Shown: positions 1 through 38,947 of the stretch, piece after piece
Layout of the letters: every line of letters starts with the position of its first letter
How positions within the stretch are numbered: position 1 is the first letter of the stretch
Origin: a bacterium
Lineage (GTDB): Bacteria; Cyanobacteriota; Vampirovibrionia; Gastranaerophilales; UBA9971
Length of the DNA stretch: 38,947 nucleotides
Assembly: GCA_037147175.1 (NCBI GenBank)
Contig: JBAWVS010000001.1
Coordinates: 107,680-146,626, forward strand
Reading direction: 5' to 3'
Position numbers and translations under genes: made by a program
Notes under the pieces: model-generated
The model's database searches: none
Told to the model about the DNA's origin: nothing
Seen by the model: the letters and a program-made list of their open reading frames with translations, nothing else

Positions 1-85
1 CCTTATTTGTTGTTTATGCATAAGGAGATTTTTATTTTAACTTTGGTTCTTTTTAAAAATAAAAAAGATTTGGCTGTGGGAACTG

Positions 86-1060
86 TTAGTCAGCGTAAAT
101 TACAGTAGTCCCAATGCTTTCAAATTCAAAATCAAGTTCGTTTAAGTCTTTAAGAGAGTCTCTGAGTTGCTTATGCTTATTTTCTTTGGCATAGAATAAT
201 AAAAAACCATTTTTGCCTGCGCCGAGTAATTTTCCGCCGGAGGCTCCGTTTTTCATCGCCAAATTATAATAATAATCTATTTTTTCATTGGAAATTTGGG
301 AAGAAAGTTCTTTTTTGTACAGCCAACCTTTATGGAGAATTTCTCCAAAATCGTCAATATTTCCCCTTAAAAGCTCATCTCTTAATTCATAAGCCAGCAG
401 CACCATTTTTTGAAGATTTTTAGTTTTTTTGCTGTCAGCTATATTTTCCTTTTGTTCTTTTAATATAGCGCTTGCTGAGCGCTCTGAGCCGGTATAAAAC
501 ATAAGTAGATTATTTTGAAGTTTAGCGGATTTGTCTTTATCCAGTGCGATTTTTTCTGTAGTGACAACATCATCCTGATTAAAAGATATAAAATTTAATC
601 CGCCGATTGCACAGGCGTATTGATCCTGCTTTCCAATTGGTTCTTTGAGTTTGTCTATTTCAATTTCACAGGCGTAGCTGGCAATTTCAGTTTTTTTCAT
701 ATATTTTTGCGTATAAATATTGCACAAATTAATCAACCCTGCGGTAAAAGCGGAAGAAGAGCCAAGACCTGTTCCTGATGGAATATCTGCGCTTGAATTA
801 AAATCTATTCCCATTATTTTATAATCATCAAGAACACGTTTTATAATTCTGTGTTGAATTTTATTTATATTATCCACACATTCCAGATTTGAATATTTTA
901 AAAAGTACCCGTCTTTCTGGAAGTAAGGGTGCATTGAAAGATAAATATATTTATTAATGCTTGTGCTCAGGACTGCACCGCCGTAATTTTGATAATAATC
1001 TTTTAAATCACTGCCGCCTCCGGCAAAGCTAATTCTGAAAGGAGTTCTCGTAATAATCAT
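86..1060 (-). CDS. hddA: D-glycero-D-manno-heptose 7-phosphate kinase (GHMP kinase family)
   Basis: Predicted cytosolic kinase that phosphorylates C1 of D-glycero-D-manno-heptose 7-phosphate in the GDP-heptose pathway. The N-terminus MIITRTPFRISFAGGGSDL matches the HddA opening. The GHMP ATP-binding motif PSGTGLGSSSAF lies near residues 94-105, and a C-terminal GASGGKLLGAGKNGF motif is the family's third motif. The 324-residue length is normal. It is the last visible gene of a minus-strand operon, 10 bp after the matching nucleotidyltransferase, which supports the heptose assignment over other GHMP sugar kinases. The isomerase GmhA and an intact GmhB phosphatase are not in the window and may lie beyond the left edge. 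Substrate is inferred from family resemblance and the neighbour. Confidence 0.85.
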   Translation of the reverse strand: MIITRTPFRISFAGGGSDLKDYYQNYGGAVLSTSINKYIYLSMHPYFQKDGYFLKYSNLECVDNINKIQHRIIKRVLDDYKIMGIDFNSSADIPSGTGLGSSSAFTAGLINLCNIYTQKYMKKTEIASYACEIEIDKLKEPIGKQDQYACAIGGLNFISFNQDDVVTTEKIALDKDKSAKLQNNLLMFYTGSERSASAILKEQKENIADSKKTKNLQKMVLLAYELRDELLRGNIDDFGEILHKGWLYKKELSSQISNEKIDYYYNLAMKNGASGGKLLGAGKNGFLLFYAKENKHKQLRDSLKDLNELDFEFESIGTTVIYAD

Positions 1061-1070
1061 AACTGTTCCC

Positions 1071-2153
1071 TCATAATAAAATTAAAGTTTCGCATTTGTT
1101 ATTAGTACTCAGAAAAGAATTAGCAACGTCGATATTCATCTGCTGAACAGTTTTTTCTATTTCATGAATAAAATTAGCATCCAAATAAAAAGTTTCATCT
1201 ATATAAGCATTTTTCTGCCCGAAGATAGTTTCTATTTTTTCCTGCAAATTATTTTCAATATATGAAGAAGCTGATTTTCTTATCATTATGGACAAATAAT
1301 TACTTTTATTTATTTTTTTAACAAATTCCTGTATGTCGTTAATGGCTTTTTGATCATTTATATGGGGATAGTCAGCAAATAGATTTTCAAGATATTCGTC
1401 TAATTCGAAAAATACAGCTTTTCTTTTGTTTTTTTTGTTGCAGCTGGAGATTTTTCCGAAAATAAAGTCCTGCTTAACTTCCTCAAACCTGTCAGGTGTG
1501 CCCAGATCTTTTAGATATTCGCTTGTTTTATAAGCTTTTATTTTTATTTTTTCTTTTAATAATGCAGGAAAGATGTCTTTTCCAAAGTCCTGAGCTTCAT
1601 TTTCTTTTATATGATTTAATATATCACGAGAAAGGATATATACAGCGGCATTTACAAGGTTTTTGCGGTATTCATTCTTGTCTCTCGGCTTGGGATGAAA
1701 AGCAGTTACCTCTTTTTTATCGTTTATTTCCAGCAAATCACTGTCATAAGGATAATCATTAGGCTGAACTATAACTGTTGCTATGGCTTCAGAAGTTCTG
1801 TCAGATTCAATAAAACTCTCTATATCAAAGTCTAAGAACAGGTCTCCATAAAAAATTAAAAATCTTTCATCAATAATATTTTTTATTAATTTAAGGCATC
1901 CTGCCGTTCCGAGAGGATAAGGTTCTGTTATGTGGGTTATATTTACCCCAAAATCCTTGCCATCGCCAAAATAATCAATAATAACACCGGATAAATGCCC
2001 TGAAATAATAATTATATCTTTAATTCCATATTTTCTGGCAAGGTTAATCTGGTGCTCGAGGATACTTTTATCGCCTATTTTTACCATAGGCTTTGGAATA
2101 TCCGTCAATCCAAGACGGGTTCCCATCCCTCCTGAGAGAATAACTAACTGCAT
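1071..2153 (-). CDS. hddC: Heptose-1-phosphate nucleotidyltransferase (HddC-like) with degenerate HAD-type tail
   Basis: Residues 1-230 are a nucleotidyltransferase of the RmlA/HddC type: GGMGTRL (8-14) with KPMVKIG (21-27) binds the nucleotide and YGDLFLDFD (102-110) carries the metal-binding Asp. It probably makes GDP-D-glycero-alpha-D-manno-heptose. Residues 243-330 look like the first half of a GmhB/HisB-N HAD phosphatase: KRKAVFFELDEY stands where KRPAVFLDRDGT is expected, and NYLSIMIRKSAS where the TNQSG motif would be. The nucleophile Asp is Glu250, the Thr/Asn-Gln motif is gone and the later HAD motifs are absent, so this part is probably not catalytic. The start overlaps the upstream SDR gene by 10 bp, suggesting translational coupling. 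Confidence 0.8.
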   Translation of the reverse strand: MQLVILSGGMGTRLGLTDIPKPMVKIGDKSILEHQINLARKYGIKDIIIISGHLSGVIIDYFGDGKDFGVNITHITEPYPLGTAGCLKLIKNIIDERFLIFYGDLFLDFDIESFIESDRTSEAIATVIVQPNDYPYDSDLLEINDKKEVTAFHPKPRDKNEYRKNLVNAAVYILSRDILNHIKENEAQDFGKDIFPALLKEKIKIKAYKTSEYLKDLGTPDRFEEVKQDFIFGKISSCNKKNKRKAVFFELDEYLENLFADYPHINDQKAINDIQEFVKKINKSNYLSIMIRKSASSYIENNLQEKIETIFGQKNAYIDETFYLDANFIHEIEKTVQQMNIDVANSFLSTNNKCETLILL

Positions 2154-3097
2154 TTTATTGTACCCCCTTCTAATATGTTTCTCACGGACTTTTTAACGGC
2201 TTCTGAAGACGTTATTTCAAGATTCCAACCTAACTTATGAATTTTATCAAGTTTGTATTTGAAAGCAGGCACATCGCCAACCCAGCCTGCTTCCTGCTCC
2301 TGATATGTTATTTCCGGACAAAGCCCCATCTCTTTTGCTACTATATCTGCTATTTGTTTTACTTTTACGGTTGAATTAACCCCTATGTTTATATAATTAA
2401 GCTTTTCGCAGCAGTTTTCCCTGATAAAACAAATTGCTTCTACAACATCTTTAACGTACAAATACGGTTTATCCTGGTTTCCGTTTCCAAGAACTGCCAA
2501 TTTCTTATTATTTCGGGTTAATTTGTTTATAAAGTCATGGATAACCCCATGGGTAGCTCTTTCCCCGACCACGTTCGGAAATCGTATTATCCAGGCGTTA
2601 AAACCGTAATTTTCAACAAAGCTGGAAATAAATCCTTCACATGAGAGTTTTGCAGCTCCATAATGAGAGATTGGAAATAACGGGCCTGAATCTTCATCGA
2701 TTATCTTCTGAAAATTTCCGTAAATAGCGGAACTTGACGGAAAAATTATGTTTTTAACACTATGTTTTTTCATTAGTTTCAAAATGTTATAAGTTGTTAA
2801 AAAAGTATTTTCAAAATCAATATCAGAGTCGGCAAAACTCGATTTTATGTCTGAATTTGCAACAAAATGAAACACATTTTTAATTTTTTCCCGCGCAAAA
2901 ATATCATCAATTGCATCAAAATTTAAAATATTTTCTTCATAAAATTTAAAGTTTTCATTTTTAAAATTATGAGATATATTTTCTATCTTTCCGGCGGATA
3001 AATTATCTGCTACAACTACTTTATGACCTTTTTTTAACAGGCTATCCACAAGATGGCTGCCTATAAAGCCTGCTCCGCCGGTAACTATTGATTTCAT
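2144..3097 (-). CDS. NAD-dependent epimerase/dehydratase (extended SDR, nucleotide-sugar modifying)
   Basis: Cytosolic extended short-chain dehydrogenase acting on a nucleotide sugar. The Rossmann motif GGAGFIGS is at residues 7-14. The active site reads PSSSAIYG (Ser122 region) followed by HYGAAK (Tyr146, Lys150), the canonical Y-x3-K pair. The 317-residue length is typical of UDP-glucose 4-epimerase and GDP-sugar dehydratase relatives. Its place directly upstream of hddC and hddA suggests it modifies a nucleotide sugar for the same glycan, possibly a heptose, but the substrate cannot be read from the sequence. An AGGT-like ribosome site precedes the ATG, and a candidate promoter lies about 55 bp upstream. 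Confidence 0.8.
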   Translation of the reverse strand: MKSIVTGGAGFIGSHLVDSLLKKGHKVVVADNLSAGKIENISHNFKNENFKFYEENILNFDAIDDIFAREKIKNVFHFVANSDIKSSFADSDIDFENTFLTTYNILKLMKKHSVKNIIFPSSSAIYGNFQKIIDEDSGPLFPISHYGAAKLSCEGFISSFVENYGFNAWIIRFPNVVGERATHGVIHDFINKLTRNNKKLAVLGNGNQDKPYLYVKDVVEAICFIRENCCEKLNYINIGVNSTVKVKQIADIVAKEMGLCPEITYQEQEAGWVGDVPAFKYKLDKIHKLGWNLEITSSEAVKKSVRNILEGGTIKCS

Positions 3098-3151
3098 ACG
3101 CTTTACCTGTAATATTGTTGTAAATTTTCATACTTTAGCCCCTGGATAAAC

Positions 3152-3157
3152 ATTATA
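3152..3157 (-). promoter_or_regulatory. Candidate -10 box (TATAAT) for the SDR-hddC-hddA genes
   Basis: The minus strand reads TATAAT, a perfect -10 hexamer, 55 bp upstream of the SDR start. No good -35 lies 17 bp further upstream (the sequence there is T/A-rich, close to TTATTT), so activity may need an activator or may be weak. It would give the three sugar genes their own start inside the larger locus. Confidence 0.35.
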
Positions 3158-3181
3158 AAAAACACCGGCTTTATAAATAAG

Positions 3182-3220
3182 TATCTTGAAGCATTATAGG
3201 AAAGTATAAAATTCAAGATA
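3182..3220. repeat. 9-bp inverted repeat TATCTTGAA/TTCAAGATA
   Basis: Two perfect 9-bp arms (3182-3190 and 3212-3220) are separated by 21 bp in the only sizeable gap of the minus-strand glycan locus, between the GT4 stop and the SDR promoter candidate. There is no T-run after either arm, so a regulator-binding site or an RNA hairpin is as likely as a terminator. Confidence 0.4.
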
Positions 3221-3259
3221 AAAAATAGTAATTTTGTCTTAGCTAAAATGGGTTTGCTT

Positions 3260-4498
3260 TTAAACACAAACTAAAGAATTATAAATATTTATAAGATTTT
3301 TATAATGCATCTCTATACTATAAAGATTTACAGCCTTTTCCCTGTTTCTTTTTCCCATTTCAACCGCAAGTTCTCTTTCTTTATATAATTTGTTTATTGC
3401 GGATGCGAGTTCATCAATATTTTCCGGTTGAAAAACAATTCCGTTCGAATAATTTTCGATAAGTTCCGAAATGGCCCCGATTTTGCTTGCTATAACGGGT
3501 TTTCCGTAAGCATAGGATTCAACAATAGTTAAACCGAAAGTTTCAAACCAATTACACGGAAGAATAGTTGCAATACAGTTTTGGTATTCCCTTTCCACTT
3601 CTTTATCCGATAAAAAACCAAGAAAATTAACATTTGAAGTGTTTAATTTTTTGGAAAGTTCAATTAAATTCTTTTCTTCAGGACCTTTTCCTGCTATATG
3701 CAGTTTTATCTCAGGGAATTTGCTGATTGCTCTTATTAAATAATCTATGCCTTTTTCTTTCGATAATCGGCCTATGTATAAAAAATAGTCTTTATCGTTA
3801 TATTGAGGGGTAATATTAAGGAAGGATTCCTTGATAAAACTGTTTAAAACAATAAGTTTATCGGGATTTATGTCTGAATTTATTGCCAAATTGCGCATTG
3901 CATGGCTCGGGCATAAAAAAACATCTATTAAATCGTAATATCCCGTTATTTTATTATATAAATTCTCTGCTGTTGCAATAAAACTTGCTTTAAAATTGTT
4001 ATCTTTGCATTTGTTCAAAAGACAATGAAAAATATTTCCGGAAAGGCAAAGTTCTTTTTGGCAGTACGTACGGTTTTTATACATTAATGTTCCGCTCGGA
4101 CACATTAGTCTCGGGTCATTTAAGGACATTACAACAGGAATATTTCTTTTTTTGCACGGCTCAATGACAGAAGGTGTCAAATGGTAATAAATGTTATGGC
4201 AATGAATAATATCAGGCTTCAGTACATCAAGATAAGCACCCAATTTGTTTTTTGCATCGGAGTTATAGAATGGTTTTAACAGATATTTGAACATATCCGA
4301 TTTTGTCAAAGACCTGTAATCTACATGTTCAGGGAAAAAATGTGAATATTCGTAATCTTCTTCAAAATAAGGTCCTTTGTTTGTGGCAAAAAAGAAAACT
4401 TCATGACCGTTTTTTTTGAGTATAGAAGCTTGATCATACATAGTGGATTCAGCTCCGCCGTATGACGAGAAAAAATTATTAACAAACAATATCTTCAT
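3260..4498 (-). CDS. Glycosyltransferase family 4
   Basis: Cytosolic or membrane-associated GT-B retaining glycosyltransferase that adds a sugar to the growing glycan. The N-terminal sugar-acceptor half starts MKILFVNNFFSSYGGAES and includes the GGAE turn common in GT4 enzymes. It carries a cysteine-rich segment (about residues 135-165, MCPSG...YCQKELC...C...KC) seen in a subset of GT4 proteins. The donor half has GRLSKEKG and the E-x7-E signature ETFGLTIVE. The 412-residue length is typical. It starts 5 bp after the preceding GT4 stop, so the two are cotranscribed. Donor and acceptor cannot be told from the sequence. Confidence 0.85.
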   Translation of the reverse strand: MKILFVNNFFSSYGGAESTMYDQASILKKNGHEVFFFATNKGPYFEEDYEYSHFFPEHVDYRSLTKSDMFKYLLKPFYNSDAKNKLGAYLDVLKPDIIHCHNIYYHLTPSVIEPCKKRNIPVVMSLNDPRLMCPSGTLMYKNRTYCQKELCLSGNIFHCLLNKCKDNNFKASFIATAENLYNKITGYYDLIDVFLCPSHAMRNLAINSDINPDKLIVLNSFIKESFLNITPQYNDKDYFLYIGRLSKEKGIDYLIRAISKFPEIKLHIAGKGPEEKNLIELSKKLNTSNVNFLGFLSDKEVEREYQNCIATILPCNWFETFGLTIVESYAYGKPVIASKIGAISELIENYSNGIVFQPENIDELASAINKLYKERELAVEMGKRNREKAVNLYSIEMHYKNLINIYNSLVCV

Positions 4499-4503
4499 TT
4501 ATT

Positions 4504-5706
4504 TTAACCTGTTATAGCATCCATATCATGTGATTTTAATGCTGCATTTATTACAGCTATACATAAATTATCAAAATTAGCATTTTTAATAATTTTATAA
4601 GAATTTTCTCCCAGTTTTACTGAATCTTTTGCGACTTGTAAAATGCATTCCGAAAGCTTTTCTGAGTCTTGAAACGGGAAGATATAGCCGTTAACACCAT
4701 TTTTTATAAGGTCTAAAGCACATCCAACCTTGTCTGAAACAATTACAGGCAGGTCAAAATTCATTGCTTCGTTTATAACAAGTCCCCATGGTTCCCATTT
4801 TGAAGGCAACACGAAAATATCAGAAATTGTATAAAACATACTTAATTTCTTAAACTGCATAAAGGGGACAATTTTTATGAAATTTTCAAGTTTTTTATCT
4901 TTTATTTGATTAATAATACTCTTTTCAAGATATCCCCCTCCAACAAGTAAACAAAGGACGTTTTTTTCTCCGTTGTTAACTATTCTTTCAATAGAATCAA
5001 TTAAAGTAAAAAGATTTTTCTCGTCTACAAATCGTCCTACAAATAAAACAACTTTTTTTTCAGGCGAGATTTTGAGTTTTTTTCGCATTAAAGCTTTTTT
5101 TGGTAAAAGTTTTATATATCTGTCTCTAAATTTTTCATTCTTAACAGGGCTGCAAGAAAAAAATATTTTGTCAGAAACATCTTTGTTAAATTTTTCAATT
5201 AGTTCTTTAACATGTGTTCCGTAAACTACAAAACTTGAGAAAAGGTTTTTGTTTACATACATTGCCCTGATTAACAGTTTCATAAAGGTTTCTGTTGTTT
5301 CAAAACCGTTTTCTTCCCACAAAACGGTTTTGATTCCTAATAGCTTTGCCAGAAAAGCGTAAAAAGGACCTATAAACCTCGCTCCACCTTTAAATACTAT
5401 GACATCGTATTTTGATATTTCTTTAATTAAACTAAATCCTCCTAAATAAAAAAATCTATTTTTTTTTGTAGTTTTAAATAATTTAGCGTCTTTTAAAATT
5501 TCAAATTTATAATTTGCAGATTTTAGAAAATCAAGACTCCATTCTCTGTCAGGTTCTATATAAGAACAAGCCACAACTTTGAAATCAACTTCTTTTGAAT
5601 ATTTCGAAAGAGTGTTAAAAAAAGCATCCATATAAGGAGAAATACTATTTGTGATAAATAAAATTTTTAATTTTTCAGAAAAATTTTGGAATTTTTTTGT
5701 AGTCAT
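4504..5706 (-). CDS. Glycosyltransferase family 4
   Basis: Second GT4-type glycosyltransferase of the minus-strand locus. The C-terminal donor domain shows VLFVGRFVDEKNL and the E-x7-E motif EPWGLVINE followed by a PVIVSDKVG nucleotide-binding loop. The N-terminal domain begins KILFITNSISPYMDAF, as in enzymes of surface polysaccharide loci. The gene begins inside the 3' end of the upstream polymerase/ligase gene (32-bp overlap), with a GAGGA ribosome site about 8 bp before the ATG, so translation is probably coupled. It probably transfers a later sugar of the repeat unit; the exact linkage is unknown. Confidence 0.85.
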   Translation of the reverse strand: MTTKKFQNFSEKLKILFITNSISPYMDAFFNTLSKYSKEVDFKVVACSYIEPDREWSLDFLKSANYKFEILKDAKLFKTTKKNRFFYLGGFSLIKEISKYDVIVFKGGARFIGPFYAFLAKLLGIKTVLWEENGFETTETFMKLLIRAMYVNKNLFSSFVVYGTHVKELIEKFNKDVSDKIFFSCSPVKNEKFRDRYIKLLPKKALMRKKLKISPEKKVVLFVGRFVDEKNLFTLIDSIERIVNNGEKNVLCLLVGGGYLEKSIINQIKDKKLENFIKIVPFMQFKKLSMFYTISDIFVLPSKWEPWGLVINEAMNFDLPVIVSDKVGCALDLIKNGVNGYIFPFQDSEKLSECILQVAKDSVKLGENSYKIIKNANFDNLCIAVINAALKSHDMDAITG

Positions 5707-7348
5707 CTTTTGAATCCTCTTTAACCTTAATAAAAGACATCTTCACTGATTCAAGAAATCCTAAAAGAGAGAAAAATGTTATATGTGTAATCATGGAAGG
5801 GCTTTCCGCAGTGAAAAATACCAGAAAAAAGGCAATACAAGACAGGCTTATAGTGCTAAAAAGCTTAACTGCTTTATCTGTTGATTTTTTTACAATATCA
5901 ATAATGTTTTTGCATAATATAACCAGAGGCGGCAGGAAATATAAAAGAGCGACAAACCCCCAGTTGTAAAAATATTCAAGATACAAATTATGAATATGGG
6001 GCTGTTGAAAACTTTTGTCAGGCTGCATAGCAGATAAAAAGAAGCAGGTTTCTCTGGAAGAATCTGTTCCGAATCCGAATATGGCGGTAAACCAAGTTAA
6101 ATTATCTGCCCAGTTCTTCATATAATAATACCAGTTTGTTTCTCTGACATCCAAAGTAGTTGTAGTGCCAAATCTGTTTGAAATATTATAAAAGAAATCA
6201 CCCATAAAATCTTGATTTAGAAGGAAAAACGGCAAAGTCAAAATTAAAGGTAATAAAATTATATAAAACAGATTGCGGAGATTTTTTTTAGGTTGGCTTA
6301 TAGCTTCTGTGTCGGTTTTTTCTATAAAAAAGAAAGAGCAAATTTGTATAATTATAAAGCCTGTTAAAAAAGAGACTATGGTGCCTTTTTTTATTCCAAG
6401 AATAATTAAAAGTGACAGAATAACCATATTAATATTAATAATATATTTTAACCAACCGGTTGAAAGATCGGGTTTGAAATTTGAAATATATAAATTAAAT
6501 CCAATAAATAAAAGTAAAATTAATCCTTCAAAATCTCCTCCCGTAAAGCCGTTATCTATTGCAAGACGGTTTTCCATAAACATTAAGGAAGCTGTTCCGA
6601 TTAAAATACAAGAAATTAAAATGCAAAAATAAGAAAGATAACCGAAAGAAAAAAGTTTAATAATATCTTCAAGTTTTTTCTTTGTTTTCTCAATGGTTTT
6701 AAGACCATAAAATGACATATAGCCGATAACAAAAGAAATAAGAGGTATAATTGCGGTCAGATATTTAAGAAACTTTGTTTCTTCAGATCCAAATTCCCTC
6801 GAGGCTGCGCCATAACCAGAACCAATCGAAGCATATTTTAAACCTAAATTGTTTTGTATCCATATGTCTATATAGCTTGAAGATCTAAAATCAGAGCTGT
6901 AAAAAAACGCATAAAATATAATGAGTATAAAAAACAAAAGCAAAAGTCTGAATTCAAGATTAGACCATAGATACTTAAAGTTTGTAAAAATATAATAAAA
7001 AGTAATTAATAAAGAAATTGAAAAGATAATAACATGAGGCTTAAAATTTAATCCCAGAGGGCTAAAAATATCCTGATTGAAGAAAATCCAAATATTAATA
7101 AACTGAAGTAAAAAATATGGAATTATTTTGTTATCTATACATTTAGAAATTAAAAAGATGACAACAAATAAACCTGTAAATAATACAGAGCCGGCTAAGA
7201 TGGGATTTGCTTTTTCAAAAAGACCTAAAATATTCGCACCGGCCAGTGAAAAAATTATTCCCAGAATAACTGCTGCTATTTTAAAAAAGCGGGTATTAAT
7301 AAAATTTTTAGTTTCGTTGTTGTCTATACTCTTTTCGATGTTATACAT
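5675..7348 (-). CDS. O-antigen ligase / polysaccharide polymerase family membrane protein
   Basis: Integral inner-membrane protein of 557 residues with roughly a dozen hydrophobic segments (for example residues 20-40, 46-66, 77-95 and several runs to residue 540). A large extracytoplasmic loop near residues 395-460 contains VRETNWYYYMKNW and IFGFGTDSSRE, then QQPHIHNLYLEYFYNWG. The H-N-x-x-L/Y-x-E pattern is typical of WaaL/Wzy_C proteins, which move or polymerise undecaprenyl-linked glycans on the outer face of the inner membrane. Ligase and polymerase cannot be separated by sequence. The 3' end overlaps the next GT4 gene; the 5' end follows a hairpin repeat region, and the ribosome site is weak. 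Confidence 0.8.
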   Translation of the reverse strand: MYNIEKSIDNNETKNFINTRFFKIAAVILGIIFSLAGANILGLFEKANPILAGSVLFTGLFVVIFLISKCIDNKIIPYFLLQFINIWIFFNQDIFSPLGLNFKPHVIIFSISLLITFYYIFTNFKYLWSNLEFRLLLLFFILIIFYAFFYSSDFRSSSYIDIWIQNNLGLKYASIGSGYGAASREFGSEETKFLKYLTAIIPLISFVIGYMSFYGLKTIEKTKKKLEDIIKLFSFGYLSYFCILISCILIGTASLMFMENRLAIDNGFTGGDFEGLILLLFIGFNLYISNFKPDLSTGWLKYIININMVILSLLIILGIKKGTIVSFLTGFIIIQICSFFFIEKTDTEAISQPKKNLRNLFYIILLPLILTLPFFLLNQDFMGDFFYNISNRFGTTTTLDVRETNWYYYMKNWADNLTWFTAIFGFGTDSSRETCFFLSAMQPDKSFQQPHIHNLYLEYFYNWGFVALLYFLPPLVILCKNIIDIVKKSTDKAVKLFSTISLSCIAFFLVFFTAESPSMITHITFFSLLGFLESVKMSFIKVKEDSKDDYKKIPKFF

Positions 7349-7372
7349 GATTTTTATTTTGCCTTTTCTAAA

Positions 7373-7468
7373 TCCCCCTCAGGGGGAAATTTATTTATTT
7401 TTTATAGATTGCTTAGCTATGCTCGCAATGACTATTTTGGCGATTTAGCAATTTGAGTCAATCAGCAA
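7373..7468. repeat. Intergenic hairpin repeat copy R1 plus CCCCC/GGGGG hairpin
   Basis: The 132-bp gap between the ligase and the co-polymerase genes holds two elements. A tight hairpin TCCCCC-tca-GGGGGA occupies 7373-7387. At about 7400-7468 lies a half copy of the dispersed repeat, inverted relative to other copies (TTGCTTAGCTATGCTCGCAA). Its tail (GGCGATTTAGCAATTTGAGT) matches the other end of the copy at 38826-38892. Either element could attenuate transcription into the downstream ligase and GT genes. Confidence 0.6.
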
Positions 7469-7481
7469 CTTAAATGTGAAT

Positions 7482-9659
7482 TTATGAATAATTACGTCCG
7501 TATAATTCACTTTCTTCAATAACTTTATAGTTTTTGCTGCCCGCATCTCTTGAAATCACATAAGGAATATTAAGGTTTAAATCTTTTAATTCATTAATTG
7601 TATTAGCCATTGATTCAGGAGAGTCAGAATTGTTAGCTATCATTATATTTAAGTCGGTTTTTTGCATTAATGAAGAACATGCAGGATAAATAATAGGCTG
7701 TGCCGGCATGTCAATAAGTACAAAATCAAAGTTAGCTTTTAAGAAGTTAATGAATTCATCAAAACCATTGCTTAAAACGTAATCGTACAGATTTGTAACT
7801 CGATTGATTACAGGCAGGAATAAAAAATAATTGTTATTGATATCATCAAATTTGATTTTTAAAGCATTTTTTTCCAGCAGCATGTTCAAATAATTGCTTG
7901 AGATATATTTAGATACTGAAATTTCATTATTTATAAAACGGATAATATCAATCAAATCGTTGTTAATTTCAGATTTAACATTAAATTGTTCTTTAATTTT
8001 ATTAGAACATTTAAAATCACTGCTTATTAAGACAACTGATTTTCCTAATTTTGCAAGGTTTGCGGCAATATTTGGAGTTATGAAAGAAGAACTTCTATAC
8101 GGGGATGATGAGACAAAAGAAATAACTTTAATTTTTTTATCATATGAAAGTCTCATCAGATTTGAAGAAATATTTGCATAAGAAGCTCCGTGTATAGATT
8201 CGGTACTTTTTATCAATCCGTTTTCGGCATATTCTGCCTTAAAATATTCTGAATTTTCTATATAGGGTAAAACACCCATAGATTTATAAGATCTAAGAGC
8301 AAAACTTTCAGGATTTTCTTTAACCCAGCCTCCTAAAAATCCCGCTAAAGCGCCTGTGTATATAAAGCCGAGGAAACTTAATATTAGAGCATTGTCAGTT
8401 CTTTTAGGTTTTGACGGGTAATCAAGAACAAAAACATTATCTACAATTCCATTTTCTTTAAATTTAGCGTCAAGTTGTTTTCTTTTAAAACTTTCATAGA
8501 TATTTTTTAAAGTGTCTTCTTGATTGGTTAGTTCTTCAAGATTTAAAATTTTATTGGGAAGTTCTGATTCTGTATTTTTTAAATTGGTCATAGTGCCGGC
8601 AAGTGATGCAAGCTCGGCTCTTAAAGAAGTTGTTTCGGCCTGAACTCTCGCCATATCAAGAGCAAGGTCTTGAGAAGGCTCATCATAAAGGCCTCTTTTT
8701 ACGGAAACATCTTGCAATGATTCTTTGGTTCTACTATCGATACTGGAGTTGATAGATTTTATTTCGTTTTTTGCGGCAACAACTTCAGGATAAGCATCAT
8801 TGAATTTGCCGGTAAGATTTGCATATCTTTGCTTTGCAACAGCAAGTTCGTTATGCAAGGCTTCCAGATGACGGTCTTCTCCTATAGCTGTAGCTCTTAA
8901 TGCGGCTTTTGAATCGCTAAAACCAAGCTGCTCAGCAAAATTAGCAAGTTTTTTGTCATTATAATTAATTTGACTTTTCAAATCAGCTATTTGTTTGTCA
9001 AGGAGGTATCTTGACTGCAAAATATTAATGCTTTCCTCATTTGCATTGATTACTCCTTTTGAAATTCTATAATCTCTTATTCGCTGTCTTGCCATAGCAA
9101 GTTTATTTTCAATTTCTTTTGAATAAGTGTTTAAATATTTGCTTTGTTTAGTTTCAATAGATCTTCTTAATTCAAGATTTTCGTTTTTAAACTGGGCTAT
9201 TGTTTCAAGCAGTACAAAATCCGCTGATTTTTCGTTTGACCAGTTTAAAGAAAGAGTAAGCGTATCCGTTGAAGGAATTATTTTTGTTTTAAGTTTATTT
9301 TTAAAATAATTATGAAAATCTCTTGCGGATTTTATTTTAAGGCTTTCGAATTCTTTAGGGTATTTAACGCTTATAGTTTTGTAGATTTTATCTGACAAGC
9401 TTTCTGACTGAAGAATTTGGATAATATTGAAAAGAGGATTACTGTATCCGCTTTGAGAGGCGACACTGGAATCTCCTGTTTCTGTATCTGTAGAGACGCT
9501 GTACTGGGGGATATTCCTTATATAGATTTTCGCATCTGTTTTATAAGAAGGCTTAAAAACGAAAACTGCATAAATAAGGAACAAAGCGAAAGATGTCCAA
9601 ACACATGAACTTATAAGCTTCTTTTCCTTTGAAATTATGGATAAAAATTTTTCTGCCAT
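7482..9659 (-). CDS. Wzz/Wzc-type polysaccharide co-polymerase with degenerate BY-kinase domain
   Basis: Inner-membrane chain-length determinant of 725 residues. A transmembrane helix sits near residues 17-35, followed by a long periplasmic coiled-coil region (about 170-400), a second helix near 430-450 (LILSFLGFIYTGALAGFLGG) and a cytosolic C-terminal domain. That domain has the fold of bacterial tyrosine kinases, but the Walker A motif is lost: VSSSPYRSSSFITPNIAANL replaces the usual PGEGKS/T. Walker A' reads VVLISSDFK instead of LLIDADLR. The Walker B-like FDFVLIDMPAQ remains. Only a sparse tyrosine tail is left (NYKVIEESELYGRNYS). It probably controls chain length without ATP-driven autophosphorylation. 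It precedes the Wza-like partner's stop by 60 bp on the same transcript. Confidence 0.82.
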   Translation of the reverse strand: MAEKFLSIISKEKKLISSCVWTSFALFLIYAVFVFKPSYKTDAKIYIRNIPQYSVSTDTETGDSSVASQSGYSNPLFNIIQILQSESLSDKIYKTISVKYPKEFESLKIKSARDFHNYFKNKLKTKIIPSTDTLTLSLNWSNEKSADFVLLETIAQFKNENLELRRSIETKQSKYLNTYSKEIENKLAMARQRIRDYRISKGVINANEESINILQSRYLLDKQIADLKSQINYNDKKLANFAEQLGFSDSKAALRATAIGEDRHLEALHNELAVAKQRYANLTGKFNDAYPEVVAAKNEIKSINSSIDSRTKESLQDVSVKRGLYDEPSQDLALDMARVQAETTSLRAELASLAGTMTNLKNTESELPNKILNLEELTNQEDTLKNIYESFKRKQLDAKFKENGIVDNVFVLDYPSKPKRTDNALILSFLGFIYTGALAGFLGGWVKENPESFALRSYKSMGVLPYIENSEYFKAEYAENGLIKSTESIHGASYANISSNLMRLSYDKKIKVISFVSSSPYRSSSFITPNIAANLAKLGKSVVLISSDFKCSNKIKEQFNVKSEINNDLIDIIRFINNEISVSKYISSNYLNMLLEKNALKIKFDDINNNYFLFLPVINRVTNLYDYVLSNGFDEFINFLKANFDFVLIDMPAQPIIYPACSSLMQKTDLNIMIANNSDSPESMANTINELKDLNLNIPYVISRDAGSKNYKVIEESELYGRNYS

Positions 9660-9719
9660 ATCAATCCTTTAACTCCTTTTTTACTTTATATAATTTCTAA
9701 GAGGTTTTAAAATATTGCA

Positions 9720-10865
9720 TTATCTTCTGAAAACATAATCCATGTTGCTGTAGCCGGTGGCAAAAGAACTTACCGGATTTACAACTCTTAGCAGATAATC
9801 AAAGCCTCGAGCAATTCCTGAAGAAGCTTTCTCAGGCACAAAGACTATATCATTTGGTAACAGAACAACATCGTTTTTCATCGGGTTTACTTTTGCGGAT
9901 GTAAGCTTGCCGTTATTATCCATTCTGGAGATGATTACGGATTTTGGAGGAGAAGTAGCGCCGTAAAGATATCCGCCGGCCATGCTTATAGCTGTATTTA
10001 ATCTTGGAGAATCACTTGCGTTAAGCATTACAAGACCTGCATTATTTACATATCCCATTACTCTTACAGGGATTTGTTTTCGTGAAAAAGTTGAAGCGGC
10101 AAAATCATTGTATTTTTGTGAATCAATTGCATAAGTTGTTGATAGTTTTGGAACATAAACTACATCCCCGCTCATTAGATAAATATCCTGAGCAGAATTT
10201 CCTTTATTTACAAGATCAAGCAAATTGACATTATATTTTGTCCCATCATATTTATTTGATATTTCAATGTTTTCAAGATCTGCATCAGGAGTTATTCCTC
10301 CGGCAGCTCCGAGGATGTTAGTGAGCAAAGGGGTTTTTCTGTCAATTGCTACTGTTCTTTGTTCAGAAGTATATGAATTGGAATAAGAGGTATCTGTGTT
10401 TAATTCATAGCTTCCGGGGGATACTATGGCACCTGTTAAATAAACTATTAAAGGTTTTGTTTTAGTAAGAGTTATGGAAATCATAGGATTTTTAATGATA
10501 ACTTCAAACTTATTTTTTAATTCGTTGCGAAGTTCGTCAAGAGTTTTTCCTTGTGCTTTTGTAGCGCCTATAGGACCTATCAATATATTTCCGTCAGGTT
10601 GGACACGAACATTTTCCTGTCTGAATTCGGGAAATCCTATAAAAGATATGTCTAATACATCATTGGGACCAAGAATGTATTTTCTGGCGTAAGTATTATT
10701 TCTAACCTCCAATTTATTAGGTTCTTGCGAACTTTCTGAAACGGCACTCAAGTTTGCTTTGAGAGAAGTTCCTTCTGATGCACTGCTTTTTAAATTCGAG
10801 AAATTTGGAAAAATAAATAAACTGACAAAAACTAAGAAAGTTACTATTTTTTTCATTTTTTTCAT
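9720..10865 (-). CDS. Polysaccharide export outer-membrane protein (Wza family)
   Basis: Exported channel-forming protein for surface polysaccharide. A basic N-terminus and hydrophobic core (MKKMKKIVTFLVFVSLFIFP) form a signal peptide; no clear lipobox cysteine is present, unlike enterobacterial Wza. The poly_export domain starts at YILGPNDVLDISFIGFPEF and is followed by SLBB-type segments (VYLTGAIVSPGSYELNT and VRVMGYVNNAGLVML), ending with a short helix-like C-terminus. The ATG at 10877 abuts the AAGGAA site too closely, so the ATG at 10865 is preferred. It is the first gene of the minus-strand locus and the natural partner of the downstream co-polymerase. Confidence 0.88.
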   Translation of the reverse strand: MKKMKKIVTFLVFVSLFIFPNFSNLKSSASEGTSLKANLSAVSESSQEPNKLEVRNNTYARKYILGPNDVLDISFIGFPEFRQENVRVQPDGNILIGPIGATKAQGKTLDELRNELKNKFEVIIKNPMISITLTKTKPLIVYLTGAIVSPGSYELNTDTSYSNSYTSEQRTVAIDRKTPLLTNILGAAGGITPDADLENIEISNKYDGTKYNVNLLDLVNKGNSAQDIYLMSGDVVYVPKLSTTYAIDSQKYNDFAASTFSRKQIPVRVMGYVNNAGLVMLNASDSPRLNTAISMAGGYLYGATSPPKSVIISRMDNNGKLTSAKVNPMKNDVVLLPNDIVFVPEKASSGIARGFDYLLRVVNPVSSFATGYSNMDYVFRR

Positions 10866-10877
10866 AATATTTTCCAT

Positions 10878-11528
10878 TTCCTTTTAACTTAAATAATGAG
10901 TAATAATTAGCACTATATTTTTCTGAAAAATTTTAATAAATTAATATTTCTTTAAATAATATTGAAAATAAATTACCTGCTTTACCATATAAAAGATTAT
11001 TTGTTTTTCCTCTAAAAGGACAATTTTAAAAGTTATTTAATTTTTTTTATACTAAAACGAGTTTATATTTTCGGAAACGATGAGTTTTCGAAAATAATGC
11101 TTTTACTATCGAATGCCGCTTTTCTGCAGGTTATTAAAATCCCGAATTTATTTTTAAATCGGCATAAATCAATTTCAAAAGAAAACGAGAAATAAAAAAA
11201 TAAAGGGGTGAGTGAGTTGCTGCTGGCTATGAAAAGTGGATTGCGAGCTGAGAGCGAAGAAGGGGCTTTATCTTTTCGAAACGCAGTTGCTTTCGAGTAA
11301 TCAGGCAACGAGCCAAAAATTGCTCTCATGGACTGCTTTGAAGCAGAGGCCGTGGAAAATAAGGATTTTACGAATATTTGTTTAAAAAGGTATAAATCAA
11401 ATTAAACATAAGGCTATATACACAAGGAGGGTTTATTTCTTTGTGATGACGTATAGTATGTCATCCGTATAGTATATTTTTCGAAAAATTTTTTTTATTA
11501 TTATTTATGAATTTATGAGGAGTTAAAG
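10878..11528. other. 650-bp divergent intergenic region with several inverted repeats; candidate structured RNA or leader
   Basis: No convincing protein gene lies between the divergent export operon and the GT4/PGT operon. Visible structure: TATTTTCG/CGAAAATA arms (11066-11073, 11089-11096); ATGCCG/CGGCAT (11113-11118, 11160-11165); a nested set TGAGAGC/GCTCTCA (about 11229-11235, 11322-11328), GGCT/AGCC and GTTGC/GCAAC; a CTGCT-ttga-AGCAG hairpin (about 11333-11346); and a 14-bp A/T palindrome (11476-11489). The middle section is markedly more GC-rich than its flanks. It matches no riboswitch, RNase P, tmRNA or 6S RNA that I recognise. It may be a noncoding RNA or an operon leader; a 33-codon GTG-started frame (11208-11306, SD-like AAAGGGG) is a less likely alternative. 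Confidence 0.4.
11445..11475 (+). promoter_or_regulatory. Direct and inverted repeat upstream of the GT4/PGT operon (possible promoter/operator)
   Basis: CGTATAGTAT occurs twice exactly 16 bp apart (11450-11459 and 11466-11475), and the first copy is framed by GATGAC/GTCATC arms (11445-11450, 11460-11465). Each repeat contains TATAGT, one base from a consensus -10 box. The spacing, about 1.5 helical turns, and the position 55-85 bp before the start codon suit a regulator site overlapping a promoter. Confidence 0.4.
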
Positions 11529-12677
11529 ATGTTGTTAACAACTCCTGACAAGGAATTTACAACTATAAATTTATCCAAAAAAAATGATAGCTCAAAAAAG
11601 AAAATTGCTATTGTCTCGGATCAAATATCAGGCGGTATAGGAGGAGCTGAGAGCATAACCTTTTCTATGGCAAGAATGTATCCGGATGCTCATTTGTACG
11701 CAACTGTCGTTGATAAAAATATTCTTCCGGATGATATTTTACAAAAAGGAATAAAATCAACTTTTATACAAAATCTTCCGTTAAGTAAAAAGCTGTATAA
11801 AGCTTATCTTCCTTTAATGCCTACAGCTATTGAATATCTTGATTTACAAGAATATGACATTATTTTTTCGTCACATCATTGCGTTGCAAAAGGGGTTATA
11901 CCAAGACCCGATGCGGTTCATATCTGTTATTGCCATTCTCCGGCAAGGTATATATGGGATTTGTTCTGGACATATCAACAACTTAACGGTGTAAATAAAA
12001 TTACAAAATTCTTAAGCTCTTTTCTCTGCAACTATCTTAGAGTTTGGGATGTGACAAGCTCTGCCAGGGTTGATTATTTTCTGGCAAATTCGGGTTATAC
12101 AGCAGCGAGAATAAAAAAATTCTATAACAGGGATTGTGAAATTTTGTATCCGCCTGTAGACACCAATAAGTTTTTCCATGAAGGATACGATGATTATTAT
12201 TTAATGATAAGCAGGCTTGTCGGGTATAAAAGGTTTGATCTTGCAATAGAAGCATTTAATGAAAACGGTAAAAAACTTGTAATTATAGGCGACGGTGCAG
12301 AATTTGAAAAATACAAAAAAATTGCAAAACCCAACGTTAAACTGCTTGGAAAAGTTTCGGATGAAATTCTTGCCAAGTATATGAATAGATGCAAAGGATT
12401 TATATTTCCCGGCAAAGAAGATTTCGGTATTGTAATGGCGGAAGCGCAAGCTGCAGGCAAGCCGGTCATTGCTTTTAAAGGCGGCGGCGCTCTCGATATT
12501 GTAATAGATGGTCAGACAGGAATTCTTTTTGAAGAGCAAACTGTTGAATCTCTTGGTAATGCCATAAAAATTTGTGAAAAAAACGAATGGGATAACAGGT
12601 TTATACAAGAAAGTGCAAAAAGATTTGATAAAGAAAAGTTTAATAAAAGACTCAAACAAATAATAGAAAACACGTAA
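11529..12677 (+). CDS. Glycosyltransferase family 4 (mannosyl/rhamnosyl-type)
   Basis: GT-B glycosyltransferase of 382 residues. The N-terminal half has KIAIVSDQISGGIGGAES and the CHSPARYIWDLFW block, which is characteristic of GT4 enzymes next to polyprenyl sugar-phosphate transferases. The donor half has the E-x7-E motif EDFGIVMAE and PVIAFKGGGALD. A strong ribosome site (GAGGAG) lies 7-8 bp before the ATG. The next gene, 25 bp downstream, is the initiating PGT, so this enzyme probably adds the second sugar to the lipid-linked intermediate. It is divergent from the export operon but almost certainly serves the same glycan. Confidence 0.87.
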   Translation: MLLTTPDKEFTTINLSKKNDSSKKKIAIVSDQISGGIGGAESITFSMARMYPDAHLYATVVDKNILPDDILQKGIKSTFIQNLPLSKKLYKAYLPLMPTAIEYLDLQEYDIIFSSHHCVAKGVIPRPDAVHICYCHSPARYIWDLFWTYQQLNGVNKITKFLSSFLCNYLRVWDVTSSARVDYFLANSGYTAARIKKFYNRDCEILYPPVDTNKFFHEGYDDYYLMISRLVGYKRFDLAIEAFNENGKKLVIIGDGAEFEKYKKIAKPNVKLLGKVSDEILAKYMNRCKGFIFPGKEDFGIVMAEAQAAGKPVIAFKGGGALDIVIDGQTGILFEEQTVESLGNAIKICEKNEWDNRFIQESAKRFDKEKFNKRLKQIIENT

Positions 12678-12702
12678 TAAAAGTTATATAGAGGTAGAAA
12701 AA

Positions 12703-13449
12703 ATGTTAGCGGAAAAAACCATAGATAAAAATATTATTTCACAAGAAATTGTTGATTTTATAAAAAATTCTAATAATAGATTTGATAATATAATAAAAAA
12801 TCCTTACGAAATTTCAATTAATCTTTATAATTCAAATCAAAAAGTTTTTCAGTATTTTCTGAAAAAAATAATTGAAAAGACGATAACCATAGTAGGTCTG
12901 GCTTTGATTTCACCTGTTCTTTTTATTACTGCAGCAGCAATAAAACTGGAATCAGAAGGACCTGTGTTTTTTAAACAAAAAAGAATAGGCCAGCATGGTA
13001 AGGAATTTTATATTTGCAAATTTAGAAGCATGTACAAAGATTCCGAAAAAAAGGCTGAAGAACTGCAAAAATACAATCAAACAAACGCATTAATGTTTAA
13101 AATGTTTGATGATCCGAGAATAACAAAAGTCGGCAAATTTATTAGAAAATACAGTATTGATGAACTTCCTCAGTTATTCAATGTTCTTAAAGGTGAAATG
13201 AGTCTTGTGGGCTTCAGGCCTCCTTTACCATCCGAAGTAAGCAAATATAAGGATTTATATTATGTGCGATTTGCAATGATGCCGGGATTAACAGGTCCAT
13301 GGCAGGTAAGCGGCAGGTCAAAAATTAAAGAATTTGAAGATGTCGTAAATCTTGAATATGAATATGCAAAAGATTGGTCATTGTTTAAAGATATGCACAT
13401 ATTAATGAAAACCATTCCTGTTGTATTATTTGGAAAAGATACCGCTTAA
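12703..13449 (+). CDS. Polyprenyl-phosphate sugar-1-phosphate transferase (bacterial sugar transferase, WbaP/WcaJ C-domain type)
   Basis: Monotopic membrane enzyme that transfers a sugar-1-phosphate to undecaprenyl phosphate and starts glycan assembly. One hydrophobic segment (about residues 62-85, TITVGLALISPVLFITAAAI) precedes the catalytic domain. Conserved blocks are all present: GPVFFKQKRIG, FYICKFRSM, DDPRITKVGKFIRKYSIDEL PQLFNVLKGEMSLVGFRPPL and PGLTGPWQVSGRS. The 248-residue length shows the compact form without the CoA-binding-like domain of full WbaP. It sits directly after a GT4 gene with an AGAGGT ribosome site. Confidence 0.92.
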   Translation: MLAEKTIDKNIISQEIVDFIKNSNNRFDNIIKNPYEISINLYNSNQKVFQYFLKKIIEKTITIVGLALISPVLFITAAAIKLESEGPVFFKQKRIGQHGKEFYICKFRSMYKDSEKKAEELQKYNQTNALMFKMFDDPRITKVGKFIRKYSIDELPQLFNVLKGEMSLVGFRPPLPSEVSKYKDLYYVRFAMMPGLTGPWQVSGRSKIKEFEDVVNLEYEYAKDWSLFKDMHILMKTIPVVLFGKDTA

Positions 13450-13474
13450 TTATGAAATGAAAAATATTTTATAC

Positions 13475-13515
13475 CCTTATAAGGTCTTGACTTTATAAAA
13501 ACAAACAAATATGAT
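13475..13515 (+). promoter_or_regulatory. Promoter TTGACT-17-TATGAT with upstream 10-bp palindrome
   Basis: TTGACT (13487-13492) and TATGAT (13510-13515) are separated by exactly 17 bp. A 10-bp palindrome CCTTATAAGG (13475-13484) sits just upstream of the -35 box, where an activator or repressor could bind. It would start transcription near 13522, about 40 bp before the secreted-protein gene. Confidence 0.6.
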
Positions 13516-13563
13516 AGTTTCTAGTTATCGTACTTTAAAAAATAATTATTAAAGGGGTGAGGG

Positions 13564-13950
13564 ATGAAAAAGGAAATCTTGTTCTTGGGCTTTGCAGTGC
13601 TTATTTCCGGGGAAACAGCTTTTGCGATCGAAAATACTACAATACCCGACAAATTTTCGGGGCAAAGTTGCGGTCTTTCAGATAATAGACTTTGTGATGC
13701 CGTAACTAATATTTTAGTGAAGGAACTGCTGAAACAAACGGTTTATACTGTCGGAACACAGGTTCTTAACAAATATATGAATACAACCGTAACTATTCCG
13801 GTAACAACGACTACTCCGGTAGTTTATACTCCTGCGGCAGCACCTGTAACAACACCTGCTCCTGTTGTTTATACTCCGGCGGCAAGTCCTGCTCCTCTCA
13901 GCACAACCACAACTACTGTTCCGGAAGAACAGATGATTATTGTTAATTAA
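13564..13950 (+). CDS. Small secreted Thr/Pro-rich protein of unknown function
   Basis: I do not recognise a family. The 128-residue protein begins with a signal peptide (MKKEILFLGFAVLISGETAFA), then has a short region with two cysteines (SCGLSDNRLC) that could form a disulfide. The second half is low-complexity Thr/Pro/Ala with two copies of the unit PVVYTPAA, then a TTTTT run and an acidic end. Such tails are typical of extracytoplasmic spacer or wall/glycan-associated regions and could be glycosylation targets. The ribosome site AAAGGGGTGAGGG is strong and the gene has its own good promoter. Export is well supported; function is unknown. Confidence 0.7.
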   Translation: MKKEILFLGFAVLISGETAFAIENTTIPDKFSGQSCGLSDNRLCDAVTNILVKELLKQTVYTVGTQVLNKYMNTTVTIPVTTTTPVVYTPAAAPVTTPAPVVYTPAASPAPLSTTTTTVPEEQMIIVN

Positions 13951-14071
13951 AAATTTTACTTAACACCTGTTTGCGAAAAAAATCATTGCCTGTTTTTAAC
14001 AAGATAGGCTCTAAGAAAGCTAAACAGAAAGAAAGAGAAACTTGAAAAATTATAATTATAAGAAACAGATA

Positions 14072-14437
14072 ATGAAAAACCCTGTATCAATAAAAATTAT
14101 TTTTATGGGGTTTGGTTTGTTAGCGGGGATTTTATTTAGTTCAGTTGCTTTTGCGACAGCATCAAAAATTGTTCTTTTTTGTTCAAGTTGGAGTATGCAA
14201 TGCAGAGAAGCACGAACAGCCTGTTTTTCTCTTGCGCAGGAAACCGGTATAAATTTTACTGATTTGGATATAGACCAAAAATCTTCACTGCAAAAAGCAA
14301 ATAATTTAGGACTGAGCTTTCCTTCGGCAATTCCGTATCTTTATATCATTGACAAAAAAGGCAATGTTATAAAAGGAAAACTTTACAACGGAGAAGCTTT
14401 GCAGGAGTTGAAACAGGAAATAATTAAATATACCTGA
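14072..14437 (+). CDS. Exported thioredoxin-fold protein lacking the first active-site cysteine
   Basis: A signal peptide or anchor (MKNPVSIKIIFMGFGLLAGILFSSVAFA) is followed by a compact thioredoxin-like domain of about 90 residues: KIVLFCSSWSMQCREA, then FTDLDID, and a cis-Pro loop FPSAIPYLYIIDKKGNVIKG. At the usual W-C-x-x-C site the sequence reads W-S-M-Q-C, so the nucleophilic cysteine is Ser and only the second Cys remains; another Cys lies three residues before the Trp. It may act as a chaperone-like or mono-thiol protein. A TTG at 14042 could extend it by 10 residues; the ATG is preferred because it gives a canonical signal peptide. Both ribosome sites are weak. Confidence 0.6.
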   Translation: MKNPVSIKIIFMGFGLLAGILFSSVAFATASKIVLFCSSWSMQCREARTACFSLAQETGINFTDLDIDQKSSLQKANNLGLSFPSAIPYLYIIDKKGNVIKGKLYNGEALQELKQEIIKYT

Positions 14438-14471
14438 GCTAATAATTAAAAACTATCTCGATATTAGCTCA
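14435..14471 (+). terminator. 10-bp inverted repeat TGAGCTAATA/TATTAGCTCA at the stop of the thioredoxin-like gene
   Basis: The arms are perfect and the first includes the TGA stop codon; the loop is 17 bp. There is no direct T-run, but a second small hairpin AATTAT-tcgg-ATAATT and a T8 run follow within 50 bp. It may terminate or attenuate transcription before the histidine kinase gene. Confidence 0.35.
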
Positions 14472-14597
14472 TATGTGAGAATTATTCGGATAATTATTGG
14501 TATTAATTTTTTTTGGAACTTTTACAAAAATAATTAACGGGAAAAAATAACGTTATTCTACTTAGTGATGTTTTTTTATATAAAGTATTTCATTATG

Positions 14598-14613
14598 TTT
14601 TTTATATAAAAAA
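14598..14613. repeat. 16-bp A/T palindrome upstream of the histidine kinase
   Basis: TTTTTTATATAAAAAA is a perfect palindrome directly before the GGAG ribosome site. A near copy (ATGTTTTTTTATATAAAG) lies about 30 bp upstream, giving two A/T boxes that could be bent DNA or binding sites. This is the only structure seen between the 14435-14471 hairpin and the start codon. Confidence 0.35.
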
Positions 14614-14627
14614 TGGAGTCCTGATTT

Positions 14628-16364
14628 ATGAGTGACGATAATGAAAATCTAAAAAATATAATTATTAATACTTTAATAAGTGACGATCTCGAGGAAGCTG
14701 TCAGAAATATAACGATGGAACTGGGCAAGCTCTTTAATGCAGACAGAGTGCATTTCAGGTTTTATGATAAAGATATAAATACTTTTTCGGAGGTTGTCGA
14801 AGAATACAGAAAAAATAAAGAAAGTCCTTCCTCAAAGAGAAAGATGCTTTATCCTATAGAGTTTGACAGGTTTTTAAAAGATAAATTAACACAAGAAAAG
14901 CATCTTTTTATAATCGATGATATTAATAAACCTGAATATCCCGAAACATTTAAGCAGCTTTTTGAAAATCTGGAAATAAATAATGAAATAATACTGCCCA
15001 TTTTTTTTAGAGGAGAGCTTGAATCTGCATTTTTTATAACGAACACAGAATCCACAGAACTTTTATCAGGAAAAAATCTGGAATTTTTAATTCCTGCTGC
15101 AAGACAAATTTCTATCGGGACTCATTTGTTTAAAGTCCAAAATAGTCTTATCAAGGCTGTTAGTTACGAAAAAATACTCAAAGAAATAATAATGGAAGTC
15201 AGGGGTTATGAAAACCTTGAGCAAGTATTTGAGTATTTGGTCAATAAATTGGCGGATATGTATGGAGTGAACAAGGTTTTACACTTAAATACCGATTCTT
15301 TAGGAAATTTTGTCGTCATAAATGAAGCATTAAAAGATAGAGTTAAAGAGTTTGAAGGAAAAATAATTTTTACACAGGATTCTTTTAAGGAACTGGAAAA
15401 TTATACAGAACATTCAATTATAACGGTAAATACTCTTGAGCAAATTCAAAATACCAAATTAAAGAAATTTCTGGAAGAAAATAATATTAAAGCTTTTATG
15501 CTCTATCCTATTGAAATCCTTTCACCTGTTAAAGGCGAAAGGAAAATAGAAGAAAGGGTTATGGTCTGTTCTGATATTCCGAGAAAATGGTCGTATCAGG
15601 ATATAGAATCTTTAAAGTTAATTGTTGGAACTACCGCAATTATTTATATTGAAATCAGAAGCAGAAAAGAAATAAGAGCAATTGAAGAAATTTTTATAGC
15701 CTCGCTTGTTCATGATTTGAAGAGCCCTATTTATGCCGAGCAAAAAGCCCTTGAATTCATAATATCAAAAAAACAGGATGCCAGTATTCAAAGCATTATG
15801 ACGTATTTGAATGATATATATAAGACAAATGAAGAGCTTTTAAGGCTTATAACAAATCTTCTTCTTGTTTATTCAATGGATCTTGGCTTGCATGAAATAA
15901 AAAAAGAACCGGCAAATATATCTAAAATAATTGATGATGCCATAAGAACAATAAAACCTATGGCTGATGATAACGAATCAGAAATTATTAAAAATATTCA
16001 GGAAATTCTTATGGATATTTACATGGATCCTGATGAAATCAGACGGGTTTTTATAAATATAATAATTAATGCCATTAAACATAATCCTAAAAAAGTAGAA
16101 ATAAATATTTCCGCCGAAAAGAGAGAAAACGAAATTCTTATTTCAATAAGTGATAATGGTGCCGGAATCCCTGAAGCAGAAAAAGCCAATATTTTTCAAA
16201 AATATCAGACAAGTAAGAGAAAAGTTGGTACGGGTCTCGGGCTTTATTTGTCAAAACAAATAGTTGAATATCACGGGGGAACAATATGGTTTGAATCAGA
16301 AGAGGGCAAGGGAACTACTTTCTATTTTACTTTGCCGTTAACTGATGAGATAAAAGGAGATTGA
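14628..16364 (+). CDS. Sensor histidine kinase with two GAF-like domains
   Basis: Cytosolic sensor kinase of 578 residues with no transmembrane helix. Residues about 15-165 and 185-345 are GAF-like (for example FNADRVHFRFYDKD and MYGVNKVLHLNTD). The HisKA dimerisation helix contains SLVHDLKSP with the phosphoacceptor His362. The ATPase domain has an N box (FINIIINAIKHNP), a G1 box (ISDNGAGIPE), an F box region (IFQKYQTS) and a G2 box (GTGLGLYLSKQIVEYHGG), so it should be catalytically active. The receiver-only regulator starts 1 bp after its stop and is the obvious partner. The GAF ligand is unknown. A GGAG ribosome site precedes the ATG. Confidence 0.9.
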   Translation: MSDDNENLKNIIINTLISDDLEEAVRNITMELGKLFNADRVHFRFYDKDINTFSEVVEEYRKNKESPSSKRKMLYPIEFDRFLKDKLTQEKHLFIIDDINKPEYPETFKQLFENLEINNEIILPIFFRGELESAFFITNTESTELLSGKNLEFLIPAARQISIGTHLFKVQNSLIKAVSYEKILKEIIMEVRGYENLEQVFEYLVNKLADMYGVNKVLHLNTDSLGNFVVINEALKDRVKEFEGKIIFTQDSFKELENYTEHSIITVNTLEQIQNTKLKKFLEENNIKAFMLYPIEILSPVKGERKIEERVMVCSDIPRKWSYQDIESLKLIVGTTAIIYIEIRSRKEIRAIEEIFIASLVHDLKSPIYAEQKALEFIISKKQDASIQSIMTYLNDIYKTNEELLRLITNLLLVYSMDLGLHEIKKEPANISKIIDDAIRTIKPMADDNESEIIKNIQEILMDIYMDPDEIRRVFINIIINAIKHNPKKVEINISAEKRENEILISISDNGAGIPEAEKANIFQKYQTSKRKVGTGLGLYLSKQIVEYHGGTIWFESEEGKGTTFYFTLPLTDEIKGD

Positions 16365-16365
16365 T

Positions 16366-16824
16366 GTGTATTTAACAGATTCAGCTCCTCAAATAACAAT
16401 AGTAATTGTAGAAGATGAAAATTTGTATAAAAAAGTGATTATAGATTTTCTTCAGGAAGATTCTGCTTTTAAAGTTGTGGGGGAAGCAAAAGATGGACAG
16501 ACGGCAGTCAATCTTGCCAAAGAGCTTCGGCCCGATGTAATAATTATGGATCTCGGGCTTCCTGTTATTTCAGGAACGGAAGCCACTAAAAAAATAAAAG
16601 AAACTAATTCGTTTATTAAAATTATAGCGTTAACAGCTCATTCGGATAAAAATGAAGCCATAGATTCATTGATAGCAGGAGCTTCTGCTTATGTTAACAA
16701 AGATATTAAAATTCAGCATCTAAAAATGATTATTCAGACGGTTAATGAAGGTGCAATTTGGCTATCTCCCGTTATAGGCTTTAAAGTTTTTTCGGAAATC
16801 CTAAAGCTTTATAAGCATAAGTAA
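16366..16824 (+). CDS. Receiver-domain response regulator without output domain (NarL-type REC)
   Basis: A 152-residue protein with one complete receiver domain: acidic pair Glu16/Asp17, phosphoacceptor Asp62 in IIMDLGLP, switch Thr90 in IALTAHSD and Lys112 in VNKD. The receiver is closest to the NarL/FixJ class, including the EGAIWLSPVIGFKVF linker that normally leads to a LuxR-type helix-turn-helix. Here the chain stops about 15 residues later, so no DNA-binding domain is present. It probably passes phosphate on or acts by protein contact. The GTG start follows the kinase TGA by 1 bp, with GGAGA 6-8 bp upstream, so the two are translationally coupled. Confidence 0.88.
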   Translation: MYLTDSAPQITIVIVEDENLYKKVIIDFLQEDSAFKVVGEAKDGQTAVNLAKELRPDVIIMDLGLPVISGTEATKKIKETNSFIKIIALTAHSDKNEAIDSLIAGASAYVNKDIKIQHLKMIIQTVNEGAIWLSPVIGFKVFSEILKLYKHK

Positions 16825-16858
16825 CAGGAGTTGCACAAGCGTTAAATTTCATTTTATT

Positions 16859-18463
16859 TTATCCGACTTCTTTTAAACCGTTAGTCGATATGATTTTCAA
16901 GCGTCTTTCAGGCTCTTCACCGACACTTGTACTTGTCAGGTTATACTTTTCAATGATTTCATGCTGAAGTTTTCTTATATGTGATTTTCTTGGTTCGAGT
17001 TCTATTGAGTCTGAACCGTTTAGAATTTTATAAACAGCTCCTTGAACTTCTTTTAATGCTTCTTCAGTTTCATCAAAACAAGCCATTCCGTAAGAATCCC
17101 CAGGTTTTTCTTTCATGCCGAAAGAATCTTTAATCGCTTTTTGAATTTGAGGCATTGTATTTGATTTTACAAAATGAATAGGCAAATGATAATCTTTGGC
17201 GACATTTAAGATTTTTGCGCCGCCTTTTGAAAAGCTGTTATGTGCAATTACGACATCGGCTTCATCGATATTTCTTGTGATTTCAACGTCAATGTCAAGT
17301 CTTTCAATAACTTTATCAACCATTGAGCGGCTTACAGCGTAGATAAATATTTTTTTGCTTGAGGCTCTAATGTTTTTGGTGTATTTGTCCACAAAAGCTT
17401 CAAAGTTAACTTTCTGCTCGATTTTTTCTGCTTTTTCAGCCTGTTTAACTTCGACAGTTTCTCCTTTGTGATCAATTTTTCTGATTTCAGGAGATATAGG
17501 CCAGTCTCTAAGGATACAATCAACGGCTTCAGACGCATTTGGATATACTGCGAGAGTTTCTCTGTCTCTGATTTCGATTATTATATCAAAAGTAGGCTGT
17601 TTTTCTCTTTCAAGAACAGTTTTCTGGCAAGCTCTTCTTCTTGCTTCATCATCGCCCAGCGTTACAGTATTTACTCCGCCGACTAAGTCTGACAAAGTAG
17701 GGTTTTTAATAAGATTTTCAAGGAGATTTCCGTGTGCTGTAGCAATAAGCATTACGCCTCTTTCGGCTATTGTTCTGGCAGCCTGTGCTTCTTGCTCTGT
17801 ACCTATTTCATCTACAACAATCACTTCAGGTGTATGATTTTCAACAGCCTCAATCATCACATCTTTTTGACGTTCCGGTGATAAAACTTGCATACGTCTT
17901 GATTTGCCAATCGCAATATGGGGAACATCGCCATCTCCGGCAATTTCATTGGAAGTGTCGACAACAATAACACGTTTGCTCAAATCATCGGCTAAAAGCC
18001 TTGCTATTTCTCTGAGTTTTGTAGTTTTTCCCACGCCCGGTTTTCCGAGAAATAAAATACTTTTTTCTTGAAGCACTAAATCTTTTATACAATTAATAGT
18101 TCCGGTTACGACCCTGCCGACTCTGCATGTAAGACCTATAACATGACCTTTTCTGTTGCGAATAGCGCTAATTCTGTGGAGTGTTCCCGGAATACCGGAT
18201 CTGTTATCGGATGTAAAATCATCTATTTTTGAAATTACGGAATCAATATCTTTTTGGGTTACAAATTCTTGTCCGAGATATTCGATAGACTTGTCTAAAT
18301 GCCTTAATTCGCCTCTTCTTCCAATATCCAAAACAACTTCTACTATATCATCCAGTTTAAGTTTTTTCATTTCGCCGATTATTTTAGGCGGCAATACAGC
18401 AGCAAGTTTTTCTAAATCACTGTAAAATTCAGAATTCGAAAAGTTTTTTTCTTCTAAATTCAC
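16859..18463 (-). CDS. Ycf45-type AAA ATPase with C-terminal R3H domain (SpoIIIAA-like)
   Basis: ATPase related to cyanobacterial/plastid Ycf45 and to SpoIIIAA. The N-terminal region (LPPKIIGEMKKL, then GRRGELRHL) precedes a Walker A motif GKPGVGKTTKLREIARLLAD, a Walker B region VIVVDEIGTEQEA and an arginine-rich segment. The C-terminal half has an R3H-type nucleic-acid-binding end (LQHEIIEKYNL then GEEPERRLKI). The role is unknown in the family; an RNA or DNA link is inferred from R3H. The frame stays open to an ATG at 18565, but the GTG at 18463 has AGAGGAG 6 bp upstream, and a TATAAT overlaps the ATG-start region, so the shorter 534-residue form is preferred. This gene is a good marker of cyanobacterial relatedness. 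Confidence 0.88.
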   Translation of the reverse strand: MNLEEKNFSNSEFYSDLEKLAAVLPPKIIGEMKKLKLDDIVEVVLDIGRRGELRHLDKSIEYLGQEFVTQKDIDSVISKIDDFTSDNRSGIPGTLHRISAIRNRKGHVIGLTCRVGRVVTGTINCIKDLVLQEKSILFLGKPGVGKTTKLREIARLLADDLSKRVIVVDTSNEIAGDGDVPHIAIGKSRRMQVLSPERQKDVMIEAVENHTPEVIVVDEIGTEQEAQAARTIAERGVMLIATAHGNLLENLIKNPTLSDLVGGVNTVTLGDDEARRRACQKTVLEREKQPTFDIIIEIRDRETLAVYPNASEAVDCILRDWPISPEIRKIDHKGETVEVKQAEKAEKIEQKVNFEAFVDKYTKNIRASSKKIFIYAVSRSMVDKVIERLDIDVEITRNIDEADVVIAHNSFSKGGAKILNVAKDYHLPIHFVKSNTMPQIQKAIKDSFGMKEKPGDSYGMACFDETEEALKEVQGAVYKILNGSDSIELEPRKSHIRKLQHEIIEKYNLTSTSVGEEPERRLKIISTNGLKEVG

Positions 18464-18555
18464 GGAATGCTCCTCTCTGCAAAAACTACGTCCATAATAT
18501 TTTTCTTCAGATAGGTTTTCTTTGTGTTTTATTCCGTACTCCTTTTTTATACCTA

Positions 18556-18561
18556 CATTAT
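18556..18561 (-). promoter_or_regulatory. Candidate -10 box (TATAAT) for the Ycf45-like gene
   Basis: The minus strand reads ATGTATAATGTAGG here. A consensus -10 at this place would put the start of the RNA inside the upstream 34-codon extension and leave about a 90-nt leader before the GTG with AGAGGAG. The -35 region (ATGCAA) is poor. Confidence 0.35.
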
Positions 18562-18584
18562 ACATCTTTTTCCGCCACTTTGCA

Positions 18585-19682
18585 TTAATTTACTACTAAG
18601 CTTGTAGTAATGTTAACAATTCGTTGCAATTGCATAATAAAAATTTCCTCAAGCTCATCTAAATAAGATAGAATTGTTTTTCTCGCAAAAGTTCCGTATC
18701 CTATCCCTGAAATTTTTAAATCGAGTTGATTCACCAATTTTTTAGTAAAATAATTTGTTCCTCCCGAAATTTGTATGTAAGCATTTGTTTTATTTTCCAC
18801 AAGAATTGTCGCTGCCGAAACAGCCTGCAAAGAAGAAGACGGCTTATCTGTTGCGCCCATAGGCACTCCGTCTATCTGCAAAATTACTTTTTGAGGGATA
18901 AGCTCTGTCAAAGAGCTTGTGTAATCCAGTAATTCAGTAGTGTTAAATCTTTTTGATTCAACGCAAAATGACAAAAGCTCGATGTTTGTGAGCAACTGTG
19001 CGTTTAATTCCAGAAAAATTTTCACCTCCTCTATGGAACTGCTTCCTGTATGTATTTCTATAGATTTAATTTCTTTAAAATCAAAATCAAAAGAATTGCT
19101 AAGTTTTGTAAAGCTTATTGCGTTTTGCAAACATGCTTCGCTGCATCTTCCACAGCCTAAGCAATTATCTTTATTGAGTTGTATTTTTTTATCTTCCTGC
19201 ACAGCGGATTGAAGGATTTCGTCGGCGGGATGCAGGTTTTTAAGGCTGTCACCCTTAGAAGAATAAGCTGTTGATAAAGCCCTTGCAGGGCACGAATTTA
19301 TACATTCAAAACAACTTGAGCATTTACTGTAATTAATTTCAGCCTTCCTGAAATGTAAATCATCTCCTGCATCGAGACTTACCATCAATACAGGCTCTTT
19401 ATAATGCGCAAAAGCTTCCGGATTTTTATTATAAAGGTCGGAAGCTTTTTTAATTCCTGCTTTTGCAGACTGAATTATTGTTTGCGAGGGGGCAACATCT
19501 ATCACATTTACCCCGCTCAATGCGTAAACCAGTGCAAGCCTTTCGACATGTTTTTCATTCGTGTTCGCTGCACCGCATATAATTTTTGTAAAAGCACCTT
19601 CTTCTAAAGCAAAAATAGCTCTGGCGACACTTTCGGTGTGTTCTGCCGGAACTATTATTTTTGTTTCATTGAGAGTATTCAA
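18585..19682 (-). CDS. ldpA: LdpA-like two-[4Fe-4S] protein (light-dependent period protein family)
   Basis: Soluble iron-sulfur protein of 365 residues. Two clusters are visible: CSSCFECINSCP (about residues 120-131) and CLGCGRCSEACLQ (about 174-186). The N-terminal FTKIICGAANTNEKHVERLA and the VLMVSLDAGDDLHFRKAE block, plus the C-terminal ISGGTNYFTKK and GIGYGTFARKTI, match the cyanobacterial LdpA pattern as I remember it. In cyanobacteria LdpA senses quinone redox state and feeds the circadian clock; no clock or photosystem gene is visible here, so a plain redox-sensing role is more likely. The start is a TTG, with GGAG 12 bp upstream; no internal ATG fits better. It is followed 20 bp later by the Ycf45-like gene region. 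Confidence 0.75.
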   Translation of the reverse strand: MNTLNETKIIVPAEHTESVARAIFALEEGAFTKIICGAANTNEKHVERLALVYALSGVNVIDVAPSQTIIQSAKAGIKKASDLYNKNPEAFAHYKEPVLMVSLDAGDDLHFRKAEINYSKCSSCFECINSCPARALSTAYSSKGDSLKNLHPADEILQSAVQEDKKIQLNKDNCLGCGRCSEACLQNAISFTKLSNSFDFDFKEIKSIEIHTGSSSIEEVKIFLELNAQLLTNIELLSFCVESKRFNTTELLDYTSSLTELIPQKVILQIDGVPMGATDKPSSSLQAVSAATILVENKTNAYIQISGGTNYFTKKLVNQLDLKISGIGYGTFARKTILSYLDELEEIFIMQLQRIVNITTSLVVN

Positions 19683-19998
19683 TCGGATTTCTATCTCCTA
19701 ACAAACCTCTTGTTATATTAAAGCATTTAATCAGAGATTTGTTAACTATATATTTGGAGGATTTTTTTGAATCATTATTTAACTCGAGTCGCCAATTAGC
19801 TAAAATTATTGCAAATATTGATTTTTGAGAATGTCATCCTGAGCAAAGCGAAGGATCTGTCCAATTTGTGATTTTAGCTAAAAATGCTTACTGGACAGAT
19901 TCTTCGGGCTTTAGCCCTCAGAATGACAATTTGTAAAAATAAATTAATTGGCGACCGGGATTATTTATTTCTGCAATTTTAAAAAATATTTTTGCAGT
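19683..19998. repeat. 316-bp intergenic region holding a composite long inverted repeat (R2, 19788-19955)
   Basis: No gene is visible. An element of 168 bp has 11-bp ends GTCGCCAATTA/TAATTGGCGAC (19788-19798, 19945-19955). Inside are facing repeat units: TGTCAT...ATGACA, ATCTGTCC (19855-19862) and GGACAGAT (19893-19900), with a GGGCT-tt-AGCCC hairpin in the right arm. The unit TGTCATCCTGAGC-AAGCGAAGGATCTG is a type of dispersed intergenic sequence seen in many genomes. It lies after the SecG stop and before the LdpA start on the minus strand, where it could end the secG transcript. Confidence 0.65.
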
Positions 19999-20310
19999 TT
20001 ATTCCGCTCTCATAAAGAACTTTTTAAATAGGGACACAAGAAAAACTACAGCGCCTAAAACAATCAAGCTGCCTATTATAGAAGTTAAATCTGTTAATTT
20101 GTACCCTAAAACAAGAGAAACATATACAAAAATAAATGATACGCCGCCGGTTATTTTGTTTAATCCTGATTCAACACCTTTTTGGCTGGAAAATAATTGT
20201 GCTGCTCCGCCAATAGAAGCCATTCCATCTCCTTTTGGAGAATGAAGAAGAACTAATAATATTAATAATAAACCTGATAATGTTTGTAAAATCTGGAAAA
20301 AAGCTATCAT
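19999..20310 (-). CDS. secG: Preprotein translocase subunit SecG
   Basis: Small inner-membrane subunit of the SecYEG channel. Residues 3-22 form the first transmembrane helix (FFQILQTLSGLLLILLVLLH), followed by the conserved SPKGDGMASIGGAAQLFSSQ loop. A second helix spans about 55-72 and a third hydrophobic stretch about 75-95, with a basic end (KKFFMRAE). The GGAGGG ribosome site is 4 bp from the ATG. The length of 103 residues fits, with a slightly longer hydrophobic C-terminus than the shortest SecG proteins. It sits 47 bp after the DUF167 gene on the same strand. Confidence 0.9.
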   Translation of the reverse strand: MIAFFQILQTLSGLLLILLVLLHSPKGDGMASIGGAAQLFSSQKGVESGLNKITGGVSFIFVYVSLVLGYKLTDLTSIIGSLIVLGAVVFLVSLFKKFFMRAE

Positions 20311-20356
20311 TTATCCCTCCGCGAATTTTTGAATTTCATTTATAAAAATTATATTA

Positions 20357-20686
20357 TCATAAAAAATTTTGTATTTTAGAATTTAATTCTTCAGCATCGC
20401 CCTTTATAAATAAAATTTTATTTTTATTTGTTTCACCGCTAACAATAGTTATAGAAGTTTTTGAAATTCCAAGAATTTTCGCCAGAAATTTGATGCATTT
20501 TTCATTTGCTTTTCCTTCTACCGGCGGCACATCAAGCTTTATTTTTAAACTGTCGTCCATTATACCCGAAATTTCGCACTTTGAAGAGTTAGGTACGACT
20601 TTTACACTTAATTTTATACCGTTTTCGAGTTTGGTTATTTTAAGAACATTATTACTTGATTTGTTCATATTGTGTATATTACCCAT
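20357..20686 (-). CDS. DUF167 (YggU) family protein
   Basis: A 109-residue protein of the conserved DUF167 family, function unknown. Diagnostic segments are KLSVKVVPNSSKCEISG, KIKLDVPPVEGKANEKCIKF and GETNKNKILFIKG near the C-terminus. An alternative start at Met7 (20668) would remove six residues; neither start has a clear ribosome site. It is divergent from rel, with 49 bp between the starts, so the two promoters overlap or abut. Confidence 0.9.
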   Translation of the reverse strand: MGNIHNMNKSSNNVLKITKLENGIKLSVKVVPNSSKCEISGIMDDSLKIKLDVPPVEGKANEKCIKFLAKILGISKTSITIVSGETNKNKILFIKGDAEELNSKIQNFL

Positions 20687-20735
20687 AAAGAGTACAATAT
20701 TATAAATAAATTAAACGAATCGTTAATTATAAAAA

Positions 20736-22889
20736 ATGCATAAGCAACTTTTTGACCAATTAGGTACCATTCTAAAACAACAAAAGAGACCTGAACAGGA
20801 TGTTGAAAAAATTCATTCAGCATTCGATTTTGCGGCGGGTTTGCATGAAGGGCAATATAGAGCAAGTGAAGAGCCTTATATTCTTCATCCTCTTGAAGTT
20901 GCCTGTATTCTGGCTGATTTGCAGGCGGATACTGATACTATTTGTGCAGCTTTGCTGCATGATACTCTGGAAGATACAGAAACCAGCCCTGAAGCTATAA
21001 AATCACGTTTTGGTCAAGATGTTTTAACACTGGTAAGCGGTGTTACTAAACTGAGCAAATTCAGCTTCAGTTCTAAAGAAGAACGTCAGGCGGAAAATTT
21101 CAGAAAAATGTTCCTTGCAATGGCAGAGGATATAAGGATAATTTTCCTTAAATTGGCAGACAGGCTTCATAATATGAGAACTTTGAACTACATGAAGCTT
21201 GAAAAACAAAAAGAAATTGCAAAAGAAACCCTCGAAATTTTTGTTCCGTTAGCCAACAGACTCGGAATGGGCTTGGTAAAAACAGAGCTTGAAGATCTTT
21301 CTTTAAGATACAGCAATCCTGAAAAATATTTTGAAATTGCGCAGTTGGTGGCTCAGGCAAAGGCCGAGAGAGATCATACCATCCAAACAATTATAGAAAA
21401 AATCGACAATAATTTAAAAGCAATGCATATAAAAGCGGTAATAACCGGTAGAGCAAAAAGTTATTACAGTATTTTCTCAAAAATGCACCGTAAACAAATG
21501 TCATATCAGGATTTGTATGATATAACCGCTGTTAGAGTGATAGTTGATGATGAAAAAGAATGTTACGAAGTTCTCGGGCTTATTCACTCTGCGTTCAAGC
21601 CAATTCCCGGGCGTTTTAAAGATTACATAGCCATGCCTAAAAACAACCTTTACAGGTCATTGCATACTTCTGTAATTGGACCGAGGGGCAAGCCTCTTGA
21701 GGTTCAAATAAGAACACATGAAATGCATGAAATAGCAGAACACGGTCTAGCTGCCCATTGGAAATATAAAGAGTCCGGTGTGCCTGTAAAAGCTAATTCA
21801 AAAGATGCGGAGAAATTCAGCTGGCTGAGAAAACTTGTTGAAATTCAAAATGATACAAAAGATGCAAAAGAATACGTTGACAGTGTAAAACTCGATCTTT
21901 TTTCCGATGAAGTTTTTGTTTTCACACCGCAGGGTGATGTAATAGATTTGCCTGCCAACGCTGTTCCGTTGGATTTTGCGTACAGAATTCACACGGAAAT
22001 CGGTCACAGATGTACAGGAGCCATGCTGAACGGTCGTATTGTAACGCTTGATACAAAGCTAAAAAACGGTGATATTGTCGAAATTTTGACAGGAAAGCAA
22101 GCAAAACCCCGTCTGGATTGGATTAATATAGTCGTTACAAATCAGGCAAAAAGCAGAATTCGCGGTTGGTTTAAGAAAAACCACAGAGATGAGCATATTT
22201 TACAGGGAAGAAGCAATCTTGAACATGAAATGACCAAAGCTGCCGTTGAAGAGCTTATAAGAGACGGAAAACTTCTTGAAATCGCAAAGCAAATGAATTA
22301 TCAGGCAGAAGATGATCTTTTTGCCGCTATTGGTTATGGAGAAATTACTCTGCAAAAAATTCTCAATAAGCTTAAGGTTGACCAGATAGCACCTAAAATT
22401 AAAATCACAAAGACCTCCACGTCTAAATCATCAAAATCCATTGAGGGGCTTGAAGGAATGCTTCATCATTTCTCAAAATGCTGTTCACCTGTTCCGGGAG
22501 AACCAATAGTTGGTGTTGTAACAAGAAGCCGCGGCGTAAGTGTACATAGAGAAGACTGCAAGTCGCTTCAAATTGTAGACGGAGAAAGAGTTATACCTAT
22601 AGGTTGGAATCAGGCTGACTCTAATAAAACTTATACGACTAAGATTTATATAGAAACAATAGACAGAATAGGCATATTTAAAGATGTTCTCGGTAAAATT
22701 GCGGACAGCAGAACCAATATTGTACAGGCAACTATTAAAAGAAGAAGTAAGGATTTTTCTACAATAGAAATCGGACTTGAAATAGCAAATATAGAACATC
22801 TTAATAAGCTTATCACCAGCATAAATACAGTAAGTGATGTTGTCAGCGTAAAAAGACAACAATCAGGCGTTTTGAATAAAAATAATTAA
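20736..22889 (+). CDS. rel: Bifunctional (p)ppGpp synthetase/hydrolase (Rel/SpoT family)
   Basis: Cytosolic stringent-response enzyme of 717 residues. The hydrolase HD domain is intact: HPLEVA (His51), LLHDTLED (His75-Asp76) and ADRLHNMRTL (Asp142). The synthetase domain has GRAKSYYSIFSKM, RFKDYIAMPKNNLYRSLHTS and EVQIRTHEMHEIAEHGLAAH. These are followed by a TGS domain (VFTPQGDVIDLPANAVPLDF), a zinc-finger-like segment (HHFSKCCSPVPGEPIVG) and a C-terminal ACT domain (IETIDRIGIFKDVLGKIAD). Both activities should be present. No Shine-Dalgarno sequence is visible before the ATG, which may mean leaderless or weak initiation. A repeat hairpin follows the stop. Confidence 0.95.
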   Translation: MHKQLFDQLGTILKQQKRPEQDVEKIHSAFDFAAGLHEGQYRASEEPYILHPLEVACILADLQADTDTICAALLHDTLEDTETSPEAIKSRFGQDVLTLVSGVTKLSKFSFSSKEERQAENFRKMFLAMAEDIRIIFLKLADRLHNMRTLNYMKLEKQKEIAKETLEIFVPLANRLGMGLVKTELEDLSLRYSNPEKYFEIAQLVAQAKAERDHTIQTIIEKIDNNLKAMHIKAVITGRAKSYYSIFSKMHRKQMSYQDLYDITAVRVIVDDEKECYEVLGLIHSAFKPIPGRFKDYIAMPKNNLYRSLHTSVIGPRGKPLEVQIRTHEMHEIAEHGLAAHWKYKESGVPVKANSKDAEKFSWLRKLVEIQNDTKDAKEYVDSVKLDLFSDEVFVFTPQGDVIDLPANAVPLDFAYRIHTEIGHRCTGAMLNGRIVTLDTKLKNGDIVEILTGKQAKPRLDWINIVVTNQAKSRIRGWFKKNHRDEHILQGRSNLEHEMTKAAVEELIRDGKLLEIAKQMNYQAEDDLFAAIGYGEITLQKILNKLKVDQIAPKIKITKTSTSKSSKSIEGLEGMLHHFSKCCSPVPGEPIVGVVTRSRGVSVHREDCKSLQIVDGERVIPIGWNQADSNKTYTTKIYIETIDRIGIFKDVLGKIADSRTNIVQATIKRRSKDFSTIEIGLEIANIEHLNKLITSINTVSDVVSVKRQQSGVLNKNN

Positions 22890-23000
22890 ATTTACGCGTC
22901 ATTGCTGTATGAGGAGAGGCTTTAGACTCGACGCGGCAATCCATTTTATTTTTATAGATTGCTTTGCTATGCTCGCAGTGACGATCTAGCAATTCGGGTA
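22890..23000. repeat. Intergenic hairpin repeat copy R3 (inverted orientation)
   Basis: It reads CGTCATTGC...GGCAATCCATTTTATTTTTATAG then ATTGC-TTTGCTATGCTCGCAGTGACG. The left arm (CGTCATTGC) and the right arm (GCAGTGACG) pair with one mismatch, with inner arms around a CAATCCATTT/TAGATTG core. It begins immediately after the rel stop and could act as its 3' end structure. Confidence 0.65.
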
Positions 23001-23082
23001 AATTAATTATGTACTTAAAGAGAATAAAACCTCTCTGTAATACTGATAAAATGGAATTTATCAAAATGAGGGGGAATATAAC

Positions 23083-23406
23083 ATGGGAAAAAATTTTTGG
23101 GATAAAACAAGGGAACGAGCTTATTTTAAATATATAGCCAGAAAATCGTTAAATATCCCTGATGATGCTATTGAAGACTGGAATCAGGCGTTCAGGGAAC
23201 AGGTTATTGAAGAAAGAATTAATGAAGAAGCTTATTTTCATTATTTAAACGGTTGTCCTGACCCTGATGTTAACTGGTTAGAAGCTTACAGGGAAATAAA
23301 TGAAAGAATAGCTTTTCTTGCTTTTCATCAGCATGTATCTAATTTAAACAAATCTTCTATAGAAAACTGGGTAGATGCACAAAAGATCTATATAAAAGAT
23401 TTTTAA
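23083..23406 (+). CDS. Small protein of three DUF2934-like helical repeats
   Basis: A 107-residue soluble protein. Three units align: RAYFKYIARKS...DDAIEDWNQAFREQ (about 12-40), EAYFHYLNGCP..DVNWLEAYREI (about 49-71) and IAFLAFHQHVSNLNKSSIENWVDAQKIY (about 75-103). Each has the A-Y/F-x-x-aromatic start and the W-x-x-A-(x)-E/Q end of DUF2934-type motifs. DUF2934 has no known function. The protein is rich in aromatic and acidic residues and has no signal peptide. It is convergent with rubrerythrin and shares 4 bp with it. The start has a GAGGGGG-like site (23067-23073) about 10 bp upstream. Confidence 0.65.
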   Translation: MGKNFWDKTRERAYFKYIARKSLNIPDDAIEDWNQAFREQVIEERINEEAYFHYLNGCPDPDVNWLEAYREINERIAFLAFHQHVSNLNKSSIENWVDAQKIYIKDF

Positions 23407-23984
23407 TAAGTTTCGGCAAAAAGTTCATAATATGCTTTTGGATGATTGCAAACGGGGCAAACTTCCGGAGCTCTTGTTGCGGAATGAATATATCCGCAAT
23501 TATTGCATTTCCATTGAACTTTAACGTCTCTTTCGAAGACCCTGTTATTTTCCACATTATACAAAAGCTTTTTGTATCTGGATTCATGAAGAATTTCAAC
23601 CAGAGATACTCTTCTGAAAGCACTTGCTGCTTCTTGAAACCCTTCCTCATCAGCAATTTTAGCGTATCCGGGATATAAAGTTTCCCATTCGAAATGTTCA
23701 CCTTCTGCCGCAGCTCTTAAATTTTCCACTGTATTTCCAAAAGCTGAAGGATAAGTTTCTGTAATTTGGATAGGATGTCTTTCTTCAAGTAATTTAAAAT
23801 ATATTTCAGCGTGTTCTTTTTCATTTGCTGCCGTTTCCAGAAAAATATCAGAAATTTGATAATATCCTTCTTTTTTTGCAACGCTTGCATAAAAAGTATA
23901 GCGGTTTCTTGCCTGTGATTCGCCCGCAAAAGCCGCCATTAAGTTATGTTCTGTTCTTGTTCCTTTCATTGGTTTTTGTTCCAT
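23403..23984 (-). CDS. rbr: Rubrerythrin
   Basis: Cytosolic di-iron peroxidase that protects anaerobes from hydrogen peroxide. The N-terminal ferritin-like domain has the first metal helix AAFAGESQARNRY and the ANEKEHAEIYFKLL helix, with the third and fourth helices around EGEHFEWETLYPGYAKIA and SLVEILHESRYKKLL. The C-terminal rubredoxin domain contains WKCNNCGYIHSA and CPVCNHPKAYYE, giving four cysteines for iron. At 193 residues it is full length. AAGGAGA lies 8 bp before the ATG, and a TATAAT box sits about 25 bp upstream. The gene shares 4 bp with the convergent DUF2934-like gene. Confidence 0.95.
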   Translation of the reverse strand: MEQKPMKGTRTEHNLMAAFAGESQARNRYTFYASVAKKEGYYQISDIFLETAANEKEHAEIYFKLLEERHPIQITETYPSAFGNTVENLRAAAEGEHFEWETLYPGYAKIADEEGFQEAASAFRRVSLVEILHESRYKKLLYNVENNRVFERDVKVQWKCNNCGYIHSATRAPEVCPVCNHPKAYYELFAETY

Positions 23985-24008
23985 TTGAATTTCTCCTTAA
24001 ATTTTTTT

Positions 24009-24014
24009 ATTATA
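24009..24014 (-). promoter_or_regulatory. -10 box (TATAAT) of the rubrerythrin gene
   Basis: The minus strand carries a consensus TATAAT 25 bp upstream of the rbr start. The region 17 bp further upstream reads TATAAT/TTATAAT rather than TTGACA. That upstream TTATAATATGCAAAT is a weak, one-sided match to a PerR box (TTATAAT-n-ATTATAA); peroxide control is possible but not shown. Confidence 0.45.
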
Positions 24015-24053
24015 CTGAAACGAATTTGCATATTATAAAGCAGATAAATACTG

Positions 24054-24085
24054 ATGTTTCTACCCTATCGAGTAGAAACATTTTT
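24054..24085 (+). terminator. Terminator-like hairpin (10-bp stem, T5) between rbr and the recombinase/HDOD gene
   Basis: ATGTTTCTAC/GTAGAAACAT arms surround an 8-nt loop and are followed by TTTTT on the plus strand. No plus-strand gene precedes it closely; the nearest ends at 23406, across rbr. It may stop antisense transcription or form part of the rbr leader region. Confidence 0.4.
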
Positions 24086-24111
24086 CCAAATAACTAATAA
24101 CCAGAATTGCT

Positions 24112-24212
24112 AAACCGTCATTGCGAGCATAGCGAAGCAATCCATAAAAAATAAAATGGATTGCCGCATCGAGTCTAAAGCCTCTCCTCGCAATGACGCG
24201 TAAATTTAATCA
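24112..24212. repeat. Intergenic hairpin repeat copy R4 (best-formed copy)
   Basis: Perfect 11-bp outer arms GTCATTGCGAG (24117-24127) and CTCGCAATGAC (24187-24197) and perfect inner arms GCAATCCAT (24137-24145) and ATGGATTGC (24156-24164) can fold into a long hairpin. It lies just after the stop of the recombinase/HDOD gene on the minus strand. Confidence 0.75.
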
Positions 24213-24235
24213 GCAACACGAGTTAATAAAAAAAA

Positions 24236-25441
24236 TTATTTAAAGAATGACTCTAAATCATTAAGTTGTTCGGCTTCTTGTTTGAGTTCAACAAAAATTG
24301 AAGCCAGATCATCCTCGTTTAATCCTATATGGCTCAGGATTTCGTCATCAAAAAGATTTATACTAAAAACCTCATAATCAAGTATAAGATGAGAAAGGAT
24401 ATTCCCGAGATAGACAACAGTTGTAAGATTTTGTTGATTTTTGGATTCAAGCGGAGAGTGGTGATAAAGAATGACATCAGAGATCATTTCAGGCAGGTTC
24501 CAGTTTTCTGAAACAAAATGCCCGATGTGCTGGTGTGTAACATCGCAGTTTTTTTGTTCTGCCGCCATAATTTCGTCGCCAAAAAAAAGTGAGCCGGGGG
24601 CTTCTGAAAGTGCGCGGATATAATTGTCATGGTCATACTGGTCAAGTATAATTTTGCCTATATCGTGGAGAATTGCCGCACTAAAGATATGTTCATCAGC
24701 CTGAAAAAAAAGTTTTTGATATATATTTCTCGAGGCAATTGCTGTAAGAAGTGAATGTTTCCAGAATTTTTTGTAATCAAGGCTTGTTGCAGTACCTGAT
24801 TTGGGGGCAAAAATCCTGAAAATACTAGAAGAAAGCACAAGGCTTTTTATTGTCGTAAATCCCATAATTGTAATTGCATGCTGAATAGAACTTATTTGTT
24901 TGGGAAAACCGTAATAGGCAGAATTTACCATTTTTAAAACTCTTGAGGTCAAACCGGAATCGTGTGAAATGATTTTGCTGAGTTGTGCGGCAGACGACTT
25001 AGGGTCCTGAACAAGCTCTGTAACTTTTGTAACCACTTCCGGCAAAGAAGGTAAATCTCTTAATTTTTCTTTTATGGATTTTGATTTTTTTTCGGCTTTT
25101 TGTTGAGAGCTTAATGGAGGGGCTTCCGTAAGCGAATAAACTTCTACTCCATAGTTTTTTAATTCCTGAATAATCCAGTTTCTTATATCTTCTTCGAGTG
25201 CCAGCCTATCATAAGTATATACCAAAACAGCGGAAAACTTCTTTCCTGGGGCGCTATTCATCAGTTCAACAAGTAACTGTCGCATATCAGGCTTACTATT
25301 GTTAATTTCCACATATGTTTTTACAAGTTCAAGCCTGTTTTGTTCGCAAAAGGACAGTATTTTTTCCTGCTGAATTTTATTTTCAACATATCTATCTGTT
25401 TTATCAGCTTTGTAAGATATTACATAGCCCACTACATTCAT
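24236..25441 (-). CDS. Fusion of an inactivated serine-recombinase fold to an HDOD domain
   Basis: Cytosolic 401-residue protein of two parts. Residues 1-110 follow the resolvase N-terminal fold: VVGYVISYK where VVGYVRVST is expected, QQEKILSFCEQNRLELVKTY, and VLVYTYDRLALEED where VVV..DRLSRD is expected. At the aligned positions the catalytic Ser is Tyr10, the Arg two before it is Ile8 and the DRLxR arginine is Leu, so recombination is unlikely. Residues about 128-330 are an HDOD domain (LPSLPEVVTKV, SSIQHAITIMGF, AAILHDIGK). Such domains act in signal-dependent regulation. A helix-rich acidic tail follows. The recombinase part may be reused for protein contact or DNA binding. It is divergent from the unknown gene at 25646. 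Confidence 0.8.
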   Translation of the reverse strand: MNVVGYVISYKADKTDRYVENKIQQEKILSFCEQNRLELVKTYVEINNSKPDMRQLLVELMNSAPGKKFSAVLVYTYDRLALEEDIRNWIIQELKNYGVEVYSLTEAPPLSSQQKAEKKSKSIKEKLRDLPSLPEVVTKVTELVQDPKSSAAQLSKIISHDSGLTSRVLKMVNSAYYGFPKQISSIQHAITIMGFTTIKSLVLSSSIFRIFAPKSGTATSLDYKKFWKHSLLTAIASRNIYQKLFFQADEHIFSAAILHDIGKIILDQYDHDNYIRALSEAPGSLFFGDEIMAAEQKNCDVTHQHIGHFVSENWNLPEMISDVILYHHSPLESKNQQNLTTVVYLGNILSHLILDYEVFSINLFDDEILSHIGLNEDDLASIFVELKQEAEQLNDLESFFK

Positions 25442-25532
25442 ATTGACACCGGCTTAAGTGATGGAATTACTATCGGAATTGAATGTTTGTATAAAAACTC
25501 AATGTTATTTACAAACCAGTTCCAATCCATAG

Positions 25533-25538
25533 TATAAT
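25533..25538 (+). promoter_or_regulatory. Candidate -10 box (TATAAT) for the gene at 25646
   Basis: A consensus TATAAT lies about 105 bp upstream of the start codon, in the 204-bp divergent gap. The -35 region reads TTACAA at 18 bp spacing, a partial match. No other structure was recognised in this gap. Confidence 0.35.
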
Positions 25539-25645
25539 TCCTGTGTATAAATATATTCAACATTTATTTAATGTAGGATGCAAGGACAGTTTTATGTTCT
25601 TTATTGAAAAAATAAAAATTTCTTTGCGATGTGGAGGTGGCGTTG

Positions 25646-26278
25646 ATGCAGGATAAACTCGTTTCCATTCGAAGCGGGAGTGAATTCGTTCTCTTTGATC
25701 CGGGATTTTCGCAATTTGCAGCGGCTTTTCCAAAAGAAGCTTTTGAATATCTTGATGAAATATCTGATTTAAAACAAAATCATCAGAAAAAATTTGCTTT
25801 TATAAATCTGGAAAATCAAATTGTGCCTGTAATAAAACTTTGCGCTTCTTTTTATCTCGGATGTATACTCTGGGGAAGCTATCTTTTCTGGAAATACAAA
25901 AGTGATGTCAGAGAAATTGAAGGAAATCCGCTTCTTTCTACAAACGAAAAAGAAGAAGACGATCTTAATTCTTCTCATGAAATTGATTTTATTATAAAAT
26001 TTGTTGAGAAATTTGAAAAATCTGCTCAATTTTATTTGAAGAGAACTTCCAGAATAAATCCTGAACATTTGAAATATTTTAAAAGTTATAAACAGTTTGT
26101 TGAATTAAACAATAATTTTATAAATTTAAAGTTTACAAATGAAATAAAACTTCCTGTAGAAGTTGCACATTTTGAAAATCATAGCGATAAAAAGCTTGAC
26201 GAATTAAAACAAAAAATTGACGAATTAATAAATACAGGTATTTTGGAAAATATTTTGACTCTCGATTATTACAATTAA
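25646..26278 (+). CDS. Hypothetical protein with one membrane-like segment
   Basis: A 210-residue protein of no family I recognise. A short N-terminal part (SIRSGSEFVLFDPGFSQFAA) leads to one hydrophobic segment (about 65-85, VIKLCASFYLGCILWGSYLF). After it come an acidic linker and a charged helical half that ends with a coiled-coil-like stretch (KKLDELKQKIDELINTGILE). The frame is open from a GTG at 25631, but GGAGGT (25633-25638) is 7 bp from the ATG at 25646, so that start is chosen. It is divergent from the HDOD fusion gene, so shared control is possible. The membrane position and the coiled coil are predictions by eye. Confidence 0.65.
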   Translation: MQDKLVSIRSGSEFVLFDPGFSQFAAAFPKEAFEYLDEISDLKQNHQKKFAFINLENQIVPVIKLCASFYLGCILWGSYLFWKYKSDVREIEGNPLLSTNEKEEDDLNSSHEIDFIIKFVEKFEKSAQFYLKRTSRINPEHLKYFKSYKQFVELNNNFINLKFTNEIKLPVEVAHFENHSDKKLDELKQKIDELINTGILENILTLDYYN

Positions 26279-26612
26279 ATTTAAATAACTCGAATTGCTA
26301 AACCGTTAAAATCGTTATTGCGAGCATAGCGAAGCAATCTATAAAAAATAAAATGGATTGCCACGTCGGGCCTAAAGCCTCTCCTCTCAATGACGCGTTA
26401 GTTTATTTAACAGTTAATTTGTAGAAAACCCTTGTAGAAAATATTAAGAAAAATTAAGCAAACTTTAAATCGTAAAAACCTTACCACTAAAGGGTTTTTA
26501 CTTTTCTGCATGAAAAATCAAAAGAATTTTTTTCAGGAAGGTGTTAATTTTTTTCCTTCACATGATTTATACAAGTATCGAACAAATAATTTAAAAAATA
26601 AGGAGAAAGGAA
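26279..26612. repeat. 334-bp intergenic region with repeat copy R5 and two hairpins
   Basis: No gene is supported. Repeat copy R5 (about 26284-26400) contains CGAATTGCTAAACCG, TTATTGCGAGCATAGCGAAG and the ATGGATTG arm, ending TCTCAATGACGCG. Next comes a perfect 8-bp hairpin TAAAAACC/GGTTTTTA (26473-26480, 26493-26500), which may terminate the gene ending at 26278. A GAAGG/CCTTC hairpin follows at about 26537-26558. The last 60 bp lead to the ribosome site of the first small paralog; no clear promoter was found. Confidence 0.6.
26473..26500 (+). terminator. Candidate terminator hairpin TAAAAACC/GGTTTTTA
   Basis: It has an 8-bp perfect stem, a 12-nt loop and a T-rich downstream stretch (CTTTTCT). 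It lies about 200 bp after the stop of the gene at 25646 and 110 bp before the first small paralog, so it could separate the two units. Confidence 0.4.
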
Positions 26613-26876
26613 ATGCAAGCAATCGGGTTTATTCCCCAGAGAAACATCAGACCGGCTTTCGGTTGTGAAAAATGTGAGCAAATTAAAAAAACATTAACAG
26701 ACGCCGGTGTCGGACCGCGCAGAGCTAAAGGGTTTGTAGAAAGTAATACCGCCTTGATAGGAAGTGAAAAAAGACAAGGATTGACTCATGAACAAAAGGC
26801 TGAAAAACTTTCAAACACTGTGGGCGGAAACCTGGATTACTATGTTAAGGAACTTAAAAAAACTACAGTAAATTAA
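26613..26876 (+). CDS. Small RNI(K/R)PAFGC-motif protein, paralog 1 of 3
   Basis: An 87-residue protein of no family I know. The N-terminus reads MQAIGFIPQRNIRPAFGCEK then CEQ, giving a C-x2-C pair. It is followed by a helical region (IKKTLTDAGVGPRRAKGFVE) and a second helical part with EKAEKLSNTV-like content near residue 60 (HEQKAEKLSNTVGGNLDYYV). There is no signal peptide or membrane segment. It has its own ribosome site (AAGGAGAAAGG) and two similar genes follow on the same strand. The conserved N-terminal block with a divergent remainder suggests a sorting or recognition signal, a metal-binding turn or a peptide-leader-like element; which one is unknown. Confidence 0.7.
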   Translation: MQAIGFIPQRNIRPAFGCEKCEQIKKTLTDAGVGPRRAKGFVESNTALIGSEKRQGLTHEQKAEKLSNTVGGNLDYYVKELKKTTVN

Positions 26877-26923
26877 TAATTTGTTGAATAAGTAATTTAA
26901 CAACTAAAAAAAGGAGAAACAAA

Positions 26924-27184
26924 ATGCTAAACATTGGATTTAACCCCCAAAGAAACATCAAACCAGCTTTTGGCTGCGAAGATTGTGAAAGTTCAAAAAA
27001 AATATTGACAGCTGCCGGCGTACCTGAAAGCAGAGCTGATGCTTATGTAAAAGATAGTTTTTCACCATCTGAAAAACCTGAAGATCATCTAAAAAATGCT
27101 GCGGCACTAAAGGAAGCTTTAAGCAAAAAAGGACAATTAGCACCTATTGTTAATATGCTTAAGAACGTAAGGGCAAATCGATAA
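26924..27184 (+). CDS. Small RNI(K/R)PAFGC-motif protein, paralog 2 of 3
   Basis: An 86-residue paralog that opens MLNIGFNPQRNIKPAFGCED then CES, so the C-x2-C pair and the nine-residue core RNIKPAFGC are kept. The helical stretch SSKKILTAAGVPESRADAYV matches paralog 1 in spacing (K-x-x-L-x-x-A-G-V-x-x-x-R-A). The C-terminal half is helical and diverges (KNAAALKEALSKKGQLAPIV). It begins 47 bp after the first gene with its own AAAGGAG site, so the genes are probably one operon with separate initiation. Confidence 0.7.
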   Translation: MLNIGFNPQRNIKPAFGCEDCESSKKILTAAGVPESRADAYVKDSFSPSEKPEDHLKNAAALKEALSKKGQLAPIVNMLKNVRANR

Positions 27185-27264
27185 ATTAAGAAACCAAACA
27201 CCTCAATGTAAACAGACAAAATTTTTTAAATGTCGAAATATTACTTAAAGAAAGGATAAACAAA

Positions 27265-27540
27265 ATGACAAATATCGGATTTAATCTCAACAGAAATATC
27301 AAACCGGCTTTTGGCTGTGACAACAAAGATTGTAAACCTTGCCAAGAAGCGGAACAAAAATTTGTAATAAGCGGGATACCAAGAGACACTGCTTCTAAGT
27401 TTGTAAAGATAGCTACAAATGACTCTGATCCAGCTATACATTATCAAAAAGCTGAAAAGCTTAATAATCATTTAGCTGATGGTGGAAACTTTGTGGATTA
27501 TCTGAGGAAAGAAAAGCCATCTGTTGATATCTTAGCCTAG
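27265..27540 (+). CDS. Small RNI(K/R)PAFGC-motif protein, paralog 3 of 3
   Basis: A 91-residue paralog that opens MTNIGFNLNRNIKPAFGCDN. The cysteine part is expanded (CDNKDCKPC, three Cys in C-x4-C-x2-C). The helix AEQKFVISGIPRDTASKFVK and a QKAEKLNNHLADGGNFVDYL block match paralog 1 better than paralog 2 (AEKLSNT...GGNLDYYV), so 1 and 3 are the closer pair outside the N-terminus. Its AAAGAAAGGA ribosome site is 8 bp before the ATG. A strongly folded repeat element follows the stop. Confidence 0.7.
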   Translation: MTNIGFNLNRNIKPAFGCDNKDCKPCQEAEQKFVISGIPRDTASKFVKIATNDSDPAIHYQKAEKLNNHLADGGNFVDYLRKEKPSVDILA

Positions 27541-27572
27541 TATGTAGATTGCGAAATAAAAGATACCATTTT

Positions 27573-27647
27573 AAGACCGTCATTGCGATAAGTGAATCAA
27601 CGAAGAGATTCAAAAGACAAATGTCTCTAACGCAATGCAGGGGTCTT
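27573..27647. repeat. Structured intergenic element R6 after the small paralogs
   Basis: AAGACC (27573-27578) pairs with GGTCTT (27642-27647), and CATTGCG (27581-27587) with CGCAATG (27631-27637). Inside are two small hairpins: GAATC/GATTC (27594-27598, 27607-27611) and AGAC/GTCT (27615-27618, 27623-27626). It shares only the GTCATTGCGA start with the R3-R5 repeats. It probably forms a four-way-like RNA or DNA structure at the convergent 3' ends of the small-paralog operon and the glutamate synthase genes. Confidence 0.5.
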
Positions 27648-27682
27648 TAGTCTGCTTTATCATATTATTTGTAATTTTATTA

Positions 27683-29323
27683 CTAGCATGCGTACTGGAT
27701 TTTAAGTTTTTCCGCAATACTGCTGTCAGTTGTAACAAGTGCATCTGAGCGACCAACAGGCAAAGAACTGTTTCCGATAGGAGCCATAAGCTTTTTGATT
27801 TCCTGATCTGTTGCTATGAAATAATTTACAATATTTTCGGCAACTTTATCAATATCAAGTCGCTTCACAAGTACGGGATTTTGCGTGCAAATTCCTACAG
27901 GACAAAGTCCTGTATTGCAGGCATTGCATTTTCCATAATCATTGCCTACACATCCTGCAATTTGAAGCAATAATTTGCCTGTAAATACGCCATTTGCACC
28001 AAGACAAATCATTTTAAAGGCATCAGCTGCAAGATTTCCATGCATGCCAAGTCCGCCTGCTGCCCAGAGAGGGATTTGTCCCTGTTTTCCCTGATGCACT
28101 GCCCCCAGATAGCAATCCCTTAACTTTGAAAGTATCGGATGACCTGTGTGGTTAAGTGAAATTTCGTGTGCAGCGCCCGTTCCACCGAAAATACCATCGA
28201 GGAAAAATCCGCCGACAATATTATATGGATCTCTTAAAAGATTATTATATACAGAAATGCTTGTTACACTTGCAGAAACCTTGATTGCAACAGGAACTCT
28301 AAACTTAAATGCGGCATTTAAGGAAAGAAACATCTTCTGAACGCTTTCTTCAATGGAATAAAGTCCCTGATGGTTTGGCGGACTGAGAAGATCAGCTTTT
28401 GGAACGCCTCTGATTTCCTGAATATGCCTGGCAACTTTTTTTGCCTGTAAAAGTCCGCCATCACCTGGTTTTGCCCCCTGCCCTATTTTAATAAGAACAC
28501 CAGCCGGGTCTTCTACCATATCCGGCATTGCGTTTATAATTCTATTCCAGCCAAAATGGCCTGAAGCTATTTGAAGAATCATATATTTTAAATATCTTGA
28601 TTTCAACAGTCTTATAGGCATACCGCCTTCTCCTGAACACATGCGGATAGGGATTCCGAGTTCTTCGTTCATATAAGCGGTAGCAATTGCAAGAGCTTCC
28701 CACATCCTGCCTGAAAGCGCGCCAATTGACATATCCCCGAGAATTATCGGATAAATCCATCTTACGGGAGGCAAGTTGGTATTAAGCTCCAAATGCCCGT
28801 TTAAATTTTGAAAAGGTATTTGTTCAGGGGGAAGCACCCTTCCGAACGGAGCAAGCATTTCAAAAGTATGCCTTTGAGCATCAAGAGAAGGATCAGTCAT
28901 TTGGGAGATACGACCAATTTTAATTTTATCAAGAGCTCTTGGTGAAGTGTGCAAGTTGCTTCTTCCGCCCCTTTTATAAGAATCTCCAGTATATGCTCTT
29001 ACTTTCATGGCAAATTTTTCATCGGGATTTCTTACAGGTTTAATAGCTTCATTTGGACAGACTTTTTCGCAAATTCCACAACCACGGCAAAAATTTTGTA
29101 TATTAATATTTTGTTTAATTACAGGTATTGTTTGAAACTTTACTTTTGGAACAGGCGTTAAATCTTCGCTTATTACTTTTCTTCTTTTTTCAACAGAAGC
29201 TTCTATAGCATTAAAAGGACATGCGGCCGCGCATTTTCCGCACATTGTGCATCTGTCGGAATTATATTCTATTTGCCATAATAACTCGTCTTTATTAAGT
29301 TCATTTACTTTTATTGTTGCCAT
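27683..29323 (-). CDS. Glutamate synthase FMN domain protein with N-terminal ferredoxin domains (archaeal GltB2-like)
   Basis: Cytosolic 546-residue iron-sulfur flavoprotein. Two [4Fe-4S] sites occur first: CTMCGKCAAACPFNAI (about 25-40) and CRGCGICEKVCPNEAI. The FMN-binding glutamate synthase (alpha/beta barrel) domain follows, with GEGGMPIRL, KIGQGAKPGDGGLL, HEISLNHTGHPIL and GKCNACNTGLCPVGI. The last carries the 3Fe-4S-type cysteines and the CPVGICTQNP signature. It would reduce 2-oxoglutarate plus ammonia to glutamate with ferredoxin electrons. The start lies inside the 3' end of the amidotransferase gene (13-bp overlap), with GAGGG 8 bp upstream. The third archaeal subunit (GltB3) is not visible in the window. 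Confidence 0.85.
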   Translation of the reverse strand: MATIKVNELNKDELLWQIEYNSDRCTMCGKCAAACPFNAIEASVEKRRKVISEDLTPVPKVKFQTIPVIKQNINIQNFCRGCGICEKVCPNEAIKPVRNPDEKFAMKVRAYTGDSYKRGGRSNLHTSPRALDKIKIGRISQMTDPSLDAQRHTFEMLAPFGRVLPPEQIPFQNLNGHLELNTNLPPVRWIYPIILGDMSIGALSGRMWEALAIATAYMNEELGIPIRMCSGEGGMPIRLLKSRYLKYMILQIASGHFGWNRIINAMPDMVEDPAGVLIKIGQGAKPGDGGLLQAKKVARHIQEIRGVPKADLLSPPNHQGLYSIEESVQKMFLSLNAAFKFRVPVAIKVSASVTSISVYNNLLRDPYNIVGGFFLDGIFGGTGAAHEISLNHTGHPILSKLRDCYLGAVHQGKQGQIPLWAAGGLGMHGNLAADAFKMICLGANGVFTGKLLLQIAGCVGNDYGKCNACNTGLCPVGICTQNPVLVKRLDIDKVAENIVNYFIATDQEIKKLMAPIGNSSLPVGRSDALVTTDSSIAEKLKIQYAC

Positions 29324-30417
29324 CTTTCGACCCTCAAATCATTGTTAATTACTACTGTTTCTCTTTCGTGAGGGTAAATATCATCTTCCCAATTTCTTTC
29401 AGGCAAAATCTCGTTAATGCCTGTCACTTCGGAAGTTATAATTACAGTATCTTCAGTATGTCCAATAACAACCGGTCTTAATTTTTTAGAATCGCAGCAT
29501 GTAAAAAGTGTTCCATCAGGAAGCACTCCTATAATTGTGTTTGGTCCGTTTATTTCCAGATGGGCAAGGGATTCTTTTATTTTCAAAAGAACTGTTTTGT
29601 CAGGTCTTTGATTAATTTCATCATGAGGAAGCGGCGTAATAATATGTTTATAATAGCTAAGAGGCCATTTTAATACTTTATTTAAGTAATGCAAAGTATA
29701 CAAAAAACACTGTGAATCTGATTCAAAGCCCACATATCCTTCAAATAAGCTTTGTTGAAAAAGTTTATTTTTTTCATAAAATGTATTTTCACCATTTGCA
29801 AGAATCGTATATCCCTGCAAGAAAAACGGGTGTGCTGCGTATCTTACGATGTCATAATTTGTGTTTTGTCTGCACTGAGCCGTAATAATCTTTGCGGTAA
29901 AATTGTCAGATTCTTCCCACAATCCAAAATATGTTCCAATATCTTTGGGATCCCCAATTTCTTTAAGTGTAATAACATCAGGCCAAAAGGAATAAACATA
30001 ACCTTCTTCATCTACTTCAAGGGCTTCTCTCAATCTTAGTCTGGTCTTAACCAGAAGTTCTTCTTTTTCTTCACGAGTGGCATGTTTAAAAATTTTTGGG
30101 TATTGAAGCACCTGAAATATATAATGAGGCATCGTTTCAATTATAAGCTTTGTATCCGGATTTGTTTCGGGACTCCACTGCATTGCTCTGACAAAACCTT
30201 CTTCTGCCAGTATATTGTCTGCAATATTCAATCCTTCATCGGTGCATGCCATTGAAAGAATAGGAAGATCTTTATAATCTTTAAAAATTCCGCCCAAATC
30301 CTGCATAACCATAGCAAACCCGGAATTATCATGTCCTTTTTGCTGAGAACGCATCAAAAAAAGTGCTTTGGAAGGATGAATATATTTTTTCGATTTAACG
30401 GCGCCAATTCTACACAA
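29311..30417 (-). CDS. Class II glutamine amidotransferase (GltB1-like subunit of split glutamate synthase)
   Basis: Ntn-type glutaminase of 368 residues. The second residue is Cys (MCRIGAVKSKKYIHPSKALF), the nucleophile after removal of Met, and the QQKGHDNSGFAMV and ECF-like FESDSQCFLYTLH segments match class II glutamine amidotransferases. It would release ammonia from glutamine for the FMN subunit encoded next. The TTG start is preceded by GGAG 8 bp upstream. Together with the overlapping downstream gene it resembles the split glutamate synthase of Archaea and some anaerobic Bacteria. The Glx/Mgs enzymes that make N-methylglutamate are an alternative; nothing else here favours them. Confidence 0.8.
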   Translation of the reverse strand: MCRIGAVKSKKYIHPSKALFLMRSQQKGHDNSGFAMVMQDLGGIFKDYKDLPILSMACTDEGLNIADNILAEEGFVRAMQWSPETNPDTKLIIETMPHYIFQVLQYPKIFKHATREEKEELLVKTRLRLREALEVDEEGYVYSFWPDVITLKEIGDPKDIGTYFGLWEESDNFTAKIITAQCRQNTNYDIVRYAAHPFFLQGYTILANGENTFYEKNKLFQQSLFEGYVGFESDSQCFLYTLHYLNKVLKWPLSYYKHIITPLPHDEINQRPDKTVLLKIKESLAHLEINGPNTIIGVLPDGTLFTCCDSKKLRPVVIGHTEDTVIITSEVTGINEILPERNWEDDIYPHERETVVINNDLRVERWQQ

Positions 30418-30468
30418 TTGCCTGACTCCTAATGTTTAGTTTTTGAAAAAACAGCTTGGTTTTCATTT

Positions 30469-30499
30469 ATATTGAACAAAAAGCCTATTATCATGTCAA
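30469..30499 (-). promoter_or_regulatory. Candidate promoter for the glutamate synthase genes (TTGACA)
   Basis: The minus strand has a perfect -35 TTGACA (30494-30499). The -10 is less clear: CAATAT at 19-bp spacing or TATAAA (30466-30471) at 22-bp spacing. It lies about 55-80 bp upstream of the TTG start. Confidence 0.35.
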
Positions 30500-30629
30500 T
30501 AAAAAGTTTAACACGCCCCGATAAATAAGTAAAAATCAAAAGAATTATTAACTTATAAAACTTAAGATTCATCTAAATTAATGATTTATTTATTAATAAA
30601 AATCATTACAATAGGAGGTGCCTGAAATT

Positions 30630-30656
30630 ATGTTTATAATATTGCTGTACGAATAG
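30630..30656 (+). CDS. Eight-codon leader ORF with a perfect ribosome site
   Basis: AGGAGGTG (30613-30620) is followed after 9 bp by ATG and codons for MFIILLYE then TAG, 11 bp before the start of the anti-sigma-type gene. The large gene has only a weak site of its own (GGGACTTGGGAT), so translation could be coupled through this leader. A TATAAT sequence lies inside the leader (30635-30640) and offers the alternative that this is promoter rather than coding DNA. Confidence 0.35.
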   Translation: MFIILLYE

Positions 30657-30667
30657 GGACTTGGGAT

Positions 30668-33247
30668 ATGACAAAGGCTTTTGCCAAAAAAATTAAAAAA
30701 CAAGCTAAAATGGAGATGAAAGCTGCTGTATCAAGCTTAAATAATTTAACTTTACAGAAAAAAGCTTACATTTCTTTGATTGCTTCAAATGCCTTATGTG
30801 AATACTTAAAAGAGCAAGAAATAACAATAATATCAAAAAATAACGACTTTTCGAGCTTATTTTTACTCAAAGACTTTGATATAGCCAATATAACAGTGGA
30901 AAATAATCTAAAAATAGCTGTAAGAGCTTTTGTGGGGAATGATTATCCTCAAATGTGCATCCCGAAAGACCATTTTTCAAATAATATTTTAGCGGATATT
31001 TATGTAGGCGTACGATTAGAGAGTTCTATTGACAAGGCAGAGTTTGTAGGATTTATAGGCGTTGACAAAATAAACAGGCAAAAAAGCAACGATAAATACG
31101 TATTTATTGAGGCTGATCAATTAAATCCCATAGATTCTTTAAAACAGGTAATTAATTCCTCAGGCCAGCACAAAAATTCACATACTGCTTTTGATCATAA
31201 AAAAGCAAGGGACTTATTTTATCATTATATAGACGGGAAAATTTCTTCTTTAGATAAGGAATTTTTTGCACGGCATATTTCCTCATGCATTGATTGCAAT
31301 CAGGAATTTAGCCATGTTATAGAAATTGATAACATAATTAAAGCTACAGGACACAAATTCAACTTCGAAAAAAATACTGAAGATTATACTTTAAAATTAT
31401 TTGCAGGTGATCCGATTCTGTTGGGAGAAAAAACAGAAATCAATATTGCAAAAGAAACTGATGAAAACACGGAAAAAAGCTCAAATCAAAAAAAATCAAA
31501 GCAGAAAAAGAAAAAACAGCTTCCTTCCAAAAAAATCGGAAAGACTATAAAAGCAGCCGGCAAATTAGCTTTATTAAGCGGCACAATTTTAGGAAGCGGT
31601 CATATTATTTCGGCATTGCAAGCAGCAAGCGTTTCCGGTTTAATTGCCGGTACAGCTATAGCAATGAGTGCCTCTTCTGCACAAGGAATCTCAAAAACGT
31701 TATCTTCCCTATCGGAACATTTCGATAATCAAACTTTATCCAATGGAAATGAACCTGTTGCTGATGAAATTCTTGATAGTTTCGATTTAAATGCAGATGA
31801 GACAAACTCTACTGATGAATTATTTAAAATTGACCGGAATGGACTTATAAATGAAGAAGCAAGTGAAAGTTTTCTTGAACCTCAGAGCAATTCTTCAGAA
31901 TTAACACTTGCTTCTTCAGAAGAATTTTCAATCAAAAAGAATGACGAAGATGAAGTTGTTTCCCTTCACCAAAATACACCGGAAGTTCAAGCTGATTTTT
32001 CAGAAGTTCAGGATAAAGAAATTAGTGAAGAAATTTTATCTATAGACAAAGCCGCAGATTTAGATAATATATTTGATGATGTGACAATCGAATACAATAT
32101 AGATGATATTCTTTCTTCTTTTGATAATGTTGAAGTTGTTGATTCTTCTGACTTTTTTGATTTTAAAGATATGGAGAATGAATCTCCTCCGGCACCTACA
32201 GAACTGAAGGTTATTGAACCCCCTGCTGAACCTGTTTTTGAAAATATTCTGCAAGAAGGTATACAGCAGGATAATGAACAAAAAGAAAATACTGTTACTG
32301 AAATATATGAAGATAATGAAAATATTTCGGAAGAATCTCAGGAAATAGAATTTAATTCTGATTCTGAAAATGAAGAATCTTCAGAAGAAACATCTTTAAC
32401 TGAAGACAGTGAAATTTCTGAAATTGATGAAGACCAAGAAGATCAAGAAAATTTTGAAGATTTTGAAGAAGTTGATGAAAATCAAGAAGATCAGGAAGAC
32501 TTTGAAGAATTTGATGAGGATCAATATGAAACTGCTCCACGAACTGGAATAATAGACCTGAAATTGGCGGCAGGCATAGCAGCAGCAGGGATTACTGTGG
32601 CTATTGCAGTTGCTTTGTGGATAAATCATAAATCATTAACAAATCAAAATTTACCTATTCTGGATCCTCGACCTATAAATCAAGTAAGTTCGTTACCAGA
32701 TCCAACAAGCACCAATAACAAAAATTTAAATAATACAGTATTGCCGCCCGAGATTCCGACAGGGCAACAACAACAAAACACATTGCCAATAAAAGAGAAA
32801 GATCTTTTGCCTCTGTATCAGAAAAAAATTAAACCGGCTGCTCGGCCTGCGACTAATAAAGATTTAAGTTCCGTTCTTGCAGAAGCCTTTACAAGACAGA
32901 GCTATGATGTCGATATAAGAAATGTTTCCTGGGAAATCACTGCGGATATGGCAGAAAATTCGATATTTAAAAATTATATTATGGTTACAGGTCAAGCTTT
33001 AAAAAGTGCACTGGCAAGAGATTTGTCACTGGCTAAAGAAAGGGCTTTAAATACTCAAATGGAACTTAAAACTGTTATGGATTTAAACGGCAATATTTTA
33101 GAAGCGACCGTAATTCAAAGCAGTGGGTCTAAAGAAGTAGATAAGATTTGCTTGGAAACCTACAAAACAACTATTCAGTTTACTAAACTTCCAAAAATCA
33201 ATATAAATAAGGATAAAATTAAAGCAAATCTTATAATCAGTTTTTAA
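30668..33247 (+). CDS. DUF1822-like / zinc-finger anti-sigma / TonB C-terminal-like fusion protein
   Basis: Membrane protein of 859 residues. Residues about 25-165 resemble DUF1822, a cyanobacterial domain usually near sigma factors (for example ADIYVGVRLESSIDKAEFVG). Residues 176-215 look like an anti-sigma zinc finger: YIDGKISSLD then HISSCIDC (His203, Cys207, Cys210). Two weakly hydrophobic stretches follow around 300-345, then a very acidic, Glu/Asp-rich low-complexity region (about 365-620) and one transmembrane helix (about 630-650, LAAGIAAAGITVAIAVALWI). The extracytoplasmic end (about 735-859) resembles TonB C-terminal domains, with VMDLNGNILEATVIQSSGSK. It probably holds the sigma-like protein encoded next and passes an envelope signal. 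Domain names are assigned from memory. Confidence 0.7.
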   Translation: MTKAFAKKIKKQAKMEMKAAVSSLNNLTLQKKAYISLIASNALCEYLKEQEITIISKNNDFSSLFLLKDFDIANITVENNLKIAVRAFVGNDYPQMCIPKDHFSNNILADIYVGVRLESSIDKAEFVGFIGVDKINRQKSNDKYVFIEADQLNPIDSLKQVINSSGQHKNSHTAFDHKKARDLFYHYIDGKISSLDKEFFARHISSCIDCNQEFSHVIEIDNIIKATGHKFNFEKNTEDYTLKLFAGDPILLGEKTEINIAKETDENTEKSSNQKKSKQKKKKQLPSKKIGKTIKAAGKLALLSGTILGSGHIISALQAASVSGLIAGTAIAMSASSAQGISKTLSSLSEHFDNQTLSNGNEPVADEILDSFDLNADETNSTDELFKIDRNGLINEEASESFLEPQSNSSELTLASSEEFSIKKNDEDEVVSLHQNTPEVQADFSEVQDKEISEEILSIDKAADLDNIFDDVTIEYNIDDILSSFDNVEVVDSSDFFDFKDMENESPPAPTELKVIEPPAEPVFENILQEGIQQDNEQKENTVTEIYEDNENISEESQEIEFNSDSENEESSEETSLTEDSEISEIDEDQEDQENFEDFEEVDENQEDQEDFEEFDEDQYETAPRTGIIDLKLAAGIAAAGITVAIAVALWINHKSLTNQNLPILDPRPINQVSSLPDPTSTNNKNLNNTVLPPEIPTGQQQQNTLPIKEKDLLPLYQKKIKPAARPATNKDLSSVLAEAFTRQSYDVDIRNVSWEITADMAENSIFKNYIMVTGQALKSALARDLSLAKERALNTQMELKTVMDLNGNILEATVIQSSGSKEVDKICLETYKTTIQFTKLPKININKDKIKANLIISF

Positions 33248-33268
33248 TAAAAAATTAGAGAAGAAAAA

Positions 33269-33841
33269 ATGAATATTACACAAGAACAAAAAGAATTTAT
33301 AGAAAATATTATTAAAGACGCTCATGGTTATGAGGGGAACGAATCTTTACTTGATGAGTTTTTTAATGAGGTTGTCAGGCGCTCATCTACTCTTATTTCT
33401 AGACAAAATGAACTTGATAATATTAAATTCTATATAAAAAGAATAGCAAATACTGTGATCTTTGAATTAATCAAAAGTTCAGCAAAGCCGAATATTATTA
33501 AAAAAACTGACAACAAGGCTTCTACGCAAGCGGATGTTTTAAATATCGGTTATGAATTTGACGAAAATGGTGATATTGCTTTAAATTATGATATTTCATT
33601 TGAAGAAGTATCAAGCAAAAAAACTTGCTTATCCAAAATTCAAATAAAAAAGATTGAAGAAATTGTTTATAATCTTGATGAAGAAAATAAATCTGATTTT
33701 TATGAAAATATATTCAAATTGAGATATATAAAAGGTCTTAATAATAGTGAAATTGCTGAAAGGCTCGAAATAAAAGAGTCTGAAGTTGATAAAAAGCTTT
33801 TGTTTATTATTAACAAAGTAAGAAAAGAAGTATTTGCATAA
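33269..33841 (+). CDS. Sigma-70-like factor (ECF-like, divergent)
   Basis: A 190-residue protein with a helical N-terminal part (FFNEVVRRSSTLISRQNELDN then FYIKRIANTVIFELIKSS) that fits a diverged region 2. A C-terminal helix-turn-helix of region 4 type reads FKLRYIKGLNNSEIAERLEI then VDKKLLFIINKVRKEV. It starts 21 bp after the anti-sigma-type gene, reversing the usual order of sigma then anti-sigma. It probably directs RNA polymerase to a small regulon when freed from its membrane partner. Region 2 promoter-contact residues are hard to see, so it may be a weak or non-canonical sigma factor. Confidence 0.6.
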   Translation: MNITQEQKEFIENIIKDAHGYEGNESLLDEFFNEVVRRSSTLISRQNELDNIKFYIKRIANTVIFELIKSSAKPNIIKKTDNKASTQADVLNIGYEFDENGDIALNYDISFEEVSSKKTCLSKIQIKKIEEIVYNLDEENKSDFYENIFKLRYIKGLNNSEIAERLEIKESEVDKKLLFIINKVRKEVFA

Positions 33842-33866
33842 CTGCCAATTCAAATTGGATGTACAC

Positions 33867-34412
33867 ATGAAGTTTTTTATTTCACTAATTTTTTTATTAT
33901 TTTTTTCTTTCCCTGTCTTTGCGCAAGAAACTACGGATGATTGGGGAGATTTAATGAAAGATTATAGCAGCTCGGGCTTTGGAAAAATTATTTCGGCACC
34001 TGATTACAAAAAAGCTATAGAAACAAAAGAAAGTTTCATAAAAAAATCCAAGAAAAAAGATAAAAAATCAGGAAAAAGAACTGAAGTCCAGCCGGAAGAA
34101 AAAGCGATGTTTGAAGCTCCTGACTCACCGCTCCCGTTATTGATTTTACCTGTAGATATACTTTATGAAAATCAGGTGATAAAGCAGGGGTTTTATCTTG
34201 TTAATTTAAAATTTGATGCGGGAAAATATTTTCTCGAATTAAGACAGGAAAACAATACTCCTGTTTCACTTATTGAAGCAAAAGGGCATACGATTCCGGG
34301 CAGAATTATTTTAAAACCGCAAGTTTCTATTGAAAATGTTGATGATAAAATGATAAAAATTAATTACAGTGGAGATAACCTAATTTTAGAGTCGGTTTTG
34401 TGGAAGAATTAA
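33867..34412 (+). CDS. Secreted protein of unknown function in the sigma/anti-sigma operon
   Basis: A signal peptide (MKFFISLIFLLFFSFPVFAQ) is followed by a short acidic region, a lysine-rich stretch (about 60-80, KKSKKKDKKSGKR) and a beta-rich C-terminal half with hydrophobic-polar alternation (LPLLILPVDILYENQVIKQG and KYFLELRQEN). No cysteine and no known domain were seen. The open frame could begin at an ATG at 33834, inside the preceding gene's 3' end, but the ATG at 33867 gives a clean signal peptide and a GGA site 8 bp upstream. The last 13 bp overlap the nifB start. It may be an envelope client of the sigma factor; this is inferred only from position. Confidence 0.65.
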   Translation: MKFFISLIFLLFFSFPVFAQETTDDWGDLMKDYSSSGFGKIISAPDYKKAIETKESFIKKSKKKDKKSGKRTEVQPEEKAMFEAPDSPLPLLILPVDILYENQVIKQGFYLVNLKFDAGKYFLELRQENNTPVSLIEAKGHTIPGRIILKPQVSIENVDDKMIKINYSGDNLILESVLWKN

Positions 34413-35218
34413 ATAAAAATCACCCGTGTTTCAGCGAAGAAAAAAGCAAAAAATATTCAAGAATCCATCTTCCGGTTGCTTATGATTGTAATATTCAATG
34501 TAATTATTGCAACAGAAAATATGATTGTGCAAATGAAAGCCGTCCCGGCGTTACAAGCAAAATTTTAACCCCAAAAGAAGCTTGCAAATTTTTTATTAAA
34601 ACAAAAAAAACCATAGAAAATCTTTCTGTAGTTGGCTTTGCCGGACCAGGGGATTCCCTTGCCAATTTTGACAAAGTTAAAGAAACCATTAATTTAATCA
34701 AAAAAGAGACTTCTGATATTTTATTTTGTCTTTCCACAAACGGGCTTTTGCTTCCTGATTATGCAAATGAAATAATAGATATCGGGATAACACACTTGAC
34801 TATTACAATTAATACTGTTGATGAAAGGTTAATTCCCCTTATATATGAAAAAATACATTACAGAGGCGAAAATATTTCTCTTAAAAAATCCGGCAGTATC
34901 TTAATACAAAACCAACTTTCAGGATTAAAAAAGATTTCTTCGGCAGGATTGACTTGCAAGGTTAATATTCTTTGCCTTGAAGGAATCAATGACAGCCATG
35001 TAGAAAAAGTCGTCAAAACTGTTAAAAGACATGGTGCCTTTATAACAAACATAACTAAGCTGATTCCTGCAAAAGATTCTAAATTTGAAAATACGGCTCC
35101 GATTAATGATAAAAAGCTTGTAGAAATCAGAAAAAAATGTTCTGTTTATCTAAAACAAATGTACCATTGCAAACAATGCAGAGCGGATTCTGTAGGGCTT
35201 TTAAACCAGGATCAATAA
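34400..35218 (+). CDS. nifB: NifB radical SAM protein (FeMo-cofactor core synthase type), no NifX domain
   Basis: Radical SAM iron-sulfur protein of 272 residues that in diazotrophs builds NifB-co, the [8Fe-9S-C] precursor of nitrogenase cofactors. The N-terminal NHPCFSE (Cys10) and RIHLPVAYDCNIQCNYCNRK (Cys30, Cys34, Cys37) match NifB closely, followed by YDCANESRPGVTS (Cys43). The C-terminal CKQCRADSVGLL (Cys257, Cys260) also fits, so the SAM cluster and the extra cluster ligands appear present. It lacks the C-terminal NifX-like domain of longer forms. No nitrogenase or other nif gene is in the window; it is the last gene after the sigma-like/secreted genes. The GTG start overlaps the upstream gene by 13 bp. 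Confidence 0.85.
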   Translation: MEELNKNHPCFSEEKSKKYSRIHLPVAYDCNIQCNYCNRKYDCANESRPGVTSKILTPKEACKFFIKTKKTIENLSVVGFAGPGDSLANFDKVKETINLIKKETSDILFCLSTNGLLLPDYANEIIDIGITHLTITINTVDERLIPLIYEKIHYRGENISLKKSGSILIQNQLSGLKKISSAGLTCKVNILCLEGINDSHVEKVVKTVKRHGAFITNITKLIPAKDSKFENTAPINDKKLVEIRKKCSVYLKQMYHCKQCRADSVGLLNQDQ

Positions 35219-35227
35219 GATTCTTGT

Positions 35228-35434
35228 TTATGCTAAAACAGCATTAAGTTCTTCGACAAGTTTGTCAGGATCAAGACCATGAACTTTTGCGCCCGCTTCA
35301 AGGTTTTCAAATCTTGCTGCCGCACATCCGATACATCCAAGTCCGTTGCGAGCAAAAACTTCTATTGTTTCAGGATAATTTTGTACAATTTCTAATATGC
35401 TCATTTCTTTTGTAATTATTTTTTCTTCAGACAT
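35228..35434 (-). CDS. DUF1858 protein (hybrid-cluster-protein-associated redox disulfide domain)
   Basis: A 68-residue soluble protein. The DUF1858 core is clear: ITKEMSILEIVQNYPETIEV then GLGCIGCAAARFENLEAGAK, with a C-x2-C pair (CIGC), and a helical end (DPDKLVEELNAVLA). Members occur near hybrid cluster and iron-sulfur proteins and are thought to bind or pass redox equivalents; the role here is unproven. The frame is open from an ATG at 35464, but AAAGGA is 6 bp before the ATG at 35434, so that start is chosen. It is convergent with nifB, whose stop is 9 bp away. Confidence 0.85.
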   Translation of the reverse strand: MSEEKIITKEMSILEIVQNYPETIEVFARNGLGCIGCAAARFENLEAGAKVHGLDPDKLVEELNAVLA

Positions 35435-35466
35435 AGCTTTTCCTTTCTTCTTTACCACTGCCAAAA

Positions 35467-35500
35467 ATTATATTATAAAAAAATGTTACAAATGTTACAA
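35467..35500 (-). promoter_or_regulatory. Promoter of the DUF1858 gene with repeated TTGTAACAT
   Basis: The minus strand has TTGTAA (35495-35500), 17 bp, then TATAAT (35472-35477). The -35 lies in a tandem pair of TTGTAACAT (plus-strand ATGTTACAA twice, 35484-35501), which could bind a regulator and block or aid polymerase. Confidence 0.5.
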
Positions 35501-35505
35501 AAATG

Positions 35506-35529
35506 AAAGTTTTTATTAAAGTTTTTATT
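35506..35529. repeat. Tandem 12-bp repeat AAAGTTTTTATT
   Basis: Two exact copies lie next to each other (35506-35517 and 35518-35529), between the DUF1858 promoter and the candidate small RNA. They may be binding sites or upstream promoter elements for the RNA. Confidence 0.45.
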
Positions 35530-35551
35530 ATAAAAGCCGATATAAAAATTA

Positions 35552-35633
35552 AGAGATATCCACTTAATGTGGGTAATCCCAAAAACCCTCCTCCCCATAT
35601 CTAGTAGCCGCCCAAAAAAGCGGCCTTTTTTTT
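35552..35633 (+). ncRNA. Candidate small RNA with strong terminator and CCTCC motif
   Basis: A TATAAA -10 (35541-35546) would start an RNA near 35552. It contains AGATAT/ATATCT arms (35554-35559, 35597-35602) around a CCAC-ttaat-GTGG hairpin (35560-35572) and a single-stranded ACCCTCCTCCCC stretch (about 35585-35596), complementary to ribosome sites. It ends in a terminator GCCGC/GCGGC (35607-35611, 35620-35624) with a T8 run. The alternative is a plain two-way terminator: on the minus strand the same AGATAT arms are followed by a T-rich end after the HD-GYP gene. Confidence 0.45.
35607..35633 (+). terminator. Rho-independent terminator (GCCGC/GCGGC, T8)
   Basis: It has a 5-bp GC stem with an 8-nt loop (CCAAAAAA-like), followed by C and eight T on the plus strand. 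It is the strongest intrinsic terminator in this gap and lies 33 bp beyond the stop of the convergent HD-GYP gene. Confidence 0.65.
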
Positions 35634-35665
35634 GCTTAAATTTATATTTTTAACAATATCAGCTA

Positions 35666-38197
35666 TTAGATATAAACCCTTGTAAACAAATCAATAATTT
35701 GCTTTTCATCCGCTGTTAGCAATGGTTTATCCTTGTTCAAAATCAAATAAAAATCATTAAGATTAAATTTGCTAAAATCCGATAATTCACTAATTGTCAA
35801 AGGATTTTCGGATTTAAAGGTTAGTATTTTAACAATTTTTGCAAGGTTAATTTCAAAAAATTTATCAATAATTTTACTGTCAAAATGATTATCAGCATCA
35901 TTTTTTAAAATATCTAATACCTGATTAAATGCCATTCTTTCTCTATAATGTCTTTGCGAGGTTATAGCATCAAACACATCTGCAATAGCTATTATTCTGC
36001 TTCCCAAAGGAATATCTGTTCCTGAAATACCTGTATAATACCCTTTGCCGTTAAATTTTTCATGGTGAAATGCAGCTATTTGGGGAACATTTTTTAATTT
36101 TTCTTCAAAATACATCTTACTGAGAATTTCATAAGTTATTTTTGCATGCCCCTGAACATGCTTATATTCCTCATCCGTTAATTTTCCTTTTTTACAAAGT
36201 ACTTCATCTTTAATTCCCAGCTTGCCTATATCATGAAGAATTGCCGCATATTCGAATATTTCTTTTTCTTCTTCGGATAAGCCGAGCTGGTCCGCTGTAA
36301 GAAGCGTGTATGCCGTAACATTGGTAGAGTGATCTGCCGTAATTTTATCTCTTGCATCAATAGAAATTATCAGGGTGTTAATAAAACTTTTAAAAGATTT
36401 TTTTTGATCTTCATACATTAATAGTTGTTTTTTAAGCAGGGTTACATTTTCTAATGATCTTCCCACACTTGAACTTATCGACATAAGAATCTCTATATCA
36501 TTATCTGTAAAGCTTTTATTATTTAATTTATTAATAACCTGAAAAACCCCGATAATTTCCTGATTGGAATTTCTCATAGGCATACATAAAACAGTACTGG
36601 TTTTATATCCTGTTTTTTCGTCAATTTCTTTATTAAACAACGGATCACTGTATGCATCATCAAGTTTAATAATTTCACCGGTTATAAATACATATCCCGC
36701 CAATCCTAAATTAACAGAAAATCTTATTTCTTTATTATCTATGCCTGAAGCTATTCTTGAATACAATTCATTAGTATTTTTATCATAAAGAAATACACTG
36801 CATCTATCTGCATTCATCGCATTTTGTGTTTCTTTAGCAACTATTTTAAGAAATTTATCAAGATTTGGTTCGTTGTATATTGCTTTCCCTATTTTTAACA
36901 ACGCTATAAGCGGATCATTATTGTTTTCGCATGTTTCTATATTCCCGAATAGAGATATATTATTATATAAAGACAAATTTGTACTAAAAGCTGCTTCTGT
37001 TATCTCAGGCAAGCAGGTTCTTTCAGATAATTCCTGTTCTACCAATTCAGATAGCAAAGATTCTATTTTGCTTGCCAAAACTGGATAATTATTACTTTTA
37101 GCTATTTTCATTGCTTCTAAAGTATAAGTCAATGCTGATTGTATATCCTGTTTTTGTTTATAAACCCCTGCAAGGGAAAAGTATGACCTGGAAATTTCTT
37201 TATAAAGACCCTGTTTATTAAATATTTCAATAGCCTTATTAAGATTTTCAATTGATTTTTCCGAATTTCCTTTATTAAATTCAATAACACTAAGAGTTTG
37301 ATTAATAAATGCTTGTCCCTTGTTTATATTTAATTCGGAAAATATTAATGAAGCTTTCTCAAGATTTTCTAATGCTTTATCGTTTAACTTATTAATTGCC
37401 AAAATATAAGAATATGTTGAAAGAGAAAATGCCAATTCTATGTTATTTTTTGTATCTTTAGCCTGTTGAATAGATTTCAGGCAAAGTTTTTCTGCGGTGC
37501 TAAAATCTTCAGTGTAAATATATATTTTGGCTAATTCATCTAAAATCCTTGCATTTAAAGATCCAAAGCCTATTTCTTCATTTAAACTCAAGGCCGTATC
37601 CAGATGTATACTTGCTTCTTCATAATTTTCAATACTTAATAAATATCTACCGATCAAAAGTTCTGTGTACACGAGTTCGGCTTTATTATTTATTTTTTTC
37701 TTTATATTTAATGATCTATCCAGATTTTTCAAAACAAGTTGGTGATTGTTTAGCCGTAAAAAAAATATTGCCAGGCTATCAAGAATTTTTGCATGCTCTA
37801 AACTGCTCTCATCAGTTTGTTTCAAAGTATTGGTATATAATATTAACGCTTCGGCAAAACGCTTTTCATAATAATTTAATTTACCGTAATAATGAGTGAT
37901 TTTTGCTTTAATTTCTGGAGGATGAGTAATTCCTTCAATCATTTTTGCCGCTTTTTTTAATAATAAATACGAATTAGCCAAATTCAAATCTGATATTTCA
38001 TACTGAACTAATGCAAGTTCAGCATTACAGACTGCTGCATTAATCGGATCATTAATATTAATAAAAATTCGATTTGCTTCTTCAATAAAATTAGCTGCAG
38101 AAACAAAATCTTTTTTAAAATATTCATTAATACCCGAATTTAATAAATTTAAAGCTTTTTTTTGTAAATTATTATTTTTTTGAATATTATCTGTCAT
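35666..38197 (-). CDS. TPR - GAF - HD-GYP signalling protein (probable c-di-GMP phosphodiesterase)
   Basis: Cytosolic 843-residue protein. Residues about 10-410 are ten or so TPR-like helical pairs (for example SLLLKKAAKMIEG, LDSLAIFFLRLNNHQLVLKN, ISRSYFSLAGVYKQKQDIQS), a protein-contact region. A GAF domain (about 445-590) begins near AIYNEPNLDKFLKIVAKETQ. The HD-GYP domain (about 605-790) has DHSTNVTAYTLL, ILHDIGKLGI, HAKITYEIL, AAFHHEKFNGKGYYTG and IADVFDAITS. The final motif is GYY instead of GYP, which may change metal or c-di-GMP handling, though the catalytic HD pair is present. The ATG at 38197 is preferred over a TTG at 38230 because it gives a normal start; both sites are weak. Confidence 0.85.
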   Translation of the reverse strand: MTDNIQKNNNLQKKALNLLNSGINEYFKKDFVSAANFIEEANRIFININDPINAAVCNAELALVQYEISDLNLANSYLLLKKAAKMIEGITHPPEIKAKITHYYGKLNYYEKRFAEALILYTNTLKQTDESSLEHAKILDSLAIFFLRLNNHQLVLKNLDRSLNIKKKINNKAELVYTELLIGRYLLSIENYEEASIHLDTALSLNEEIGFGSLNARILDELAKIYIYTEDFSTAEKLCLKSIQQAKDTKNNIELAFSLSTYSYILAINKLNDKALENLEKASLIFSELNINKGQAFINQTLSVIEFNKGNSEKSIENLNKAIEIFNKQGLYKEISRSYFSLAGVYKQKQDIQSALTYTLEAMKIAKSNNYPVLASKIESLLSELVEQELSERTCLPEITEAAFSTNLSLYNNISLFGNIETCENNNDPLIALLKIGKAIYNEPNLDKFLKIVAKETQNAMNADRCSVFLYDKNTNELYSRIASGIDNKEIRFSVNLGLAGYVFITGEIIKLDDAYSDPLFNKEIDEKTGYKTSTVLCMPMRNSNQEIIGVFQVINKLNNKSFTDNDIEILMSISSSVGRSLENVTLLKKQLLMYEDQKKSFKSFINTLIISIDARDKITADHSTNVTAYTLLTADQLGLSEEEKEIFEYAAILHDIGKLGIKDEVLCKKGKLTDEEYKHVQGHAKITYEILSKMYFEEKLKNVPQIAAFHHEKFNGKGYYTGISGTDIPLGSRIIAIADVFDAITSQRHYRERMAFNQVLDILKNDADNHFDSKIIDKFFEINLAKIVKILTFKSENPLTISELSDFSKFNLNDFYLILNKDKPLLTADEKQIIDLFTRVYI

Positions 38198-38411
38198 TGA
38201 TATAGACTTTCTTTTCAAGAAAAACAGCAATAAAAAATTTTGATTCTTTTACTGGCTTATTATACTAAGTTTTTTAAATTTAAGAAAGTACTGCTCTTAT
38301 TTATCAAGGTTTTTAATCTCTCTTCTCGTGGACTACTTTAATTTCAACAATTCAAATCTCTAAAGTTGAAAACATAATTACATATTTTTTGTTATAATTC
38401 TTCAAATATTA

Positions 38412-38440
38412 TTGTAATTAAAAGCACTAACATGTAATAT
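38412..38440 (+). promoter_or_regulatory. Promoter TTGTAA-17-TAATAT of the HU gene
   Basis: TTGTAA (38412-38417) and TAATAT (38435-38440) have the ideal 17-bp spacing. The predicted start of the RNA near 38447 leaves a short leader with GGGAGGT 4 bp before the ATG. A second TATAAT (38393-38398) lies upstream without a well-spaced -35. Confidence 0.5.
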
Positions 38441-38470
38441 AGCAAGGTTATCTAAAAAAGGGAGGTTCTT

Positions 38471-38749
38471 ATGAACAAAGAAGATTTAGTAAAAGAAGTA
38501 GCTAAAAAAACAAAATTATCACAAAAAGACGTAGCTGAAGTTCTTAACGCTACTATCGAAGCTATAACTAAAACAGTTTCAAAAGGTAAGAAAGTTACTT
38601 TAGTTGGATTTGGTTCATTTGAAAGCAGAAAAAGAGCAGCTAGATTGGGAAGAAACCCACAAACAGGCAAAGAGCTTAAAATTCCTGCTAAAACAGTTCC
38701 TGCTTTTACAGCCGGTAAGAAATTTAAAGAATTAGTCGCTTCAAAATAA
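38471..38749 (+). CDS. hup: HU family DNA-binding protein
   Basis: Nucleoid protein of 92 residues that bends DNA as a dimer. The N-terminal helices (MNKEDLVKEVAKKTKLSQKD), the VTLVGFGSFE strand, the RAARLGRNPQTGKELKIPA arm and the C-terminal VPAFTAGKKFKELV helix match HU closely over the full length. The arm has the RNPQTG proline tip. It has an ideal GGGAGGTT ribosome site, its own promoter and its own strong terminator, so it is a single-gene unit. Codon use looks like that of a highly expressed gene. Confidence 0.95.
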   Translation: MNKEDLVKEVAKKTKLSQKDVAEVLNATIEAITKTVSKGKKVTLVGFGSFESRKRAARLGRNPQTGKELKIPAKTVPAFTAGKKFKELVASK

Positions 38750-38775
38750 TTTTTTAATTAAATTTTTAAACAGTA

Positions 38776-38806
38776 ATATCCGGATATTAACTATCCGGAT
38801 ATTTTA
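38776..38806 (+). terminator. Rho-independent terminator of the HU gene
   Basis: An 11-bp perfect stem ATATCCGGATA/TATCCGGATAT surrounds a 5-nt loop (TTAAC) and is followed by TTTATTTATT. It starts 27 bp after the HU stop. Confidence 0.75.
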
Positions 38807-38825
38807 TTTATTGGAGAACCTCATT

Positions 38826-38892
38826 ATTTAACTCGAATTGCAAAATCGCCAAAATCATCATTGTGAACATAGCGAAGAGCAATTTATAAAAC
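38826..38892. repeat. Intergenic repeat half copy R7
   Basis: ACTCGAATTGCAAAATCGCC then CATTGTGAACATAGCGAAGA match the left half of R4/R5 and the reverse of R1, with a few changes (TGTGAACATAGCG instead of TGCGAGCATAGCG). The right half is missing or diverged. No gene was seen from here to the window end. Confidence 0.6.
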
Positions 38893-38947
38893 AAGACCAA
38901 TGCACAAGCAGCTAATTTTTAAGAATTTGGAGTAATTTGCAATAATT

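Follow-up and report, generated by a model that had tools for sequence, protein, structure and literature searches.

HDOD domains occur in architectures such as REC-HDOD and EAL-HDOD, and serine recombinases bind DNA through a separate domain; apart from the protein considered here, we know of no HDOD protein with a recombinase domain. SadB of Pseudomonas carries an enzyme-derived YbaK-like domain, without known activity, joined to HDOD; it runs as a dimer and binds c-di-GMP, and its action lies downstream of that of a diguanylate cyclase (PMC6543031). The HDOD domain has been described as being without HD-GYP phosphodiesterase activity (PMC6543031). The subunits of the active tetramer of serine recombinases pack largely through helix E, which contacts DNA with its C-terminal part, and the catalytic domains form dimers of several kinds (PMC4058570). 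Residues R8 and R68 of Tn3 resolvase touch the scissile phosphate, and the same contact is proposed for R71 (PMC4499144).

We saw domains of these two kinds fused in one gene of the window, i.e. the whole stretch of 38,947 nucleotides that was analysed. The open reading frame (ORF listing) has an ATG start; the gene, RES-HDOD, and its parts are:

24236-25441, minus strand: whole gene of RES-HDOD, a resolvase-like/HDOD fusion of 401 aa (ORF listing; full-length orthologues in five families)
25121-25441, minus strand: degenerate serine-recombinase catalytic core, residues 1-107 (PF00239, AlphaFold2 and Foldseek, hhalign)
25412-25420, minus strand: codons of residues 8-10, Ile-Ser-Tyr, at the RxS catalytic position (column counts)
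25196-25210, minus strand: codons of residues 78-82, Asp-Arg-Leu-Ala-Leu, the DRLxR motif with Leu as the Arg71 equivalent (column counts)
25055-25120, minus strand: linker, residues 108-129, with conserved Lys/Ile (K119, I123, K124, K126; structure models, conservation)
24452-25054, minus strand: complete HDOD domain, residues 130-330 (PF08668, conservation)

The open frame is 405 aa long and reaches beyond the ATG by no more than a few codons, so the N-terminal domain (N-domain) is part of the protein. A chimeric assembly or a frameshift was ruled out; as the same fusion is present at loci of many other genomes, it is not an assembly artefact. In the open-access literature searched, we found no mention of HDOD joined with a resolvase or serine recombinase, which agrees with the preliminary description of this DNA, where no described family with both domains had been named; the novelty of the architecture is that of a combination 'not found', not a proven one, the survey extending over the sequence collections searched.

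The preliminary description had read residues 1-110 as resolvase-like and the rest as a complete HDOD domain, and had proposed a profile search of each part and a comparison of a structure model with a resolvase catalytic domain. Both parts scored above the Pfam cut-offs. HDOD (PF08668) matched over its entire profile, 1-196 of 196 (E=8.2e-55; 185.8 bits versus a cut-off of 22.9). Resolvase (PF00239) matched the full protein with E=1.4e-6 and residues 1-126 alone with E=1.2e-7 (32.4 bits; curated cut-off 23.3), covering positions 17-102 of the 145 in the profile and ending near residue 107; the core thus spans residues ∼1-107. When the profile of 18 orthologous N-domains was compared with that of 44 recombinases from related genomes (hhalign), E was 3.2e-23 and the probability 99.5%, an optimistic E-value since the 44 recombinases had been gathered with the N-domain profile itself. 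Run against PDB, the N-domain profile matched TP901-1 integrase (1.4e-8) and MJ0014 (2.9e-5). Core blocks of the model of residues 1-126 (ColabFold/AlphaFold2) mostly had pLDDT 78-94, with elements in the order E2-7 H14-34 E38-44 H55-66 E71-74 H84-96 E100-103. The best 45 Foldseek matches of this model in PDB were all catalytic domains of serine recombinases or of IS607 type (6dgc, 3.7e-7; 3bvp_A, TM 0.74), and the serine-recombinase fold was thereby recovered. A degenerate EAL-HDOD protein of YuxH type was ruled out: an EAL match was absent, and no Pfam family other than Resolvase passed the cut-off in the N-terminal part.

The N-domain has its core fold in common with serine recombinases (PF00239; TP901-1 integrase 3bvp, ISC1926 TnpA 6dgc, Tn3/gamma-delta resolvase), along with GY at strand 1, Q in helix A, an RPxL-like motif and DRL. 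It differs from them in being fused to HDOD, in an uncertain register of the serine and in several losses. Both helix E and a DNA-binding domain are absent, as judged by the end of the Pfam match and by both structure models; the N-domain model leaves residues 109-126 as an unstructured linker of low confidence, and the full model shows no more there than a short helix that runs into HDOD. Arg8 is found in none of the 18 fused orthologues versus 43 of the 44 recombinases, and the Arg71 equivalent is Arg in 1/18 versus 42/44 (Fisher p 1e-14 and 4e-12, respectively, shared ancestry being left out of the statistic). The replacements named in the preliminary description, Ile8 for the arginine partner of the catalytic serine and Leu for the DRLxR arginine, hold in either alignment register. 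With the two arginines lost and helix E and the DNA-binding part missing, recombination activity of the N-domain is very unlikely; the 'dead' recombinase fold proposed earlier is, judging by these losses, very probably inactive as a recombinase. An active small recombinase encoded beside an HDOD gene was ruled out, there being a single ORF without the arginines and helix E.

Full-length fused orthologues were present in five families of the order (Gastranaerophilales-type Melainabacteria): f1, to which the window belongs, f3, f45, f46 and f48. The fused protein was not seen in any of the f2 genomes sampled, nor in the single f47 genome (78% complete), G316 or G317. Three sister families of the same class (f5, f10 and f11) carry a single-domain HDOD protein of about 290-370 aa that lacks the N-terminal resolvase domain. 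A maximum-likelihood tree built on the HDOD part unites the fused proteins in one clade (100/95), which joins these single-domain proteins, its closest HDOD clade, at 99/97, apart from paralogues. This topology is explained by one gain of the N-domain: the fusion arose once, in a single-domain HDOD protein. The N-domain columns are less conserved than the HDOD columns; even so, low dN/dS in the N-domain (0.05-0.36 in usable pairs; 0.01 in one near-identical pair) shows purifying selection, hence the domain is maintained. A plasmid-borne fusion was rejected: 55 plasmid records match, none of them covers 80% of the query, and those listed match the HDOD part only.

RES-HDOD adjoins a gene of a GGDEF diguanylate cyclase in three families (f45, f46, f48). 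The order TPR / RES-HDOD / GAF-GGDEF / gatC / pyrG was seen in f46 (L011) and f48 (L014); in f48 the RES-HDOD and GGDEF genes overlap by 4 bp, and in f45 the GGDEF gene follows RES-HDOD directly. A second f46 genome (L095) has TPR / RES-HDOD / gatC / pyrG without the GGDEF gene, and f3 retains only the TPR gene beside RES-HDOD. In one f48 locus (L172, from G317) RES-HDOD is missing from its place between the TPR and GAF-GGDEF genes, which lie side by side; this is a loss that occurred naturally. In f1, including the window, RES-HDOD has no adjoining GGDEF gene, and a search of this family for a full-length GAF-GGDEF partner gave domain-level matches only; the window's genome has 8 GGDEF domains above cut-off. 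The neighbour of RES-HDOD in the window is:

25631-26278, plus strand: h215, a divergent conserved gene, 215 aa (tblastn synteny, Pfam)

In f45 and at most f1 loci this gene and RES-HDOD are arranged head-to-head (tblastn synteny); we found no Pfam family for h215, and its product holds a conserved stretch of the CASxYLGCxLWG type. A scan for promoters and terminators around RES-HDOD gave nothing above chance. Membership in a defence system was rejected, PADLOC giving only weak HD-domain (Cas3/Cas10) matches. In the sister families a conserved gene was seen upstream of the single-domain HDOD gene (L111:525-1355, L120:599-1477, L126:2566-3414); a degenerate receiver (REC) noticed by eye in the C-terminal half of its product was unconfirmed by Pfam and PDB profile searches.

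We propose, with a probability of roughly 0.5, that RES-HDOD is a c-di-GMP-linked HDOD regulator in which a repurposed recombinase domain serves as a regulatory or docking module. An HDOD protein in the ancestor of the melainabacterial order would have gained, at its N-terminus, a serine-recombinase core that lacked helix E and the DNA-binding part. This core would have lost two of its phosphate-gripping arginines and ceased to be a recombinase, while remaining under selection. The N-domain would be a folded module for protein-protein or small-ligand contact, in the place held by REC, EAL or YbaK domains in other HDOD proteins; W89 and E93, both in the last helix of the core (each in 16/18 orthologues, W89 being atypical of recombinases), are candidates for its contact surface. 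The HDOD part, as a cytosolic regulator, may read or relay a c-di-GMP status that a GGDEF cyclase, neighbouring or distant, has set, in the manner of SadB. One could speculate, with somewhat less than even odds, that the core of a mobile-element recombinase was domesticated here as a docking or input domain in second-messenger signalling and that the inactive pseudo-recombinase, as the sensor of a ligand or partner, controls the HDOD output within a c-di-GMP operon. Against the proposed c-di-GMP-linked regulator stand the f1 loci (the window included) and L095 with no adjoining GGDEF gene, the HD metal-ligand residues, nearly all of which are kept, and the only moderate confidence of the full model over the HDOD part.

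Like RES-HDOD, SadB has an N-terminal enzyme-derived domain, a C-terminal HDOD and a link to a diguanylate cyclase. Foldseek with the full model gave an HDOD protein, 3hc1, as best match, with the SadB structure 9qzk among the top matches and the related Maqu_0641 (3mem) also matched. The N-domain of SadB, however, is YbaK-like, whereas that of RES-HDOD is Resolvase by Pfam and Foldseek, so RES-HDOD is not of the YbaK kind; SadB controls flagella in pseudomonads, and its binding of c-di-GMP is known, while for RES-HDOD such binding is only proposed. Other HDOD proteins (stand-alone, REC-HDOD, EAL-HDOD; GsmR and HdpA of Xanthomonas) have, like RES-HDOD, a complete HDOD with canonical motifs.

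We know of no pseudoenzyme derived from a DNA recombinase that acts as a signalling domain. RES-HDOD offers a compact test case for the passage from mobile-element enzyme to regulator, one with a traceable origin (one fusion, an ancestral single-domain form surviving in sister families) and with a hint of function in the gene neighbourhood. It also gives access to c-di-GMP signalling in Melainabacteria, about which we found almost nothing in the open-access literature searched.

The N-domain could instead be mainly an oligomerisation module that pairs two HDOD domains. The several dimer kinds formed by serine-recombinase catalytic domains and the dimeric state of SadB would fit, and W89 and E93, being specific to the family, could make a new interface; still, the main packing helix is the absent helix E, and an in-frame deletion of 12 residues from helix A in one species (L009:6001-7164; L009/L090) suggests a loosely constrained surface, so that we consider this role unlikely. 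Quite unlikely, too, is that the N-domain still binds DNA or another nucleic acid and aims HDOD at a DNA site. Some phosphate-contacting residues do persist (the Arg45 equivalent is R/K in 17/18 orthologues; the Arg68 equivalent is R/K in 16/18, and is kept as such in 13/18), but Arg8 and Arg71 are lost, and both helix E, with its DNA-touching C-terminal segment, and the DNA-binding domain are missing. The conserved link to a diguanylate cyclase gene indicates c-di-GMP signalling rather than DNA; the earlier suggestion of a 'dimerisation or DNA-recognition module' is thus weakly supported.

The HDOD domain might still be enzymatic, given that almost every HD metal-ligand residue is retained: H229, H259, H303, H327 and H328 are present in 18/18 orthologues and D260 in 17/18, and HD and HDIG profiles also match this part. 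It is nevertheless doubtful that HDOD is an active metal-dependent phosphohydrolase with the N-domain as its regulator; in same-genus relatives of the window's protein (L083, L010/L096) the HD-motif Asp (D260) is changed to Asn (HNIGK), and the description of HDOD as being without HD-GYP phosphodiesterase activity (PMC6543031) also speaks against it. A separate HD protein is encoded in the window at 35666-38230 on the minus strand: a TPR-GAF-HD_5 protein whose HD-GYP-like region has GYY instead of GYP.

As to the catalytic serine, the preliminary description had placed Tyr10 opposite it and had warned of a possible shift by one residue to Ser9; the warning was apt, as the alignments split. Tyr10 stands opposite the serine in the MAFFT and ungapped hhalign alignments (residue 10 is Ser in 0/18 orthologues versus 42/44 recombinases), whereas Ser9, found in 17/18 orthologues, takes that position, at the cost of a one-residue gap, in the MAC realignment and in the HMMER alignment to MJ0014. 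A replacement of Ser by Tyr is therefore register-dependent, an ambiguous reading rather than a fact. That hydroxyl chemistry is retained through Ser9, the domain being not fully dead, is highly improbable in spite of these two alignments and the conservation of Ser9, as this residue is Ala in L098, Arg8 and Arg71 are absent in nearly all orthologues, and helix E for the synaptic tetramer is missing.

A stand-alone resolvase domain of 121 aa is encoded downstream of a patatin-like gene in two genomes, both from a single genus of this class (L143:1864-2229 and L144:1909-2274); with YARVV in place of YxRVS, it is probably another pseudo-recombinase.
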